Shown in pieces: positions 1 through 64,000 of a DNA stretch of 64,000 nucleotides; positions within the stretch are counted from its first letter, which is position 1, and each line of letters opens with the position of its first letter. The notes beneath the pieces were generated by a model that searched no databases, was not told the DNA's origin, and saw only the letters and a list, made by a program, of their open reading frames with translations. Source of the DNA: Spirochaetales bacterium (GTDB lineage: Bacteria; Spirochaetota; Spirochaetia; Sphaerochaetales; Sphaerochaetaceae); contig JAHDQJ010000005.1 in NCBI GenBank assembly GCA_018433865.1, forward strand, positions 45,134 through 109,133, given 5' to 3'. Position numbers and translations under genes: made by a program.

Positions 1-351
1 TATTTCGTGGCACGAAGGAAATCAGGTGGGCAGATCGGCGGACTTTGGGAGTTTCCCGGAGGCAAGCATCGTTGGGGAGAGACCCCCGAGCAATCCTTGG
101 CAAGGGAATTCATGGAAGAGTTCAACCTTCCCGTCACGGTGGGCAGCTGTTTCCTCCTGCATGATTTCGTACACAAGCAGACGCTCTTCCACTTGCGTGC
201 CTTTTGGGTGGAGCCGGTAGGTCCCGTACGCTATGAGCTGAACGAGCATGAGGAGGCCCGATGGGTAACCATGGAGGAGCTGCTCGAGCTCCCCCTGGTT
301 CCATCCGACATGGCCGTGCGTGACAAGCTGGAGGAACTCTCACTCGCCTGA
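1..351 (+). CDS. NUDIX hydrolase, 5' truncated by window edge
   Basis: C-terminal part of a NUDIX (MutT-type) pyrophosphohydrolase. The Nudix box is visible: GGK from the WEFPGGK segment, then GE, then REFMEEF (consensus GX5EX7REUXEEXGU, somewhat relaxed). These enzymes hydrolyse nucleoside diphosphates linked to another moiety, often damaged NTPs such as 8-oxo-dGTP. A GTG at 7 could serve as start, but the frame stays open to base 1 and the first residues (YFVARRK) look like the interior beta strand of a NUDIX fold, so the true start is most likely upstream of the window. About 116 residues are seen; complete MutT proteins are about 130. It converges on glgC with 19 bases between stops. Substrate cannot be assigned. 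Confidence 0.8.
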   Translation, partial: YFVARRKSGGQIGGLWEFPGGKHRWGETPEQSLAREFMEEFNLPVTVGSCFLLHDFVHKQTLFHLRAFWVEPVGPVRYELNEHEEARWVTMEELLELPLVPSDMAVRDKLEELSLA

Positions 352-370
352 GCAGTTCCCCAAGATGAAA

Positions 371-1666
371 TCAGAGGATCGATCCATGCGGTATGATCGC
401 ATTCTTGTGAATGACGATGATGCCATCGTGGATCGAGTAGTTGGCGTAATCTCCCTCTTCGCGGTGGATATCGTCGATACCGATCCTGCACCCGTCGCCG
501 ATCCGTGCATTCTGGTCGATGATCGCTCTCCGTATGATGGAAGCGCGACCGATTCCGATGTTCGGGATCTTCCGCCTGGCGTTCTCCGCCTTTTCCTCCG
601 GGGTCTCATAGTGGGAAGCTCCCATGCAGTAGACTCCATCGAGGCTGGCACCCGATTCGATCAGTGTCCGGACTCCGATGATCGAGTTAACGATGTAGGC
701 GTTCGTGATGATCGAACCTTCGCTTGTCAACGAGCAACTGATGTTGCAGAAATTGACTTTCGTCGCAGGCAAGTGTCTTCTGTGGGTGTAGATCGGCATC
801 TCCTCGTTATAGAAATTGAACGCCGGAGTGACCGATGCAAGGTCGATGTTCGTGTCATAGAATGCCTTGATCGTTCCGATATCCTCCCAGAATCCGTCGA
901 ACACATAAGTCGCCACTTTCTGCGTCTTGATCACTTCGGGGATGATCTCCTTTCCGAAGTCGGTCGAGGTGCTGCTCTCGAGCAATTCCTCCATCGCCCG
1001 TGCGTCGAAAATGTAGATGCCCATGGAGGCCAGGTATTCGTTGCTATCGTTCGGTTTCTGGTTGAGTGCATCTTTCAACAGCCTCGCGGGTACGCGATAT
1101 TCGGAGATATCGAGATCCGGAGCCGGTTTCTCATAGAATTTCTTGATGATTCCATGGTCATCGGCGCCGATGATGCCCAGTCCCGTGGCCTGTTCCCGTG
1201 AGATCGTCTTCGCTGCGATGGTCAACACCGCGCCGCTTTCGACGTGGGTCTTGAGCATCTCGCGATAATCCATCCGATACAGCTGGTCTCCCGAGAGTAT
1301 GATGTAGTAGTCGGCATTCTGGTCAGCGAAGTGCTTCAGGTTCTTTTTCACCGCGTCGGCCGTGCCTTGGTACCAATCGTTGTTGTGGAATGTCTGTTCC
1401 GCAGCGAGGATCTCGACGAATCCGTTTGAGAACGTGTCGAAGATGTAGGTGTTGGCAATATGGTTGTGCAACGATGCCGAGTTGAACTGGGTGAGGATGT
1501 AAATCTGCTTGACCTCACTGTTGATGCAGTTTGAAATCGGTATGTCAACCAAACGGTACTTGCCTGCGAATGGGACTGCCGGTTTCGATCTGTCCTTGGT
1601 CAAGGGATACAATCTTGTCCCTTTCCCTCCTCCCAATACGATTGCGATAGCTTTCTTCTTACCCAT
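371..1666 (-). CDS. glgC: glucose-1-phosphate adenylyltransferase
   Basis: Makes ADP-glucose from glucose-1-phosphate and ATP, the committed step of bacterial glycogen synthesis. The 431 residues match the usual length. The N-terminal nucleotidyltransferase signature GGGKGTRLYPLT (about residues 13-24), the KPAVPFAGKYRLVD segment and the ISNCINS stretch are all present; the C-terminal third has the left-handed beta-helix type hexapeptide pattern (RIGDGCRIG). Start is the ATG at 1666, preceded by AAGGGG at 8 bases. It lies 5 bases after glgA in the same direction, so the two form a glycogen operon. Confidence 0.95.
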   Translation of the reverse strand: MGKKKAIAIVLGGGKGTRLYPLTKDRSKPAVPFAGKYRLVDIPISNCINSEVKQIYILTQFNSASLHNHIANTYIFDTFSNGFVEILAAEQTFHNNDWYQGTADAVKKNLKHFADQNADYYIILSGDQLYRMDYREMLKTHVESGAVLTIAAKTISREQATGLGIIGADDHGIIKKFYEKPAPDLDISEYRVPARLLKDALNQKPNDSNEYLASMGIYIFDARAMEELLESSTSTDFGKEIIPEVIKTQKVATYVFDGFWEDIGTIKAFYDTNIDLASVTPAFNFYNEEMPIYTHRRHLPATKVNFCNISCSLTSEGSIITNAYIVNSIIGVRTLIESGASLDGVYCMGASHYETPEEKAENARRKIPNIGIGRASIIRRAIIDQNARIGDGCRIGIDDIHREEGDYANYSIHDGIIVIHKNAIIPHGSIL

Positions 1667-1671
1667 TCCGG

Positions 1672-3117
1672 TTACCCCTTGTGTATCTTGGAATACACAT
1701 GCATATACGCTTCGGCCGAATTCATCCAGGTGAAATCGACCGCCATACCGCGCTTCCGTATGGCTGAAACCAATTGTGTGTCTCCGTAATACAGGTCAAC
1801 GGCCTGCCTGACCGCATCGTGAATTGCCACACCGGTCATCGAATCGAACAATATGCCCGTCCCCTCGGGAGAGCCGATATCCACGATGGAATCGGCCAGT
1901 CCGCCTGTCCTGCGTGCGATGGGAATCGTCCCGTACCGCAACGAGTACATCTGGTTCAGTCCGCAAGGTTCGTAGCGACTGGGCATCAAGAAGAAATCGC
2001 TGCCCGCCTCGACCAAGTGGGCCGCCTCATTGCTGAAAATCAAGTTCACCGAGAGGTTCGGGTGCAATTCTGCGAGGGTCGTCAGCTTCTCCTCGATCGC
2101 CTTGTCTCCCGTACCGATGATCACGAGCTGGACCGGAAGGTCGGTGACGATCTGCTCCAGCGTGCAAGGAGAACCTTGGCACAACTCGACGAATCCTTTC
2201 TGCTCCGCAATCCTGCTGATCATGCCGATGACCGGGACCGAATCGTCGATAGGCAGGGAGAAACGTTTTTGCAGCCTGTTCTTCAGGACAGCCTTCCCGG
2301 AAAGATCGGCGGATGAGTAGTGGACATCGAGCAACGCGTCCTTCTCGGGACTCCACTCATCGGTATCGATGCCATTGAGGATTCCCGTGAGGACCGCCGA
2401 GCGGGAACGGAGCAGTGCATCGAGTCCGCACCCTTGCTCCTCGCCTTGGATCTCCTTCGCATAGGTAGGACTCACGGTGGTGATGATGTCGGCACTCTCG
2501 AGAGCCGCCTTCATCATGTTCGCTTTCTTGTGTAATCCGGATCCTGCGAGCATCTTCGCCGATACCGGAATATCTGCGAGGAGGAGGTCACATCGCGAGA
2601 ATTCTCCCTGGTACGCGAGATTGTGGATCGTGAACACTGTCTTGGTGTGTGCGAATGTCTTCTGCGGATCATCCTTCGCAAGCGCCGGGAGGAATCCGGC
2701 CGTCCAATCATGTCCATGGAGGATGTCAGGTATCCAGCCGATCTCCTTGCACAAAGCGAGAGCGGCCTTGGAGAGCAAGGTGTAGCGCAACAGGTTGTCG
2801 GCATACGGAGCGAACGAAGTGTCTCCGTAGATGCCCTTCCTGGTGGTGAAAGAGGGATGCGTTACCAGATAGACCGTGATGCCGGAATGCTGTTTCTGCA
2901 GGTATCCGACAGTCTCCGACCTCGATGAGATGGGAAGTTCCAAGCGGACCGGCATCTCGGTGAATGCCGAATCATCGGTCGATCCATAGCATGGCAAGAT
3001 CAGGCGTACATCGTTGCCGAGGCCCGCCAATGCCATGGAGAGTGAAGTTGCGACATCCGCGAGTCCTCCTGACTTTGAGAAAGGAACCGCTTCGCTTGAG
3101 ACCATCAATATTCTCAT
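1672..3117 (-). CDS. glgA: glycogen synthase
   Basis: ADP-glucose-dependent alpha-1,4-glucosyltransferase (GT5) that elongates glycogen. 481 residues, the family norm. The N-terminal KSGGLADV motif (about residue 16) binds ADP-glucose; the C-terminal PSRYEPCGLNQ motif holds the catalytic E and is followed by RRTGGLADS. First gene of the glgA-glgC unit. There is no Shine-Dalgarno sequence before ATG 3117; instead a promoter (3124-3153) would place +1 on the A of this ATG, so the message may be leaderless. Confidence 0.95.
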   Translation of the reverse strand: MRILMVSSEAVPFSKSGGLADVATSLSMALAGLGNDVRLILPCYGSTDDSAFTEMPVRLELPISSRSETVGYLQKQHSGITVYLVTHPSFTTRKGIYGDTSFAPYADNLLRYTLLSKAALALCKEIGWIPDILHGHDWTAGFLPALAKDDPQKTFAHTKTVFTIHNLAYQGEFSRCDLLLADIPVSAKMLAGSGLHKKANMMKAALESADIITTVSPTYAKEIQGEEQGCGLDALLRSRSAVLTGILNGIDTDEWSPEKDALLDVHYSSADLSGKAVLKNRLQKRFSLPIDDSVPVIGMISRIAEQKGFVELCQGSPCTLEQIVTDLPVQLVIIGTGDKAIEEKLTTLAELHPNLSVNLIFSNEAAHLVEAGSDFFLMPSRYEPCGLNQMYSLRYGTIPIARRTGGLADSIVDIGSPEGTGILFDSMTGVAIHDAVRQAVDLYYGDTQLVSAIRKRGMAVDFTWMNSAEAYMHVYSKIHKG

Positions 3118-3123
3118 GATTCA

Positions 3124-3153
3124 ATTAGACCACTGTTCTTGGAGGCGCGTCAA
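3124..3153 (-). promoter_or_regulatory. glgA promoter, probably leaderless
   Basis: On the minus strand TTGACG (3148-3153), an 18-base spacer and TCTAAT (3124-3129). Counting seven bases past the -10 box puts +1 at 3117, the A of the glgA ATG. No ribosome-binding site lies between. Confidence 0.55.
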
Positions 3154-3187
3154 GGGAATTCGTCTTGATGGAGAGCTGGAGAAATCA

Positions 3188-3216
3188 TAAAAAAACCCGT
3201 CGAAATGACGGGTTTT
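3188..3216 (-). terminator. rho-independent terminator of trxB
   Basis: Perfect 10-bp stem AAAACCCGTC/GACGGGTTTT (3192-3201 with 3207-3216), loop GAAAT. Read on the minus strand it ends in a run of T (A run 3189-3195 on +), right after the trxB stop. Confidence 0.85.
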
Positions 3217-3246
3217 CCACATATTTTGTATCTAATTCACTATCTA

Positions 3247-4197
3247 TCAAACGTATGCCTGGCCTTTGAGCTCATCGATGTACTCGGCAGCTGCATGAGC
3301 CGCTACCGCACCATCGGATGCCGCGGTGATCACCTGACGGAAGGGAGTGTTCCGCACATCGCCCACCGCATACAGCCCCGGGACGCTCGTACGCATCACC
3401 TCGTTGGTGACCAGATACCCCGAATCGTCCGTTTCGGCGAACGGAACCAGCTTGGTCCGCGGATCTGCACCGATGAAGACGAAGACCGCATCGAACTGTT
3501 CCTCGTAGTCGCGGTCCTGTGCGATGTCATGCAAGGAGACGCTGGTCACCCGCTTGCCATCCCCCTTGATCTCGTTTGCCGTATGGAGGAAACGTGTTTC
3601 GATATGTTCGTCGTGTTCCACCATCCCGGCGATGCTCCGCTGGGCCCTGAACCGATCCTTCCGGTGGATGATCACGATATCTCCGGTGAGTTTGGAGAGG
3701 AACAGCGATTCCCCGCATGCCGCATCTCCTCCACCGACCACGAGTATCCGCTTTCCCTTGAAGAACGGACCATCGCAGGTCGCACAGTATGATACACCCT
3801 TGCCCTGGTACTCATGTTCTCCCGGAATTCCCAGCTCGCGGCGCTTCGCCCCGGTAGCGATGATCACCACGGGAACCGTGAACGTCCCGTCTCCGGTTTC
3901 GATCGTGAACGAACCGTCTTCATTGTGCTGCACCGAATCGACGGTGGCATAATGGATGACCGCACCGAACCGCTCGGCTTGCTTGGCAAGCTTGTCCGAC
4001 AATTCGAAACCGCTGATCGGTTCATCGAACCCAGGATAATTCTCCAGTTCATCGACGATCAGGATCTGTCCTCCGGGAGCCAACTCCTCGAATACATGGG
4101 CTTGCAATCCTGCCCGTGCCGCGTACTGTGCGGCCGATAAGCCTGCAGCTCCGCCGCCGATGATGATGATGTCAGGCTGTTTCTGTTGTTCACTCAT
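3247..4197 (-). CDS. trxB: thioredoxin reductase (NADPH)
   Basis: Flavoenzyme that reduces thioredoxin with NADPH. 316 residues, the usual low-Mr TrxB size. The FAD-binding GGGAAGL lies at residues 14-20, the redox-active CATC at 138-141 (C138 and C141), the NADPH-binding GGGDAA at 155-160 and the C-terminal FAD motif GLYAVGD near 280. Start ATG 4197 has GGAGAGG at 7 bases. It has its own terminator. The likely partner thioredoxin is at 12259, and the peroxiredoxin at 11355 is a plausible downstream client. Confidence 0.95.
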   Translation of the reverse strand: MSEQQKQPDIIIIGGGAAGLSAAQYAARAGLQAHVFEELAPGGQILIVDELENYPGFDEPISGFELSDKLAKQAERFGAVIHYATVDSVQHNEDGSFTIETGDGTFTVPVVIIATGAKRRELGIPGEHEYQGKGVSYCATCDGPFFKGKRILVVGGGDAACGESLFLSKLTGDIVIIHRKDRFRAQRSIAGMVEHDEHIETRFLHTANEIKGDGKRVTSVSLHDIAQDRDYEEQFDAVFVFIGADPRTKLVPFAETDDSGYLVTNEVMRTSVPGLYAVGDVRNTPFRQVITAASDGAVAAHAAAEYIDELKGQAYV

Positions 4198-4201
4198 GTC
4201 T

Positions 4202-4909
4202 CTACCTCTCCGATACCAAGTTCAGTTTCTCTTCCAAAGATACTTCGGCATCGCTCTTTCGGATATAGGTCGGACCGCTGGCAATATCGTCAGGTCCCGA
4301 CTGGTCAAGCAAATTCCTGCCGAGTATTATCATGGATTCCCCATAATCACGGAATTTCAGCTCATCAAGAAGTAATTTCGTGTGCAAACCGCGCTTCGTG
4401 ACTTCATCACCCAAGAGGGGAAGCGCACGAGCGGCATCCGGTCCTGCCAACAGGACGGCCGGATATGGCGCCACCATGTCCGCCATCATCCCGATCGTCG
4501 CGTCGGTATCCTTCACGATGCGATTGCCGTGATCGAAAAGCGCACCGTAGAAACGATGTTTCTTTGCGTCGAGCACACAGAGTACCGGAATACCTGCGTG
4601 CCGAAGCGGAAAGGCATGGATCTCCATCGTGCTGAGACTCACCAGCGGTATGTCGGCCGCGAGTGCTATGCCTTTTGCTGCCGACATGCCGACCCGCAGG
4701 CCGGTGAAGGAACCGGGACCGTTAGAACAGACCACGAACGACAGGTCCTTCAGCCTGATGTGTGCCTCCTCGCAGAGGGCCTTCATCCTGGGGACCAGCT
4801 CTTCGCTGAATTTCCGGCCGATGGTATGTGTGTGCGAAATGTACTGTTCTGGTGTTTGCAGCGCGATATGCAATGTGTCGGAGGCACTCTCCACCGCGAG
4901 TATGTTCAT
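4202..4909 (-). CDS. tsaB: tRNA threonylcarbamoyladenosine biosynthesis protein TsaB
   Basis: Partner of TsaD in forming t6A37 on ANN-decoding tRNAs. 235 residues from ATG 4909, where the protein begins MNILAVESASD, the ASKHA-fold phosphate-1 loop typical of TsaB; CSNGPGSFTGLRVGMS is the family signature. The frame is open a further 35 codons upstream but that part lies inside tsaE and has no family match. The start overlaps the tsaE stop by 4 bases (ATGA), so translation is coupled. The C-terminal half is shortened as in other spirochaete and Gram-negative TsaB proteins. Confidence 0.92.
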   Translation of the reverse strand: MNILAVESASDTLHIALQTPEQYISHTHTIGRKFSEELVPRMKALCEEAHIRLKDLSFVVCSNGPGSFTGLRVGMSAAKGIALAADIPLVSLSTMEIHAFPLRHAGIPVLCVLDAKKHRFYGALFDHGNRIVKDTDATIGMMADMVAPYPAVLLAGPDAARALPLLGDEVTKRGLHTKLLLDELKFRDYGESMIILGRNLLDQSGPDDIASGPTYIRKSDAEVSLEEKLNLVSER

Positions 4910-5337
4910 GGTTCGACTCCCGTTACCGTGATGGTTCGGCTTCCGTCGGATTCGATGGCGATGGAGAGGCGGACCGTATGGGCCGGGAGGATCGGTTCGA
5001 TCTTCTCGCTCCATTCGATGAGGGTGATGCCCTCCCCATACAGGAGTTCCTCGCCGCCGATACCCCCGAATTCCTCGACACCATCGATGCGATACAGGTC
5101 CATGTGATGCAAATGCATGGACCCCTCATACTCCTGCACGAGCGTGAACGTGGGGCTGACGATCGCTTCGGTGATACCCAGTGCTTCGGCAACACCTTTC
5201 GCGATCACCGTCTTGCCCGCACCCAGCGGTCCACGAAGCGATATCACGGTACCGCTCGCACAGGTGTTTCCCAATCTCCGTCCGATCTCCTTGGTCTCAT
5301 CCTCGGAATAGCTGCGATATATGGTGGTGCTAGCCAT
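4906..5337 (-). CDS. tsaE: tRNA threonylcarbamoyladenosine biosynthesis ATPase TsaE
   Basis: P-loop ATPase of the t6A-modification complex with TsaB and TsaD. Walker A GPLGAGKT at residues 36-43, then SPTFTLVQEY and HHMDLYRI, all family signatures. 143 residues if started at ATG 5337; in-frame ATGs at 5346 and 5349 and an open frame to 5394 are alternatives. ATG 5337 was chosen because it gives the standard TsaE N-terminus; the nearest SD (GGAGAGG) sits 12 bases upstream, directly abutting 5349, so the start is uncertain by a few codons. It overlaps the stop of the upstream TPR gene by 8 bases. Confidence 0.92.
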   Translation of the reverse strand: MASTTIYRSYSEDETKEIGRRLGNTCASGTVISLRGPLGAGKTVIAKGVAEALGITEAIVSPTFTLVQEYEGSMHLHHMDLYRIDGVEEFGGIGGEELLYGEGITLIEWSEKIEPILPAHTVRLSIAIESDGSRTITVTGVEP

Positions 5338-6481
5338 CGATGACATCATCCTCTCCCGCAAGTTCGGCGCTTCGTGCGGCGAGTTCCCGTGCAAGGTGCT
5401 TGACCGCAGGATCCTCGGGGTCGATGGCCCGGGCTTTCAACAACAGCTCATGCACCCTGTTGTAATTCTCCTCGCGAAGATTCAGGAATGCCAGGTTGCT
5501 CAGCAGTTTCACATTCTGCTCATCGAGTTCAAGCGCGATCTCCAGGTAGTCCTTGGAGAGCTCCGGCTCACCCATCTCCAGCGCACAGATGGACAGTTCG
5601 TTGTAGATATCGGCATTCCGTTCACCGAGCTCGAGACATCGCAGGAAAGCCTCTTGTGCCTGGCCATAATCACCCAATCGGCGATGGGCCCAACCCTTGA
5701 TGAACCATCCCGACCACGTATCCTTGTTCGTGGCCAGGAATGTCTCGATGAGGCGCAGGGCCTGCTCCTCATTGTTCATCTGCATCTCATCGAATGCCTC
5801 GTGGAGGGTACGGTCCTGCTCCAGACGGGCACTGAGTTCGCGCACGTGCTTCTCGATGAGTTGCCGTTTTTCCCCTTCCTTGGCAATCCTCAGGTAGGAA
5901 GAGAGCTGTTCGAGTGCAATCTCGTCGTTCCCGAGGAACAGATGGAGCATCCCCGACTCTGCGAGAAGCAGTTCGGAGAGGGGATTGTGTTCCAAGGCGC
6001 GCCTGAGCACATTGACCTGAAGTCCGATCGCCTCGTCGTATGCGTCTTGGTTGTCCGAATCCATGGCTGATCGGGCCCGCTGTCCATAGAGCACGGAGAG
6101 ATTCACGAAGAGCTCGGGAATGTGGGGATTGAGATGGCTCGCGGCGAGAAAGAGTTCCTCGGCGAACTCGAGGTCCTGCTGGTTGGCCTTCGCGACCGCA
6201 GCTACCTGCAACTCCTGTACGACATCCGGTTGCAAGGCGGTGAGGACCGATCGGTAGTAGGCGAAGTGCTCATGAGTGGGGTCATGGGCAATCACCTTGA
6301 TCAATCCCGCGGCGATCATCTCGACCCGGATGCCCTCTGACGGTTCGATGGTCTGTTTGCCGTCGGGCAATTGCACGGGGAGGGGTATGGCCGGATCCAA
6401 GGTGAATCCATCATACTCAGTGGCCAACGAGGCGGGGAGGGTGATGAATACGATATCATCAAGGGAAAAGCGTTTGGTCAT
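5330..6481 (-). CDS. TPR-repeat protein
   Basis: 383-residue soluble protein; no signal peptide or membrane segment. Residues 1-75 form a globular N-terminal part without a recognised family. From about residue 95 onward it is all helical with tetratricopeptide-type units, e.g. WFIKGWAHRRLGDYGQAQEAF and the following YNELSICALEMGEPELSKDYL, and ends in an acidic tail. TPRs mediate protein-protein contacts; the partner is unknown. Start ATG 6481 has AAGGA at 9 bases. It is the first gene of the TPR-tsaE-tsaB unit and begins just 29 bases after the 6S RNA gene, so it may depend partly on read-through from it. Confidence 0.8.
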   Translation of the reverse strand: MTKRFSLDDIVFITLPASLATEYDGFTLDPAIPLPVQLPDGKQTIEPSEGIRVEMIAAGLIKVIAHDPTHEHFAYYRSVLTALQPDVVQELQVAAVAKANQQDLEFAEELFLAASHLNPHIPELFVNLSVLYGQRARSAMDSDNQDAYDEAIGLQVNVLRRALEHNPLSELLLAESGMLHLFLGNDEIALEQLSSYLRIAKEGEKRQLIEKHVRELSARLEQDRTLHEAFDEMQMNNEEQALRLIETFLATNKDTWSGWFIKGWAHRRLGDYGQAQEAFLRCLELGERNADIYNELSICALEMGEPELSKDYLEIALELDEQNVKLLSNLAFLNLREENYNRVHELLLKARAIDPEDPAVKHLARELAARSAELAGEDDVIDG

Positions 6482-6509
6482 CTCTGTGGTTCCTTAGTCC
6501 AGGTGATAA

Positions 6510-6698
6510 GAAAAGGGCCCGCGGTGCCGTTCGAAGGATATCTCTTGAACCGTCGGTTCAAGGGGGAAACTAGGTGCCGAGCATTCTGTTCCCTCACAAG
6601 AGGCGAACCTCCCGGGATCAATTCAACTCGGCTATACCGAATCCCAATGATATTGTTTGAGCCAAGAGAACTGTCTCCTCACGAACACCGCAGGCCCA
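6510..6698 (-). ncRNA. ssrS: 6S RNA
   Basis: About 188 nt on the minus strand between the ZapB-like gene and the TPR gene. The ends pair: GGGCC-TGCGGTG-TTCG at the 5' end (around 6697) with CGAA-CGG-CACCGC-GGGCCC at the 3' end (6515-6533), followed by TTTTCTT. Inside, CTTGAACCGACGGTTCAAGAG closely matches the CTTGAACCAAGGGTTCAAGG hairpin of E. coli 6S RNA at the same relative position, and the middle is a long imperfect duplex around an open bubble, as expected of the sigma70-holoenzyme-binding 6S fold. In gammaproteobacteria ssrS also follows a Zap-family gene. Known role: sequesters housekeeping RNA polymerase in stationary phase. Confidence 0.85.
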
Positions 6699-6729
6699 AC
6701 TTGTACATGGCAATGCTACCATAACCGGT

Positions 6730-6759
6730 AAAAAAACGGAACCATCTCTGGTTCCGTTT
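6730..6759 (-). terminator. rho-independent terminator of the infC-rplT-zapB-like unit
   Basis: Perfect 10-bp stem AAACGGAACC/GGTTCCGTTT (6734-6743 with 6750-6759), loop ATCTCT, and T run on the minus strand. It separates the upstream protein operon from the 6S RNA gene, so 6S RNA should have its own promoter. Confidence 0.85.
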
Positions 6760-6783
6760 CGCCCAATTGCGTCGGGTACTTGG

Positions 6784-7125
6784 TTATCGGACCAAGTCGT
6801 CGAGCGAGACCTCGTCGATGGCGAGACCTGCGCCGCCGGTAAATTGATCCGCAGTCTCAAGATCACCCGAGAGACTGTCCAGCACTTCGATGTCATCGAG
6901 TCCCTGGATGGAACCGAGATGGTCGAGTGCGTTGTTGATGCTCTCCTCAATCAGCTTGCTGTCGGCACTGAAGTTGTCGGCATAGCGCTGCAACTCCTCG
7001 TTGTGTACGGAGAGGACTTCCACCTCATCGTTCAATTCCTCGATTTTCTTTTCGAGGTTCCTGATCAACACAGTGGCTTTGATGATCCGCTGTTCCAACA
7101 ACTGAACTTTATCGAGAGTCGTCAC
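6784..7125 (-). CDS. ZapB-like coiled-coil protein
   Basis: 113 residues. Residues 1-65 are a heptad-rich coiled coil beginning with a KVQLLEQRI segment and continuing through LEKKIEELNDEVEVL, reminiscent of the cell-division factor ZapB, which supports Z-ring assembly; residues 70-113 are an acidic, low-complexity tail ending in SLDDLVR. Homology to ZapB rests on the coiled-coil pattern only and may be convergent. Start ATG 7125 follows rplT by 27 bases with GGAGG close upstream, so it is probably co-transcribed with the ribosomal-protein operon. Confidence 0.6.
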   Translation of the reverse strand: MTTLDKVQLLEQRIIKATVLIRNLEKKIEELNDEVEVLSVHNEELQRYADNFSADSKLIEESINNALDHLGSIQGLDDIEVLDSLSGDLETADQFTGGAGLAIDEVSLDDLVR

Positions 7126-7152
7126 TGGACACCTCCTTGTGTCTACAAAGAC

Positions 7153-7509
7153 TTAGTTCAAGACCGACTTGACTTGTGCGATCAGCTGGGAGAATGCGAC
7201 CTTGTCCTCAATTGCCATGTTGGAAAGAGCCTTCCGGTTGATCTCGATGTTGGCGAGTTTCAACCCGTGCATGAACTGTGAGTAATTGAGACCCTCAGCT
7301 TGCACTCCGGCGGAAATCCTGGCAATCCACAGGGAACGGAAGTCCCGTTTTCTCCGCTTGCGGTCACGGTAGGCATATTGGCCTGCCTTGGCGACAGCAT
7401 CCTTGGCGATCCGGTAGTTGGTGCTTCTGCGGCCCCAGTACCCCTTCGCCTGCTCGATGATCTTCTTTCTCCGGTCCTTGTGTTTCGTTCCGTCTACTGC
7501 TCGTGGCAT
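7153..7509 (-). CDS. rplT: 50S ribosomal protein L20
   Basis: 118 residues, standard length. Basic N-terminus (PRAVDGTKHKDRRKKIIEQAKGYWG) and conserved RDRKRRKRDFRSLWIARISA identify L20, which binds 23S rRNA early in 50S assembly and, in several bacteria, represses its own operon by binding the leader or rpmI-rplT region. Third gene of infC-rpmI-rplT, 14 bases after rpmI. Confidence 0.97.
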   Translation of the reverse strand: MPRAVDGTKHKDRRKKIIEQAKGYWGRRSTNYRIAKDAVAKAGQYAYRDRKRRKRDFRSLWIARISAGVQAEGLNYSQFMHGLKLANIEINRKALSNMAIEDKVAFSQLIAQVKSVLN

Positions 7510-7523
7510 GCGTCAATCCTCCC

Positions 7524-7724
7524 TTAGAATGCGTACGGGAGCAAGACTTTGACTTTCTTGACTTCCGCTTCGCTCAGAATGCCAGTGTGGCGGAGATCCC
7601 GCTTACGCTTGGTATTCTTCTTCGTGAGGATGTGCCGGAGACCCTGCTTCTTGTAGCGGACCTTTCCGGTACCGGTGACCGAGTACCGCTTCGCAGCGGA
7701 CTTTCTTGTTTTCATTTTTGGCAT
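7524..7724 (-). CDS. rpmI: 50S ribosomal protein L35
   Basis: 66 residues beginning [14 protein letters not shown], the invariant L35 N-terminus, with the basic [11 protein letters not shown] patch. Between infC and rplT in the conserved order. The longer frame starting at 7785 is an out-of-frame shadow. Confidence 0.97.
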
Positions 7725-7800
7725 GAATTACCTCTTTTGCGCCCACAAGGAACAAGAACCCCTTGGAGCTGCTGTATACGCTCATCCCAACGGGATGGTT

Positions 7801-8331
7801 TTACCGTTTCGCTTTCGAGGGGCTGATGATGAGACTCATCATGCGCCCTTCCATCATTGCAGGCTTGTCCAGATTGAACGTGACCTCTTTCTCTGTCAGG
7901 ATCTGGAGGATGGTGTCCAACACCACCTTGCCCAATTCCGTGTGGGCAAGCTCCCTTCCGCGGAACCTGACGGAAATCTTCACCTTGTTTCCATCCTCAA
8001 GGAATTCCGCGATCGCCTTGGTCTTGAACTCCATGTCATGGCGATCAATCTTCGGTTGCATCCTGATTTCCTTCAGCTTGACGATGGTCTGGTTCTTCTT
8101 GGCCTCGCGATTGCGCTTCTCCTGCTCGTACCGATACTTTCCGAAATCCAGTATCTTGCACACAGGAGGATTCGCGTTCGGCGACACCTCCACCAGGTCA
8201 AGTCCCGACTGCTCCGCAAGTTCCAAGGCGGCGAACACGTTCATCACGCCCTGCTGGTTGCCTTCGGCGTCGATGACGAACACCTCTCGGGCCCGGATCT
8301 GCCGGTTGATTCTCAATTCTTTCGTAGCCAA
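7801..8331 (-). CDS. infC: translation initiation factor IF-3
   Basis: 176 residues. N-domain starts RINRQIRAREVFVID; the C-domain has RPKID-type MQPKIDRHDMEFKTKAIAEFLEDGNKVKI, the IF-3 signature. IF-3 binds 30S, blocks 50S joining and polices start codons. The only suitable start is TTG at 8331, placed 5 bases after AAGGAG; no ATG or GTG gives the family N-terminus. Rare start codons on infC are known in other bacteria (AUU in E. coli) where IF-3 autoregulates; here TTG is weaker evidence for that because IF-3 tolerates it. Head of infC-rpmI-rplT, with promoter at 8401-8430. Confidence 0.96.
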   Translation of the reverse strand: MATKELRINRQIRAREVFVIDAEGNQQGVMNVFAALELAEQSGLDLVEVSPNANPPVCKILDFGKYRYEQEKRNREAKKNQTIVKLKEIRMQPKIDRHDMEFKTKAIAEFLEDGNKVKISVRFRGRELAHTELGKVVLDTILQILTEKEVTFNLDKPAMMEGRMMSLIISPSKAKR

Positions 8332-8400
8332 TCGTTCTCCTTGTGTCTCGACGAAACCGCAATGATGGATTTGTCAGGGGGGAAACCCCCTACCCAAAAG

Positions 8401-8430
8401 ACTATAGCACAAGGTTCCCCCGTACGTCAA
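8401..8430 (-). promoter_or_regulatory. infC operon promoter
   Basis: On the minus strand TTGACG (8425-8430), 18-base spacer, and extended -10 TGC-TATAGT (TATAGT at 8401-8406). Predicted +1 near 8394, giving a leader of about 62 bases that itself contains a GGGGG-TTT-CCCCC-type hairpin (about 8380-8395). The spacer is one arm of the fba stem-loop. Confidence 0.75.
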
Positions 8431-8443
8431 AGGGGGAACCTTG
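8410..8443. terminator. stem-loop after fba overlapping the infC promoter
   Basis: Perfect 12-bp inverted repeat CAAGGTTCCCCC/GGGGGAACCTTG (8410-8421 with 8432-8443), loop of 10. A T-rich tract (TCTTTT) directly follows on the plus strand, not the minus strand along which fba is read, so terminator efficiency for fba is uncertain. Half of it forms the spacer of the infC promoter. Confidence 0.55.
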
Positions 8444-8462
8444 TCTTTTCACGTACTGATGT

Positions 8463-9455
8463 TCACCCTTGGTTTGCCGAACCGAGCACGTTGAGATTCT
8501 TGTGCATGTACATCTCTTTCAACGCAGCACGGGCGGGACCGAGATACTTGCGGGGATCGAACTCCCCGGGTTTCTCGGAGAGGGTCTTGCGGATCAGGGC
8601 GGTCATGGCGAGCCGGCCATCACTGTCGATGTTGATCTTGCACACCGCGGACTTCGCAGCCTTGCGCAGCTGCTCCTCGGGGATTCCCACCGAGTCCTTC
8701 AACTTCCCGCCGAACTCGTTGATCATCTTCACATACTGCTGCGGAACCGATGAGGCACCATGCAGGACGATGGGGAATCCGGGGAGTTTCTTCTCGATCT
8801 CCTCGAGGATGTCGAACCGAAGCGGAGGAGGAATCAGGATGCCCTCGGCGTTGCGGGTGCATTGCTCGGGCTTGAACTTGTTCGCTCCATGACTCGTACC
8901 GATCGATATGGCCAGCGAATCGACACCTGTCTTGCTCACGAAGTCGATCACCTCGGAGGGTTGGGTGTAGGTGGAATGCTCGGCGACGACATCATCCTCG
9001 ATGCCCGCGAGAACTCCGAGCTCGCCCTCTACCGTCACGCCGTGTGCGTGGGCGTATTCGACGACCTTCTTGGTAAGCGCGACGTTCTCTTCATAGGGGA
9101 AGTGGGAACCGTCGATCATGACGGAAGAGAAGCCGTTGTCGATGCACTCCTTGCAGGTTTCGAAGGAGTCGCCGTGGTCAAGGTGGAGGACTATCGGGAT
9201 CCGGTGTCCGAGCTCCGCGGCATACTCGGATGCGCCTTTGGCCAAATTGCGCAACAGGTTGAGGTTCGCGTAGTCCCGCGCTCCCTTGGAAACCTGGAGG
9301 ATCACCGGGCTCTTCGTCTCGACGCAAGCCTGGATGATCGCCTGCAATTGCTCCATGTTGTTGAAGTTGTAGGCGGGAATCGCGTAACCGCCTTTCACGG
9401 CTTTTGCGAACAACTCTTTGGTGTTTACCAGTCCGAGTTCTTTGTAGGATGTCAT
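8463..9455 (-). CDS. fba: class II fructose-1,6-bisphosphate aldolase
   Basis: Zinc-dependent aldolase cleaving fructose-1,6-bisphosphate to DHAP and G3P in glycolysis. 330 residues. The metal-binding VLHLDHGDSFE (H at about 92), SVMIDGSHFPYEEN, GELG and GTSHG-NK segments and the C-terminal IVLHGASSVP are all visible. Start ATG 9455 has AAAGGAG at 8 bases. Monocistronic between an upstream divergent promoter region and the stem-loop at 8410. Confidence 0.96.
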   Translation of the reverse strand: MTSYKELGLVNTKELFAKAVKGGYAIPAYNFNNMEQLQAIIQACVETKSPVILQVSKGARDYANLNLLRNLAKGASEYAAELGHRIPIVLHLDHGDSFETCKECIDNGFSSVMIDGSHFPYEENVALTKKVVEYAHAHGVTVEGELGVLAGIEDDVVAEHSTYTQPSEVIDFVSKTGVDSLAISIGTSHGANKFKPEQCTRNAEGILIPPPLRFDILEEIEKKLPGFPIVLHGASSVPQQYVKMINEFGGKLKDSVGIPEEQLRKAAKSAVCKINIDSDGRLAMTALIRKTLSEKPGEFDPRKYLGPARAALKEMYMHKNLNVLGSANQG

Positions 9456-9498
9456 AGGATTTTCACTCCTTTCCTAGGGTTTGGTTAGTATCTCCTTG

Positions 9499-9528
9499 AA
9501 TCTACTTCTTTTGCAATCTGTTGGTCAA
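9499..9528 (-). promoter_or_regulatory. candidate fba promoter
   Basis: Minus strand TTGACC (9523-9528), 18-base spacer, TAGATT (9499-9504). Its -35 is part of GGTCAAC (9523-9529), which forms an inverted repeat with GTTGACC (9558-9564), the -35 of the divergent promoter. Confidence 0.45.
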
Positions 9529-9558
9529 CCGACCGGATGGGAAGCGGCCAGGCTTTTG

Positions 9559-9587
9559 TTGACCACACGAGGCCGACTTGCTAGAGT
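9559..9587 (+). promoter_or_regulatory. promoter of the gene at 9594, probably leaderless
   Basis: TTGACC (9559-9564), exactly 17 bases, extended -10 TGC-TAGAGT (TAGAGT 9582-9587). Seven bases past the -10 box is 9594, the A of an ATG; no Shine-Dalgarno sequence is present. Confidence 0.6.
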
Positions 9588-9593
9588 ATGTTC

Positions 9594-10487
9594 ATGCTTC
9601 GTCGCCGTTTCCCTTGGTATGCCCAGCTATCCATCCTCCTACTCTTGGCAGCGGTTTCCCTGGTCGGGTGGCTGTTCGCCCCGACACGTGCGCAGGTTTT
9701 GCTTGCGATGGATCCGTTCTACCAGCAAAGCTCCATGCCCTTCCTCCGTCGCATGGACATGCGATACCGCCTTGCAACGAAGCGGTATACCCTGGTGATC
9801 CTCAATCTGGATCTTGCCACGATCTCGGATGCGCAAACCTTGGCCGCTACGCTCGCGCGTTCCGTCGGGAACAAGACGGAACTGTTGGTCACCACGCCAT
9901 TGGTATCCCAAGGTTTGCAGGAAATCGGGATGTTGCCAACACTGGAGGAACAAGAGTTGCGAATCGTGGGCATGGGAACGGCAACGTCGGTATTGTTCGA
10001 CCACAAGCTGGTACGCAATCGTCCTGACCAGGGGTGGGCTTCGGCCGCCGAGCGCGTCTTGCAAGCCCTGCAGGGCAATCCGCTGCCTACAGCGGTGCTC
10101 TTCGAAGCCACCGATTCCCAGGCAGTCTCCGATGCCGATCTGTTCCTGTCACGATTTTCCGCATCTGGGGTACGCATGGTTCCTGTCACATCCCAATCGG
10201 AGATGCAGGCGCGCGCGACCATGGAACAGCTCGATGCGGAGAACGTCATGATGGTGGTGGTGCCTTACGTGAGAAATCTCGACCGGTATGTCGGCTCACC
10301 CTCGGCAGAAGGCATGCGATGGGTCGTCGATGATGCCTATGCCGAATTGATCGGTGATGGCTCCCTTGAGGGAACGGTCACGGACGATCTGTTTCTCTCG
10401 GTGTTGCCGCTTCTTGGCAACGAACACCCGCCTGTCTCCCATGAGCTTCCCCTGGTCAGGACCTATCGCAGAGCCGGTCGAAATTGA
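9594..10487 (+). CDS. unknown membrane-anchored, periplasmic-binding-protein-like protein
   Basis: 297 residues from ATG 9594 (ATG 9588 adds two). Basic start, one hydrophobic segment at about residues 10-28 (LSILLLLAAVSLVGWLF) without a lipobox, then an extracytoplasmic domain. The alternating beta-alpha pattern (TLVILNLDLATIS, ELLVTTPLVSQ, TAVLFEATDSQ, NVMMVVVPYVRNLDRYV) resembles a LacI/RbsB-type periplasmic binding fold, with no strong family match that I recognise. It could be a membrane-tethered sensor of sugars or a lineage-specific protein. The last 32 bases overlap the 3' end of the convergent tatD. Start chosen from the promoter position. Confidence 0.7.
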   Translation: MLRRRFPWYAQLSILLLLAAVSLVGWLFAPTRAQVLLAMDPFYQQSSMPFLRRMDMRYRLATKRYTLVILNLDLATISDAQTLAATLARSVGNKTELLVTTPLVSQGLQEIGMLPTLEEQELRIVGMGTATSVLFDHKLVRNRPDQGWASAAERVLQALQGNPLPTAVLFEATDSQAVSDADLFLSRFSASGVRMVPVTSQSEMQARATMEQLDAENVMMVVVPYVRNLDRYVGSPSAEGMRWVVDDAYAELIGDGSLEGTVTDDLFLSVLPLLGNEHPPVSHELPLVRTYRRAGRN

Positions 10488-11235
10488 TCCTGATCGCCTC
10501 GATGAGCTCTGCACGATCCATGCAACGCACATGCGCCGCCGTGTCATAGATCTCTTGCATGCGCAAGGGAGTATTGGGCCGACCCCTGAAAGGCTCTGGG
10601 GAAAGGTACGGGCTGTCGGTTTCCAGCAATAGGCTTTGCAACGGTACGCGGGCGAGCAACTCTCGCAACCGTGAATTCTTCCGGTAGGTGATCGGGCCGG
10701 CGAATGAGATGCAAAACCCCGCATCAAGGGCACACTCGAGCAATTCCTCGCTCGAGGAGAAGCAGTGCATGATCCCTCCGTCCTTCCACTGGTGTGCACG
10801 CAAGATCGCCTGCATGTCGGCATCGGCGTCACGGTTATGGATGATCACCGGTTTTCCGAGCCGGAAGGCGAACAGGATTTGCGCTTCGAACAGGTCCCTC
10901 TGTCTTGCGGGAGTGCCGTAGTTCCAGTGATAATCCAAGCCAATCTCTCCGATGAAATCGAATAAGATGTCGGCGGTATGCTGCTCAAGACGGGCCATTA
11001 TTTCGACAACCGGTTCGACGGAGTCCGCGATCCACGGTCCGGATCCGGCAGCGAGCCTGATCTCAGGATAGGGGGAGGCCAACGCATACCGGGAAGCGAG
11101 GTCCTCCGGTGCGACCCCGATGTCTATGCCGCCGCCCCACGAGGATGCGTGCAATCGTCCAAGGAGTTCTTCGACATCCAAGCCTTTCTTTTGCATCTCG
11201 AGCAGATGGAAGTGGGAATCGATCAGACCATGCAT
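10456..11235 (-). CDS. tatD: TatD family metal-dependent hydrolase (DNase)
   Basis: 259 residues of the amidohydrolase-fold TatD family. Metal ligands H8 and H10 in DSHFHLLE, then the EIGLDYHWNYG motif, PVIIHNRDAD and the C-terminal LLETDSPYLSPEPFRGRPNTP segment. TatD enzymes are Mg-dependent 3'-5' exonucleases acting in DNA repair or fragment turnover. Start ATG 11235 has no Shine-Dalgarno sequence; the promoter at 11242-11270 would start the RNA on it. Confidence 0.92.
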   Translation of the reverse strand: MHGLIDSHFHLLEMQKKGLDVEELLGRLHASSWGGGIDIGVAPEDLASRYALASPYPEIRLAAGSGPWIADSVEPVVEIMARLEQHTADILFDFIGEIGLDYHWNYGTPARQRDLFEAQILFAFRLGKPVIIHNRDADADMQAILRAHQWKDGGIMHCFSSSEELLECALDAGFCISFAGPITYRKNSRLRELLARVPLQSLLLETDSPYLSPEPFRGRPNTPLRMQEIYDTAAHVRCMDRAELIEAIRINFDRLCDRS

Positions 11236-11241
11236 CTGTCA

Positions 11242-11270
11242 ATCCTACAGACAAGATGCGACTCGCGCAA
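11242..11270 (-). promoter_or_regulatory. candidate tatD promoter, probably leaderless
   Basis: Minus strand TTGCGC (11265-11270), 17-base spacer, TAGGAT (11242-11247). +1 would be 11235, the A of the tatD ATG. Individually weak (-35 matches 3 of 6) but same geometry as the glgA, 9594 and pncA promoters. Confidence 0.4.
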
Positions 11271-11303
11271 GTGGCACCTCCCGGAGACGAAGCAGATGAA
11301 GAC

Positions 11304-11334
11304 GGAGGGCCCGGTGCTTGTGACCGGACCCTCC
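11304..11334 (-). terminator. stem-loop downstream of the peroxiredoxin gene
   Basis: GGAGGG-C-CCGGT pairs with ACCGG-A-CCCTCC around loop GCTTGTG, 20 bases after the peroxiredoxin stop. No T run follows on the minus strand, so it may stabilise the 3' end rather than act as an intrinsic terminator. Confidence 0.4.
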
Positions 11335-11354
11335 CGCAACGTGTGACGGTCGCC

Positions 11355-12032
11355 TTATTTCTTCTCGCGCTTGAAGCACATGAACCAGTCGAGACAGTAG
11401 GTGTCATCGCTCTTGCTCTCCATGCGCTCCTTTGCAGTACCGCACGAACCGGCGGTAGGAACGATCACATCATCGCCGGGTCTCCAGTCGGCAGGAGTGG
11501 CAACCTGGTCCGCATCCGCTTTCTGGAGGGCAAGGATGATCCGCTTGATCTCATCGAAATTGCGTCCGGTCGTGAGAGGGTAGTAGAGGATCGTCCGGAT
11601 GATCCCCTTCGGATCGATCACGAACACCGCGCGTACCGCTTGGGTGTTCGACTGTGAGGGTTGGATCATGCCGAACTTGTTGGCCACATCCATCTTGATG
11701 TCCTCGATCAGCGGGAAGGTGACTTCCACATCCTTCATCCCTTTCCACTCGAGCTCCTTGATCTTCCGCAGCCAAGCGATGTGTGCGTATAGGGAATCCA
11801 CGGAAAGCCCGATCAGCTCGGTGTCCAACGCCTTGAAATCCTCCTGCATCGAAGCGAAGGTCATGAACTCGGTGGTGCATACCGGAGTGAAATCGGCGGG
11901 GTGGGAAAAGAGGATCACCCACTTGCCCTTGTAGTCGGCAGGGAAATTGATTTTCCCTTGGGTGGTCACCGCACTGAACTCGGGGGCGGGATCTCCGATC
12001 AGCGGCATCTGGTTTCTCTTGGTTTCTTCCAT
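11355..12032 (-). CDS. peroxiredoxin, Prx6/archaeal AhpC type
   Basis: Thiol peroxidase reducing H2O2 and organic hydroperoxides. 225 residues. Peroxidatic C52 in ADFTPVCTTEF; the long C-terminal domain ends with C197 and the CLDWFMC pair (C213, C219), the pattern of archaeal-type 2-Cys Prx6-subfamily enzymes in which the C-terminal cysteines resolve the disulfide. Start ATG 12032 has AAGGAG at 9 bases. A strong promoter overlapping a 15-bp palindrome lies upstream, suggesting peroxide-responsive repression. trxA at 12259 is divergent and may supply reductant. Confidence 0.93.
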   Translation of the reverse strand: MEETKRNQMPLIGDPAPEFSAVTTQGKINFPADYKGKWVILFSHPADFTPVCTTEFMTFASMQEDFKALDTELIGLSVDSLYAHIAWLRKIKELEWKGMKDVEVTFPLIEDIKMDVANKFGMIQPSQSNTQAVRAVFVIDPKGIIRTILYYPLTTGRNFDEIKRIILALQKADADQVATPADWRPGDDVIVPTAGSCGTAKERMESKSDDTYCLDWFMCFKREKK

Positions 12033-12102
12033 GTCGTGTATCTCCTTCTGTATGGCCCCCGGTTCAGGTTACCTGATCAATGGGGTGCCTATTGCTAAAT
12101 CA

Positions 12103-12131
12103 ATAATAGTAACTATTACTAATAATGTCAA
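12103..12131 (-). promoter_or_regulatory. peroxiredoxin promoter
   Basis: Near-consensus on the minus strand: TTGACA (12126-12131), 17-base spacer, TATTAT (12103-12108). The operator at 12104-12118 covers the -10 box and part of the spacer. Confidence 0.8.
12104..12118. promoter_or_regulatory. Fur/PerR-family-type operator (7-1-7 palindrome)
   Basis: TAATAGT-A-ACTATTA, a perfect 7-1-7 inverted repeat. Fur-family consensus boxes have the same architecture (PerR TTATAATNATTATAA, Fur TGATAATNATTATCA). It overlaps the -10 box of a peroxide-defence gene, so a PerR-like repressor is the natural candidate; no such regulator is encoded in this window. Confidence 0.55.
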
Positions 12132-12258
12132 CGACACATTCCCCTGTTCGCCATCAGGAACGTGATATTGTCACATACGAATGGAGCCGTCTGCACTATG
12201 TTGTAGCATATGGACATGACCGGGAGAGGAACATCATCCCGCTGCAAAAGGAGAACAT

Positions 12259-12576
12259 ATGATAGTGCATGTGACCGAAGATACATTCAAGGGTGAAGTG
12301 CTGGAATCGAAGGTCCCGGTATTGGTCGATTTCTGGGCCGGATGGTGCGGCCCTTGCCGGATCCAAGGGGAGATCCTCGATGCGTTCGACCGGGACATCA
12401 CCAATGAGGACGCGAAGATCTGCAAGGTGGATGTGGATATCGAACGCGGATTGGTCAGCGAGTATCAGATCATGAGCATACCGACCATGATCGTGTTCAA
12501 GGACGGCAAACCGGTAAGCACCCAGGTCGGTGTTCGCAACGAGTCGATGTTGCGAAAGTTGCTCGGCATCGCGTGA
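12259..12576 (+). CDS. trxA: thioredoxin
   Basis: 105 residues, standard thioredoxin length. Active site WCGPC at residues 29-33 (C30, C33) after VLVDFWAG; the cis-proline loop SIPT follows at about 75. Donates electrons to peroxiredoxins, ribonucleotide reductase and others; recycled by TrxB (3247). Start ATG 12259 has AAGGAG at 5 bases. The residue between WCGPCR and the following helix (IQGEIL) is less basic than the usual KM-type sequence, so substrate range may differ. Confidence 0.93.
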   Translation: MIVHVTEDTFKGEVLESKVPVLVDFWAGWCGPCRIQGEILDAFDRDITNEDAKICKVDVDIERGLVSEYQIMSIPTMIVFKDGKPVSTQVGVRNESMLRKLLGIA

Positions 12577-12579
12577 CTA

Positions 12580-13254
12580 TCAGGTAAGTGCGGTAAGTGC
12601 ATCCCGATCGACCAATGTGATGCCTCCGCGTGAAAGGCTTACCAGCCGGTCGTCCTGGAACCGGCTGAGCATGCGGGTCACGACTTCCCGTGCAGTTCCG
12701 AGGTCCCTGGCGATCGCTTCATGGGTGATCGACAGGGAGTCCTCTCCCGCGATCGCCGCTTGTTCGAGCAGGTGCATCGCAATCCGTCTGTCCAAGCTCA
12801 TGAACACGACCTGTTCGACTACCCACATGACATCGCTGAATCGCGAGGAGACCAGCTGGTTGGTGAAATCCTGCACGTGGGGATTCGACTTGCCCACTTG
12901 CTGATAGGCATCCGTGGCGATACGAAGCATCGTGGTCTCCCGTTCGGCCATGACATGTACGTCGAACGTGATGTTCCGTATCAGGCAGGAGGCGGAGAGG
13001 ATGCACACATCGCGGTCGAAAAGCCGGTACAGGGTGATCTCCTTGCCGGTCTCGCTGATGATGTAGACGCGCAACTGTCCCGTAACCACCAGAAGCAACC
13101 CGGTGCACTTGTTGCGGTCCTCGTGCACGATATCGCCCTTCGCATGGGTGAACCTGATCGTACCGTCGATCAGGACTTGCCGCTCCTGGTCGGTGACGCG
13201 TTTCCAGAACGGAAGGTTCTCTTCAAACGATTGCAGGTCTCTCTGTTCAAGCAT
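12580..13254 (-). CDS. Crp/Fnr family transcriptional regulator
   Basis: 224 residues. N-terminal cyclic-nucleotide-binding-type beta-roll (about 20-130, with GLLLVVTGQLRVYIISETGKEITLYRLFD), dimerisation helix (about 135-165) and C-terminal winged helix-turn-helix with SITHEAIARDLGTAREVVTRMLSRF, the Crp/Fnr recognition helix. The Fnr-type N-terminal 4Fe-4S cysteine cluster is absent, so it is not a classical O2-sensing Fnr; cysteines in the beta-roll (RDVCILSASC) could sense redox or bind haem but this is speculative. Start ATG 13254 has AGGAG at 7 bases; the frame is open 28 codons further upstream without support. Follows the feo operon on the same strand but behind a terminator. Confidence 0.9.
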   Translation of the reverse strand: MLEQRDLQSFEENLPFWKRVTDQERQVLIDGTIRFTHAKGDIVHEDRNKCTGLLLVVTGQLRVYIISETGKEITLYRLFDRDVCILSASCLIRNITFDVHVMAERETTMLRIATDAYQQVGKSNPHVQDFTNQLVSSRFSDVMWVVEQVVFMSLDRRIAMHLLEQAAIAGEDSLSITHEAIARDLGTAREVVTRMLSRFQDDRLVSLSRGGITLVDRDALTALT

Positions 13255-13283
13255 GCATGATCTCCTGCAATCCATGATAACGG

Positions 13284-13313
13284 AAAAGGGGAGCACCACA
13301 CAAGGCGCTCCCC
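13284..13313 (-). terminator. rho-independent terminator of the feo operon
   Basis: Stem GGGGAGC/GCTCCCC (13288-13294 with 13307-13313), 12-base loop, followed by TTTT on the minus strand; 21 bases after the stop of the Cys-rich FeoB partner. Confidence 0.75.
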
Positions 13314-13334
13314 GATACATTTTGGAATCCGGAC

Positions 13335-13487
13335 TCACCGGCTTTCGGTTTTCTTCTCACATGCGAAGGGGCAGGTCCCACACCCGCTGTGGCAGCCGGT
13401 CTTTCCCTTGTGCTTGCTGCTGACCATGCTGCGGATGATCAAACCCAATGATCCGAAGACGATGATTCCCACGATGATGTTTGCCAT
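13335..13487 (-). CDS. FeoB-associated Cys-rich membrane protein
   Basis: 50-residue protein. N-terminal membrane helix (residues 3-18, NIIVGIIVFGSLGLII) followed by a basic linker and four cysteines C32, C36, C39 and C43 in CHSGCGTCPFAC, the layout of the small FeoB-associated family (PF12669 type) found directly after feoB in many anaerobes. It probably assists Fe2+ transport through FeoB at the inner face of the membrane. ATG 13487 has AAGGAGG at 5-6 bases and lies 12 bases after the feoB stop, so it is translated with feoB. Confidence 0.85.
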   Translation of the reverse strand: MANIIVGIIVFGSLGLIIRSMVSSKHKGKTGCHSGCGTCPFACEKKTESR

Positions 13488-13499
13488 TCCGACCCTCCT

Positions 13500-15518
13500 T
13501 CAGAAAATCAGCGAGCCGATCTGGTAGACCAGCAATGCCGCTGCATAGGCGATCCCCGTCTGGAAGAGGATCGCAGCCCAGGTCCACCGTGCACTCTGCA
13601 TCTCACGCCTGGTCGCTCCGATCGCCGCTGCACACGGTGCGGCGAAGAGGGTGAACACCATGAATGCATAGGCACTGACAGGGGTGAAGAACGTTCCGAT
13701 CGATGCAAGCAGATTCGGATCCCCCTCGGCGACGTTGCCCAGCCCGAGGACGATCCCGAATGTCGCGACGATCGTCTCCTTGGCAAGCAAGCCGGTGATC
13801 GTGGCTACCGCGACCTCCCAAGTACCGAACCCCAGCGGAACGAACAGTGGTGCGATGAGCCGTCCGAGCGAGGCGAGGATGCTCTGCTGTGTCTCGACCA
13901 GCTGGAACGACCAGCTCGTCGATTGGAGAATCCAGATCGCGGCAGAGGCCACAGCGATGATCGTGCCCGCTTTCTTGATGAATTGCTTGCCACGTTCCCA
14001 CATATGGATGAACACGCCCTTCATGCGTGGCATGTGGTATGCGGGAAGCTCCATGACGAACGGTGCAGGATCTCCTGCGAAAGCCTTGGTCTTCTTCAGC
14101 ACGATGCCCGAGAGGATCACCGCGATGATGCCCACGAGATACATGGAGGAGGCGATCCATGCGCTGTTCGGGAAGAACGCACCGACAAGAAGGGCGAACA
14201 CCGGCAGCTTCGCGCCGCACGGGATGAAGGGAGTGAGCATCACGGTCATCCTCCGGTCCCTCTGGTTCTCGATCGTCCGGCTGGCCATGATCGCAGGCAC
14301 GGAACAACCGGTCCCGATGAGCATCGGGATGAATGACTTGCCGCTGAGGCCGAATTTCCTGAAGATCCGGTCCATGATGAATGCGACCCGCGCCATGTAC
14401 CCGCAATCCTCCATGAGCGAGAGGAAGAAGAAGAGGATCATCATCTGGGGTACGAAGGTGAGCACCGATCCGACGCCGGCGATGATGCCGTCCACGACGA
14501 GGCCCGTGAGCCACGGGGAGGTGCCGATCATGGAGAGCCCCAAGGCTACGTTCGCTCCGATGAGATCGACGAACAGCCACTCGATCCACCCGATGAACAG
14601 ATCGCCGACACTCTGGATCGCGATGTAGTAGATGCCCCACATGAGGAGGAAAAAGAGCGGGAGTGCGAGCCACCTGTTGGTGACGACACGATCGATGCGG
14701 TCGCTGGCGGACAGGTTTCCCTTTTTCTTCGCCTGCCTATGGGTTCTCATGGTGATCGCACTGAGGTACTCGTAGCGATCGTTGGTGACCAAGCCCTCGG
14801 AAGCATCATCTGTCTCCGACTCCACCTGCAGGATGATGGTTTCGATCTCCTGCAACCGCGTCTCGCCAAGGTTTAGTCGTGCCAAGACCTTGCCATCCCG
14901 CTCGAAGAGCTTGATCGCATACCAGCGGAGCGTCTCTGGAGGCACACTGCCTTCGAGGAATGCCCCGATCTTTCCCAAGGCGTATTCGACCGGTTTGGAA
15001 AACGTGGCCGTCTTCGCAACGCTCTGTGCCTTTTCGATCATCTGTAGCGCTACCCTGACCAGCTCCTTCAATCCGTCTCTCGTGACCGCGGAAGTAGGCA
15101 CTACCGGGCAACCGAGGGAATGGGAGAGGGCAAGGACATCGATCACATCACCCCGTTTCTCCGTGATATCCATCATGTTCAGTGCGATCACGACGGGAAT
15201 GCCCGTCTCGATGAGTTGGGTGGTGAGATAGAGATTTCGCTCGAGGTTCGTAGAGTCGACCACATCGATGATCAGGTCGGGACGACCGTCCAGCAGGTAG
15301 TCACGTGTGACCACCTCTTCCAGCGTGTAGGGGGAAAGGGAATAGATACCCGGCAGATCGACTATCAGATACCGCTTGTCATGCTTCAGGTGGCCTTCCT
15401 TCTTTTCGACGGTCACTCCCGGCCAGTTCCCCACATACTGGGTACTGCCGGTAAGCTCGTTGAACAGTGAGGTCTTTCCTGAGTTGGGATTGCCGGCCAA
15501 GGCAATGGTGTGGGCCAT
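13500..15518 (-). CDS. feoB: ferrous iron transport protein B
   Basis: GTP-gated Fe2+ permease of the inner membrane, 672 residues. Cytosolic G-domain 1-170: G1 GNPNSGKT at 9-16, G3 DLPGIYSLSPYT, G4 NMMD; spacer domain to about 265; then a polytopic membrane domain with the two Gate regions (GTGCSVPAIMASRT and the later LGFGTWEVAVATITGLLAKETIV) carrying conserved cysteine. Start ATG 15518 has AAGGAG at 5 bases, and a 16-bp palindrome sits immediately upstream of that SD. Third gene after two feoA genes. Confidence 0.96.
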   Translation of the reverse strand: MAHTIALAGNPNSGKTSLFNELTGSTQYVGNWPGVTVEKKEGHLKHDKRYLIVDLPGIYSLSPYTLEEVVTRDYLLDGRPDLIIDVVDSTNLERNLYLTTQLIETGIPVVIALNMMDITEKRGDVIDVLALSHSLGCPVVPTSAVTRDGLKELVRVALQMIEKAQSVAKTATFSKPVEYALGKIGAFLEGSVPPETLRWYAIKLFERDGKVLARLNLGETRLQEIETIILQVESETDDASEGLVTNDRYEYLSAITMRTHRQAKKKGNLSASDRIDRVVTNRWLALPLFFLLMWGIYYIAIQSVGDLFIGWIEWLFVDLIGANVALGLSMIGTSPWLTGLVVDGIIAGVGSVLTFVPQMMILFFFLSLMEDCGYMARVAFIMDRIFRKFGLSGKSFIPMLIGTGCSVPAIMASRTIENQRDRRMTVMLTPFIPCGAKLPVFALLVGAFFPNSAWIASSMYLVGIIAVILSGIVLKKTKAFAGDPAPFVMELPAYHMPRMKGVFIHMWERGKQFIKKAGTIIAVASAAIWILQSTSWSFQLVETQQSILASLGRLIAPLFVPLGFGTWEVAVATITGLLAKETIVATFGIVLGLGNVAEGDPNLLASIGTFFTPVSAYAFMVFTLFAAPCAAAIGATRREMQSARWTWAAILFQTGIAYAAALLVYQIGSLIF

Positions 15519-15530
15519 GATCTCTCCTTA

Positions 15531-15546
15531 GTTAGCAATAGCTAAC
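15531..15546. promoter_or_regulatory. palindromic operator upstream of feoB
   Basis: GTTAGC-AATA-GCTAAC, a perfect 6-4-6 inverted repeat ending 12 bases before the feoB ATG and running into its SD. The same palindrome occurs at 16071-16086 before the first feoA. Metal-responsive DtxR/MntR-family boxes have comparable TTAGC...GCTAA half-sites, which makes an iron-dependent repressor likely. Confidence 0.6.
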
Positions 15547-15574
15547 ATTCATGCATAAAAAAACAGGGTCTCGC

Positions 15575-15799
15575 TCATTCGGCGTCGACTACGATGTTCG
15601 ATGCATCGGATTTCCTGAGGGTCAGTTCATACCCCCGTACGGTCACTTCGATCGGATCTCCGAGCGGAGCCACCTTGCGGATCGTCACCGCGCAGCCTTT
15701 GGTGATCCCCATGTCCATGATCCTGCGCATGGTGGGACCTTCGCCTCCTACCTTGCGGACCATGACCACGCTTCCGGGACGTACTTCAGAGAGGGTCAT
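15575..15799 (-). CDS. feoA: ferrous iron transport protein A, second copy
   Basis: 74 residues, SH3-like FeoA domain: MTLSEVRPGSVVMVRKV...RRIMDMGITKGCAVTIRKVAPLGDPIEVTVRGYELTLRKSDA in outline, with the conserved LMDMGI-type and PLGDPI segments. FeoA supports FeoB, probably via its G-domain. This copy is the closer match to canonical FeoA. It lies 56 bases before feoB and 27 after the first feoA-type gene. Confidence 0.93.
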   Translation of the reverse strand: MTLSEVRPGSVVMVRKVGGEGPTMRRIMDMGITKGCAVTIRKVAPLGDPIEVTVRGYELTLRKSDASNIVVDAE

Positions 15800-15826
15800 G
15801 GCATATTCCTCGCTTGTCGGAATGAT

Positions 15827-16036
15827 TCATACCTGGATCCGTTGCGCCATGGAACGGTCGAGCGCTATCCTGGAGTCCCTGATCGAGAGGATCAGGTTCC
15901 CCCCGTTCTCCGATACCACGGTGACCGACTCTCCGGCAGTGAATCCGAGACTGCCGAGAAACCGGCGTGTCTCATCCTTGCCGAGAACCATCTTGATCGA
16001 AGCCGATTCACCCACTTTGACGAATGTCAATGGCAT
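15827..16036 (-). CDS. feoA: ferrous iron transport protein A, first copy
   Basis: 69-residue FeoA-domain protein, divergent from the copy at 15575 (FLGSLGFTAGESVTVVSENGGNLILSIRDSRIALD). Tandem FeoA-type genes before feoB are common in anaerobes. Start ATG 16036 has AAGGAG at 7 bases; the 14 codons open upstream run through the operator and are not coding. First gene of the feo operon, with promoter 16099-16127 and operator 16071-16086. Confidence 0.9.
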   Translation of the reverse strand: MPLTFVKVGESASIKMVLGKDETRRFLGSLGFTAGESVTVVSENGGNLILSIRDSRIALDRSMAQRIQV

Positions 16037-16070
16037 AGCTTTTCTCCTTGTCGCAGACCCCATGATCGCA

Positions 16071-16086
16071 GTTAGCAAATGCTAAC
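16071..16086. promoter_or_regulatory. palindromic operator of the feo operon
   Basis: GTTAGC-AAAT-GCTAAC, same 6-4-6 palindrome as at 15531, at about +6 to +21 relative to the predicted feo transcription start. A repressor there would block RNA polymerase. Confidence 0.65.
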
Positions 16087-16098
16087 TCTGACGTGCAC

Positions 16099-16127
16099 AT
16101 TTAACTACGTAAGGTTTGCTTTGTCAA
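16099..16127 (-). promoter_or_regulatory. feo operon promoter
   Basis: Minus strand TTGACA (16122-16127), 17-base spacer, TTAAAT (16099-16104); +1 about 16092. Confidence 0.7.
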
Positions 16128-16293
16128 TATGGTTTTCCAAGATTTCGAAGAAAGGTTTCGGACTACGGGACCTCTCGGCCTGCCAAGATGGACGGGCAGG
16201 GGAGGACATGCAACCTGGAACCCATCGTGCATGACCGGCATCCTTATTGAGTTTTTCCCCGATTGCGGTTACCATGACCTCCTGGAATCCCAA

Positions 16294-16377
16294 GCCGAAA
16301 TGGTGGAACAGGTAGACACAAGGGACTTAAAATCCCTTGTCCGTAAGGACGTGCGGGTTCGATTCCCGCTTTCGGCA
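16294..16377 (+). tRNA. tRNA-Leu (UAA anticodon)
   Basis: 84 nt class II tRNA. Acceptor GCCGAAA (16294-16300) pairs with TTTCGGC (16370-16376), discriminator A. Anticodon arm AGGGA-CTTAAAA-TCCCT contains UAA. The long variable arm (TGTCCGTAAGGACG region) and T loop GGTTCGATTCC are clear. CCA is not encoded. Decodes UUA/UUG. Confidence 0.95.
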
Positions 16378-16391
16378 GTCACTAGCTCAGT

Positions 16392-16586
16392 TCAATGCGT
16401 GAACAGCCAATACAATCCATACAGAACCAAGATCATGCCCAGGATGACCGGAGTGAAGACCAGGAATGCACTGATGAGCATGGCAAGGAAATCACCCTTT
16501 TCCAACCTTTCCTTCGGCTCCTGCGTATGTTTCCTTTCCACGTCCTCTACGTCCAGGACCCGTTTAATCTTGCGTGGGAACAGCAT
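16392..16586 (-). CDS. small single-span membrane protein at the end of the opp operon
   Basis: 64 residues: charged N-terminal half (RKHTQEPKERLEKGD), then a membrane helix at about 34-62 (MLISAFLVFTPVILGMILVLYGLYWLF). The start overlaps the 3' end of oppF by 23 bases, arguing for translational coupling and a role with the transporter. No family recognised. Alternative: unrelated tail-anchored protein. Confidence 0.65.
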   Translation of the reverse strand: MLFPRKIKRVLDVEDVERKHTQEPKERLEKGDFLAMLISAFLVFTPVILGMILVLYGLYWLFTH

Positions 16587-18150
16587 CCGGTACGTCCTTG
16601 CTTCTGGTCAGGGGATGATGGCAGGCAACGAAGTGCCCTGCTTCCAATTCACGCCACAGGGGTACGACATGGGTACATATCTCAGTCTTGTACCGGCAGC
16701 GCGTATGGAACTTGCACCCCTCGGGAGGCTTGATGGGAGACGGTATGTCTCCCTCGAGCAGAATCATCTTGCCCTGGTCGGTCCGATCCGTCGTGGGTAT
16801 GGCAGCGAGCAATGCTTCGGTGTAGGGATGGAGCGTATCGGTGAAAATCATCCGGGCCGGAGCAAGTTCGACGAAATTTCCCAGGTACATCACCCCGATG
16901 CGGTCGCTGATGTACTTGACCACTGCCAGGTCATGGGAGATGAACAGATAGGTCAGATTCGACTTTTCCTTCAGATCGCGCAACAGGTTGATGATCTGGG
17001 CCTGGATGGAAACATCGAGGGCGGAAACAGCTTCATCACATACGACAAACTGCGGTTTGAGGGCCAAGGAGCGGGCTATGCCGATTCTCTGGCGCTGGCC
17101 TCCTGAAAACTGGTGCGGATAGCGATGGATCATGTAGGGGGCCAAGCCGCACTCCTCCATCACGCCCATCACGTAAGCTTGCATCTCTTCCCCGTCCCGC
17201 TTGAAGAACCGGTGGGCCAGCAGTCCTTCCCCGATGATCTGCCCGACGGTCATTCGTGGATTCAGGGAAGAGTAGGGGTCTTGGAAGATCAGTTGCATGT
17301 CCTTGCGCAATACACGTATCTCGGAGAAGGTGAGACGCGAGAGGTCGATGCCGTTGTCCCGCAGCCGCTCGTGCGTCTCAAACTCCTCGTTGCCACTCCA
17401 TTCCTTGCGTGCGTCATCCAGCAGTCGGTTGGCCTTGGCAAGATCCTGTGCCACGCGTTCTTGCGTTGCCGAAATTCCCCGGATTTTTTCCTGCAACTGT
17501 GACAGGCGTCTCTCTTTGGTGCCCGTCGACCTGTTTCCCTTCTGTGCATGCCTGATGGATCGCTGCACCTCCTCCACCTCAAGCTGGAGAGCTGAGAGCA
17601 AGCCTTGCAGTCGGTGTTGCTCCGAGCTCTGTTGGAATGCATCGAGCAACAACGGAGTGATCTGGGAAGGATCTTCGACGATGATGAATCCGCCGATCAA
17701 CTGCACGATATCCAGATAGGCATTACGATAGCGTTTTTCCGCCTCCTGCGAAGCATTGAGCGCTTCATAGACGGCCTGAACCGATTGGCTGTCGTCCTCT
17801 TTCAACTGCTCATGCAACGCAGCACTGTCCTGATAATCTTTCTGCAGGTCTGCAAGGCGCTGTTTGTACTTCGAGAGATTGACCAGCGTTTCCTTCACAT
17901 AGGCGGGAGCCAACGATTCCAAGGATTGGCCGTAGTACAGGGTCTTGCCATCGGTCTGTCGATAGAGCTGGAGCAACACCCTGCCGAACGTGGATTTCCC
18001 ACATCCGCTCTCCCCGACCAATCCCAGCGTCTCGCCCCGGAAAATCTGTACATCGACACCATTGACCGCTTTTACTGTCAGCCCTTTGGTCTTCAACGGA
18101 AAGTGTTGTTTCAGGTTGCTGATCTTGAAGAGTATCTTATCATCGCTCAT
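16564..18150 (-). CDS. oppF: oligopeptide ABC transporter ATP-binding protein OppF with large coiled-coil insertion
   Basis: 528 residues from ATG 18150; ordinary OppF is about 320-330. Walker A GESGCGKST at 46-54; Q-loop at Q290 (IFQDPYSSLNPR); signature FSGGQRQR at 348-355; Walker B VVCDEAVSALD at 369-379; C-terminal oligopeptide-transporter domain with CKFHTRCRYKTEIC near 485. About 190 extra residues (about 81-270) separate Walker A from the Q-loop and are helical, charged and heptad-like (KYKQRLADLQKDY, LQLEVEEVQRSIRHA, RRLSQLQEKIRG). All catalytic motifs are intact, so the ATPase should work. The start was moved from 18246 since the upstream part overlaps oppD; the overlap is now 11 bases. 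Confidence 0.92.
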   Translation of the reverse strand: MSDDKILFKISNLKQHFPLKTKGLTVKAVNGVDVQIFRGETLGLVGESGCGKSTFGRVLLQLYRQTDGKTLYYGQSLESLAPAYVKETLVNLSKYKQRLADLQKDYQDSAALHEQLKEDDSQSVQAVYEALNASQEAEKRYRNAYLDIVQLIGGFIIVEDPSQITPLLLDAFQQSSEQHRLQGLLSALQLEVEEVQRSIRHAQKGNRSTGTKERRLSQLQEKIRGISATQERVAQDLAKANRLLDDARKEWSGNEEFETHERLRDNGIDLSRLTFSEIRVLRKDMQLIFQDPYSSLNPRMTVGQIIGEGLLAHRFFKRDGEEMQAYVMGVMEECGLAPYMIHRYPHQFSGGQRQRIGIARSLALKPQFVVCDEAVSALDVSIQAQIINLLRDLKEKSNLTYLFISHDLAVVKYISDRIGVMYLGNFVELAPARMIFTDTLHPYTEALLAAIPTTDRTDQGKMILLEGDIPSPIKPPEGCKFHTRCRYKTEICTHVVPLWRELEAGHFVACHHPLTRSKDVPDAVPTQD

Positions 18151-19129
18151 GACGTGCCGCCTTCTCCGGGTAAAAACAACGAATGGTATGATTCTCAGCA
18201 ATGTTCCTGAGCGTAGGATGTTCTTGCTGACACAAGGTGGTTGCATACTTGCAACGGGGAGCGAAGAAGCAACCCGTCGGCAAGTCCAGCGGATGGGGAA
18301 CCGTCCCCGATATCATCTCAAGTTTCGCGGTCGTTGCGGTGTCCAACCGGGGGATGGAGGCCATGAGACCTTCCGTGTAGGGATGCGCATGTGCCACCGA
18401 CGAGAAGATCGTTTCCACCGGAGCCAATTCCACCACCTCGCCGCTATACATGACCGCTACATCGTCAGCCATCTGGTTGATCACTCCCAGGTCATGGGTG
18501 ATGAACAATATGGCAGTCCCTTTCTCTTTCTGCAGATCTTTCATCAGTTTCAGGATCTGTGCTTGGATGGTGACATCCAATGCCGTGGTAGGTTCATCGG
18601 CGATCAACAGGTCCGGCTTGCATGCAAGTGCCATCGCGATCATCACCCGCTGGCGCATGCCACCGGAGAGTTGGTGGGGATATTGCCTGGCCACTTGTTC
18701 CGGATTGGGGATCTTGACATCCGTGAGCATCCTGATCGCCTCGCGGGCAGCCTCCTTCTTGTCCATGTCCTGATGGACCATGAAAGCTTCACCGATTTGT
18801 TTCTCAATGGTGAAGACGGGATTGAGGCTGGTCATCGGCTCCTGGAAAATCACTGAGATCGCATTGCCCCGTATATGGTACATCTGTTTTTCGGAAAGTG
18901 TGGTCAACTCCGTTCCCTTGAAGATTATGCTGCCCTCGGAAATATAGCCGTTCCCATCGAGCAACTTCAGGATTGACATCGCAGACACCGACTTGCCACA
19001 ACCGCTTTCTCCTACGACACCGAGGGTCTTTCCCTCTTCCACTGTGTAGGAAACACCATTGACGGCCTTCACGGTTCCCCGTTTCGTAGTGAAATATGTA
19101 TGGAGATTGTTCACTTCAAGTAAAGCCAC
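18140..19129 (-). CDS. oppD: oligopeptide ABC transporter ATP-binding protein OppD
   Basis: 329 residues, normal length. Walker A GESGCGKS near 38, Q-loop FQEPMTSLNP, signature LSGGMRQR, Walker B LLIADEPTTALD, and the C-terminal family motif CFFAPRCKYATTLC. Pairs with OppF to energise the OppB/OppC channel. Unlike OppF it has no insertion. 12 bases after oppC. Confidence 0.95.
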   Translation of the reverse strand: MALLEVNNLHTYFTTKRGTVKAVNGVSYTVEEGKTLGVVGESGCGKSVSAMSILKLLDGNGYISEGSIIFKGTELTTLSEKQMYHIRGNAISVIFQEPMTSLNPVFTIEKQIGEAFMVHQDMDKKEAAREAIRMLTDVKIPNPEQVARQYPHQLSGGMRQRVMIAMALACKPDLLIADEPTTALDVTIQAQILKLMKDLQKEKGTAILFITHDLGVINQMADDVAVMYSGEVVELAPVETIFSSVAHAHPYTEGLMASIPRLDTATTAKLEMISGTVPHPLDLPTGCFFAPRCKYATTLCQQEHPTLRNIAENHTIRCFYPEKAARHER

Positions 19130-19141
19130 GCGTTTATTCTC

Positions 19142-20938
19142 CTATCGATCATTCGATTTCGGGTCGATGGCCTCTCGCATCCCGTCCCCGACCATGTTGA
19201 TGCTGACGGTGCACAAGCTGAGTGCCACCGAGGGGAAGACCCAGCGCCACCAATACTGTGCCATGACCGTTGAGTCGTTGCACCCATAGAGCATGTTGCC
19301 CCATGTGGCGTTCGGTTCGTTCACGCCGAATCCAAGGTAGCTCAAGCTGGATTCATAGAGCATGCAGAGCGCGAAACTGAGGGTGAGATTCACCAGGATG
19401 ACCGTGATGACATTGGGGAGGATGTGTCTGAAGATGATCTTCATCTCGGTGATTCCCATCGCCTTCGCTGCCGTCACGAACTCCTGCTCCCGCGCTGCCA
19501 ATACCTGGCCACGTACCAACCGGGCCAAGGATGGCCAGGAAAGGAGACCGAGAATGACCATGATCATCGAAATCCGTCCAGTTTCGGAAATCTTGCTCCC
19601 GATGATCGCCGACAGAATCATCGCCAACGGCAAGAAGGGGATGGCATTGACCACCTCGGCAAACCGCATGAGCAGCATGTCGGTCTTTCCCCCGTAGTAT
19701 CCGGAAAGCGAGCCGATCATGATGCCGATGAACCCGCTGATGATGACTGCGATCGCTCCGATGGTCAGCGTCACCCTGCCTCCGCTGAGCAGGCGGGTGA
19801 AGAGATCCCTTCCGTATTGATCGGTTCCCATCAGGTATCCGCGCAACCCCCAGGTGTGGATTCTCCCATCCTTGTCGATGGCGTAGTTCTGGAAATATGA
19901 GGAGCTGATGGAAACGATGTCCTTCAGGCGCGGGCTTTCGGCCTGCTTGTAATTGTTCCGTCCCCAGGAAACCACGGTTCCGTCTTCCAGCAGCACGGTA
20001 AAGTGGCCTCGGCCTGCGCTGATCTGTACCGCATGCCCCTGAATGGCCTGCGGAATGTCTTGCACTCCATAATCATCTCCTCCCCACACAAGCACATGAC
20101 CGTCTCGTGTCACCGCTCCGGCCGATCTTTCGGTGAGGGCAATGTCGACGGTCCTGAACTGTATTTCCTGTGGGATGTAGGAAAAGGAGGTCTCCTTCGA
20201 ACTCAAGACAACCACTTCGCCGCCGCGGGTGACCGCCATGCCAAGTGTCGTGTTCGCCACAAGCTTCGAGAAAGTCCCTTGGTACTCCGAAGGTACCGGA
20301 ATGGTGATGAGATTGGTGTTGCCCCAAACATGGATGAACCCCTGTTCGGTGAGGGCAAGCGATATCTGATGCCCTGCGAGTACTTGTGCAACCCGCTGTG
20401 AATTCAGTTCAGCGGGAATGGCATTGAGCATGAAGCGATCGTTCCCCCAGGTATGGATGCGACCGTACTCATCAACGGCCAATGCATGATCGAGTCCTGC
20501 GGATACCTGGACGATCTTGCCGGTTCCTTTCGGAGTTTGCAAAAGCTTGGGAGAGAGCGTTCCCCACTGATGGATCGTTCCCGAACTGTCGACACCCAGA
20601 CCGAACACCGACCCGCCATCCAAGTCGACCACATGTCCTTGCAGCTGGTTGGGAACGCGCATGAATGACCGTGATGGTTTGGTATTCTTTTGTGTTGGGT
20701 CCTGGAATTGGATGTCCATCGGAAAGAAAATCGGAAGAATGAAAACCAACAGCAGGATCACCAGAAAGACATACAACCCGAGCATGGAGCTCCATCTTTC
20801 CCTGAAATTTCTCAACACGGTACGATAGGGACTTTGCACTTGCTCCTCTTCCAAGAGCGAGAGCGTTGCGTTTCTGCGGCCGAGAAAGAAGGTCTTCAAC
20901 ACATCGGAAAAGGTGGAACCATATGTTCTTTTTGTCAT
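19142..20938 (-). CDS. oppC: oligopeptide ABC transporter permease OppC with inserted RCC1-type beta-propeller
   Basis: 598 residues; normal OppC is about 290-310. Residues 1-50 are the cytosolic N-terminus, 53-73 the first membrane helix (LGLYVFLVILLLVFILPIFF), and 369 onward is a standard DppC/OppC permease: MGTDQYGRDLF, then five membrane helices and the EAA loop EFVTAAKAMGITEMKIIFRHILPN. Between them, about 95-368, lie seven repeats of 39-42 residues each with an RCC1 signature ending in x-W-G or its remnant (HQWG 123-126, HTWG 162-165, HVWG 203-206, degenerate near 244, LVWG 283-286, VSWG 323-326, HTWG 361-364). Topology puts this seven-blade propeller outside the cytoplasmic membrane. 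Frame and permease motifs are continuous, so this is a genuine insertion rather than an assembly join. Confidence 0.93.
   Translation of the reverse strand: MTKRTYGSTFSDVLKTFFLGRRNATLSLLEEEQVQSPYRTVLRNFRERWSSMLGLYVFLVILLLVFILPIFFPMDIQFQDPTQKNTKPSRSFMRVPNQLQGHVVDLDGGSVFGLGVDSSGTIHQWGTLSPKLLQTPKGTGKIVQVSAGLDHALAVDEYGRIHTWGNDRFMLNAIPAELNSQRVAQVLAGHQISLALTEQGFIHVWGNTNLITIPVPSEYQGTFSKLVANTTLGMAVTRGGEVVVLSSKETSFSYIPQEIQFRTVDIALTERSAGAVTRDGHVLVWGGDDYGVQDIPQAIQGHAVQISAGRGHFTVLLEDGTVVSWGRNNYKQAESPRLKDIVSISSSYFQNYAIDKDGRIHTWGLRGYLMGTDQYGRDLFTRLLSGGRVTLTIGAIAVIISGFIGIMIGSLSGYYGGKTDMLLMRFAEVVNAIPFLPLAMILSAIIGSKISETGRISMIMVILGLLSWPSLARLVRGQVLAAREQEFVTAAKAMGITEMKIIFRHILPNVITVILVNLTLSFALCMLYESSLSYLGFGVNEPNATWGNMLYGCNDSTVMAQYWWRWVFPSVALSLCTVSINMVGDGMREAIDPKSNDR
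19829..20656 (-). other. RCC1-like seven-blade propeller domain inside oppC
   Basis: Encodes OppC residues about 95-370. Each blade follows a pattern like VSAGLDHALAVDEYGRIHTWG: a small-residue turn, H or T, a hydrophobic strand, D/E-x-G, strand, WG. Seven units close a full propeller. Confidence 0.85.
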
Positions 20939-20947
20939 AGCTTCCTC

Positions 20948-21931
20948 CTATTCCAATCGCACGCGCGGGTCGGCCAAACCGTAGGAGAGATCCATCACGA
21001 GATTGCCGATGAGACTGAGTACCAGATAGAACATGACCATTGCCAGCGAGACCGCAAAGTCCTGCTGGTTCAGTGCATCTATGATGACCTTTCCCATTCC
21101 GTTCCACAGGAAGGTCCGTTCGATGACCACAGAACCACTGAAAATGCTGATGAACCAACCCGTCATGATGGTGATGAAGGGTATGAGGGCATTGCGGAAC
21201 GCATGCGAATAGATGACCACCTTCTCACTCAAGCCCTTGGCGCGGGCTGTACGGATGTAATCCATCCTCAGTGCCTCTATCATGGTTGCCCGCACATACC
21301 GGGTCAGACCTCCCAAGGAGGTGAACACCATCACGATCAAAGGGAGCGCCATATGATACAGTTTGTCAAGGAACATGCGGAGCGGAGTTCCCCGCAATGC
21401 CGGGGTTTGCACCCCGCTGATGGGAAAGATCGGGATTTTCACCGCAAGAAGGAAGATGAAGAGCAGGGCGATGACAAAGAAGGGAAGGCTGTAGCCGATG
21501 ATGGTGATGATCTGCACACTGCGGTCGAACCGGGTTCCCCTCCGTACCGCAGAGGCAATGCCCAGCGGGAGGGTGATGGCGAACACGGGAATCAGCGACC
21601 ACACATTCAGCATGATGGTGTTCTTCATCGGTTCTCCGATCATCTCCTTCACCGGCATCTTGTACGTCAGGGAGTACCCGAAGTCCAATCGCAATGTATT
21701 GAACAACCACGTGAAATATTGGACGAACACCGGTTTGTCCAGACCGAGCTTGCGGACAGCATCCTGATAGCGTGCCTCATATTCAGCCGGTTTCATGCTT
21801 GCCTTGTTGCCCTCCAACATCATGCGGGCCGGGTCTCCGGGAACCGATTTGTAGAGTGCGAAGAGCAACACTGAGGCGATGAGAAAGACAATGACGATGT
21901 AGGCAAGACGCTTGAATACATACTTGAGCAT
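20948..21931 (-). CDS. oppB: oligopeptide ABC transporter permease OppB
   Basis: 327 residues from ATG 21931. First membrane helix at about 9-28 (RLAYIVIVFLIASVLLFALY), the PGDPARMMLEGNK segment and the EAA loop MDYIRTARAKGLSEKVVIYSHAFRNALIP are family hallmarks. Normal length, no insertion. The open frame upstream to 22057 runs through the oppA-oppB intergenic hairpin and is not coding. 9 bases before oppC. Confidence 0.95.
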   Translation of the reverse strand: MLKYVFKRLAYIVIVFLIASVLLFALYKSVPGDPARMMLEGNKASMKPAEYEARYQDAVRKLGLDKPVFVQYFTWLFNTLRLDFGYSLTYKMPVKEMIGEPMKNTIMLNVWSLIPVFAITLPLGIASAVRRGTRFDRSVQIITIIGYSLPFFVIALLFIFLLAVKIPIFPISGVQTPALRGTPLRMFLDKLYHMALPLIVMVFTSLGGLTRYVRATMIEALRMDYIRTARAKGLSEKVVIYSHAFRNALIPFITIMTGWFISIFSGSVVIERTFLWNGMGKVIIDALNQQDFAVSLAMVMFYLVLSLIGNLVMDLSYGLADPRVRLE

Positions 21932-21959
21932 GCTGACATTTCCTTTGGGATGCGGAGTC

Positions 21960-21986
21960 GGGGCAAGAGCCAGTCGCTCTTGCCCC
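21960..21986 (-). promoter_or_regulatory. intercistronic hairpin between oppA and oppB
   Basis: Perfect 10-bp stem GGGGCAAGAG/CTCTTGCCCC with a 7-base loop and no T run. Such hairpins after binding-protein genes protect the upstream mRNA from 3' exonucleases and allow more OppA than membrane components. Confidence 0.7.
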
Positions 21987-22014
21987 AAGTTGTTATGAAT
22001 GTGAGAATTACCCC

Positions 22015-23844
22015 TTACTTGATGCTGGCACGGACGATGGCATACCGGAAGTCCCAAGTCGAGGAGGATTCATATCCGACAATCCGAGGATTGTAGAAGT
22101 CGTGATACATATCCGAATAGAGAGGGATGTCCGGAAGAAGATGGTTCCAACGCTTCTGGAATTGGATCCACTTCTCCACCCAGCCGGTGAGGTCCTGCGG
22201 ATCGGTCTTCTTCATGTCGAGGGTGATTGCCTCGAGCTGTTTGTCAGCAATGAAGTTGGTGTTGTAGGTGCCGAAGTATTCGGGGTCTGTGCTGTAGTAG
22301 TACCAATAGGCCTGCGTCGTATTGAAGCCGGTACCCAGATTGAACATGCCATACACAGGCTTTTCGATGTTTTCCTTGTAGAGGTTGTCGAGCAACACGG
22401 AGAAATCGACGGTGGTGCCGTTGATCTGCATGCCGATCTTGCGGACTTCCGGGACGAGCATCGTGGAGATCAGATCGGAAACGGGGTTGTTGGCGGTGTT
22501 CGCCCATTCGATGACCAGCGGCATCAAGGTGCCGTCAACCATCTTGTGACGGATCGCATCGACTCCCTTCTGGAACGGCTTGCCATCCTTGTTGAGCGTC
22601 CAGCCGTCATTGACCAACTCTTCCTCAGCTTTTTGCAGGTTGTACGGATAGGCGTTCAGGTCCTTGTCCAGTCGGGCCTTGTTCTGGGAATATTCCCACA
22701 TCGAAGCACCGTAGTACCCGTTGACGATGATGCCATACCCGCCGGTGTACTGCCTGGCAAATTCATTGCGGTCCAAGCTATAGGCGATCGCGCGTCGCAC
22801 CGCGTCGAATTGGGTGGGCCCGAAGTCGCATGCGAAGGCTATCTTTCCATACCCATAACGGGGATAGGAAGAATAGTTGACCAGTTTCTGGTCGTAAAGG
22901 TCCAGACCACGACTGATCTGGTCGCCACCGCTGATGCCCTGTAGCATATCGATGGCCCCGGTCTTCAGTTCATCCATCTGGGTGGCGGTATTGGTCAGCT
23001 TGATGATGAGTCGATGGATCGAACCCTTGGCTCCATCATAATCACCAAGATACCTCGGGTTGAGCACTACACTTGCGGTGCTGTCGGCCGGATTGTAATT
23101 CTCAAACTGGTACGCACCCGAAGTGACGAGCGGCTTGTACCGGTAGCCGGTACCTGCGGTCAAGACCGTCTGGCGCAGCAAATCGGCAGTGAAGGTATCA
23201 GTCAGGTATGCGCCCTTGCCTGCATCGACCACGTCGACTCCGGGGGCGATCACGTGCAACGGGTAAGGAGCGACGGAGACGAGGGAGAGATCGAAGAAAT
23301 AGGGCAGCTCCTCCGCCTTGATCGTGATGGAGAAACTCAGGTCACCGAGCAACCTGATTCCGGCAAACTCAGCACTTTCTCCGCTATGGAACTTCTCATA
23401 CCCCACATATTCCGGGCCGACGCCATACTGAGCTCCGATCTCCAGGGCCTCAGGGGATGCCGCATACAGGATGGCAAAGACATAGTCCTTCGCAGTGATT
23501 TTCGTCCCATCGTTGTAGGTCAGATTGTTGGCCAATGCAAACGTATAGGTTTTCGATCCGTCAGCATTGTCAACAGCAGTGTAGGAAGGAACGGAAATCG
23601 GGTTGACGATGTAACGTCCTTCCTTGGTCCAGACCACCGTCTCGTAGCCTGTCATCAACTCTTTCAGATAGGCATTGGTGGCGCTATTGGTCCAACCATC
23701 GAAAAAATCAGCATTGACCTGGGTCGAGGAACCCAGGATCACCTGTGTTTCCACACGTGGTGCAGCTTCTGCAGCGCCTCTAGCGAAGGCCGATGCAGAG
23801 ACAACAGCCACGATGAGAAGCAGAACGAACAGTTTCCTTTTCAT
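22015..23844 (-). CDS. oppA: oligopeptide-binding periplasmic protein OppA
   Basis: 609 residues from ATG 23844 (AAGGAG at 9). Signal peptide KRKLFVLLLIVAVVSASAFA with an AxA cleavage site near residue 21; no lipobox cysteine. SBP_bac_5 fold: YTFALANNLTYNDGTKITAKDYVFA in the N-lobe and the RRAIAYSLDRNEFAR segment. Delivers peptides to OppBCDF. Slightly longer than E. coli OppA (543), mostly in loops. First gene of the operon, with promoter 23895-23923. Confidence 0.93.
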   Translation of the reverse strand: MKRKLFVLLLIVAVVSASAFARGAAEAAPRVETQVILGSSTQVNADFFDGWTNSATNAYLKELMTGYETVVWTKEGRYIVNPISVPSYTAVDNADGSKTYTFALANNLTYNDGTKITAKDYVFAILYAASPEALEIGAQYGVGPEYVGYEKFHSGESAEFAGIRLLGDLSFSITIKAEELPYFFDLSLVSVAPYPLHVIAPGVDVVDAGKGAYLTDTFTADLLRQTVLTAGTGYRYKPLVTSGAYQFENYNPADSTASVVLNPRYLGDYDGAKGSIHRLIIKLTNTATQMDELKTGAIDMLQGISGGDQISRGLDLYDQKLVNYSSYPRYGYGKIAFACDFGPTQFDAVRRAIAYSLDRNEFARQYTGGYGIIVNGYYGASMWEYSQNKARLDKDLNAYPYNLQKAEEELVNDGWTLNKDGKPFQKGVDAIRHKMVDGTLMPLVIEWANTANNPVSDLISTMLVPEVRKIGMQINGTTVDFSVLLDNLYKENIEKPVYGMFNLGTGFNTTQAYWYYYSTDPEYFGTYNTNFIADKQLEAITLDMKKTDPQDLTGWVEKWIQFQKRWNHLLPDIPLYSDMYHDFYNPRIVGYESSSTWDFRYAIVRASIK

Positions 23845-23894
23845 GTGCAGGATCTCCTTTTTACAGTATATTACATGGCCAGCATGTTTCATTG

Positions 23895-23923
23895 AGTATA
23901 GGCGATGACATACGGCCTGTCAC
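23895..23923 (-). promoter_or_regulatory. opp operon promoter
   Basis: Minus strand GTGACA (23918-23923), 17-base spacer, TATACT (23895-23900). +1 about 23888, giving a 43-base leader with AAGGAG before oppA. Confidence 0.7.
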
Positions 23924-24195
23924 TATAATTCGCTGTATTGAGCCTGACAAACTAAAGCTTTTTTGACCGTTTCCAGATTGTTGCAAGATATCGTACGCCG
24001 ATCTCGAAGCAATTTCTGCCCATGAGACTCACCAGGAACAACCGCAATTTTCCCCTGGAAAGCGGAATTTCCGAAGATCGCCACCCCCATGAGCCGGAGA
24101 GTCCTTGCAGGAGCGGCTTCCCGCTGCCGGATGCGCATCGGAGACCTTGCCTGATGATGGGGAGCATGGTCGGATAGGGGTAAGATAGGAACCGC
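23924..24195. other. intergenic region without a recognised gene
   Basis: About 270 bases between the divergent opp and pncA promoters. Short frames on the minus strand have no SD or family signal. The sequence 24095-24130 can form a branched structure on the plus strand: outer CCGG/CCGG enclosing TCCT-TGC-AGGA and GCGG-CTTC-CCGC. A single TTGTTGCAA (23978-23986) occurs but lacks the tandem copy seen in the purine island. Confidence 0.4.
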
Positions 24196-24224
24196 TTGCC
24201 AATCCTTGCCTATTGTTGAATACT
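24196..24224 (+). promoter_or_regulatory. pncA promoter, probably leaderless
   Basis: TTGCCA (24196-24201), 17-base spacer, AATACT (24219-24224). +1 would be 24231, the A of the pncA ATG. No SD sequence precedes the gene. Confidence 0.5.
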
Positions 24225-24230
24225 GTGGTC

Positions 24231-24746
24231 ATGAAAAAGACCCTGATCATAGTCGATGTCCAGCATGATTTCCTCGAGGGCGGTGCATTGGCCGTCCCCG
24301 GAGCCGACAAGGAGTATGTGAAAGCGGTGGAGCGCATCCGTCCGTTGTTCGACCAGGTGATCCTCACCGCCGATTGGCACCCCGCTGACCATGTATCGTT
24401 CTCAGTGTTTCCTCCTCATTGTGTGGCGGGGACCCACGGAGCCCAGCTGGCAGTCGCTTCCGGCGACCTGACCTTGCTCAAGGGTCAAGCGAAGGATAGT
24501 GAGGAGTTCAGTGCGTTCGGCAGTGGGAAGCATGTGCAATCCATCGAGGGGGATGACGTGTACGTCATCGGACTTGCCGGCGATTATTGTGTGAAGCAGA
24601 CATTGTTCGACCTGCTCGAATTCGCTCCACAGAAGAGGCTGTTCGCTATCAAGGACCTCATCCGGTCCGTGGACGGCACCGCGTACGGACCGGTCGACCA
24701 CTTCTTTGGGAAAGTCCCCTTCGTTACGTCCTCCGAACTTTCCTGA
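24231..24746 (+). CDS. pncA: nicotinamidase
   Basis: 171 residues, isochorismatase-like fold. Catalytic D9 in IIVDVQHDF, metal-binding D48-W-H50, catalytic C120 in GLAGDYCVKQT, with K84 in the expected position between. Deamidates nicotinamide to nicotinate for NAD salvage; PncB at 53115 uses the product. A TTG at 24213 would extend by six residues but ATG 24231 begins at the family N-terminus and coincides with the predicted +1. Somewhat shorter than E. coli PncA (213). Confidence 0.9.
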   Translation: MKKTLIIVDVQHDFLEGGALAVPGADKEYVKAVERIRPLFDQVILTADWHPADHVSFSVFPPHCVAGTHGAQLAVASGDLTLLKGQAKDSEEFSAFGSGKHVQSIEGDDVYVIGLAGDYCVKQTLFDLLEFAPQKRLFAIKDLIRSVDGTAYGPVDHFFGKVPFVTSSELS

Positions 24747-24749
24747 CCC

Positions 24750-25907
24750 TCATGCGCCCGGTGCAAGGAACCTGAGCGCACTGCGCACCAGCAACTCTGT
24801 CCCGACGGGGAGCATCTTCTCGTCGATGGTGAACTTGGGGTGGTGGTGCGGGTAGACAGAGCCTGCATCAGGGTTGTTGACCCCGAGGAACGCGAAGGCC
24901 CCCGGGGCGAAACGCAGGTATTCGCTGAAATCCTCTCCGGCCATGGTCCTGATGTGCCGGCTTACCGTTCCCTCCCTTCCCAGGACAATCGCCGCCTCAT
25001 CACGCATCATCGACGCCATGCGCGGATCGTTCGAGAGCAGGCTGTTTCCCAGGATGATCGAGAGCTTGCATTCGGTACGGTAGGCGGCGCAGACATGCTC
25101 TGCGGTTCTCCTGAATGCCTCCAGGATATGTTCCCCGCCTTCATAGAGGAATCGGATCGTACCCCGGAGCGTGGCGCTCTCCGGTATGATGTTCTGGCTG
25201 CTTCCCGCCACCACCTGGGTGAACATGATCACTGCGGGGTCCTGTGCATTCAATTCCCTGGTCTGTATGGATTGGACCGCCTGGATCACTGCTGAGGCCG
25301 CGACGATCGGATCGATCGCCTTGTGTGCGAATCCCGCGTGCCCGCCAGCACCGATGATCTCAAGGGAAAAGTCGTAGGCTCCCGCCATTTGGGGACCGTC
25401 GATGATGTCTATGGTTCCCGAAGGCAACGCGGACCAGAGATGCAAGCCGAACACCCCGTCGACATGAGGATCGGCCATCACTCCCTGTTCGATCAGTATG
25501 CTTGCGCCCGCATTCTCCTCATTGGGCTGGAACACGAACTTCATGTTCCCCGAAAACTGCTCCTTCCGGGAAACAAGGATCTTCGCGGCGATTAGCAGCA
25601 TGGCCATGTGTCCGTCATGGCCACAGGCGTGCATGAGCCCTTCGTTGCATGATGCGTAGGGGAGTCCGGTCCGTTCGGTTACCGGCAGGCCGTCCATGTC
25701 GGCACGGAGCATGACCGTCCTGCCGCCCTCGCACCCTCTCAGGGTCGCCACGACACCGGTCCCTCCTATCGGTCTGGGATCAAGCCCGAGTTCCCCGAGA
25801 TACTCCATGACAATACTTTGGGTCCTGAACTCGGCAAAACCCAACTCGGGATAGCGATGGAATTCGCGTCTCAGCCGGATCAGTTCCTCGTGATGCGTCG
25901 TGACCAT
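24750..25907 (-). CDS. M20 family amidohydrolase (N-acyl-amino-acid / hippurate hydrolase type)
   Basis: 385 residues from ATG 25907. Two-domain M20D metallopeptidase: HACGHDGHMAMLL carries the Cys and His metal ligands, QPNEENAGASILIEQGVM follows, the GGHAGFAHKAIDP lid region and the C-terminal MAGEDFSEYL are present. Members remove acyl groups from N-acyl amino acids or act on amidated metabolites; the exact substrate is open. Converges with pncA, 3 bases apart. The frame open to 25976 lacks an SD; AAGGGAG lies 9 bases before 25907. Confidence 0.9.
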   Translation of the reverse strand: MVTTHHEELIRLRREFHRYPELGFAEFRTQSIVMEYLGELGLDPRPIGGTGVVATLRGCEGGRTVMLRADMDGLPVTERTGLPYASCNEGLMHACGHDGHMAMLLIAAKILVSRKEQFSGNMKFVFQPNEENAGASILIEQGVMADPHVDGVFGLHLWSALPSGTIDIIDGPQMAGAYDFSLEIIGAGGHAGFAHKAIDPIVAASAVIQAVQSIQTRELNAQDPAVIMFTQVVAGSSQNIIPESATLRGTIRFLYEGGEHILEAFRRTAEHVCAAYRTECKLSIILGNSLLSNDPRMASMMRDEAAIVLGREGTVSRHIRTMAGEDFSEYLRFAPGAFAFLGVNNPDAGSVYPHHHPKFTIDEKMLPVGTELLVRSALRFLAPGA

Positions 25908-25996
25908 GTGTGTGTGCTCCCTTGTTTCGATTCCTGCCTTCAAACCATGTCGATGGTATGATACACTGCAGAGCATACCATGAGAAGGAGCAACCG

Positions 25997-26344
25997 ATGC
26001 AGTATACCAGGACGATGTTCGAGCACATGCCTAGCGATGCGAGCGACGAACAGATCAGGTTGGCCGCCGAAGGATTGGAGCGATACCACTACGAACCGTT
26101 CATGATACTCAAGGCTCCCGGTTTCATCACCTGGAAAAAGGCCGATCTTCTCGCCGAATATGATCGGCTTGTCGCGTTGGATGCAGCATCCGGCGAACTG
26201 ACCGCGGTGATCGGGTCCACTCCTGCCGAAGTCGTGGAAAAACAGCTTGGCATGCTGCTCTACCACTATGGGTTGTTGTGCAGGTTGCGGCTCGGCGATG
26301 CCGAGGCTTGGGATGTGGTGCATGAACTGTATGAGGACGACTGA
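25997..26344 (+). CDS. conserved hypothetical protein, helical
   Basis: 115 residues from ATG 25997, which has an excellent SD (AAGGAG at 6). Acidic, soluble, mostly helical, ending in DVVHELYEDD; no family that I recognise. The SD, normal codon usage and compact placement (its stop abuts the stop of the convergent gene at 26345) support it as real. The 29 codons open upstream are in the M20 promoter region. Confidence 0.65.
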   Translation: MQYTRTMFEHMPSDASDEQIRLAAEGLERYHYEPFMILKAPGFITWKKADLLAEYDRLVALDAASGELTAVIGSTPAEVVEKQLGMLLYHYGLLCRLRLGDAEAWDVVHELYEDD

Positions 26345-26815
26345 TCAGTCGGTGTCCTTCTCCAAGCGGCCCACCACATTGGCATCGGAAGTTTTCAAGG
26401 GGATGACGCGCCTGATGAACGGTTGCACTCCGTAGAAGGTTTTCTCGAACTCATCCTCGCTCTCTTTCAATGCAGCTTGCCACGCAGCACCGAATCCGGG
26501 GCTGTTGATCGTCAGCCGGTCCGCAGCTTGCTGATACACATGCAGCCGTGCGACTTCCTTCCGGCCCGGTTTCTGGGCATAGGTGCGCAAGCTGATGCGC
26601 AGGTTCTCGTTCTCTCCCTTCAATTGGGCAACCTCAGCCTTGATCTTGCTCAATCCCTCCGATTCGAGATCCATGCGATCGGTCAGCATCGATTTCAACC
26701 GGGCAATCTCCTGCTTGTGTTCCTTGGCCTTCGTTGAGTGCTTGGCATATTGTACGATCAGGAGGACGAGCATCGGAACGAATCCGATCGCGACTCCGAT
26801 GATGATGTTCTCCAT
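26345..26815 (-). CDS. membrane-anchored coiled-coil protein
   Basis: 156 residues from ATG 26815 (AAGGAG at 6). N-terminal membrane helix at about 3-22 (IIIGVAIGFVPMLVLLIVQY), then a cytosolic coiled coil to about 85 (HKQEIARLKSMLTDRM, EVAQLKGENENLRISL), then a small C-terminal domain. Topology recalls YhcB/RmuC-like or cell-envelope scaffold proteins but no specific family is recognised. Confidence 0.65.
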   Translation of the reverse strand: MENIIIGVAIGFVPMLVLLIVQYAKHSTKAKEHKQEIARLKSMLTDRMDLESEGLSKIKAEVAQLKGENENLRISLRTYAQKPGRKEVARLHVYQQAADRLTINSPGFGAAWQAALKESEDEFEKTFYGVQPFIRRVIPLKTSDANVVGRLEKDTD

Positions 26816-26877
26816 GGAACGCTCCTTATGCATCCGCGATGGCAAAGTATAGCACGCACAAGAATGCGCTTCAACAC

Positions 26878-28098
26878 TCAGCTGAAGCGTGCGATCACCG
26901 CCTCCACCGAATTCTCGATCGGGGAGGGGAGTTCCACCCGCCCTTCGAATACCGCCATGTCCTTGAATCCGGTTCCGGTGAGCAGCACGCAGACGGACAC
27001 CTCTTCACCGAACTTCTCCCTCAGCATCGCTGCGTCCTTGCGCAATCCTGCCCATGCACACGCGGCCGCAGGTTCGGCGAAGATTCCCGCCTTGCCCGTC
27101 AATTCCAACTGGGACTCGAGGATCTCCTCATCGGTCACCTCGGTCGACCATCCGCCGGTCTGGTTGATGTAGCGGACAGCCATCCTGCCGTTCGCAGGGG
27201 AACCTACGCTGATGGAGTCCGCACGCGTGGTAGCCGATACGTTCAACGGCTTGCCGGTTCGCCATGCCTGCGATATCGCTCGCGAACGGGTCGATTGCAC
27301 ACAGACGACCTTGGGCACCTTCACGATGAGGCCTGCCGCATGCAGGTCAAGCAAGCCCTTGCACACCCCCGCATAGATGCACCCGTCGCCTACCGGCACG
27401 TAGATCACATCGGGCACTTGCCGGCCGAGCTGCAAGAACAGCTCGATCGAGATGCTTTTCTTGCCCTCCACGGTCATCGGGTTGTAGGCGGTATTCCGGT
27501 TGATCCCGCCGAATCGTTCCGTGTAGGCGATGGAGAGTGCGAACGCATCGTCATACGATCCTTTCACCGGGACGACCGTAGCTCCATAGAGCACGCTTTG
27601 CATGAGCTTGTTCACCGGCGCGGTCTCGGGGACGAAGAGTATGATCTCAAGATCGTAGGCGGCTCCCGCGCAACTCATCGCAGCCCCTGCGTTTCCTGTG
27701 GAGGCCAAGGCAATCCTGCGTTCACCGTGGGCGATCGCCTGCGCAGCGATCAATTGGGAAGCACGGTCCTTGAACGATCCGGAGGGGAGGGCGCTGTCCA
27801 GCTTGATCACAAGGTTCGGCAAACCGTAGGAGGAACACAACCGCTTCGGTCGGACGATCGGGGTTGTCCCCACGGGAAAACATTCGCGATCGGGCACCGT
27901 GTAGGGAAAGAAGTCATGGTAGGAGAGCTCCTCCTTCACACGAAGCTCCCTGAGTTCCCGTTCATCCAACCGGACGATCAGGTTCCCCTTGCGGAATTCC
28001 TTCGGATCACAGTCCTTCGCACATCCCGGGCAGGTGTACATCACCTCGTCGGTGACATTTTCGGTGCCACAATCATTGCAGACATAGCTGAAACGCAT
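26878..28098 (-). CDS. threonine-synthase-like PLP enzyme with N-terminal zinc ribbon
   Basis: 406 residues from ATG 28098 (GGAGGG at 6). Zinc-ribbon cysteines 7, 10, 23 and 26, then a fold-type II PLP domain with K110 in PSGSFKDRAS as Schiff-base lysine and the phosphate-binding STGNAGAAMS. Closest resemblance is ThrC, which turns O-phosphohomoserine into threonine. Its position beside another PLP enzyme at the head of the purine island, where E. coli has YgeX (diaminopropionate ammonia-lyase), leaves open that it acts in that pathway. Separated from the upstream gene by a terminator. Confidence 0.8.
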   Translation of the reverse strand: MRFSYVCNDCGTENVTDEVMYTCPGCAKDCDPKEFRKGNLIVRLDERELRELRVKEELSYHDFFPYTVPDRECFPVGTTPIVRPKRLCSSYGLPNLVIKLDSALPSGSFKDRASQLIAAQAIAHGERRIALASTGNAGAAMSCAGAAYDLEIILFVPETAPVNKLMQSVLYGATVVPVKGSYDDAFALSIAYTERFGGINRNTAYNPMTVEGKKSISIELFLQLGRQVPDVIYVPVGDGCIYAGVCKGLLDLHAAGLIVKVPKVVCVQSTRSRAISQAWRTGKPLNVSATTRADSISVGSPANGRMAVRYINQTGGWSTEVTDEEILESQLELTGKAGIFAEPAAACAWAGLRKDAAMLREKFGEEVSVCVLLTGTGFKDMAVFEGRVELPSPIENSVEAVIARFS

Positions 28099-28117
28099 TC
28101 GATACCCTCCATACGGG

Positions 28118-28145
28118 AAAAACGCCGGACCCGAAGGCCCGGCGT
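28118..28145 (-). terminator. rho-independent terminator between the two PLP-enzyme genes
   Basis: Stem ACGCCGGACC/GGCCCGGCGT (28122-28131 with 28136-28145, one mismatch), loop CGAA, T run on the minus strand (A run 28118-28122 on +). It should cut or attenuate read-through into the threonine-synthase-like gene. Confidence 0.75.
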
Positions 28146-28160
28146 CCACCAGTCGGCCGC

Positions 28161-29636
28161 CTACTTGAGCAGACCGACCTCATCATTGAATTCGTTGATC
28201 ATCTTGTCGATCTTGGCCGCATAGGCGGGCAACTGCTTCCAATAGGAGCGATCGTACCACTGTGCATTGATCTCCGCATAGGTCTTTCCCTGTTGTTCGA
28301 CCCAGGTATAGTACTTGAGATTGTGGACCCGCAGGCGATCGTAGTATCCGAGCTCCTGCACATTGTCGATCCCCTGGTGCAACAGGCACGCGGCGTGCAC
28401 CTTCGCGGCATCGAGAGCGGTGAACGGACCCTGTTTCTCTTCGAGTTCCCCCAGACGCGACGTGTACATCTCCGAACTGTCGGTGAGGATGGTGAATACC
28501 ACATCGTCTTCTTCCATCTCGTAATACTTGGCCATCTTGATCGCACTGAGGAGATTTCCTACGCCGCTGATGCCATACAGCGGCAAGTTCGCGACATCTT
28601 CCTCGGAAACCCCGATGCCCCGCAGGTACTCGATGCCTGCCGGCTCGTTGAAGAGGCGGTAGATGTCCATGCAGTCCTGATCGTCGATCGAGGTGATCAT
28701 GTCGGTGTTCTTCACGTTGTGGATCCAAGGGACGTGCTTGTCCCCGATGCCTTCGATGCGGTGGCCCCCGAACCCGTTGCGCAGCAGCGTCGGACACTGC
28801 AAGGCTTCACTCGCGGCGATCTTGATGCCGTGATACGCATCTTTGAGCTTGTCTCCCGCGGCAAGCGTTCCGCCCGAGCCGGTGGAGGAGGCATACCCGC
28901 GCACGTTCTCATCCTTCACCCCGAGTTTCTTCAGGACCTCGATCATTGCCGCACCGGTGACCGTATAGTGCCACAGGTAGTTCTCGAACTTGTCGAACTG
29001 GTTGAAGATCACGATGGAGGCTCCCCGTTCGGCATCGAGCTCATGGCACTTGTCGAAAATTTCCTTGACGTTCGACTCGCAGCCGGGGGTGGCGATGACT
29101 TCGCCTGCAATGGCCTTCAACCAGTTGAACCGTTCCTTGCTCATCTCCTCGGGGAGGATCGCGATGGATTTGCACCCGAGCAAAGCGCTGTTGTAGGCTC
29201 CGCCGCGGCAATAATTTCCGGTGCTCGGCCATGCGGCCTGCTGGTTCACCGCATCGTAGTTTCCGGAGACGAGGGCGGGGGCGAGACACGCGTACGTGGC
29301 ACCGACCTTATGGACGCCGGTGGGGAACCACTTGCCGACCAACGCAAGGATCCTGGCCTTGGTGCCGGAGATGATCCTCGGCACCTCGATGAAGTTGACC
29401 TCACCGAAGGAACCTCCCTTCTCGACCGCCTCGTTCTTCCAGTTGATCCTGAACAGGTTCTCCGAGTGGACGTCCCACAGCCCCATCCCCTTGAGTGCAT
29501 TCTTGATCGTCTCAGGTGTCTTCGAAGGGTCGACCATCTGGGCGAATGTCGGCAACACGATGCCCTTCTCTCGGCACAGTTTCACGTTCCTGGCGCGAAC
29601 CTCTTTGTTCAGCTCCAGATTGATCAGGTCATACAT
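28161..29636 (-). CDS. fold-type II PLP-dependent enzyme (lyase/thiolase-like)
   Basis: 491 residues from ATG 29636 (GGAGG at 6). Likely Schiff-base K110 in PTGVHKVGATY, in a TrpB-like xHK context; PLP-phosphate loop STGSGGTLAAG near 278. Longer than cysteine synthases (about 310) with an extra N-terminal and C-terminal region. Annotated relatives are generic PLP lyases/thiolases (OrtB-like) found near knotted carbamoyltransferase genes. It diverges from ygfK and may fill the role of YgeX. Exact reaction unknown. Confidence 0.75.
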   Translation of the reverse strand: MYDLINLELNKEVRARNVKLCREKGIVLPTFAQMVDPSKTPETIKNALKGMGLWDVHSENLFRINWKNEAVEKGGSFGEVNFIEVPRIISGTKARILALVGKWFPTGVHKVGATYACLAPALVSGNYDAVNQQAAWPSTGNYCRGGAYNSALLGCKSIAILPEEMSKERFNWLKAIAGEVIATPGCESNVKEIFDKCHELDAERGASIVIFNQFDKFENYLWHYTVTGAAMIEVLKKLGVKDENVRGYASSTGSGGTLAAGDKLKDAYHGIKIAASEALQCPTLLRNGFGGHRIEGIGDKHVPWIHNVKNTDMITSIDDQDCMDIYRLFNEPAGIEYLRGIGVSEEDVANLPLYGISGVGNLLSAIKMAKYYEMEEDDVVFTILTDSSEMYTSRLGELEEKQGPFTALDAAKVHAACLLHQGIDNVQELGYYDRLRVHNLKYYTWVEQQGKTYAEINAQWYDRSYWKQLPAYAAKIDKMINEFNDEVGLLK

Positions 29637-29677
29637 ATGATTCCTCCGTCGTTTCCTTGTATCGAATATATGTCCAT

Positions 29678-29706
29678 ACACTAGCACGTGTTTCATGAAA
29701 ATGTAA
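29678..29706 (-). promoter_or_regulatory. promoter of the PLP-enzyme gene at 28161
   Basis: Minus strand TTACAT (29701-29706), 17-base spacer, extended -10 TGC-TAGTGT (29678-29683). +1 about 29671, leader about 35 bases. Confidence 0.6.
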
Positions 29707-29840
29707 ATAACAATTTTCAAAATTTGCCTATGACTGAAATTATGTTAAGAAATTGCGCTATCCCCAATATTTCTGAAGGGAATGCAAGAGGAATATCTTT
29801 GAGCGGAAACGCGAAATCCCAGAGGGAAAACGTGCATTTA

Positions 29841-29860
29841 TGTTGCAAATTGTTGCAAAT
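29841..29860. promoter_or_regulatory. tandem TGTTGCAAAT repeat upstream of ygfK
   Basis: Two exact head-to-tail copies of TGTTGCAAAT, 4 bases upstream of the ygfK -35 box. Related pairs with the same 10-bp period are at 41320-41339 (reverse orientation) and 42693-42712. Confidence 0.75.
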
Positions 29861-29864
29861 GAGA

Positions 29865-29892
29865 TTGACTTCCCGCGATTCTCATTTACAAT
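29865..29892 (+). promoter_or_regulatory. ygfK operon promoter
   Basis: TTGACT (29865-29870), 16-base spacer, TACAAT (29887-29892); +1 about 29899. Confidence 0.75.
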
Positions 29893-29942
29893 GGGCAGTG
29901 GGCCTTCAGGTCCCGAAACCAATCCCAAGGAGCCATACTGTC

Positions 29943-32900
29943 ATGGGAGACATCATGCGACCCGTTCCCTTCGAGGAACTCATCGATAGGATCTTCTCGG
30001 AATACCGCGAATGCACCTCGATCTTCGGAATCCATCAGGACCAGTTCTGTACCCCCGACCCGAAGAAGAGCATCTCTGTCTTCGGACAGCGTTGCGCGAC
30101 CCCGCTTGGTCCTGCGGCCGGCCCCCATACCCAACTGGCACAGAACATCGTGGCCAGCTACCTTGTCGGCGGCAGGTTCATCGAACTGAAGACCGTCCAG
30201 CAACTGGACACCCTGGAAATCGACAAGCCGTGCATCGATGCCCGTGACGAAGGATACAATGTCGAGTGGTCGACCGAGTATACGCTTGTGAAAGCATTCG
30301 ACGAGTACGTGAAGGCGTGGGTGTTGCTGCACCTGCTCGAAGCGCTCATGCAGGGTGACCGGTTCGCACACCCATCGTTCATCTTCAACATGAGCGTCGG
30401 CTACAACCTCGAGGGAATCAAGACCGGGAAGATGCAGACGTTCATCGACAGCATGATCGACGCATCCGCCTCGGAATCCTTCAACAACTGCATCGCCTCG
30501 CTCGAGGCGATCATCGCCGAAGGTGCATTCCTCGAAGGGACTGCATGGGAGGGGATGGAGAAGAAGATCGCCGACCTGCCCAAGCGCATCAGTTCCCATA
30601 TCAGTCCTTCGGTGACGCTGAGCACCATGCATGGCTGTCCCCCTCATGAGATCGAGGCCATCTGTTCCTACATGCTCACCGAAAAGAAGCTGAACACATT
30701 CGTGAAACTCAACCCCACGCTGTTGGGATTCGATACCGTGCGGCAGATCCTCGACGACTTGGGATACGACTATGTCGGGCTCAAGCGGGAATCGTTCGAC
30801 CACGATTTGCAGTATGCCGATGCGATCGCGATGCTTCACCGCTTGGTCGACCTCGCGAAGGCCAATGGGGTCGGTTTCGGCGTCAAGCTGACCAACACGC
30901 TCGGCTCGGTGAACGACCAGGGCGTACTGCCCGGAGACGAGATGTACCTGTCGGGACGCACGTTGCTTCCGATCAGTACCGGAGTGGGAGCGTTGCTGTC
31001 CGAGGAGTTCGGCGGAGAGCTGCCGATCAGCTACAGCGGGGGGGCCAATGCGACGAACGTACTCGATCTCTTCGAGACCGGCATCCGACCGATCACCCTG
31101 GCGACCGACATGCTCAAGCCGGGCGGCTACGTCCGCATGAAGCAGATGGTCGAAATCCTCGAGCAGGAGGCCTCTTCGTGGAAAGCCAAGGGCATCGATG
31201 TCGGCAAGCTCGCACAACTGGCTGGAGAGGCAAGGAAGCGGCAGTCGGTGTCGAAGGAATATCGCGGGACCGATACGGTGAAGGTGGACGGCAAGCTGCC
31301 GTTGACCGACTGTTACGTCGCACCCTGCGTGCAAGCCTGTCCGATCCATCAGAACGTACCCGATTACATCTATCTGGTAGGCAAGGGCCGCTATGCCGAT
31401 GCACTCGAGATCATCTATGATACCAACGCCCTGCCGAACCTCACCGGTTATATCTGTGATCATCAATGCCAGTACCACTGCACCCGGTTGGATTACGAGG
31501 GAACGGTACAGATACGTGAGATGAAGAAGATTGCCGCGGAGCACGGCTTCGAGGAGTATGTCAAGCGATGGGAGAGCCCGGAGGGCGCCACGGTGAAAGC
31601 CGCGGTGGTCGGAGCAGGCCCCGCGGGACTTTCTGCCGCCTATTTCCTTGCACGCGCAGGTTTCGCGGTCTCCGTGTTCGAACGGGAAGAGAACGCAGGC
31701 GGTGTGACCAGGAATGTGATCCCCGCCTTCAGGTTCCCCGAAAGTGCCTTGCAAGCGGATATCGACTTCATTGCCCGGCACGGAGTCGAGTTCACCTTCG
31801 GAGCCGATCGTGAGGATCTTACCATACAGTCGCTCAGGGACCGCGGATTCGACCATATCTTCTATGCGATCGGTGCGGAAGTCGACAACGAGATTCCCCT
31901 GAAGGGCGATCGCACCCGCGTGCGCCCCTCATTGCACTTCCTCAACGCATACCGGAAGGATCCTTCCCTGCTCAGCATCGGCAAGGACGTGGTGGTCGTC
32001 GGGGGAGGCAACACCGCGATGGACAGTGCCCGTGCGGCGATCCGGGTGGCGGGCGTAGAACACGTTTCGGTCGTGTACCGCAGGACGGAAAAAGAGATGC
32101 CAGCGGATCTCGAGGAATACGGAAACGCCATCACCGACGGCGTGAAGTTCCTCTTCCTCACCAACCCGGAGTCTCTCGATGCCGACGGAAACCTGGTATG
32201 CAGGAAGATGAGGCTGGGAGATGTCGATGCCTCCGGTCGAAGAAGACCGATCGCGACCGACGAGACGATCACCCTCCGTGCCGATACCGTGATCACCGCG
32301 ATCGGGGAGCAGGTCGATACCCAAGCGCTCACATGGTTCGGTGTTCCCTGCAATGAGAAGGGTTGGGCAGAAGTGGATGGCAAGACATCGGAGAGCAGTG
32401 TCGAAGGTGTCTATGTCATCGGAGATGCACAGAGCGGCCCCTCCACGGTGGTCCGCTGCATCGCCTCCGCGCGAAAGGCGGTGGAAGCCGCGATCGACGC
32501 AGTGTTGGGATCGATGGAGGATGAAGATCATCACCACCATGACCATGATCACGAGTGCTCGTGCGGTCACGATCATGAAGACGGATGCTGCTGCGAGGAT
32601 GACGATGCGGAGGATGAGGAATTCTCCGATGAGGAGATCGGCGAGATCGAGGAACAGGAGGATGCATTCTTCGGAGAGATCAGGGCGAAGAAGGGAAAGA
32701 TAGTCGCGCCCGCCAAGGAAGGAGTATCGGTGAAAGCCTTCGCAGAACGGGAAGCCTCCCGCTGTCTTGAGTGCAGCTACATCTGCAACAAGTGTGTCGA
32801 AGTCTGTCCGAACCGGGCGAACGTAGCCATCGACATGCGTCACAGGGACGACCTGTTCACGCATCCGTTCCAGATCGTACACCTCGATGCATTCTGCAAC

Positions 32901-33176
32901 GAGTGTGGCAACTGTGCCACCTTCTGTCCTTGGGAAGGATCTCCCTATCTCGACAAGCTGACCGTTTTCAGCCGGGCCGATGACTTCGACGCTTCGGAAA
33001 ACTGCGGTTTCCTCGTCGAGGATGACGTGATCCGCGTCCGCTTGGACGGCGATACGCTTGAGTTGCACCTGCAGTCCGACGGGACGCTGGACGGAGACTT
33101 GCCCGAGGAGGTCTCATCGATCATTGAGGAAATCATCGCCAATCACCGCTACCTGCTCGGTGCGGTAGGCGAGTGA
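29943..33176 (+). CDS. ygfK: YgfK family FAD/iron-sulfur oxidoreductase (putative selenate reductase subunit)
   Basis: 1077 residues from ATG 29943 (AAGGAG at 10). Residues 1-440 resemble a dihydroorotate-dehydrogenase-like barrel; 457-510 hold an N-terminal-GltD-type cysteine cluster (CYVAPCVQACP, CDHQCQYHC); FAD motif GAGPAGLSAA at 557; NAD(P)H motif GGGNTAMDSA at 687; C-terminal ferredoxin with CLECSYICNKCVEVCP at 941 and CNECGNCATFCP at 985. It probably moves electrons from NAD(P)H into anaerobic purine reduction or dehydrogenation. Residues 860-905 are an unusual His/Cys/Asp/Glu-rich segment. The 85 codons open upstream cover the promoter and are not translated. Leads ygfK-ssnA-ygeY. Confidence 0.92.
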   Translation: MGDIMRPVPFEELIDRIFSEYRECTSIFGIHQDQFCTPDPKKSISVFGQRCATPLGPAAGPHTQLAQNIVASYLVGGRFIELKTVQQLDTLEIDKPCIDARDEGYNVEWSTEYTLVKAFDEYVKAWVLLHLLEALMQGDRFAHPSFIFNMSVGYNLEGIKTGKMQTFIDSMIDASASESFNNCIASLEAIIAEGAFLEGTAWEGMEKKIADLPKRISSHISPSVTLSTMHGCPPHEIEAICSYMLTEKKLNTFVKLNPTLLGFDTVRQILDDLGYDYVGLKRESFDHDLQYADAIAMLHRLVDLAKANGVGFGVKLTNTLGSVNDQGVLPGDEMYLSGRTLLPISTGVGALLSEEFGGELPISYSGGANATNVLDLFETGIRPITLATDMLKPGGYVRMKQMVEILEQEASSWKAKGIDVGKLAQLAGEARKRQSVSKEYRGTDTVKVDGKLPLTDCYVAPCVQACPIHQNVPDYIYLVGKGRYADALEIIYDTNALPNLTGYICDHQCQYHCTRLDYEGTVQIREMKKIAAEHGFEEYVKRWESPEGATVKAAVVGAGPAGLSAAYFLARAGFAVSVFEREENAGGVTRNVIPAFRFPESALQADIDFIARHGVEFTFGADREDLTIQSLRDRGFDHIFYAIGAEVDNEIPLKGDRTRVRPSLHFLNAYRKDPSLLSIGKDVVVVGGGNTAMDSARAAIRVAGVEHVSVVYRRTEKEMPADLEEYGNAITDGVKFLFLTNPESLDADGNLVCRKMRLGDVDASGRRRPIATDETITLRADTVITAIGEQVDTQALTWFGVPCNEKGWAEVDGKTSESSVEGVYVIGDAQSGPSTVVRCIASARKAVEAAIDAVLGSMEDEDHHHHDHDHECSCGHDHEDGCCCEDDDAEDEEFSDEEIGEIEEQEDAFFGEIRAKKGKIVAPAKEGVSVKAFAEREASRCLECSYICNKCVEVCPNRANVAIDMRHRDDLFTHPFQIVHLDAFCNECGNCATFCPWEGSPYLDKLTVFSRADDFDASENCGFLVEDDVIRVRLDGDTLELHLQSDGTLDGDLPEEVSSIIEEIIANHRYLLGAVGE

Positions 33177-33192
33177 GCAGAGGAGGTCAAGC

Positions 33193-34530
33193 ATGTCGAT
33201 CACCATATTTGCCAATGCGCGTGTCGTACAGACCATGCCGCCGTTCTCCGTGACCGAGGGTGTCGATGTCGTGGTCTCGGATGACCTGATCGTCGCGGTC
33301 GGCAAGCAAGCAGGATCTGCGTATCCCCAAGGGCGCACGATCGATGCGTCGGGGAAAACCATCATCCCCGGTATGGTCTGCAGCCATCATCACTATTACA
33401 GCGGCCTTTCGCGGGGGATGCTGGTGCGTGCGGGTGTCCAGAATGATTTCATCCAGGTCCTCAAGGAGTGGTGGTGGCGGCTCGACCGTGCACTCGACGA
33501 AGAGGCGATCCTCTATTCCTCGTTGGTCTGCTCCATCGATGCGATCGCAGCGGGAACCACCGCATGCATCGATCACCATGCAAGTCCCTCGTTCATCGAA
33601 GGTTCGTTGGAAACGATCGCGAAGGGAATGCGCACCGTCGGCGTGCGGGGTTCGACCTGCTATGAGGTGACGGACCGCAACGGAGGGATGGACGAGGTCC
33701 GTCGCGGCGTTGCCGAGAACATCGCATTCGCAAAGGGTGTCGATGCGCGGCGCAAAGCCGGAGAGGACCCGCTGGTGGAGGCGATGATCGGAGGACATGC
33801 TCCGTTCACGATCCCCGATGAGGGATTGGCCTTGATGAAAACAGCGTGCGAGGAGACGCAGCGGGGCATCCACCTTCATGTGGCCGAGGACAAGTATGAC
33901 ACCGTCCACTCACACCATCGGTACCACAAGGACATCATGGATCGTCTCGACAGTTTCGGTCTCCTCGGAGACAACACCTTGCTCGTCCACGGATTGTGGC
34001 TCAACGATGCCGAGATTGCCCTGCTCAATGAACGCAAGAGCTTCTTGGCACACAATCCGCGAAGTAACATGAACAACCATGTCGGCTACTGCGACCGGCT
34101 TCGCCAAGTGGACAATCTGGTGCTTGGCACGGATGGGTGCGGCGGGAACATGTTCGAGGAGATCAAGCTGGCCTTCTTCAAGCACAAGGATGTCGGCGGT
34201 CCCTGGTGGCCGGGAGATTTCACGGATGTACTGACACGGGGGAACAGGATACTCGAGCGGTACTTCGGCAGCAAGTTCGGTAGGGTGGAGCCGGGGTACA
34301 AGGCCGATCTCACGATCCTGTCGTACCAGAGTCCGACCCCCTGGGTCGACGGGAATGCAGCCACCCACATCGTATGGGGAACCAGCAGCAATGCAGTGGA
34401 GTCGGTCATGGTGAACGGAAGGCTGGTGATGGAGAATCGTGTATTCCCCTTCGATGTCGAGGAAATCTATGCCAAGGCTGCAGAAGTGGCGAAGCGCGTA
34501 TGGAGCAGGGTCGACGGGATCGCGCCCTGA
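33193..34530 (+). CDS. ssnA: SsnA family amidohydrolase
   Basis: 445 residues, amidohydrolase (TrzN/guanine-deaminase-like) fold. Metal ligands in CSHHHYYSGLSRG (H65, H67), HLHVAED and the later LGTDGCGGNMFEE with catalytic Asp. SsnA proteins occur with ygfK/ygeY/xdhD and are implicated in anaerobic purine degradation, probably hydrolysing a purine or ring-opened intermediate. GAGGAGG precedes the ATG; 16 bases after ygfK. Confidence 0.92.
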   Translation: MSITIFANARVVQTMPPFSVTEGVDVVVSDDLIVAVGKQAGSAYPQGRTIDASGKTIIPGMVCSHHHYYSGLSRGMLVRAGVQNDFIQVLKEWWWRLDRALDEEAILYSSLVCSIDAIAAGTTACIDHHASPSFIEGSLETIAKGMRTVGVRGSTCYEVTDRNGGMDEVRRGVAENIAFAKGVDARRKAGEDPLVEAMIGGHAPFTIPDEGLALMKTACEETQRGIHLHVAEDKYDTVHSHHRYHKDIMDRLDSFGLLGDNTLLVHGLWLNDAEIALLNERKSFLAHNPRSNMNNHVGYCDRLRQVDNLVLGTDGCGGNMFEEIKLAFFKHKDVGGPWWPGDFTDVLTRGNRILERYFGSKFGRVEPGYKADLTILSYQSPTPWVDGNAATHIVWGTSSNAVESVMVNGRLVMENRVFPFDVEEIYAKAAEVAKRVWSRVDGIAP

Positions 34531-34587
34531 CGGAAACAGTCGAGAAAACAACCCCAACGGGGATAAGGTAATCCAAGGAGTCAACAA

Positions 34588-35808
34588 ATGGGAATTCATG
34601 AACAAATCAGGATGAAAGCGGCGGAGTATCGCCAGTATACGGCACAGAACCTTTCCAAGATGGTGCAGGTGAAATCCTACAGCAGCAAGGAAGAGGACGT
34701 GTGCCGCCTGATCGTCGAACTGTGCAAGGAAGCGGGATTCGATGAAGTCCGCATCGACGGATTGGGCAGCGTGATCGGGCGGGTCGGGAACGGGCCCAAG
34801 CAACTCGCATTCGATGCGCACATCGATACGGTCGAGGTCGGGAACCTGGACAACTGGGATTTCGATCCGTTCAGCGGCGAGATCAAGGATGGCAAGGTCT
34901 TCGGCCGCGGGACGTCCGACCAGAAAGGCGGAGCTGCCTCGATGATCACCGCCGGAAGGATTCTCAAGGAACTCGGGTACGGCGGGGAATATTCCGTCTA
35001 CTTCACGTTCACCGTCATGGAGGAAGATTGTGACGGCATGTGCTGGAAGTATCTGATCGAGGAGGAGCATTTCAAGCCCGACTTGGTAGTCTCCACCGAG
35101 CCCACCAGCTGCAGGCTCTACCGCGGTCACCGGGGAAGGATGGAGATCCGCGTGTTCCTCCGTGGTGTCTCCTGTCACGGAAGCGCTCCCGAGCGAGGCG
35201 TGAGCGCCGCCTACAAGGCAGCCCGCGCTGCCTTGGCGATCGAACAGCTGAACAAGGACCTGCAACCGGATGAGGAGAACTTCCTCGGCAAGGGGACCAT
35301 CACGGTCAGCCAGATCGATGTGCGCGGTCCCTCCCAGTGCGCGGTCCCCGACCATGCGATGCTCTACTGTGACCGCCGGCTTACCTGGGGAGAGGATGCC
35401 GACCTTGCGATCGGCCAGGTACGTGAGTACATCGCCAAGGCAACCGGTGACCGGCCGGAGGACATCATCGTCGAGATGCCGATGTATGAAAAGCTCGGCT
35501 GGACCAACAAGGATTATCATCAGGAGCTCTATTTCCCGACATGGAAGATCGATGCCGACCACTACCTGGTGCAGTCGGGAGTTGCGGCGCACAAGGCCCT
35601 CTTCGAGAAGGAGCCGATCGTCGACAAGTGGACCTTCAGCACCAACTGTGTCGCCACGACCGGCCGGCACAAGATTCCTGCGATCGGATTCGGACCCGGG
35701 GATGAGGCGCAAGCGCACGCTCCCAACGAGATCAACAGGATAGACGATCTTGAGATCTGCGCCGCGTTCTACGCGATGCTCCCCTACAGCCTTGAAGGAA
35801 AGAACTAG
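34588..35808 (+). CDS. ygeY: YgeY family M20 hydrolase
   Basis: 406 residues, zinc-dependent M20 peptidase/deacylase fold. Metal-binding DAHIDTVEVGN, GRGTSDQKGGAA and TVMEEDCDGMCW segments with the catalytic E pair, dimerisation domain with RGVSCHGSAPERGVSA, C-terminal GPGDEAQAHAPNE. YgeY is tied to selenium-linked purine catabolism and likely cleaves a ureido or acyl-amino intermediate. SD AAGGAG before ATG 34588; 57 bases after ssnA. Confidence 0.92.
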   Translation: MGIHEQIRMKAAEYRQYTAQNLSKMVQVKSYSSKEEDVCRLIVELCKEAGFDEVRIDGLGSVIGRVGNGPKQLAFDAHIDTVEVGNLDNWDFDPFSGEIKDGKVFGRGTSDQKGGAASMITAGRILKELGYGGEYSVYFTFTVMEEDCDGMCWKYLIEEEHFKPDLVVSTEPTSCRLYRGHRGRMEIRVFLRGVSCHGSAPERGVSAAYKAARAALAIEQLNKDLQPDEENFLGKGTITVSQIDVRGPSQCAVPDHAMLYCDRRLTWGEDADLAIGQVREYIAKATGDRPEDIIVEMPMYEKLGWTNKDYHQELYFPTWKIDADHYLVQSGVAAHKALFEKEPIVDKWTFSTNCVATTGRHKIPAIGFGPGDEAQAHAPNEINRIDDLEICAAFYAMLPYSLEGKN

Positions 35809-35828
35809 AAAGCTCCGTACTTCCATTG

Positions 35829-35834
35829 TATACT
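35829..35834 (+). promoter_or_regulatory. candidate -10 box before the structured leader
   Basis: TATACT, with only weak -35 matches (TAGAAA at 35806-35811 with 17-base spacing). +1 would fall at about 35841, at the first base pairs of the large hairpin that follows. Confidence 0.4.
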
Positions 35835-35839
35835 TGAAT

Positions 35840-35955
35840 GGCTCCGGTTCCCTTGCAAGTCGCAGGCAGGAACCGGACAGCCCACCATGGATTGCTCTCC
35901 GGACATGGCAGGGAACTTCTCCACGGAGAGGCCCCGCGGGTTTCCGAACCCCGGG
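35840..35955 (+). ncRNA. candidate structured leader RNA upstream of the 8-oxoguanine deaminase gene
   Basis: Within the 347-base gap between ygeY and the deaminase. Three strong helices in a row: (1) GGC-TCCGGTTCC with GGAACCGGA-CA-GCC (35840-35882), its loop closed again by CTTGC/GCAGG; (2) CTCTCCG/CGGAGAG (35895-35930); (3) CCCG-GGGTT/AACCC-CGGG around TCCG (35933-35955). No T run follows, so they are not terminators. The downstream 200 bases to the ATG show no further clear gene. Resembles no riboswitch consensus that I can recall; a purine-sensing or mRNA-processing role is only a guess. Confidence 0.4.
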
Positions 35956-36155
35956 AGGACAGGAGGATCGTTGATGGAGAGACGGGCGATCGGAATCGGG
36001 ATGCAGAGGACGGTTGCCGCCCAGACGGGCAAGGGATCTTCTTGTATCCATCCGATTCGCATGTCGGTACTCCCGTCCACGAAAATTCACCGGAACGGAA
36101 AACAGAAGGGATGCCGCCCCGTCTCTTCGGTGCCGATGATTCACAAGGATTTGCC

Positions 36156-37547
36156 ATGCACGAACACGCGATTCTACTGAAGAACATTTTCTGTCTCATG
36201 ACGGAGACGGACAAGCCGACACTCTCGGGTGCCGACATGCTCATCACCGGGAAGACGATCGCCAGGATCGATCCCACCGGATCGATCGAAGCACCCAAAG
36301 GTGCACGGGTGATCGATTGTTCCTCACATGTGGTGCTCCCGGGTTTCGTGAACACCCACCATCATTTCTACCAGACGCTCACCAGGAACCATCCTGCAGT
36401 CCAGAATGCCGAATTATTCGACTGGCTGCGGTTCCTCTACAATGTCTGGAAACATATCGATGACGAAGGAGTGTACACTTCCAGCCTCCTGGCGATGGGG
36501 GAGCTGCTCAAGACGGGATGCACCTGTACGACAGACCACCACTACCTCTATCCACGGGGTTTCTCGGGAGACTTGATGGGGATACAGTTCGCTGCCGCAG
36601 ACAAGCTCGGCATGCGGTTCAGCCCGACACGCGGGTCGATGTCCCTGAGCCGTAAGGATGGCGGCCTGCCTCCCGATTCCGTCGTCCAGACAGCCGACGA
36701 GATCCTGCAGGATAGCGAGCGGGTGATCAACCGATACCATGACCCCTCCCCGATGGCGATGCACAAGATCGTCCTCGCCCCCTGCAGCCCGTTCAGCGTC
36801 ACCAAGGATCTGATGCGCGAGAGTGCGAGACTCGCCCGCGCTCATGGGGTACGACTGCACACCCATCTCGCCGAGACGAGGGACGAGAATGATTTCTGCA
36901 TCGGGATGTACGGCAAACGCCCGGTAGCCCTGATGGAGGAGTGCGAGCTGATCGGGCCCGATGTCTTCTATGCCCACGGCATCCACTTCAATGACGAGGA
37001 ACTGAGGATCCTGCGGGATACCGGTTCCCATATCGCTCACTGCCCATCCTCGAACATGCGGCTCGGATCGGGTATCTGCCGTGTTCGCGAGATGCTCGCC
37101 ATGGGGATCAACGTGGGCATCGCGGTCGACGGGTCAGCTTCGAACGATGCCTCCGACATGCTTGGGGAGATCCGCAACGCCCTGTTGTTGCAGCGGGTGG
37201 AACAGGGAGCCGATGCACTGACGGCCAGGCAAGCCTTCGCGTTGGCGAGCGAGAACGGTGCCAGGATGTTGAACTTCTCGCAGGTGGGACGACTGGTGGA
37301 GGGTTGGGCCGCCGATGCAGCCATCTTCAACGTACATGCACTGCCGTATGCCGGATCGCTCTCGGATCCGGTCGCTGCCTTGCTCTTCTGCGGCAACGAT
37401 CATACGACCGACTACACGATCGTGAACGGTCAGGTCGTCGTGGATGGACGTCGCTTGGTCGGCGTCGACGAGAGTGAGTTGGTGCGCAAGGCAAATGCAA
37501 TCAGCAAGGACATGCTCGCGAAAGCGGAGCGAAAGGAGGAGGTATGA
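36156..37547 (+). CDS. 8-oxoguanine deaminase / amidohydrolase
   Basis: 463 residues from ATG 36156 (AAGGA at 6). Zinc amidohydrolase with NTHHHFYQTLTRNHP (H68-H70), CTTDHHYLYPRG, HTHLAET, FYAHGIHF and GIAVDGSASNDASD; this set matches the 8-oxoguanine deaminase group (Pseudomonas PA0142 type), which makes urate from 8-oxoguanine. That product would feed the rest of the island. Guanine deaminase or s-triazine hydrolase activity cannot be excluded. The frame is open 106 codons upstream, but that part lacks family similarity. Stop overlaps the next start (ATGA). Confidence 0.9.
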   Translation: MHEHAILLKNIFCLMTETDKPTLSGADMLITGKTIARIDPTGSIEAPKGARVIDCSSHVVLPGFVNTHHHFYQTLTRNHPAVQNAELFDWLRFLYNVWKHIDDEGVYTSSLLAMGELLKTGCTCTTDHHYLYPRGFSGDLMGIQFAAADKLGMRFSPTRGSMSLSRKDGGLPPDSVVQTADEILQDSERVINRYHDPSPMAMHKIVLAPCSPFSVTKDLMRESARLARAHGVRLHTHLAETRDENDFCIGMYGKRPVALMEECELIGPDVFYAHGIHFNDEELRILRDTGSHIAHCPSSNMRLGSGICRVREMLAMGINVGIAVDGSASNDASDMLGEIRNALLLQRVEQGADALTARQAFALASENGARMLNFSQVGRLVEGWAADAAIFNVHALPYAGSLSDPVAALLFCGNDHTTDYTIVNGQVVVDGRRLVGVDESELVRKANAISKDMLAKAERKEEV

Positions 37548-38380
37548 TTACCGAATTCATTACGGTGACATCGGCAGGACAGGCTCTGCATGGCGCCAGA
37601 GAGGATTCCGCGTTCCTCGCGGGAGGGACCGAGATCCTGCGTTTGGGAAGTTCCGTCTCACGTGCGCGCATGATAGATCTGAAGGGCTTGGGACTCGACA
37701 CCATTTCCGTGGAGAACCAATCGGTGACAATCGGTGCGATGGTCACGTTCCAGCAAGCCCTCGAACATGATGCGGTTCCCGGGTACCTGAAGGAAGCGCT
37801 GCGCTTCTGTGCATCGCGTACCAGAAGGAACATGGCGACGATCGGGGGGAACATCGCGCTCGTTCGCGACGATTCCTATCTCTTGCCGACGCTCGTCGCA
37901 GCAAAGGCACGCCTGGTCCTCGCCGACCTGGCTACCGATGGATCATACGTCGAGGAGAACATTCCCATCCGCGAATACCACTCGTTCCGAGACCACTTCA
38001 GCGGAAGTCTGATCCTCGGCATCATCCTGAACAAGCCGCAGCGTTTCGTCGCCTCGAGCAGATTCAGCAGGACCGCACAGAGCCCTGCGGCGATCACCGT
38101 GTCGTTCGGAGCCGACATCTCCAGCGGAGAACCGCACGATGTGCGCATCTGCGCCGCGATCAAAGGAAGCGGTGTAGTGCGATTGCTCCAGGTAGAACAG
38201 AGCGTGGCGAGCGGCCACTACCGCAATGCCGACGATGCCGTTGCCCTCGCAGGTGCCGATATCCTATTTGCCGATGACAGTACCGGTAGTGCAGGATACA
38301 AGCGGTATCTCTTGGGAACCGCGGTAGCCGACTTGTTCCGCTGCTGCCTTGCGGCCATGGGAAAAGGAGAATCCGTATGA
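37544..38380 (+). CDS. ygfM: xanthine-dehydrogenase-type FAD-binding subunit (YgfM-like)
   Basis: 278 residues, molybdopterin-dehydrogenase FAD domain. FAD-binding AGGTEILRLGS near residue 26 and NMATIGGNIALVRDDSYLLP near 96; C-terminal CO-dehydrogenase flavoprotein-like domain. Passes electrons between the molybdenum subunit XdhD and NAD or YgfK. ATGA overlaps at both ends couple it to the deaminase and to xdhD. Confidence 0.9.
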   Translation: MITEFITVTSAGQALHGAREDSAFLAGGTEILRLGSSVSRARMIDLKGLGLDTISVENQSVTIGAMVTFQQALEHDAVPGYLKEALRFCASRTRRNMATIGGNIALVRDDSYLLPTLVAAKARLVLADLATDGSYVEENIPIREYHSFRDHFSGSLILGIILNKPQRFVASSRFSRTAQSPAAITVSFGADISSGEPHDVRICAAIKGSGVVRLLQVEQSVASGHYRNADDAVALAGADILFADDSTGSAGYKRYLLGTAVADLFRCCLAAMGKGESV

Positions 38381-41256
38381 ACGTACGATGTACCATAAAT
38401 GGCAAGAGTGTCTCTGTCTCGGTCGAGCCGGGCGACACGTTGAGAATGATGTTGGTCCGTCTCGGACACTTTTCGGTCCGCGACAGTGATGACGGGGAAG
38501 GATTCGCCGGCAGCGACACCGTGATCGTGGATGACCGGCCGGTCTATGCGAACCTGATGCTTGCCCTGCAAGCCGAAGGATCCGTGATCCGCACTCCCGA
38601 TTCGCTGGCACAGGGAGGCCGGTTGTCGGTCGTGCAGCAGGCGATGATCGATGCGGGAATTGTCCAATCGGCCTACAACGCTCCTGCCACCGCACTGCTT
38701 CTGACCTGGTTGCTTGAACACGATCCCGATCCGAGCCGCGAGACGGTCAAGGATGTGCTCTCCGGAATCTTTGTCCGGGACACCGGGTATGAACACTATT
38801 TCCTCGCGGTGCAGCTTGCACGCGAATACCGCGACAGCGGTCGGTATGCCAGCGAGATCGCCCCGCAGTTCCGTGATCATCTCTCCTACGTGGGCAAGGT
38901 GAAGCCGAAGGTCGACGGACGTCAGTTGGTCGCCGGATGGAAATCGTTCGTCGAGGACCGTGTGGAACCGGGTGCGTGCACGATGATCATGCTCCGAAGT
39001 CCTCACGCCCATGCCTATGTCACCAAGCTCGATACCGCCGAGGCGGAAGCGATGCCGGGTGTGATCGCCATCATCACCGCAGCCAACTGCCCCGATGTCT
39101 TCTATATGTCCGCAGGGCAGGGGAATCCGGAACCATCCCCCTATGACAGGAGGCTTTTCAACTGGAAAGTACGCCACGTGGGTGACCGCGTTGCCGCGAT
39201 CGTCGCGGAAACAGAGGAACAGGCAAAGGCCGCGAGGGAGAAGATCAAGGTCGAGTACCAGGTGCTCAAGCCGATCTTCACCGTCGAGGAAGCCATGGCT
39301 CCTGGTGCGCCGGTCGTGCAGAACGGAGTTGCCGAGTACCTGAGCGGAGCCCCGGACGGCCTTGATGCCTACAACAAGGGTGTCGATCCGCGGGAGGGCA
39401 AGGTGATCTATCCGTTCCCCCTGCATGCCGATATCCGGCGCAACGTGGCTGCTGCGGCCCATGGTGCGATCGGGGATGTCGCACAAGGATTTGCCGACGC
39501 CGATGTCGTGATCGAGCGGACCTACCAGAGTTCCCAGATCCAATGCACTCCGTTGGAACCGCACATCGTCTACACGAAGATTGACAACGACCGGCTTGTG
39601 GTCCACGCCTCGACCCAGGTTCCCTTCCACCTCAGGAGGATCGTCGCCCGGGTTTGCGGGATCGATGAGAACAAGATCCACGTGATCAAGGAGAAGGTGG
39701 GAGGTGGCTACGGATCCAAGCAGGATATCCTTGTCGAGGATGTGGCCGGTTATGCGACATGGATCACCCGCCGTCCGATCCTCTATCGCAATACGCGCGA
39801 GGAGGAATTCATCGCGAACAGCACGCGTCACCCGATGCGGGTCACCGTCAAGATGGGAGCGAGAAAGGACGGAACGTTGACCGCGGTATACATGGATGTG
39901 CGGGCCAATACCGGGCCGTATGGAAACCATTGTCTCACCGTCCCCATGAACGCCTGTTCCAAGACTCTCCCTCTGCTGAACTGTCCGAACATGAAGTTCG
40001 ATGTCACCACCTACTATTCCAACATTCCTCCCACGGGGGCGTATCAGGGATATGGAGCTCCGAAAGGTTCCTACGCACTGATGACCTGTCTCGCCGAGAT
40101 GGCCGAGGCGGTGGGCGTCGATCCGCTCGAGATGGCGAAGAAGAACCATGTGGAACGCGGATTCATGCTGGAGATCCTCAAGAGCCTCGGCGAGGGACGG
40201 GAAGGAACCGTCGTGCCGGTCGGCAGTTGCGGACTGCGAAAGGCTCTCGATGAGGGCGCGCGGATGATCGGATGGGGCAAGAAAGAGAAAGCACCGGGCA
40301 ATGATTGGAGGATCGGGAAGGGATTTGCCATGATCCAACAGGGGTCCGGACTTCCGGGACTCGATCATGCGACATGTGATGTCGTGCTGAACACCGATGG
40401 TACATTCATGGTCCACAGCGGCGGAAGCGACATCGGAACCGGTCTCGATACCATCAGTGTCAAATGTGTGAGCGAAGTGCTCTGCGTACCGATGGAGAAG
40501 GTCTCGATTCTCTCCGGCGATACTGACAACACCCTCTTTGACACCGGAGCCTATGCTTCCAGCGGAACCTATTTCAGCGGCAACGCGACACTGAAGGCTG
40601 CAGAGAATCTGAAAGAGAAGGTGCTTGCGGAAGCCGCATTGCAGATGGGAGAGAAGGTCGAGCATCTCGTCCTTCGCGCACCAGGTGAGGTTTTCAGCAA
40701 CAAGACTGGGAATGTGCTCTCCTATGCGAAGCTCAGCCACGATGCACTCACCGGAGTGGGAAGAGGGCAGCTGGTCGGGTATGGTTCATTCGTCACCAAC
40801 AATGCAGCGATCCCTTATGGCGCCCATTTCGCGCAGGTCGCAGTCAATGTGCGTACCGGGGAAGTGAAGGTCCAGAAGTTCTATGCCTTGCAGGATGCGG
40901 GGACGCCGATCAACCCGGAACTGGCGCTTTGCCAGATGTACGGGGCTGCATTGAAGTCGATCGGACACTCACTCTACGAGGATCTCGTACTGGATAAGGA
41001 CGGTGTCTGCCTTACTCCCGATTTCACCCGGTATGGTGTTCCGATGACCAGCGAACTGCCGGAGGATTTCAAGGCGGTGCTGATTGATGAGGATGACGAG
41101 TACGGTCCGTTCGGTGCGAAATCGATCAGTGAGATCGCCACGAACGGCGCTGCACCGGCAATCGCGAACGCGATCCACGATGCGGTGGGTGTATGGATCA
41201 GGTCCTGGCCCTTCACTCCGGAGAAGATTCTCCGTCAGATGGGCAAGATCTCCTGA
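38377..41256 (+). CDS. xdhD: molybdenum-containing purine hydroxylase subunit XdhD
   Basis: 959 residues, close in length and sequence to E. coli XdhD (956). Residues 1-145 are a 2Fe-2S ferredoxin-type fold that lacks every cluster cysteine (VRDSDDGEGFAGSD where CxxGxCGxC is expected, and VVQSAYNAPATAL where CGFCTPG is expected); E. coli XdhD shows the same loss. Residues 180 onward form the Mo-pterin domain with QVPFHLRR, GGGYGSKQD, GAYQGYGAPKG, and the catalytic-glutamate region PFGAKSISEI. Probable role: selenium/molybdenum-dependent purine hydroxylation or its reverse. Needs another Fe-S partner, perhaps YgfK. Confidence 0.94.
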   Translation: MNVRCTINGKSVSVSVEPGDTLRMMLVRLGHFSVRDSDDGEGFAGSDTVIVDDRPVYANLMLALQAEGSVIRTPDSLAQGGRLSVVQQAMIDAGIVQSAYNAPATALLLTWLLEHDPDPSRETVKDVLSGIFVRDTGYEHYFLAVQLAREYRDSGRYASEIAPQFRDHLSYVGKVKPKVDGRQLVAGWKSFVEDRVEPGACTMIMLRSPHAHAYVTKLDTAEAEAMPGVIAIITAANCPDVFYMSAGQGNPEPSPYDRRLFNWKVRHVGDRVAAIVAETEEQAKAAREKIKVEYQVLKPIFTVEEAMAPGAPVVQNGVAEYLSGAPDGLDAYNKGVDPREGKVIYPFPLHADIRRNVAAAAHGAIGDVAQGFADADVVIERTYQSSQIQCTPLEPHIVYTKIDNDRLVVHASTQVPFHLRRIVARVCGIDENKIHVIKEKVGGGYGSKQDILVEDVAGYATWITRRPILYRNTREEEFIANSTRHPMRVTVKMGARKDGTLTAVYMDVRANTGPYGNHCLTVPMNACSKTLPLLNCPNMKFDVTTYYSNIPPTGAYQGYGAPKGSYALMTCLAEMAEAVGVDPLEMAKKNHVERGFMLEILKSLGEGREGTVVPVGSCGLRKALDEGARMIGWGKKEKAPGNDWRIGKGFAMIQQGSGLPGLDHATCDVVLNTDGTFMVHSGGSDIGTGLDTISVKCVSEVLCVPMEKVSILSGDTDNTLFDTGAYASSGTYFSGNATLKAAENLKEKVLAEAALQMGEKVEHLVLRAPGEVFSNKTGNVLSYAKLSHDALTGVGRGQLVGYGSFVTNNAAIPYGAHFAQVAVNVRTGEVKVQKFYALQDAGTPINPELALCQMYGAALKSIGHSLYEDLVLDKDGVCLTPDFTRYGVPMTSELPEDFKAVLIDEDDEYGPFGAKSISEIATNGAAPAIANAIHDAVGVWIRSWPFTPEKILRQMGKIS

Positions 41257-41278
41257 TATTCGAAGCAATTGGCTGATA

Positions 41279-41303
41279 GGACTCTTCCTTCCGGGGAGAG
41301 TCC
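41279..41303 (+). terminator. stem-loop after xdhD
   Basis: GGACTCT/AGAGTCC (41279-41285 with 41297-41303), 11-base loop, 22 bases after the xdhD stop and before the ygeW promoter; no T run, so termination is uncertain. Confidence 0.4.
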
Positions 41304-41319
41304 CCGACATACCGTGAGT

Positions 41320-41339
41320 GCAACAAACTGCAACAAAAC
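41320..41339. promoter_or_regulatory. tandem TGCAACA repeat upstream of ygeW
   Basis: TGCAACAAAC and TGCAACAAAA, head-to-tail with 10-bp period, ending 3 bases before the -35 box. The reverse complement of the core is TGTTGCA, the core of the ygfK and ade repeats. Confidence 0.7.
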
Positions 41340-41342
41340 AAC

Positions 41343-41371
41343 TGGACATTTGTGCCCCTGTCTGGTATACT
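41343..41371 (+). promoter_or_regulatory. ygeW promoter
   Basis: TGGACA (41343-41348), 17-base spacer, extended -10 TGG-TATACT (41366-41371); +1 about 41378, leader about 39 bases. Confidence 0.75.
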
Positions 41372-41416
41372 GCAGGCCATCACGACGACTATCTGGCAAA
41401 ACCACATGGAGGTTTT

Positions 41417-42616
41417 ATGAAAGACACCGCGACCATCAGGAAGATGATTGAGGAGTTGAAGGGACTGAAGACCCAGAACATGTATCTCAACGATTTCTTC
41501 CACACTTGGAAGGAGAGCGATGACGAGATCAGCGCCACCTTCGCCGTTGCCGAAATCCTCCGCGCGATGCGCGAGCAGAACATCTCCAGCAAGGTGTTCG
41601 ACAGCGGATTGGGCATCTCCATCTTCAGGGACAATTCCACCAGGACCCGTTTCAGTTTTGCCAGCGCGTGCAACATGCTCGGTCTCGAGGTCCAGGACCT
41701 CGATGAGAAGACCAGCCAGATCGCACACGGGGAGACGGTGCGTGAGACTGCCAACATGGTCTCCTTCATGGCTGATGTCATCGGTATCCGGGACGACATG
41801 TATATAGGGAAGGGCCATGCCTACATGAAGGAAGTCGCCCACGCAGTCCAGGAAGGATACGACGACGGCGTGCTCGAGCAGCGTCCGACTTTGGTGAACC
41901 TGCAGTGTGACATCGATCACCCGACCCAATCCATGGCCGACTTGCTCCATGTGATCAACCACTTCGGCGGAGTGGAGAACCTGAAAGGAAAGAAGGTTGC
42001 GATGACCTGGGCCTACAGTCCCTCGTACGGCAAGCCGCTTTCGGTTCCCCAAGGAGTCATCGGACTGTTCACCCGCTTCGGGATGGACGTCGTGCTTGCG
42101 CATCCGGAAGGCTACAATGTCATGCCTGAGATAGAAGAGGTCGCAGCGGAGAATGCTCGGAAATCGGGTGGTTCGTACACGCGCGTGAACAGCATGGCAG
42201 AGGCGTTCAAGGATGCCGATATCGTCTACCCGAAGAGCTGGGCACCGTTTGCCGTGATGGAAGAGCGGACACAGTTGGTCGGTGACGGCAAGTTCGACGA
42301 GTTGAAGGACCTTGAGAAGCGTTGCCTTCTGAACAATGCCAAGTTCAAGGATTGGGAATGCACCGAGGAGCTGATGGCCACCACCAACGGAGGCAAGGCC
42401 CTCTACATGCACTGCCTGCCCGCCGATATCTCCGGCGTCAGCTGCAAGGAGGGAGAAGTCGCGGCTTCGGTGTTCGAACGGTACCGGGTTCCCCTCTACA
42501 AGGAGGCTTCCTACAAGCCGTACATCATCGCAGCGATGATCTTCCTTGCGAAGTTCCGCAACCCTGCTGACAAGCTGTCCGAATTGGTCGAAGCTGCCCA
42601 GAAACGCATCATATGA
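41417..42616 (+). CDS. ygeW: knotted carbamoyltransferase YgeW
   Basis: 399 residues from ATG 41417 (GGAGG at 5). Aspartate/ornithine carbamoyltransferase fold: carbamoyl-phosphate motif STRTR at 74-78, then HPTQSMADL and MHCLPADISG. YgeW proteins form a knot and lack a proven substrate; in urate-degrading anaerobes the enzyme is thought to release carbamoyl phosphate from a ureido intermediate, giving ATP via carbamate kinase. No carbamate kinase gene lies in the window. Own promoter and terminator. Confidence 0.93.
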   Translation: MKDTATIRKMIEELKGLKTQNMYLNDFFHTWKESDDEISATFAVAEILRAMREQNISSKVFDSGLGISIFRDNSTRTRFSFASACNMLGLEVQDLDEKTSQIAHGETVRETANMVSFMADVIGIRDDMYIGKGHAYMKEVAHAVQEGYDDGVLEQRPTLVNLQCDIDHPTQSMADLLHVINHFGGVENLKGKKVAMTWAYSPSYGKPLSVPQGVIGLFTRFGMDVVLAHPEGYNVMPEIEEVAAENARKSGGSYTRVNSMAEAFKDADIVYPKSWAPFAVMEERTQLVGDGKFDELKDLEKRCLLNNAKFKDWECTEELMATTNGGKALYMHCLPADISGVSCKEGEVAASVFERYRVPLYKEASYKPYIIAAMIFLAKFRNPADKLSELVEAAQKRII

Positions 42617-42638
42617 TATCTTGTGCACACGAGTACAC

Positions 42639-42668
42639 ATCCCGGCAGAAATGCCGGGATATTTTTTT
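42639..42668 (+). terminator. rho-independent terminator of ygeW
   Basis: Perfect 9-bp stem ATCCCGGCA/TGCCGGGAT (42639-42647 with 42652-42660), GAAA tetraloop, then a run of seven T. Confidence 0.9.
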
Positions 42669-42692
42669 CACCGCGTCTGCCATCGGATCCTA

Positions 42693-42712
42693 TGTTGCAG
42701 CTTGTTGCAATT
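42693..42712. promoter_or_regulatory. tandem TGTTGCA repeat upstream of ade
   Basis: TGTTGCAGCT then TGTTGCAATT, 10-bp period, same orientation as at ygfK. Confidence 0.65.
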
Positions 42713-42718
42713 AATCGC

Positions 42719-42747
42719 TTGTTTCCTCCCAAAAGAGATGGTATCGT
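42719..42747 (+). promoter_or_regulatory. candidate ade promoter
   Basis: TTGTTT (42719-42724), 17-base spacer, extended -10 TGG-TATCGT (42742-42747). +1 would be about 42754, at the SD itself, so the leader would be very short; the assignment is tentative. Confidence 0.4.
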
Positions 42748-42767
42748 ACAGCAAGGAGGTCCATCTG

Positions 42768-44489
42768 ATGGGAAAGATCGATCGCAAGCACCTGATGGAT
42801 GTGGCTGCAGGAAGAGTGGAGGCAGATCTGGTCATCACCGGGGCAAGGGTCATCGATGTATGCAACGGAAGGATCACCGAAGGAGATGTCGCGATCGTTG
42901 ACGGCATGATAGCGGGCATCGGATCATACCGGGGAAAGCAGCGATTCGATGCCAGGGGCAAGTTCCTTGCACCGGGATTCATCGACGGTCACGTCCACAT
43001 CGAATCCTCGCTGGTCGATCCCGCTTCCTTCGCCGACTTGGTGGTTCCCCACGGGACGACTACGGTGATTGCCGACCCTCATGAGATATGCAACGTATGC
43101 GGCCTCGACGGCTTGGACTACTTGTTGGAAAGTTCTGAGGACCTGCCGTTGTCAGTATTCCTCATGATTCCCTCCTGCGTTCCCGCCACCACGTTCGAAC
43201 ACTCCGGAGCTGTCATGGACGCACAAGCCATCGCACAACGGATCAAAGTGGATCGGGTCCTCGGACTCGGTGAGATGATGGATGCGGTGGGGACCGTAGG
43301 TGCTGAACAGAGGATTTTGGACAAGCTCGCGGTTGCGTATGAAACAGGCAAGCTCATCGACGGACACGCTCCGGGCCTGTCGGGACACGAATTGAACGCA
43401 TACGCCGCGGCTTCCATCCATACCGACCACGAGTGTGCCACGAAAGAGGATCTTCAGGATCGGATCGCACGGGGCATGCATGTGCTGCTCAGGGAGGGTT
43501 CCGCGTGCCACGATCTTCGCAATCTCTTGCAAGGTGTCGACGCTTCCAACAGCAGGATGTGTCTCTTCTGTACCGATGACAGGCAACCTTTCTCGATCCT
43601 TGAGGAAGGCCATGTGGACAACCATCTGCGCATCGCAGTGGAGGAGGGAGTGCACCCGATCGAGGCGATAAGGATGGCCACGCTCAACGCGTCGGAGTGC
43701 TATCGCCTGTACGATCGGGGTGCGATCGTCCCCGGAAGGAGAGCCGACCTGGTCCTGTTGGAAGACCTCAGGAAGTTCAAGGTAATGAACGTCTGGACCG
43801 GGGGGAACCTCTTCGTACCCCGGACCGAAGGCACGATGGCCCCGATTCCTCCTGCAGTGGCGGGACGCATGAACATCGGGGATTTTTCGATCGGCAAGCT
43901 ACGCCTGTACCTGTCGCGACCGACAGTCCGTGTCATCGATATCCTTGAGGGATCGGTCGTGACCGAGGCGGGCAAGGCTACCGTACCGATCGGTACGGAT
44001 GGTTGCTATGAGAACGATCCGACGCAGGATGTCGTGAAGCTGGCGGTGATCGAACGGCACCAGGGGACGGGAAACGTCGGGCTTGCCCTGATCAGGGGCT
44101 ATGGACTGCAACATGGTGCGGTCGCGACCACCATTGCCCACGATTCACACAATATCATCGTAGCTGGAGACAATGATCCTGACATGGTGCTCGCTGTCGA
44201 GACCTTGATGCGACTGGGAGGCGGTATCGTGATGGTGCACGGCGGTGAGGTCCTGGACAGCCTCGCACTCCCGATCGCTGGATTGATGACCAATCTCGGT
44301 GGGAATCATGTGCATGAGCGGTTCACGCAGATGCATCGCAAGGCGGTGAGACGACTGAGCATCCACGATGGGATCGATCCGTTCATGACGTTGAGTTTCA
44401 TGGCACTGCCCGTCATCCCTCATCTCAAGGTGACCGACATGGGACTGTTCGACGTCGATGCCTTTCGCTTCGTTCCACTGGAGCTCTAA
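42768..44489 (+). CDS. ade: adenine deaminase
   Basis: 573 residues from ATG 42768 (AAGGAGG at 8). Ade-type amidohydrolase: HVHIESSLVDP, DPHEICNV, the DDRQPFSILEEGHVD segment and the C-terminal AHDSHNIIVAGDND domain. Converts adenine to hypoxanthine, feeding the purine catabolic island. The frame open to 42546 overlaps ygeW and its terminator and is not coding. Confidence 0.95.
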   Translation: MGKIDRKHLMDVAAGRVEADLVITGARVIDVCNGRITEGDVAIVDGMIAGIGSYRGKQRFDARGKFLAPGFIDGHVHIESSLVDPASFADLVVPHGTTTVIADPHEICNVCGLDGLDYLLESSEDLPLSVFLMIPSCVPATTFEHSGAVMDAQAIAQRIKVDRVLGLGEMMDAVGTVGAEQRILDKLAVAYETGKLIDGHAPGLSGHELNAYAAASIHTDHECATKEDLQDRIARGMHVLLREGSACHDLRNLLQGVDASNSRMCLFCTDDRQPFSILEEGHVDNHLRIAVEEGVHPIEAIRMATLNASECYRLYDRGAIVPGRRADLVLLEDLRKFKVMNVWTGGNLFVPRTEGTMAPIPPAVAGRMNIGDFSIGKLRLYLSRPTVRVIDILEGSVVTEAGKATVPIGTDGCYENDPTQDVVKLAVIERHQGTGNVGLALIRGYGLQHGAVATTIAHDSHNIIVAGDNDPDMVLAVETLMRLGGGIVMVHGGEVLDSLALPIAGLMTNLGGNHVHERFTQMHRKAVRRLSIHDGIDPFMTLSFMALPVIPHLKVTDMGLFDVDAFRFVPLEL

Positions 44490-44511
44490 ACTGCGAAATT
44501 CACAGGAGAAC

Positions 44512-44544
44512 AAAAAACAGGCCGTTCCACATGGGACGGCCTGT
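44512..44544. terminator. bidirectional terminator between ade and the purine permease gene
   Basis: 12-bp stem ACAGGCCGTTCC/GGGACGGCCTGT (44517-44528 with 44533-44544, one wobble), loop ACAT. On the minus strand it ends in TTTTTT; on the plus strand a weaker CTTCTCT follows. Confidence 0.85.
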
Positions 44545-44566
44545 CTTCTCTGCACACGCGATCGCG

Positions 44567-45850
44567 TCAGCTGAGCAGCAGCTTCAGCAACAGGAGCACT
44601 GCGATGACCACCATCATCGGAGTGATTTCCTTTGCGCGCTTGGTGAACAGCTTCAGCAGGATCCAGCTCAGGGCTCCGTACATGATACCGTTGGCGATCG
44701 AGTAGGAGGTGACCATGAACAGGATGGTCAGGAACGCAGGGATCGCTTCGGTAGGCTCGTCGAAATCGATATCCCGGACGGGGCTGATCATGAACAGACC
44801 GACGAGGATCAACGCGGGAGCGGTGGCCGCACCGGGGATCGAGATGAACAACGGGGAGAGGAAGAGGGAGATCAGGAACAGCACGGCGACGGTAAGGCTC
44901 GTGAGACCGGTCCTTCCACCTTCGCTGACACCGGCGGAACTTTCCACATACGTCGTGACGGTGGAGGTGCCGAGCATCGCGCCCACGGTGGTGCCGATCG
45001 CGTCAGCGAACAGCGCTTCCTTGCATTTGGGGATCGTCCCGTCCTTCTCAAGCATGTTGGCCTTGGTGGCGCAGCCGATCAGGGTTCCGACCGTATCGAA
45101 CATGTCGACGAAGAGGAATGTGAAGATGATCACCAGCATGTCGATGCTGAAGATATCCTTGAACGAGAAGGCGAGGAACGTGGGAGCGAGTGAAGGAGGC
45201 ATGAAGCTGCCACCGCCCCAGGAGGTCACTCCGAGGGGAATCCCGATGAGCGTGGTGCCGATGATACCGAGCAACAGGGCTCCGCGAACCTTGTACGCCA
45301 CCAGGATGCTGGTGATCACCAAGCCGATGACTGCCAACAACGCAGTGCCCTTGGTGATGTCGCCGAGCTGTACCAAGGTGGCTCCGTCTACGATGATGCC
45401 AGCGTTCTGCAGTCCGATGAAGGCGATGAACAGTCCGATACCTACGCTGATCGCTTTCTTCACATTGGAGGGAATCGAGTTCACGATCGCTTCACGGATG
45501 TTGAAGGCCGTCAGTGCGATGAAGATGATTCCTTCGATGAAGACCGCGGCCAGTGCCTGCTGCCAGGAATAGCCCATGGTCAGGACCACCGTGTAGGCGA
45601 AGAAGGCGTTCAACCCCATCCCCGGAGCCAGCGCGAACGGCAGATTGGCCAAAAAGGCCATCACCAGCGTCGCGATCGCGGAAGAGAGCGCGGTGGCTGT
45701 GAACACAGCACCGAAATCCATTCCTGCTTCCGACAACATAAGGGGGTTCACGATGAGGATGTAGGCCATCGTCAAGAACGTGGTCACACCAGCGAGCACC
45801 TCGGTCCGCACATTCGTCTTATGCGCGGAGAGCTTGAATAATTTTTCCAT
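44567..45850 (-). CDS. pbuG: NCS2 purine permease (AzgA/PbuG type)
   Basis: 427 residues from ATG 45850 (AAGGAG at 7), 12 or so hydrophobic segments. NCS2 adenine/guanine/hypoxanthine permease signature: FLTMAYILIVNPLML, ALAPGMGLNAFFAYTVV, and TVTTYVESSAGVSEGGRTGLTSL. Proton-coupled uptake of hypoxanthine, guanine or adenine at the inner membrane. Convergent with ade; supplies the island with substrate. No purine riboswitch is visible in the upstream region. Confidence 0.92.
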   Translation of the reverse strand: MEKLFKLSAHKTNVRTEVLAGVTTFLTMAYILIVNPLMLSEAGMDFGAVFTATALSSAIATLVMAFLANLPFALAPGMGLNAFFAYTVVLTMGYSWQQALAAVFIEGIIFIALTAFNIREAIVNSIPSNVKKAISVGIGLFIAFIGLQNAGIIVDGATLVQLGDITKGTALLAVIGLVITSILVAYKVRGALLLGIIGTTLIGIPLGVTSWGGGSFMPPSLAPTFLAFSFKDIFSIDMLVIIFTFLFVDMFDTVGTLIGCATKANMLEKDGTIPKCKEALFADAIGTTVGAMLGTSTVTTYVESSAGVSEGGRTGLTSLTVAVLFLISLFLSPLFISIPGAATAPALILVGLFMISPVRDIDFDEPTEAIPAFLTILFMVTSYSIANGIMYGALSWILLKLFTKRAKEITPMMVVIAVLLLLKLLLS

Positions 45851-45979
45851 TTGATCACTCCTTCTCAATGGATACTTCGATAGTTCGATTCTATCCGGAA
45901 ATGAGGAATTTGTACAGAAAAATATGCGTTTACGAAAGCTCAGCTGATAAATTTTGCTTTATTCCAAAAAATGGTGCGA

Positions 45980-46756
45980 TCAATAGGAACGGAGGACCAC
46001 GACCTTGTCCCCATGGAGGAATGTTTCCATCGGCGTATCATAAAGCCGGCTCAACAGTTCGCTTGTCAAGGCAGTGCCGACCGGTCCGCTGTATAATATT
46101 TTCCCTTGGCTCATCATTGCCACGTTGTGCGCACACTCAGCCGCGACATTCGGGTCGTGGGTGGTGAAGAAGAGGGTGATGCCACGCTTGGACAGGCTCT
46201 TTAGAATGTCGATCACCCGTGCAGTATTGCCCGGATCAAGACTGCTTGTCGGTTCGTCTAGCAAAAGTACGCGTGGCTGCTGGGCCAACGCGCGCGCAAG
46301 GAGCAGCAACTGATGCTCGCCTCCGCTGAGCGTGGTGACCGTGCGATCGGCGATTTCCCCGATTCCCACGAGCCTGATGGACTCGCGAGCGATATCCACG
46401 TCCTCACGGGAGGGAGATGCGAGCTCATGCAGATACGGAGAACGTCCGAAAAGCACGTACTCCATGACCGAGAAGGAGAACCGCGATCCTTCCTCCTGGG
46501 GAACCAGGCTGACGGTCCTTCCCAGGTCTTTCCGCCGATAGGAACCGAGTTCACGATCGAACAGCGAGATGTTACCTGCCTCCGGCTGGCGCCAGCGGAG
46601 GAGCAGGTCCATCAACGTCGACTTTCCGGCCCCATTGGGACCAAGCAGTACCGTCGTCATGCCTTCGGGAATGCAGAGGTCGAGCCCGTCCACTGCCGAT
46701 TTGCTGCGGCCGGGATACCGATACGATACCTCCTCGAGCCGATAGGCACACCTCAT
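45980..46756 (-). CDS. FecCDE-type ABC transporter ATP-binding protein
   Basis: 258 residues from ATG 46756. Walker A GPNGAGKST near 36, Q-loop VPQEEGSRFSFSVMEYVLFGR, signature LSGGEHQLLLLARAL (H and L replace the usual R and R/V), Walker B LLLDEPTSSLD. Energises uptake of an iron complex, haem, cobalamin or similar chelate. ATGA overlap with the permease gene. Confidence 0.92.
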   Translation of the reverse strand: MRCAYRLEEVSYRYPGRSKSAVDGLDLCIPEGMTTVLLGPNGAGKSTLMDLLLRWRQPEAGNISLFDRELGSYRRKDLGRTVSLVPQEEGSRFSFSVMEYVLFGRSPYLHELASPSREDVDIARESIRLVGIGEIADRTVTTLSGGEHQLLLLARALAQQPRVLLLDEPTSSLDPGNTARVIDILKSLSKRGITLFFTTHDPNVAAECAHNVAMMSQGKILYSGPVGTALTSELLSRLYDTPMETFLHGDKVVVLRSY

Positions 46757-47769
46757 AGTTTCACCTCGGTCTGTTTCCTGGTGAGGATGATCACGAACAC
46801 GCATGCACCGAGCAGGCTGGTGATGACTCCGAGGGGAATCTCACTGGAGAGAAGCGTCCGGCCAAGCGTATCGCACGCAAGCAGGAATATGGCTCCCATC
46901 ACCATGGAACCGGGCAATGCGAACCGTGCATCTGACCCGAAGACACGCCGTCCGAGGTGGGGAATGATCAGACCCACCCAACCGACCAATCCTGCAACCG
47001 ATATGATTGCGGTCGTGGCAACGGTGGCGATGAACAGTACCAACGATTTTTCCCGACTCACCGCGATGCCGATGGAGTGCGCGGTCCGCTCGTCAAGACT
47101 GAGGATGTTGATTCTCCAGCGGATGATCAAAAGCACCGTCAGTGCGATCCACATGACGGGCATCACGCTCCAGGCAGCCTTCCATGTCCCGTTCCACAAA
47201 CCGCCCATCATCCAGAAGGTGATGTCCTGCAAGCTTGTGGTCGGATCGGCGATCAGCTTGATGATTGCCAGGGCAGAGGAGAACACCGCTCCGACAGCGA
47301 TTCCCGAGAGTACGAGACGCAATATCCAACCACCGAACCGGAAGAGTCGCGCTAGCCTATAGGAAAGCACCAGCGCAAGCAGTCCGAACACCGTCGCGCT
47401 GAGTTGGACGGCAAGGGCAGAGAACCCCGAGAGCACGATGGCCAAGGCGGCCCCGAAGGCCGCACCTTGCGAGACACCGAGGAATCCCGGTTCTACCAAG
47501 GGATTGGCAAAGAGCATCTGGAAGACGAATCCGCTGGCTGCGAGTGCAGCTCCTCCGGTGATGGCCAGAAGAATTCTCGGGAGACGCACGTCAAGGACGA
47601 TTCGCGCGAGCAGGGGATCGGTAAGGATCCTTGCCGGATTCGCCAGGCCGGCGCGAGGATATCTGCCGAGCAGAAGTGCGATGAGGACGCTCAGGACCAA
47701 GCACAGCAGTGCGAGCAGCAGCTTGTTCCGATAAGAATTGCTCCGCTGGATAAAGCTGTCGTACATCAT
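46753..47769 (-). CDS. FecCD-type ABC transporter permease
   Basis: 338 residues, about ten membrane helices. FecCD/BtuC family motifs: DVRLPRILLAITGGAALAASG, NPLVEPGFLGVSQGAAFGAA, the coupling-helix GIAV and GLVGWVGLIIPHLGRRVFG. Forms the inner-membrane channel with the ATPase at 45980. ATGA overlaps both neighbours. Confidence 0.94.
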   Translation of the reverse strand: MMYDSFIQRSNSYRNKLLLALLCLVLSVLIALLLGRYPRAGLANPARILTDPLLARIVLDVRLPRILLAITGGAALAASGFVFQMLFANPLVEPGFLGVSQGAAFGAALAIVLSGFSALAVQLSATVFGLLALVLSYRLARLFRFGGWILRLVLSGIAVGAVFSSALAIIKLIADPTTSLQDITFWMMGGLWNGTWKAAWSVMPVMWIALTVLLIIRWRINILSLDERTAHSIGIAVSREKSLVLFIATVATTAIISVAGLVGWVGLIIPHLGRRVFGSDARFALPGSMVMGAIFLLACDTLGRTLLSSEIPLGVITSLLGACVFVIILTRKQTEVKL

Positions 47770-48872
47770 CGTTCCATTGATGCCAGATAGGATCGTACAA
47801 GCTTCCCGAGGATGTCCTCATCGGTGATGTGGTAAAAATCACGATAGAACGAGCGTATTTCGCTTTCCATGTCGAACGATGAGAACCGATCGGGATGCAA
47901 CTGAGCGGCAAGCCACTGAAGACCCAGTATCCAACGGCTGTCCGATTGGATGTAGTTCACGACATCCGCAGGGGTGGCTCTGATGTTCCCCCGTGTGGCG
48001 GCACGGAGTTGCTGCCACTGTGAACCGGAGGCGATTTCTTCGAGGAACGGTTGTGCGGGACTCTTGTAGCTGATGAGGAACACATGATCGGCATCCCACC
48101 GGGCTATCTGTTCGAATGAGACCTTACGCCATGCGTTGGCCGCAAGATCATCATCCTTCCACACAGGGACTCCTCCCGCACTTTCGACGATCGTCGTCTG
48201 GATCCACTCTTTTGGTGCCACGCTGAAGGCGGTGATGCCATCGGCACGGGCTGCCTGCATCATCAGCACGGTAGGTCTCTCTTGTGCGGACAGGCCTTCC
48301 AAAGCCGACGCCACCGCGTGTTCCCGCCTGTCGAATTCCTCGTTCAGTCTCTGCGGTGTCTCTTCGTCCCCCAACAGCATTCCGAGCTGTACGATCTCCT
48401 CCTTCCAAGCTTGCGGAGTCTCGAGGTTCATGGTGAACACCGGGATGCCGAACGGTTCGAGCTGTTTCACGATGGAGTCGTAGTTGCTGGTCTTCGTGAT
48501 CACCAGATCGGGTGCATGGGCGATGATCTCCTCGGGTCCCATCTGCTGGCCAAGCCGCTGTTGGGTTGCGAATCGCGGATCGATGAGGTTGAAAAAATCT
48601 CCCAGGCCTTGATTCGTCACCGAAAGCAACACTTCCGTCTCCATGGCGACGGGAAAGAGGAACAGGGCATCTGCCGGCATGATCGCAGCTTTCCCTGCAA
48701 CGAGGATGCGATTGATCGGTCCGGCAACGGTGACGATCCTCCCCGATGCATCGGTCGCAGTCCTGACCGATTCCGTCGGAGGATGTTCCACGGTTCCCCG
48801 GGCATAGAGCACAGGAACTGTCACGAGTGAGAGAACCAGGATGACAAGCATGAGCGAACGTGTCTTGGACAT
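47766..48872 (-). CDS. FecB/BtuF-type periplasmic substrate-binding protein
   Basis: 368 residues from ATG 48872. Signal peptide (RSLMLVILVLSLVTVPVLYA) without a lipobox. Two lobes: DASGRIVTVAGPINRILVAG, GPEEIIAHAPDLVITKTSNYD, and a C-lobe ending in ILGLQWLAAQLHPD, typical of class III binding proteins for chelated iron, haem or corrinoids. The ligand is not predictable from sequence. The frame open to 49703 is antisense to proA. Promoter 48916-48944. Confidence 0.9.
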   Translation of the reverse strand: MSKTRSLMLVILVLSLVTVPVLYARGTVEHPPTESVRTATDASGRIVTVAGPINRILVAGKAAIMPADALFLFPVAMETEVLLSVTNQGLGDFFNLIDPRFATQQRLGQQMGPEEIIAHAPDLVITKTSNYDSIVKQLEPFGIPVFTMNLETPQAWKEEIVQLGMLLGDEETPQRLNEEFDRREHAVASALEGLSAQERPTVLMMQAARADGITAFSVAPKEWIQTTIVESAGGVPVWKDDDLAANAWRKVSFEQIARWDADHVFLISYKSPAQPFLEEIASGSQWQQLRAATRGNIRATPADVVNYIQSDSRWILGLQWLAAQLHPDRFSSFDMESEIRSFYRDFYHITDEDILGKLVRSYLASMER

Positions 48873-48915
48873 GGCGGTATATTCCTTATCAAAGCGGACT
48901 GGGAATGATTCTACC

Positions 48916-48944
48916 ATTATATGAACGATAATACAACGGTAAAA
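48916..48944 (-). promoter_or_regulatory. promoter of the FecBCD-type transporter operon
   Basis: Minus strand consensus -10 TATAAT (48916-48921); -35 TTTTAC (48939-48944) at 17-base spacing. Confidence 0.6.
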
Positions 48945-49055
48945 GCGCATGCCTTGATCAGCTTTTTGCATCCGACCTTGCATCAGCGATGGTTTCGGAG
49001 TAATCTGAGGATCATCACGGATGGAGTGAGGAATCGAGTGGAAAGCCATGACGAC

Positions 49056-50363
49056 ATGGATCGTTTCGGAGATCTGAAACGGTATCAGAGCATATTGGGT
49101 ACGGCGTCCGAAACGCAGCGCAACGCCATGCTGGAGGCGATCGCGCAGGCGTTGGAACACAATCTTCCCCGCATTGTGAAAGCCAATGCGATCGACCTTG
49201 TAGAGGCGGAGCGACAGCAACTCGCCGTGCCGCTTCGCAAGCGGCTGGTGATGGACGATCACAAACTCGCCGGTGTCTGCGAAGGGATCAGGCAGGTTGC
49301 GGCACTTCCCGATCCGATCGGGAGGATCCGGGAGCGGCGGCTTCTCGACGACTCTTTGGTGTTGGAACGAGTCTCCGTCCCCATCGGAGTGATCGGGATG
49401 ATCTTCGAGTCCCGACCCGATGCCTTGGTCCAGATACTCTCGCTCTGCCTGAAAAGTGGCAATGCGATCATCCTCAAGGGTGGAAGCGAGGCGTTGCAGA
49501 CGAACCGGATCCTTGTCCGGATCATCCGTGAGGCCTTGGAGGGATTCGATGCGGCCAGCGGCTGGATCGTACACCTGGAAAGCCGGGAGGATGTGCGGAC
49601 CCTTCTCGGGCTGGATTCCATTGTCGACCTTTTGATTCCACGGGGATCGAACGAGTTCGTCCGTTATGTGATGGATCATACGAGAATTCCGGTACTCGGA
49701 CACGCCGATGGGATATGTGCACTCTATGTCGATGAGTTCGCTTCAACAAACATGGCCGTTCGCGTCGCGGTCGATGCTAAGTGCCAGTACCCCGCGGTAT
49801 GCAATGCAATCGAGACACTGCTTGTCCACCAAAAGCAAGCAAAGGTATTTCTCCCTGCGTTCCAAAAAGCAGTGGAGCCGCATGCGGTGGTGATCCACGG
49901 GGATGAGCGTGTGCGATCCATCATCGAGTGTTCCGAAGCGACCGATACCGATTGGGACACCGAGTACCTCGGCTATGAGATCGCGATCAAGGTCGTCGAC
50001 TCGATCGATGAGGCAATCAGCCATATCGCATGCCATGGATCCGGTCACACCGATTGCATCGTGACCGAGGATGCGGACCGGGCTCGGCTGTTCCTCAGGC
50101 ATGTGGATTCCGCCGATGTGTTCTGGAACTGCAGTACCCGGTTTGCCGACGGATTCCGCTTCGGATTGGGTGCCGAAGTGGGTATCAGTACCCAGAAGAT
50201 CCATGCGCGAGGGCCGGTAGGGTTGGATGGTCTGGTGACGAGCAAGTGGCTGCTCGCAGGAAAAGGGCAGATAGTCGCCTCCTATGAGTCGGGCGACGCG
50301 TCATTCACACACCAGGATCTTCCCACGGAGGGAATCGGCATACTCGGGGAGGTCTTGCGGTGA
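49056..50363 (+). CDS. proA: gamma-glutamyl phosphate reductase
   Basis: 435 residues from ATG 49056; ProA is usually about 415-420. NADPH-dependent reduction of glutamyl-5-phosphate in proline synthesis. PIGVIGMIFESRPDALVQI, the ALCLKSGNA-like segment, catalytic Cys in CQYPAVCNAIETLLVH and GLGAEVGISTQKIHARGPVGL are present. The frame reaches to 48921 but the extra 45 codons overlap the divergent promoter. SD is weak (GGAAA at 11), so the start is uncertain. Couples to proB by GTGA overlap. Confidence 0.93.
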   Translation: MDRFGDLKRYQSILGTASETQRNAMLEAIAQALEHNLPRIVKANAIDLVEAERQQLAVPLRKRLVMDDHKLAGVCEGIRQVAALPDPIGRIRERRLLDDSLVLERVSVPIGVIGMIFESRPDALVQILSLCLKSGNAIILKGGSEALQTNRILVRIIREALEGFDAASGWIVHLESREDVRTLLGLDSIVDLLIPRGSNEFVRYVMDHTRIPVLGHADGICALYVDEFASTNMAVRVAVDAKCQYPAVCNAIETLLVHQKQAKVFLPAFQKAVEPHAVVIHGDERVRSIIECSEATDTDWDTEYLGYEIAIKVVDSIDEAISHIACHGSGHTDCIVTEDADRARLFLRHVDSADVFWNCSTRFADGFRFGLGAEVGISTQKIHARGPVGLDGLVTSKWLLAGKGQIVASYESGDASFTHQDLPTEGIGILGEVLR

Positions 50364-51469
50364 CACGCAATCTATCTTCCATCAAGAGAATCGTCGTGAA
50401 AGTCGGTACGAACCTGCTCAGCGACCGTAGTGGAATCGACTCACAGCGGATCGAACAGGTCGTCGAGGATATCGTGACCCTCCGCTCGCAAGGATTTCAA
50501 GTCCTGCTGGTCTCATCCGGCGCGATCGGACTCGGTGCGAAAGAATTGGGACGGACCTCGGCAGTCAAGCAGGTCGCATTGCGGCAAGCATGCGCCTCGA
50601 TCGGCCAGCCGATCCTGATGAGCCACTACCGCGCGGCGTTCAAGCGTCACGATGTCGTCTGTTCACAGGTGTTGATCACACGAAGCGAACTGAACGAACG
50701 CAAGACATTCGTCAACCTGAGAAATTCGGTGCAAACGCTCCTCGACCTCGGTGTCGTTCCGGTCTTCAACGAGAATGATGCGGTCAGCACCGCTGAAATC
50801 GGCACTGCCTTTGGCGACAACGACCGGATGAGTGCGTTCGTCGCAAGCAAGATCGACGCGGATCTGCTGGTGATCCTCACCGATATCGACGGACTGTATA
50901 CGAAGAATCCGAGGAAGGAACACGATGCTGTCCTGCTGGGAGAGGTGGAGAAGATAGATGATACGGTCCTCTCCTATGCGGGAACGGCCGGAAGTGTATT
51001 CTCGGTCGGTGGCATGAAAACGAAATTGCTTGCCGCGAAGATTGCCTCCACCGCAGGGTGTGCGACGATCATCGCAAGCGGGTATGAGAAGTCGGTGCTG
51101 TCCCGCCTGTTGGCAGGAGAGCCGCTCGGAACCTATATCCACGCGGACAAACGGCTCGGTCAGCGGGCCAGGTGGATCATCAACAGCAGTCCGAAGGGCA
51201 CGATACGGATCGATGAGGGAGCGGTGCGGGCGTTGCGTGCGCACAAGAGCCTGCTACCTTCAGGGGTCGTTTCGGTCGAGGGAGTGTTCCACGAAGGGGA
51301 CGTCGTCATGGTGAACGAGATCGCAAAGGCTGTTCCCTACTACAACAGCACCGAGATCATGGAGATGGCGGGATGTCAAAGCAAGGACATCCCCCGACGA
51401 TTGGGCAAGGGCAAGGCGGATGTGTTGTTCAGGCCCGAGGATATAGTGTTCTTGGATCATGCAGAATAA
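50360..51469 (+). CDS. proB: glutamate 5-kinase
   Basis: 369 residues. Amino-acid-kinase domain (VVKVGTNLLSD, VSSGAIGLGAKELG, NENDAVS, DIDGLYT) followed by a C-terminal PUA domain from about 275. Phosphorylates glutamate, first step of proline synthesis and site of feedback inhibition. GTG start at 50360 overlaps the proA TGA. Order proA-proB is reversed relative to the common proB-proA. Confidence 0.96.
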   Translation: MTRNLSSIKRIVVKVGTNLLSDRSGIDSQRIEQVVEDIVTLRSQGFQVLLVSSGAIGLGAKELGRTSAVKQVALRQACASIGQPILMSHYRAAFKRHDVVCSQVLITRSELNERKTFVNLRNSVQTLLDLGVVPVFNENDAVSTAEIGTAFGDNDRMSAFVASKIDADLLVILTDIDGLYTKNPRKEHDAVLLGEVEKIDDTVLSYAGTAGSVFSVGGMKTKLLAAKIASTAGCATIIASGYEKSVLSRLLAGEPLGTYIHADKRLGQRARWIINSSPKGTIRIDEGAVRALRAHKSLLPSGVVSVEGVFHEGDVVMVNEIAKAVPYYNSTEIMEMAGCQSKDIPRRLGKGKADVLFRPEDIVFLDHAE

Positions 51470-52373
51470 TTACCAGATTTTCCACCGGAAACAAGATATC
51501 GGGAAGCGCATCAGCCTCCTGCACCGGGAGGAGACCCTCTCGTTGGGGATGGTTGCCATGGAGGGAGGAGAGGCATTGGCCACCTCCATCGAGGAATTGA
51601 CCGCATGTGCCCCGACAAGGACCGTGCATGTGCTCATGTATGAAGAGCAGGGCCGCTTGCCAGAATTGCGTGCCAGGTTTCCCGATGTGACGTTCATCGT
51701 GTTCTCCGAACCGGTCTCGTTCGGGACGATGGCGAATTCCATGGCGAACGAATGTTACACCACATTCTTCTTCCTCACACGCAGTGACTTGAGGTGCTCA
51801 GGGTATGCGATGGATGAAGCCATCAAGCTGTTGCACCGCAGCGACAAGCCTTCCGTGATCACGGTTCGCCTGATGAATCGGTTGCAGGAACAGATACCGG
51901 TCATACAGGCTCCTCTGGTGCGTGACGGGCTGATCGATCCCATCTCCTTCCTCCCGACCGGCTCCATGGTCCCCACGCTCTATCCGTTTCTCGGTGTGGG
52001 ACTGTATGAACGGGCCCTTTTCCAACGATTGCGGGGATTCGATGAGCTGGTGGATGGGGAGTACTGGCAACAGTTGGATTTCGGTCTCCGTTCATGGCTC
52101 TACGGATATCCCATCCTCAACTTCCCCGGTCTGGAATGTACCTTTCCCACCCGCCAATTCATCATCGAGGATCGTTCTGAGCGGGAGGGAATCAAGCGGG
52201 TCCACACCAAAGCCTTGGGCGTCAGACAGATGAATGGCAAGAATTATCCGAAACGGATCGGACGATACCATGATGCACATGTCCAATCAGAGGTGAAAAA
52301 GCGACTTGCCCTCTACAAGACCGATTTCCTGCAACTGATGGACCAATGGACAGCTCCCGGAGAATACCGATGA
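51459..52373 (+). CDS. unknown protein with GT-A glycosyltransferase-like features
   Basis: 304 residues, soluble, no signal peptide. DVTFIVFSEPVSFGTMANSMANECYTTFFFLTRSDLRCSG resembles the nucleotide-binding half and DxD region of family-2 glycosyltransferases, and LFQRLRGFDELVDGEYWQQLDFGLRSWLYGYPI looks like the GFDE...ED acceptor motif of that fold. Overlaps proB by 11 bases and the amidase by 4, so it belongs to the proA-proB-amidase unit. A cell-envelope glycan role is plausible given the next gene, but unproven. Confidence 0.65.
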   Translation: MQNNYQIFHRKQDIGKRISLLHREETLSLGMVAMEGGEALATSIEELTACAPTRTVHVLMYEEQGRLPELRARFPDVTFIVFSEPVSFGTMANSMANECYTTFFFLTRSDLRCSGYAMDEAIKLLHRSDKPSVITVRLMNRLQEQIPVIQAPLVRDGLIDPISFLPTGSMVPTLYPFLGVGLYERALFQRLRGFDELVDGEYWQQLDFGLRSWLYGYPILNFPGLECTFPTRQFIIEDRSEREGIKRVHTKALGVRQMNGKNYPKRIGRYHDAHVQSEVKKRLALYKTDFLQLMDQWTAPGEYR

Positions 52374-53128
52374 AGAGACTGGCGACATTCCTGCTTCTCG
52401 TGGTGAGCTTTCTGGTACGGTCGAATCCGTTGTCTGCCGTACCTGCAGAGAATCCTTTCTCCTGGCCGATCGGTACGGTGGTGCTCGATGCAGGCCATGG
52501 CGGAACAGATCCCGGTGCGATTTCCGAGAGTCAGGCAACGGTGCTTGAGAAGGAACTCACGCTGGATCTCGCCGTCCGTGTCGCCTCCATGCTTGCCCGC
52601 GAGGATGAACTTGAAGTCGTGATGACACGTTCGGATGATAGCTTCGTTGCCCTGGCCGATCGTGCCGCAGTTGCCGCTGAACATGATCCGAAGGTCGGGA
52701 AGGGGATCCTCTTGGTATCCATACACGCCAACTCGTCCACATTCGTCGAGCCGAGCGGATTCGAGGTCCTGATCAAGCATACGGAGAAGCGGGTCCGCTT
52801 CCTCGAGAACGGTGTGAAGGACTGGGTCATGTTGCGTTACGCGAACCATACGATGGGGGAGTTGAACCGCTTGCTGAACCGGGAAAATCTCCTGCTCGCA
52901 TCCAGCTTGGAACGATCGATGCGCGACGAATTCCCTTCGGCTCGTTCACGGGGAGTCAAGGAGCAGGATGTGTGGGTCCTGAATGCGAGCAAGGTTCCCT
53001 CCGCATTGGTGGAGGTCGGCTTCCTCAGCAATCGCGATGATCTCGTGGCCTTGGCCGATCCCCAGTGGCGCGAACGCATGGCAGGTGCGATCGCCGCGGG
53101 AATCCTCGGATACATCAATCGCGATTGA
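52370..53128 (+). CDS. N-acetylmuramoyl-L-alanine amidase (AmiC type)
   Basis: 252 residues from ATG 52370, which overlaps the previous stop (ATGA). Signal peptide (RLATFLLLVVSFLVRSNPLSA). Zinc amidase-3 domain: first His in VVLDAGHGGTDPGA, Glu in VLEKELTLD, second His in LLVSIHANSS, and catalytic Glu in ALVEVGFLSN. Cleaves the lactyl-L-Ala bond of peptidoglycan during septation or turnover. No SPOR/AMIN targeting domain. 3' end overlaps pncB by 14 bases. Confidence 0.92.
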   Translation: MKRLATFLLLVVSFLVRSNPLSAVPAENPFSWPIGTVVLDAGHGGTDPGAISESQATVLEKELTLDLAVRVASMLAREDELEVVMTRSDDSFVALADRAAVAAEHDPKVGKGILLVSIHANSSTFVEPSGFEVLIKHTEKRVRFLENGVKDWVMLRYANHTMGELNRLLNRENLLLASSLERSMRDEFPSARSRGVKEQDVWVLNASKVPSALVEVGFLSNRDDLVALADPQWRERMAGAIAAGILGYINRD

Positions 53129-54563
53129 GTCTCTTTCTTCCTTCGATTGCCAACTGTGTCTTCAGTGTCTTCAATTCCTTGGAGAGGGACACTTTGTAGA
53201 TATGCGGATTCATCATCCGCTTGTAACTGTCGTGGAAGGTCGCGAGGCACTCGGCAACATGTGCGCGGATCTTCGGCAACTTCGGCGCAGGAGAAACCCG
53301 CTGGCCGCCCTCCATCACGCAACCCAGCATTGCCCGGGCTGAAGCGAACTTCGTCCGCTTCATCGTGAAGAAGTCCGCTTCGTTCGATGGATGGTAGCAC
53401 ACCACATCCGAATCAAGGTCTATCCTCTCATGATCCAAGGTGATCAGGTCTGCTAGCGCGGAACCGTTCGCATCGGTGAATCTCCACAACTGCTTCTTCC
53501 CCGGATTCGTCGCCTTCTCGAAGCTGTTGCTGATCTTCATGGTCGGGACCCAGGTACCGTCATGGAGCTGACGGGCGGCCAGCTTATAGACACCGTTGAG
53601 GGAACTTTGCGATCCTCCGGTCACCAGGTGGGTGCCGACACCCCAAGAGTCGATCGGAACCTTGTCATTCACCAAGGTCTCGATGATCTCCTCCGTCAAG
53701 TCGTTGGAGACATATATCTTGCAATCGGGCAGCCCCGCGTCATCGAGTTTCTTCCTGATCTCGCGAGAGAGGTAACTGAGATCTCCACTGTCGATCCGCA
53801 CGCCGATGCTCTTGCCCCGGGCCTTCATCTCACGTCCGACCGTGATCGCGTTCTCGATTCCCGAACCGAGCGTATCGTAGGTGTCGATCAACAGTATGGT
53901 ATGATCGGGGTAGATGTCGGCAAAAGCACGGAAACTCTCCAGCTCGTCCTCGAATGACATCACCCATGAATGAGCCATCGTCCCTGCCACAGGTATGCCG
54001 AATACCTTGCCGGCCAGCGTGTTGCTGGTGGCCGAGCATCCTCCGATGAATGCCGCCCTGGATGCTGAGATCGCTCCGTCCGGACCTTGTGCCCTCCTGA
54101 GTCCGAACTCCATGATCTGGCCACCGTCGGCGGCCTGGAACATCCTAGCAGCCTTCGTCGCGATCAGTGATTGGTAGTTGATCGTATTGAGGAGCATTCC
54201 TTCGATGACCTGTGCCTCCATCATCGATGCCTCGACCCTGATGAGCGGTTCCCCGGGGAACACGATGGTTCCCTCCTCGAGGGCATGGATGGTTCCTGAG
54301 AACCTGAAATCGGCGAGGTAGGCGAGGAACGACTCATCGAATCTCCGCAGGGAGCGCAGATACTCTATGTCTCCCTTGCTGAAGGTGAACAGCTCGATCC
54401 GCTTGAGCAGGTCGTTGAGTCCCGCGAAGACGACGAAGCCCCCCTCAAACGGATTGGTCCGGTAGAACATGTCGAATACGACCGAAGGATTGTTCTTCGA
54501 GAGGTAGTATCCTTGCATCATGGTCAACTCGTAAAAATCGGTGGAGAGGGCAGAAACGGTCAT
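53115..54563 (-). CDS. pncB: nicotinate phosphoribosyltransferase
   Basis: 482 residues. Converts nicotinate and PRPP to nicotinate mononucleotide in NAD salvage. STDFYELTMMQGYYL N-terminus, LIDTYDTLGSGIENAI, VRIDSGDLSYLSREIRKKLD and GVGTHLVTGGSQSSL are family motifs. AAGGAGG precedes ATG 54563. Works with PncA at 24231. Confidence 0.95.
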   Translation of the reverse strand: MTVSALSTDFYELTMMQGYYLSKNNPSVVFDMFYRTNPFEGGFVVFAGLNDLLKRIELFTFSKGDIEYLRSLRRFDESFLAYLADFRFSGTIHALEEGTIVFPGEPLIRVEASMMEAQVIEGMLLNTINYQSLIATKAARMFQAADGGQIMEFGLRRAQGPDGAISASRAAFIGGCSATSNTLAGKVFGIPVAGTMAHSWVMSFEDELESFRAFADIYPDHTILLIDTYDTLGSGIENAITVGREMKARGKSIGVRIDSGDLSYLSREIRKKLDDAGLPDCKIYVSNDLTEEIIETLVNDKVPIDSWGVGTHLVTGGSQSSLNGVYKLAARQLHDGTWVPTMKISNSFEKATNPGKKQLWRFTDANGSALADLITLDHERIDLDSDVVCYHPSNEADFFTMKRTKFASARAMLGCVMEGGQRVSPAPKLPKIRAHVAECLATFHDSYKRMMNPHIYKVSLSKELKTLKTQLAIEGRKRLNRD

Positions 54564-54580
54564 GCGGGACCTCCTTGCGT

Positions 54581-55855
54581 CTATCTACGTATCTCGTCGA
54601 ATCCCAGGTAGGGGACCAGGGCCTTCGGCATGCCGATCGACCCGTCCTCCCGTTGGAAATTCTCCAGTATGGCAACGATCGCCCGGGAAATGGCTACCGC
54701 AGTCCCATTGAGCAAGTGGACATGCTGTATCTTCCCCTGTGCATCCTTGTAGCGGATGTTCAGGCGCCTCGCCTGGTAGTCGGTACAGTTGCTCGTGCTG
54801 GTGACTTCCCCGTACTCGCCTTTCTCGCCACGGCCGGGCATCCATGCCTCGATGTCGAACTTCCGGTATGCAGGTGCACCGAGATCTCCCGTGCAGGTGT
54901 CGACCACGTGGTAGGGAATCTCAAGCCCCTGGAAGATCTCCTCCTCGATGGCGAGCAGTTGTTCGTGGATCTCCTCCGATTGCGAGGGGAGACAGTAGAC
55001 GAACATCTCCACCTTAGAGAACTGGTGGACGCGGTACAGCCCCTTGGAGTACTGTCCGGCTCCTCCCGCCTCTCTCCGGAAACAGTGGGAAAGACCGGAA
55101 AGGCGTATCGGCAGGTCTTGTTCCTGCAGTATCTTGTTCGCGTGGTATCCCCCCAGCGTGATTTCCGCAGTACCGACAAGGCAGGTACCTGTTCCTTCTA
55201 TGGCATAGATGTTGCTCTCCTCGCCACGAGGATTGAAACCGATGCCCTCGAGGATCTCCTCGCGGGCGATGTCGGGAGTGATCGTGAGGGTGAATCCTCT
55301 CTTGCGGAGGATGTCCAGGGCATACCGCTGCAGGGCAAGCTCGAGGATCACCGCCTCGTTCTTCAGATAGTAGAACTTCGGACCCGAAACCCGGGTCGCG
55401 GTATCGAAATCGATCAGGTCAAGCGATTCGCCGAGCTGTACATGATCCTTGGGGACGAATCCGAACCGCGTGGGTTCTCCCCAGCGCCGAATCTCGAGGT
55501 TCTCAGTGTCGAGCTTCCCGATGGGTGCTGCGCTGTGGGCGTAGTTCGGAATCGTCTTGGCCATGGCCAGATAGGTTTTCTCCACCTCTTCGAGCGCAGA
55601 TTCCTTCGCGGCGATCTCCTCCTTGAGGGCCTTGCCTTCCGCGATCAATTGCGCACGACGGTCGCTTTCCATCTTCCCCTTCATCATCGCGGCATTCTCA
55701 TTTCTCCGGGCGCGAAGGTTCTCCGTCTCTTGCATGAGCGCCGAGCGCTGCTCTTGCAGTGCGATGATAACATCCACATCGACCTGCATGCCGCGGTTGG
55801 CAACATTGGCGATGATCTCTTCTCTTCTTGTCTTCAACTCTCTCAGGTCTATCAT
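54581..55855 (-). CDS. serS: seryl-tRNA synthetase
   Basis: 424 residues from ATG 55855 (GAGG at 6), beginning MIDLRELKTRREEI. N-terminal coiled-coil arm to about 105 binds the long variable arm of tRNA-Ser; class II core with LSHCFRREAGGAGQYSKGLYRVHQF (motif 2) and the C-terminal LNGTAVAISRAIVAILENFQ (motif 3). Cytoplasmic. Confidence 0.96.
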   Translation of the reverse strand: MIDLRELKTRREEIIANVANRGMQVDVDVIIALQEQRSALMQETENLRARRNENAAMMKGKMESDRRAQLIAEGKALKEEIAAKESALEEVEKTYLAMAKTIPNYAHSAAPIGKLDTENLEIRRWGEPTRFGFVPKDHVQLGESLDLIDFDTATRVSGPKFYYLKNEAVILELALQRYALDILRKRGFTLTITPDIAREEILEGIGFNPRGEESNIYAIEGTGTCLVGTAEITLGGYHANKILQEQDLPIRLSGLSHCFRREAGGAGQYSKGLYRVHQFSKVEMFVYCLPSQSEEIHEQLLAIEEEIFQGLEIPYHVVDTCTGDLGAPAYRKFDIEAWMPGRGEKGEYGEVTSTSNCTDYQARRLNIRYKDAQGKIQHVHLLNGTAVAISRAIVAILENFQREDGSIGMPKALVPYLGFDEIRR

Positions 55856-55871
55856 CTGTATCCTCGTATTC

Positions 55872-56672
55872 CTATCGATTGCCATCCTTGGCCAAACGTT
55901 CCAATTCTTGAGCCCGTTCGCTCGCAGCCTCTACCGATTCCATCAGCAAGCCTGCGAAGGCACCTGCTTCGAGCACCTGGATCGATTCGATCGTGGTGCC
56001 TCCCGGTGAACAGACCTGCGTAAGCAGTTCCTGCGGATGCCTGCCCGACGAACGGACCAGCGCGATTGCACTCTGTGCAGTGTCACTGATCAACTCGAGT
56101 GCCTTTCCGTAGGGAAGTCCCTCATGAACTCCTCCCATCGCCATGCCGTGGAGGAATGCGAACACCGTGGCGATCGCTGATCCCGAGATGCCGATGAATG
56201 CACCGAAATATTTCTCCTCGAGCACGTGGGCTGATCCGAAAGAGCGTACCAAGCGCATCGACTCATCAGCAAGTTCCTTGGATGCTTGCGGATGCACGGC
56301 AAGTGCCGTCACTGCCTTTCCTACGGAGGCGGCGATGTTCGGCATGATCCTGACGACCTCCTTCGTGTCAAGGTTCTCTGTCAAGGTCTCGAGCGAAACT
56401 CCCGCAGCCATCGAAATGTATCCCTTCTTCTGGCCTTTCAGCTTTGAGTAGAGAGAGGGGAGTACTTGGGGTTTCACTGCGAGGACGATGATGTCTGATC
56501 GGGAGAGGACCTCTTCGAACGATGCGTGAACGCATCCCGTCTCCTGGGCAAGCAAGGCGGCGACCTCGGATCGCACATCGTACACGAGGACCTGCCAACT
56601 CTTCAGCGGACTGACGCTCCTGATGATCGCTCCGCCCATGTTTCCGGTTCCGATGAATCCGATGGTTTTCAT
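55872..56672 (-). CDS. proC: pyrroline-5-carboxylate reductase
   Basis: 266 residues. Rossmann NAD(P)H motif GFIGTGNMGGAII at the N-terminus; C-terminal dimer domain with AITGISGSA-like FIGISGSAIATVF and PGGTTIESIQVLEAG. Last step of proline synthesis after ProA/ProB at 49-51 kb. 16 bases before serS and ATGA overlap with trmL. Confidence 0.95.
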   Translation of the reverse strand: MKTIGFIGTGNMGGAIIRSVSPLKSWQVLVYDVRSEVAALLAQETGCVHASFEEVLSRSDIIVLAVKPQVLPSLYSKLKGQKKGYISMAAGVSLETLTENLDTKEVVRIMPNIAASVGKAVTALAVHPQASKELADESMRLVRSFGSAHVLEEKYFGAFIGISGSAIATVFAFLHGMAMGGVHEGLPYGKALELISDTAQSAIALVRSSGRHPQELLTQVCSPGGTTIESIQVLEAGAFAGLLMESVEAASERAQELERLAKDGNR

Positions 56673-57187
56673 GATGTGCTCCTTGTATCTTCATTCCAAT
56701 CAAGATGATGCAGTCGCCCTGTACCGATCAGGCCGGCGAATCCCCGTTGTCTCTCATACTCATAGGCTGCGACGGCAACACTGTTGGAAAGATTCAGTGA
56801 CCTGGCTTCTTCTTTCATCGGGATGCGGACGCACTGTTGCGGGTGGGCGACAAGAATCGATTCGTCGAGCCCAGCGGATTCCTTGCCAAATACGAGGAAG
56901 GCCTCTTCTTGGTAGGTGGCCTCGGTATAGCTTTTCGGTGCCTTCGTGGTGAAGAACCACAACGGCCCATTGCCATGAAGCGAGAGGAAGACGCCGGTAT
57001 TTTCATGGTGTCTGATGTCGAGCAGATGCCAATAATCGAGCCCTGCACGTTTCAATTGCCTGTCCGTGATGGTGAATCCGAGCGGGTGTACCAGATGGAG
57101 TACCGCACCGAGGGCAGCACAGGTCCTCGCGATGTTCCCCGTGTTCTGGGGTATCTCCGGTTCTATCAAGACGATATGCAATCCCAT
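56669..57187 (-). CDS. trmL: tRNA (cytidine/uridine(34)-2'-O)-methyltransferase
   Basis: 172 residues from ATG 57187. SPOUT fold with a C-terminal knot: IVLIEPEIPQNTGNIARTCAALGA near the N-terminus and FGKESAGLDESI then RSLNLSNSVAVAAYEYERQ at the end. Methylates the wobble ribose of tRNA-Leu; the UAA isoacceptor at 16294 is a likely substrate. The GTG at 57205 would add six residues; 57187 fits the family N-terminus. Confidence 0.92.
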   Translation of the reverse strand: MGLHIVLIEPEIPQNTGNIARTCAALGAVLHLVHPLGFTITDRQLKRAGLDYWHLLDIRHHENTGVFLSLHGNGPLWFFTTKAPKSYTEATYQEEAFLVFGKESAGLDESILVAHPQQCVRIPMKEEARSLNLSNSVAVAAYEYERQRGFAGLIGTGRLHHLDWNEDTRSTS

Positions 57188-57268
57188 CGCGGATGTGCCT
57201 CCCACTACCGATTGCTTCGTACTGTAGCACCAATACGGACCCCCTGCAAGGGGAGCCGAAAACGCCAG

Positions 57269-58444
57269 TCAGCTCTCCTCGGTTTCCTTCGGATGCATCA
57301 GGGCTGCCTTCTGCAACTGTTTTCCTTGCGCCCTGAGTGCAAGGACCGTCTTCTCGAGTTCCCGCTTGCGTTGGTAAGGATCATCGAAGAGTTCCTGTTG
57401 GATTGCTCGCTGCGAACTTTCCACCTGATACAGCCCGACGCCGAGCAGTCTGACCGGTTGCGGAGTTCTCCACTTGCCGTGCAGCAACTCCTTCGCCAAT
57501 GCATAGACCTGCTCCGCACTGTAAAGCGGCGTGGCAACGGTAGTCTGGGCACTGATGGTGGTGAAATCGCTGAACCGGAGTTTGATCGCCACGGTGGAAC
57601 TGACCACCTGCTCCTCGATCGCACGGAACATCACTTCGTGACTCATGCCGAGCAGATTCTGTGAAAGTACCTCACCATCGGTCACATCGATGGGAAAGGT
57701 CATTTCCGTACTGATCGAGTGCGATTTCGTGCTTCCCGTGTGGATTCCCGGATCGATGCCCCTGCATATCTTCCACAGATACGTCCCGGCGGCCTCACCG
57801 AAGAGATGGCGAAGCCGTCCCTCCTCATACGTGCGCAATTGTGCGACGGTCCGGATGCCTTGGCGTGCAAGGGATGAAAGGGTGCTTTCTCCGATGCCCC
57901 ACAGTTTCCTGAGACCGACCGCGTCGACGAATGCGATCTCCTTCCCCGGCGAGACCCGGTATAACCCGTCGGGTTTGTCATAATCGCTGGCCATCTTGGC
58001 GATGAATCGCGAGCTGCCGATGCCCACGCTGATGTTCAGGGAGGTTTCCTCCTTGACCCGCTTCTTGAGCAACAGTGCAGCCTCTCGGCTCTTGCCGAAC
58101 AGTCGCTGGGTACCGGTCATGTCGAGAAACGCCTCGTCGATGGATATCTGTTGCACGACGGGGCTGAATTCATGGAGTATCGCGATCACCTGACGGCTGA
58201 TCTGGCTGTACCGTTCCATGCGTCCGCGGACGAAGGCGGCCTGTGGGCACAGTTTCCTTGCCTGATACATCGGCATCGCGGAGTGGACTCCGAAAGCACG
58301 TGCCTCGTAGGAACATGCCGAGACGACCCCGCGGTTGCCAAGCCCCCCGACGACCAGCGGCTTGCCGCGGTACTCGGGATTGTCCAGCTGCTCGACCGAG
58401 GCGTAGAACGCATCCATGTCGACATGGAACCAGACCGTCTCCAT
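57269..58444 (-). CDS. dinB: DNA polymerase IV
   Basis: 391 residues from ATG 58444. Y-family polymerase: FHVDMDAFYASVE (catalytic D9), SIDEAFLDMTG (D and E near 104), helix-hairpin-helix LWGIGESTLSSLARQGI, little finger with a C-terminal QxxLF-type clamp-binding element (QQELFDD near 360). Error-prone synthesis past lesions. Start chosen because GGAG lies 8 bases upstream; GTG 58453 and ATG 58450 overlap the ddl stop and are alternatives. No LexA box is apparent. Confidence 0.95.
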   Translation of the reverse strand: METVWFHVDMDAFYASVEQLDNPEYRGKPLVVGGLGNRGVVSACSYEARAFGVHSAMPMYQARKLCPQAAFVRGRMERYSQISRQVIAILHEFSPVVQQISIDEAFLDMTGTQRLFGKSREAALLLKKRVKEETSLNISVGIGSSRFIAKMASDYDKPDGLYRVSPGKEIAFVDAVGLRKLWGIGESTLSSLARQGIRTVAQLRTYEEGRLRHLFGEAAGTYLWKICRGIDPGIHTGSTKSHSISTEMTFPIDVTDGEVLSQNLLGMSHEVMFRAIEEQVVSSTVAIKLRFSDFTTISAQTTVATPLYSAEQVYALAKELLHGKWRTPQPVRLLGVGLYQVESSQRAIQQELFDDPYQRKRELEKTVLALRAQGKQLQKAALMHPKETEES

Positions 58445-58449
58445 CCCCA

Positions 58450-59571
58450 TCACTCCACGGAGGAAACCACATGCCGTTTCCTGTGTGCCTCCCGTGCGAG
58501 GCTCTCTTTGACCAATGTCCGGATCAGGGTAGGCCAGTCATAGCCCATCGAGGCTGCGAGGACCGGGAAATGGCTCTTCGTGGTCATTCCCGGCAGGGTA
58601 TTGATCTCGTTGAACCAGATGGTGCGTTCCTCAGGATCAAACAGGAAATCGACCCGCGCATAGCCTTCGACTCCCATCGCACTTGCCATCATCCGGGCGT
58701 ATCGCGACACCGTGGCGAGCAAATCCTCATCGAGGGGAGCGGGCACATGCATGTACGCGCAATTCGTACCGAGGTACTTCTGTGCATAGGTAAGGAACGC
58801 ACTCTCCGATCGCAACGGATCGATCACCATGCCCGGGAGACTCGCAAGCAATGATCCGCCATCGCGGATGACCGCACATTCCAGCTCCAGGCAATTGCGA
58901 ACGAACGGTTCGACCAACACGGTATCCGTGAATTGCAATGCATGGCGGACCGCCCGGTCGAATGCACGCTCTTCGGCGACTTGCAATACCGTGATCCCGA
59001 CCGAAGAACCGCCGTCCTCCGGTTTCACGATCATCCGACTGCCAAGTGCGTTCGTCGCGCGGGAATAGATATCTTCCATCCGGTTGGCCGGCTCCTCCGT
59101 TTCCCTTGCATCGATAGAGATGCACGGAAGGGTAGGCACCTCCGATGCGTTCGCGATCAGCTTTGCGATCCGCTTGTGCATTCCCTCCGAGGAGGTCGCG
59201 GGATTGCATCCGACATAGGCAAGATGGGCAAGCTCGAGCAATCCTTGCAGCATCCCGTCTTCCCCTTGGCTGCCATGCGTGACCGGGAAGCAGAGGTCCA
59301 CCAGCAACGGCTTCCCAGCACAGAGGAAACCCTCCCCACCGACGATCGAAACCATCCGCGTCTTGTCGAAACGTGATGGCATGCACGCAGGGGGAGATCC
59401 GGGATCGAACGGTTGTACGGACCACATTCCCTCCCTGCTTATGCAAATCGGAATGACCACATGGCCTGCCTTGTGCAACTCAAGACAGACCGTCGCTGCC
59501 GACCTACACGAAACGACATGCTCCACGGACCGTCCGCCGTAGAGTACCGCGATGCGCAGCGAATCATGCAT
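58450..59571 (-). CDS. ddl: D-alanine-D-alanine ligase
   Basis: 373 residues from ATG 59571 (AGGAGG at 7). ATP-grasp enzyme making D-Ala-D-Ala for peptidoglycan. RIAVLYGGRSVEHVVS, FPVTHGSQGEDGMLQGLLELAHLAYVGC, IVKPEDGGSSVGITV, YARVDFLFDPEERTIWFNEINTLPGMT are all canonical. 46 codons open upstream lie inside murE. Overlaps murE by 8 bases. Confidence 0.95.
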   Translation of the reverse strand: MHDSLRIAVLYGGRSVEHVVSCRSAATVCLELHKAGHVVIPICISREGMWSVQPFDPGSPPACMPSRFDKTRMVSIVGGEGFLCAGKPLLVDLCFPVTHGSQGEDGMLQGLLELAHLAYVGCNPATSSEGMHKRIAKLIANASEVPTLPCISIDARETEEPANRMEDIYSRATNALGSRMIVKPEDGGSSVGITVLQVAEERAFDRAVRHALQFTDTVLVEPFVRNCLELECAVIRDGGSLLASLPGMVIDPLRSESAFLTYAQKYLGTNCAYMHVPAPLDEDLLATVSRYARMMASAMGVEGYARVDFLFDPEERTIWFNEINTLPGMTTKSHFPVLAASMGYDWPTLIRTLVKESLAREAHRKRHVVSSVE

Positions 59572-61084
59572 GGAGATTCCTCCTGAGCGCAAGCAGTTCC
59601 TTCGCAACTTCCAGCTCGTTCCACGGAATGGCTCCGAGAGGATATTGGATGCTCGTCTCATGTCCTTTTGCGAGCAGCAGCACGATATCCGTGGCCGCAG
59701 CCTCCTCAAGGGCCGTGGCGATGGCCACCCGGCGATCGTGGATCCGCGTCACCGTGCACAGCGTGCCGCTGGCACGTATTCCTTCCTCGAGGTCCCCCAG
59801 GATTTGTTCGGGATCCTCGCCACGGGGGTCCTCCGCCGTCAGGTAGACCGAGTCGCACCACGAGCCTGCTGCCATGCCCATGGGGAATCGCTTGCTCCTG
59901 TCCCGCTCTCCGGCAGCTCCGAAGACTGCGATGATCCGTCCTCCGTGATGTGCCCTGACATGCGAGAACAACTTCTGGAAAGCATCCGCGGTATGGGCAA
60001 AATCGATCACCAAGGTACAAGGCGGCCCGAGATTCACGATCTCGAACCTTCCCGGAACATGCTGCAATGCCTGTGCATGCGTGAGTATCGTCTGCCACGG
60101 AAGACCGGTCGCCTTCTTGCATGCGACGATCGCTGCGAGTGCGTTCTGTGCATAGCATGCATCTCCGTACGGAATCGTGATGTCCTGTTCGCAACAGTCG
60201 TCGGAGGGAACGAGAAAGATCGTCCTCTCGGAAAGAGCTGCCGAGAGTGTCGCCCCCGATAGCTCAGTACCGTGCGGATCGTCATCCAGTGCATAGGTGC
60301 ACAACCGTACCGACATCTTGCTCTCTTCGGAGACCCTTTGGAGATAGGAGAAATCGTGTGACAGGACGATCCATCCGGAATCCACCACTTGGCGGGCAAG
60401 GTTCATCTTCGCATCGACGTAGGATTCCTTGTCACGGTGGAATTCGAGATGCTCGCTGGTCAGTGTCGTGTAGATCGCTCCGCTGAAACTGATGTCGGCC
60501 AAGCGTGCCCCTTGGTCAGAGAGTCCGTGACTCGTGGTCTCCAGCACGACCGTCCCGACGCCATGTTCGTGGCAACGACGGAGGAACGCATACAGTTCGG
60601 GTACCTCCGGAGTACTCTGCCGGTAGGGACTCGGACGCTTGCCCGACCCGTCGTCCATGAAGACGGTGGAGAGCAATCCGCAACGGATGCCGCAGGTGTT
60701 CAGCAATTGCCAGAGGAAGTCGCAGGTAGTGGATTTTCCATCGGTCCCCGTGACACCGATGATGGTGGGAGGCAAGGGGGATGCCAACATATGGGCGAAC
60801 GAGGAGGCTACCCTCCTGGGATTCGGGTGCCGGATGTAGAGCACCTCGCGATGGTAGCGGCGAAGCGGCTTGGAGTGGATGATCACCCTGCACCCCTTGT
60901 CGGTCGCCTCCTGGATATAGTGGTGCCCGTCCGCATGCAATCCGCAGATCGCCACGAATGCGACCGAAGGGGTGCAATCCTTTGAATGGAATGCCAGACC
61001 ATCGATAAGCGGATCAGATTCGCCATGGAATCTACATTCAGAACGGACCTTGTCTTTTGTCCACAACGCTGATACTCTTTTCAT
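59564..61084 (-). CDS. murE: UDP-N-acetylmuramoyl-tripeptide synthetase MurE
   Basis: 506 residues. ATP motif GVTGTDGKSTTCDFLWQLL near 115, ETTSHGL, and C-terminal domain with AEDPRGEDP at the place of the residue-3-selecting DNPR motif. The D-P-R part is kept; the preceding E replaces N relative to meso-DAP enzymes. Spirochaetes usually use L-ornithine, so third-residue specificity is open. GAAGGG at 6 bases before ATG 61084. Promoter 61105-61133. Heads murE-ddl-dinB. Confidence 0.93.
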   Translation of the reverse strand: MKRVSALWTKDKVRSECRFHGESDPLIDGLAFHSKDCTPSVAFVAICGLHADGHHYIQEATDKGCRVIIHSKPLRRYHREVLYIRHPNPRRVASSFAHMLASPLPPTIIGVTGTDGKSTTCDFLWQLLNTCGIRCGLLSTVFMDDGSGKRPSPYRQSTPEVPELYAFLRRCHEHGVGTVVLETTSHGLSDQGARLADISFSGAIYTTLTSEHLEFHRDKESYVDAKMNLARQVVDSGWIVLSHDFSYLQRVSEESKMSVRLCTYALDDDPHGTELSGATLSAALSERTIFLVPSDDCCEQDITIPYGDACYAQNALAAIVACKKATGLPWQTILTHAQALQHVPGRFEIVNLGPPCTLVIDFAHTADAFQKLFSHVRAHHGGRIIAVFGAAGERDRSKRFPMGMAAGSWCDSVYLTAEDPRGEDPEQILGDLEEGIRASGTLCTVTRIHDRRVAIATALEEAAATDIVLLLAKGHETSIQYPLGAIPWNELEVAKELLALRRNLHA

Positions 61085-61104
61085 CGGATGCCCTTCGCGC
61101 TCCC

Positions 61105-61133
61105 ATGGTAGCAGTGTTCATCCCCTTTTACAA
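61105..61133 (-). promoter_or_regulatory. murE-ddl-dinB promoter
   Basis: Minus strand TTGTAA (61128-61133), 17-base spacer, extended -10 TGC-TACCAT (61105-61110); +1 about 61098, short leader with AAGGG. Confidence 0.55.
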
Positions 61134-61157
61134 GGAGCAGCGGGAAAGGAGAGGCCG

Positions 61158-62753
61158 GTGGCGCTCGCATTGCCCACATACGAAACAGATCAGCTTGTCT
61201 CCATGATAGGAAGCAAGCGACCGCTCGTCGGTCAGCTCAGGGTATTGCTCGCTCCGTTGATGGCAAGGAAGGGACCGACAAGATTCCTCGATCCCTTCTG
61301 CGGTTCGGGTGCAGTGTCCAGATTGGCCCGGGGCATGGGCATGCAGGTCATGGCAAGCGATCTCGAACCGTTCTCCTTCATCCTCAATCATGTCTACCTG
61401 ACCCTCCGGTCTGATGACTTGGTCCCGATGTTCACCGAGATGGGCGGCATCGATGCCTACCTGTCGATGCTGAACCTTCACGGACTGTTCGCGGCGGAGA
61501 CAGGTGGTGGCATGACCGAACCGTACCTGAGCCGTCACTATGCCCCGCAGGAGACGGAAAATCCCGATCTCCTGGGTGAGCGGTTGTTTTTCACGGCAGA
61601 GAATGCACGGTTCCTCGATGCGGTCAGGGAGGAGATAGAGCACAGTTGGGAAGAAAGACGCATCAGCGCGACCGAAAAGACCGTCGTGCTTGCTTCGATT
61701 CTCTATGAGGCCTCCCGGAGGGCAAACACCTCAGGTACGTTCACTGCGTATCACAAGGACTTGCTCGGCAGCCGTTCCAGGATCATGCAGCGATGCCAGC
61801 TGCAAGCACCTCTCTTGCCTGACGAGGAGGTAGCACAAGGAGAGATGCATCTGTGCGACGCGGCCACGTTCGTCAAAAGTCGAAGCGCGGACATCTGCTT
61901 CCTCGATCCTCCCGCGTCGGTACACCAATACGGGAGTGCCTATCATCTGCTCAATTCGATTGCGGTCTGGGACCGGTACGCGCCTTCGGGATGCCGAGAC
62001 GGAGAGGGGCGTCTTTCCGACCGTGCCGGAATCCGTAGCGACTGGAAATCCACCTACAGTCCGTTCTGTTCGCTCAAGCATGCAGATGCCGCGTTCATCC
62101 ATCTGTTCGGTGCAATCGATGCACGGCACATCGTGCTTACCTATCCTGCATCATCCCTGGTTTCCTCCGAGCGTATCGTGGAACTGCTGCGAGCGAGACA
62201 TGATCCGGTCACGGTGATTCCGTTGCAGAAGAGAAACCAAGGAGGCCGTCAGGCGAAGGATGGCAAACAGCAGATCGAACAAGTCTTCATCACCGGCAAG
62301 AGCGACGCATTCAGTGTGCCGGTAGGTTCCGGGGTGGACCGGCTACCCCTGATCCGTCGCCTTGATGCCCTTGCTTCTGCGGTGTTCGCCCGTCCGATGG
62401 AGGTCCCTCCGTTCAGTTTCCTCGGGAACGTGATGTTGGAAAACTCCCTTCCGGTGGAAACGTTGTTGCAGATGCCTCTCGAAACGCTTGCACGACGGAT
62501 CGGGGAATTGGAGCGCTCGGTGTGTTCCTCAGGGGAACAGGCATTGCACGTGCTGCTTTCGCAAGCGGCAAACATGGATCTCACGGCCCCGGTACGTGCC
62601 AAGCTGGTCAAGCGCTCCGTGTCGCTGGTACGCAGCATGGCCAGGGAAGTCGGCGTCGGGCGACTGAAAGAGATCGTGATGACATGCACCGCACCCCAGA
62701 AGGTATTGGAAGTTATGGATGCAATCGCGTATCATGCCACACAGGAGGAGTGA
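61158..62753 (+). CDS. solitary D12-class (COG3392-like) adenine-specific DNA methyltransferase with altered DPPY motif
   Basis: 531 residues from GTG 61158 (AAGGAG at 6). SAM motif I FLDPFCGSGAVSRLARG at 43-59; early MIGSKRPLVGQL matches the NxGSKxxLxxxI-type N-terminus; motif IV reads FLDPPASVHQYGSAYHLLNS at 248-267, where N6-adenine methyltransferases have DPPY. A C-terminal helical domain of about 180 residues has no clear match. No restriction endonuclease is adjacent, so it would be an orphan regulator or an inactivated/retargeted enzyme. The frame open to 60972 is antisense to murE. Confidence 0.8.
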   Translation: MALALPTYETDQLVSMIGSKRPLVGQLRVLLAPLMARKGPTRFLDPFCGSGAVSRLARGMGMQVMASDLEPFSFILNHVYLTLRSDDLVPMFTEMGGIDAYLSMLNLHGLFAAETGGGMTEPYLSRHYAPQETENPDLLGERLFFTAENARFLDAVREEIEHSWEERRISATEKTVVLASILYEASRRANTSGTFTAYHKDLLGSRSRIMQRCQLQAPLLPDEEVAQGEMHLCDAATFVKSRSADICFLDPPASVHQYGSAYHLLNSIAVWDRYAPSGCRDGEGRLSDRAGIRSDWKSTYSPFCSLKHADAAFIHLFGAIDARHIVLTYPASSLVSSERIVELLRARHDPVTVIPLQKRNQGGRQAKDGKQQIEQVFITGKSDAFSVPVGSGVDRLPLIRRLDALASAVFARPMEVPPFSFLGNVMLENSLPVETLLQMPLETLARRIGELERSVCSSGEQALHVLLSQAANMDLTAPVRAKLVKRSVSLVRSMAREVGVGRLKEIVMTCTAPQKVLEVMDAIAYHATQEE

Positions 62754-62757
62754 ACTG

Positions 62758-63831
62758 TTGCGATCACACGTCATGCACAAGATAGCCATCATGTTCCTGC
62801 TGCCATTCCTGACCGCCTACAGTGTGTTCGCGGTCCATTCGAGCGATGCGAATGAACGGCTTTCCGATCTCAGGTACCTCTCCATGGGGAGCGCGGGAGT
62901 CGCCCTCACCGAATTCCAAGGAAGTTTTCTCAGGAATCCGGCTGCGCTCTATCGCCGTACGGAACCGCTGTTCCGTGTCGGAACCCGGTATGGAGAGACG
63001 ATACTTGCCAGTGCACAGCCCTCTGATCCGGTTCCGTGGATACAGATGCCCACGACATCCGTGGAGATGCTCTTCAGCAATCGTTTCGTCGCGCTCTCCA
63101 TCGGATTGGGCAATGTCCTCGAGGAACGTGAGGTGGCCACTTCGGAAGTCCGCTTCACCGCGTACAATGATTCAAGGATCCAGCTGAGTGCCGCATACGG
63201 GTGGCAGACCATCTCAGTCGGCCTGTTCGCACGAGGAGGAAACAGCTCCAAGCGCGATGTGGTGATCAGGGAAGGCAGCGCGATGGTCGATTACCTCACA
63301 CGGACATATCTGGAGCGGTATGATCGGAAGAATGCGGACGGACAATACTTCGCCTCGGGATTGGGTGTGCTGATCTCCTACCAGTGGGTCTCGATCGGAT
63401 TGATGACCGATTCGCTGTTCGGGATGGATTACACCACCAATGAGCTTACATTGGATATCGCAGACACGTTCGAGGGCTCATCGTTGGGACTCGCGTTCTC
63501 CACTCCTGTCTATGACCGGGACAACGAGTTGAACCTGATCGTCGTGAACGGAGTCTTCGATGCGACCGATCTCGGAAACTCGCAGAAGCGGGCGGTACGG
63601 TTCGGCATCGAGGGAAAGGTACAATTCCTCAACAACCTCTCAGGTGCGGTGAGAGCGGGATATTGGGAACACAGACCGGCCGATGAAGCACTCTTCTCCA
63701 TCGCCGGATCGGGAACGCTCACTGTGGGATTGGGCGCGAGGGTAGGGAACGCGGGTATCGACGTGGCTGCGGAAATCCCTCTCACGAATACTTCTGCCGC
63801 CGTTTCCGTGGGGCTTACCTGGGGGATGTGA
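62758..63831 (+). CDS. spirochaete-type outer-membrane beta-barrel protein
   Basis: 357 residues from TTG 62758, 7 bases after AGGAGGAG; the ATG at 62773 is in frame but 22 bases from the SD. Signal peptide KIAIMFLLPFLTAYSVFA. Mature part shows LRYLSMGSAGVALTEFQGSFLRNPAAL, the N-terminal pattern of UPF0164/FadL-like spirochaete surface proteins, followed by alternating amphipathic strands (LGVLISYQWVSIGLMTDSL, SLGLAFSTPVYD) ending with aromatic-terminal SVGLTWGM. Function unknown; 4 bases after the methyltransferase. Confidence 0.75.
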   Translation: MRSHVMHKIAIMFLLPFLTAYSVFAVHSSDANERLSDLRYLSMGSAGVALTEFQGSFLRNPAALYRRTEPLFRVGTRYGETILASAQPSDPVPWIQMPTTSVEMLFSNRFVALSIGLGNVLEEREVATSEVRFTAYNDSRIQLSAAYGWQTISVGLFARGGNSSKRDVVIREGSAMVDYLTRTYLERYDRKNADGQYFASGLGVLISYQWVSIGLMTDSLFGMDYTTNELTLDIADTFEGSSLGLAFSTPVYDRDNELNLIVVNGVFDATDLGNSQKRAVRFGIEGKVQFLNNLSGAVRAGYWEHRPADEALFSIAGSGTLTVGLGARVGNAGIDVAAEIPLTNTSAAVSVGLTWGM

Positions 63832-64000
63832 CGCCGTCAACCGTCTGGGAAAAAGTCACCTGAGAAAGTAGTGGTTTTCAGGGGTTTTGCGAGGAGTCTT
63901 TAGTCCACGGGAGGCGATTGAAAGACAGGTTTCCGGGAGAGTGACGTCTGAAGACGGCCTTTCGGTCTTTAGGGATGGTCATGGGTGCAACCGGCGGGCA
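63832..64000. other. window-end region, no gene recognised
   Basis: 169 bases to the window edge. No SD-led frame; some short hairpins (e.g. AGAC-GGCCTTTCG-GTCT near 63953-63971). Could be the start of another unit cut by the edge. Confidence 0.3.

Follow-up and report, generated by a model that had tools for sequence, protein, structure and literature searches.

We found that an OppC-type peptide permease in the window, the 64,000-nucleotide stretch of DNA analyzed here, carries a complete RCC1-repeat domain, predicted to form a seven-bladed BLIP-II-like propeller, between permease halves that are both present. The importer type is already known; the propeller-bearing permease is a new form of it. 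Its gene, oppC (598 aa; 19142..20938, minus strand), was delimited from the ORF, Pfam, AF2 and a fold match, and all of its parts lie on the same strand. The first membrane helix, TM1 (residues 49-71; 20726..20794), falls within an OppC_N match at residues 36-88 (35.1 bits against a cut-off of 23.9) and is followed by an entry linker (residues 72-96; 20651..20725), the propeller (residues 97-364; 19847..20650), an exit linker with the GTDxxGRD motif (residues 365-378; 19805..19846) and the permease core with the helices after TM1 (residues 379-598; 19145..19804). The core contains a BPD_transp_1 match at residues 405-594 (E = 1.5e-31; 110 bits against a cut-off of 26.4), and in a fold comparison 8z21_B aligned over residues 34..593, so that the claim of two intact permease halves made in the initial annotation of this DNA is borne out. 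The NCBIfam Opp4C equivalog model scored 300 bits, below its curated cut-off of 350. Family topology predicts that the propeller occupies the first external loop.

RCC1-type repeats span residues 109-365 in Pfam, with scores above the cut-off for RCC1_2 (E = 2e-23; 82 bits against 22) and RCC1 (E = 3.8e-7; 31 bits against 21.7), while WD40_RLD, a model of the whole RCC1-like domain, matched with E = 1e-27 at 97.9 bits, below its curated cut-off of 150. AF2 predicted seven three-stranded blades (residues 103-126, 142-165, 183-206, 223-245, 263-286, 303-326 and 341-364), all of them belonging to one propeller. Pfam and AF2 thus agree with the earlier placement of the repeats between helix 1 and MGTDQYGRDLF, and the number of seven also stood. 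The repeat length was slightly overstated (39-42 residues proposed, 38-41 found), and the proposed W-G ends hold except at blade 4, which terminates in L-S; the blade-end residues are 125, 164, 205, 245, 285, 325 and 363. The limits of the ORF had been given exactly, whereas the motif begins at M370 rather than at about residue 369, and helix 1, given as 53-73, is residues 49-71 in the AF2 model. The E-values and the existence of conserved homologues both exclude chance. The window's copy of the propeller has no cysteine.

We examined how widely this architecture recurs. A database search returned 3776 proteins at E ≤ 0.001 from 7996 candidates scored. PF00528 and the RCC1 models, the combination for which the initial annotation had proposed an HMM search, occurred together in 120 of 120 homologues among the matches listed (identity 52-100%). 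In a contig scan, 262 of 352 pattern matches encoded a relative, and the best 80 of these 262 were fetched as loci. By record title, they come from Sphaerochaeta, other Spirochaetales, Treponema, Lachnospiraceae, Oscillospiraceae and other Clostridia, and include the named strains Coprococcus comes MSK.16.63, Hungatella effluvii DSM 24995 and Gemmiger formicilis An723. A count of genomes, likewise proposed at the outset, confirmed that the permease recurs but is patchily distributed. With a single sequence at 1e-20, propeller matches were present in 7 of the 61 genomes from the family to which the window belongs (one of the seven partial, at a contig end) and in 2 of 296 across its phylum. With a 31-row profile at 1e-30, the family around a Gemmiger gave 21 of 197 genomes and the family around a Hungatella 6 of 200. 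Each of these counts includes the central genome. Propeller matches also occurred in 20 plasmid and 2 phage records, all below 60% identity, and permease annotation was absent from those listed (10 of the 20 plasmid records and both phage records).

The propeller is conserved and under purifying selection, with omega of 0.045-0.20 in 11 of 13 pairs (those computable; dS was at least 2, near saturation, in three). That the insertion might be an assembly artifact had been raised initially, and together with a recent neutral insertion this has next to no probability. One protein, P0216, speaks in its favor: it is a plain OppC of 304 aa with no propeller, and its permease half matches that of a propeller type at 98% identity across 230 residues. 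It lies, however, on a contig of 1537 bases that may be a chimera, so P0216 is either a natural swap or a chimeric contig, and the occurrence of homologues in many independent contigs and in named strains, as well as the purifying selection, refutes both forms of this explanation.

When 12 propeller-bearing genomes were queried with the permease half, 43 OppC-like matches were recovered. The 12 propeller types stood at 51-100% identity (E ≤ 1.3e-79), and the 31 without a propeller at no more than 48% (E ≥ 2.9e-63), three of the latter having a helical insert. In a tree built from 30 propeller-type rows, with the sequences of the window and of Hungatella entered twice each, and 18 others with loci, the propeller-type permease halves formed one clade (100/99), which points to a single origin of this permease and its retention since. 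Spirochaete rows appear at three places among the Bacillota rows, although the join of L091 and L062 is not starred; this pattern suggests transfer between phyla, with a direction that we infer.

The surroundings of the gene are those of an Opp/Dpp operon. In the window, all on the minus strand, a peptide-binding protein (SBP; 22015..23892; SBP_bac_5, E = 4.7e-43; best solved relative OppA 9p48, E = 1.6e-25) precedes oppB (20948..21931, with the ORF extending to 22057; NCBIfam match from residue 43), which retains the scoop region after TM1 (PGDP...); oppC is followed by the ATPase genes oppD (18140..19129) and oppF (16564..18246). The order SBP-B-C-D-F was complete in 73 of the best 80 of 262 loci, with order and strand identical in 73 of 73, intergenic gaps of at most 666 bases and an end gene cut by the contig in three. 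Six of the seven incomplete loci were contig-cut. The other, L031, has B, D and F alongside the propeller-OppC, and no SBP was found in its 13.8 kb. The propeller therefore lies within the five-gene operon in 73 of the 74 loci uncut by contig ends among these 80. Upstream of the window's SBP gene are an isochorismatase-family gene (24213-24746, plus strand) and an M20 peptidase gene (24750-25976, minus strand). The window's OppF has about 180 extra residues before the Q-loop (ORF residues ~109-290, ~17377-17922), a coiled-coil-like segment rich in L, Q, E and A with 5% G+P. We considered a long OppF (at least 400 aa) as a partner feature of the propeller and rejected it; the two are separable, since the 73 complete operons divide into 34 with the long form and 39 with a short one.

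The cargo of this importer is likely oligopeptides. M3 oligopeptidase ORFs, which would fit such a cargo, flank 37 of the best 80 of 262 loci, all of these 37 being from Bacillota or from sources without a name and 0 from the 11 spirochaete loci, a suggestive sign of peptide import; Pfam verified the assignment for two, and examples are L074 832-2634 and L028 325-2109. Neighbors of this kind bear on the idea that the propeller binds another surface protein, perhaps a peptidase on the cell surface or an enzyme acting on the cell wall, and thereby positions the importer at sites of peptide release. BLIP-II, which binds beta-lactamases, offers a precedent for the fold, but the M3 oligopeptidases are the only ones identified among the recurrent neighbor clusters (top 14 listed) and are a cytoplasmic family. 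The other clusters could include a surface partner; we consider this role unlikely, if conceivable.

We next asked how the propeller is mounted, using a 150-row alignment that combined the query with 80 loci and 69 proteins from the database, in part overlapping (effective number 67 at 80% identity). No indels occurred in residues 72-100 in the 149 rows that hold the entry linker (one contig was cut there) or in residues 339-380, across the exit, in all 150. Conserved residues in the entry linker include D80, T82, Q83, N85, P88 and P96, and D80, N85, P88, G364, G367 and Y368 were conserved at 97-100%. Six rows have an insertion after residue 101, and insertions in the propeller itself were confined to stretches between blades, except for two rows after residue 103. 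The near-constant length of the linkers and their conserved residues therefore indicate that the propeller is probably fixed rather than flexibly tethered.

Conservation was also concentrated on one face of the propeller, as the initial annotation had suggested checking. Blade-specific residues, defined as those off the repeat consensus and conserved at 78% or more, accounted for 6 of the 21 A-B loop positions and none of the 28 B-C loop positions; for the strands, the figures were 8 of 42 (B), 2 of 42 (A) and 1 of 35 (C). A-B loops differed from all other positions with a Fisher p of 0.009, at a limit of 78% that was chosen post hoc and on which D150 falls exactly. Non-glycine A-B loop positions also varied less than B-C ones (Mann-Whitney p = 8e-4), and part of the A-B loop conservation is RCC1 structural consensus. 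The exit strand terminates on the A-B side, at most seven residues before the GTD motif, and leads directly into the membrane helix, so that the A-B face is probably turned toward the transporter; on this topological reasoning, the conserved loops probably look back at it.

These loops carry the polar residues D150, Q191, N229, D270, R310 and Y348, as might be expected if the propeller itself bound peptides or glycans, whether to capture them first or to anchor the importer to peptidoglycan. Judged by eye, the genome's other RCC1 proteins also look secreted. Fixed linkers and a face probably directed at the transporter would suit a distant ligand poorly, however, and the operon already supplies an SBP in nearly every uncut locus; we regard direct ligand binding as distinctly unlikely.

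Taken together, the OppC-type permease with its RCC1 propeller may well act as a rigid platform on which the SBP of the same operon docks and is held over the OppB/OppC channel, a reading to which we give about even weight. The propeller would stand on the outer side with its A-B-loop face turned back to the transporter, would meet the SBP opposite the OppB scoop, and could steady the docked or open state, much as MalF-P2 holds MalE. In the available portions of PMC12136057, the TM1-TM2 scoop of E. coli DppB grips DppA in DppABCDF, and DppB and DppC share a similar overall fold while differing in the TM1-TM2 scoop region. Because the overall folds are similar, the TM1-TM2 region of DppC, where the propeller is inserted in our permease, can be taken as the counterpart of the scoop. 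MalF-P2 is described, in the parts of PMC3150292 and PMC8134467 at hand, as an inserted external domain contacting MalE. Among the functions first offered in the initial annotation, docking is the best supported by anatomy, namely by rigid linkers, a single conserved face and a place opposite the OppB scoop.

Several observations count against docking. Peptide import needs no propeller, as the 31 of 43 OppC-like matches without one in the same genomes make clear; L031 lacks a recognizable SBP; and B strands are likewise rich in blade-specific conserved residues. The operon neighborhood of the SBP is expected with or without contact to the propeller. Co-divergence of propeller and SBP was rejected as evidence for docking, since the partial distance correlation with the propeller was no higher for the SBP (0.32) than for the cytoplasmic OppF core (0.36); values were 0.22 for the permease half, 0.14 for OppB and 0.03 for OppD. 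That the ATPase core correlates as well as the SBP, together with the rigid linkers, would be in keeping with a propeller that has no outside partner and only stabilizes or regulates the permease in cis, for example by locking OppB and OppC into a single state. Related permease halves in these genomes belong to OppCs that manage without such a brace, and we judge this improbable.

The proposed docking platform can be set against known systems. The E. coli OppBCDF and DppABCDF and M. tuberculosis OppABCD importers (type I cluster C) have an OppC or DppC of 287-302 aa with a short TM1-TM2 loop, whereas in the present permease that loop accommodates some 270 residues of propeller. BLIP-II of Streptomyces exfoliatus is a free secreted beta-lactamase inhibitor, while the propeller described here is built into a membrane permease, and the residues on the A-B loops differ; at the same loops BLIP-II has aromatic residues, which we take to be its beta-lactamase contacts. 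MalF P2 is immunoglobulin-like and lies in the TM3-TM4 loop. It thus differs from the propeller in fold, loop and importer family, and its SBP contact is described where ours is one that we infer; both are nevertheless extra folded domains in an external permease loop, MalF P2 contacting the SBP of the maltose importer MalFGK2E (PMC3150292, in the portions available). We found no description of an ABC importer permease with an RCC1 propeller among open-licence papers, in agreement with the earlier statement that no described importer of such architecture was known, and the available portions of PMC5359404, PMC13068155, PMC2394750 and PMC12997753 are on subjects other than a propeller-bearing permease.

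Structures are only now showing how peptide importers choose and hold their SBPs. If docking is correct, a channel-side propeller would give gut Clostridia and spirochaetes a new means of choosing and holding an SBP, and a BLIP-II-type binding fold would be at work inside a membrane machine. More tentatively, OppC may offer its first external loop as a socket that has been fitted with different folded domains in different lineages, to grip the SBP or to recruit other surface proteins. The BLIP-II-type propeller would then make an ordinary peptide importer into a surface harvester equipped with a protein-binding receptor. A second OppC of the same genome (L013 1432-3039, C18) also has a large insert at the TM1-TM2 loop, but this insert is mostly helical in the AF2 model and has no RCC1 match, and the permease belongs to another lineage.

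The helical-insert OppC is 535 aa long, some 230 aa of which form the insert. Among the 120 relatives listed, nearly all are of similar length, most named sources being spirochaetes, and the rows shown in its fold comparison were ABC permeases matching the permease part. Three SBPs scanned with Pfam for an extra docking domain contained only SBP_bac_5, and that candidate feature was set aside. Two further RCC1-repeat proteins are encoded in the same genome (632 aa, L011 6755-8653, C47; 930 aa, L012 3664-6456, C9); both are unlike permeases and, by eye, seemingly secreted. Lastly, L114 and L116 each contain another OppC-type ORF, measuring 397 and 391 aa, respectively, from stop to stop, in which the stretch before the GTD motif is unlike the usual short loop.
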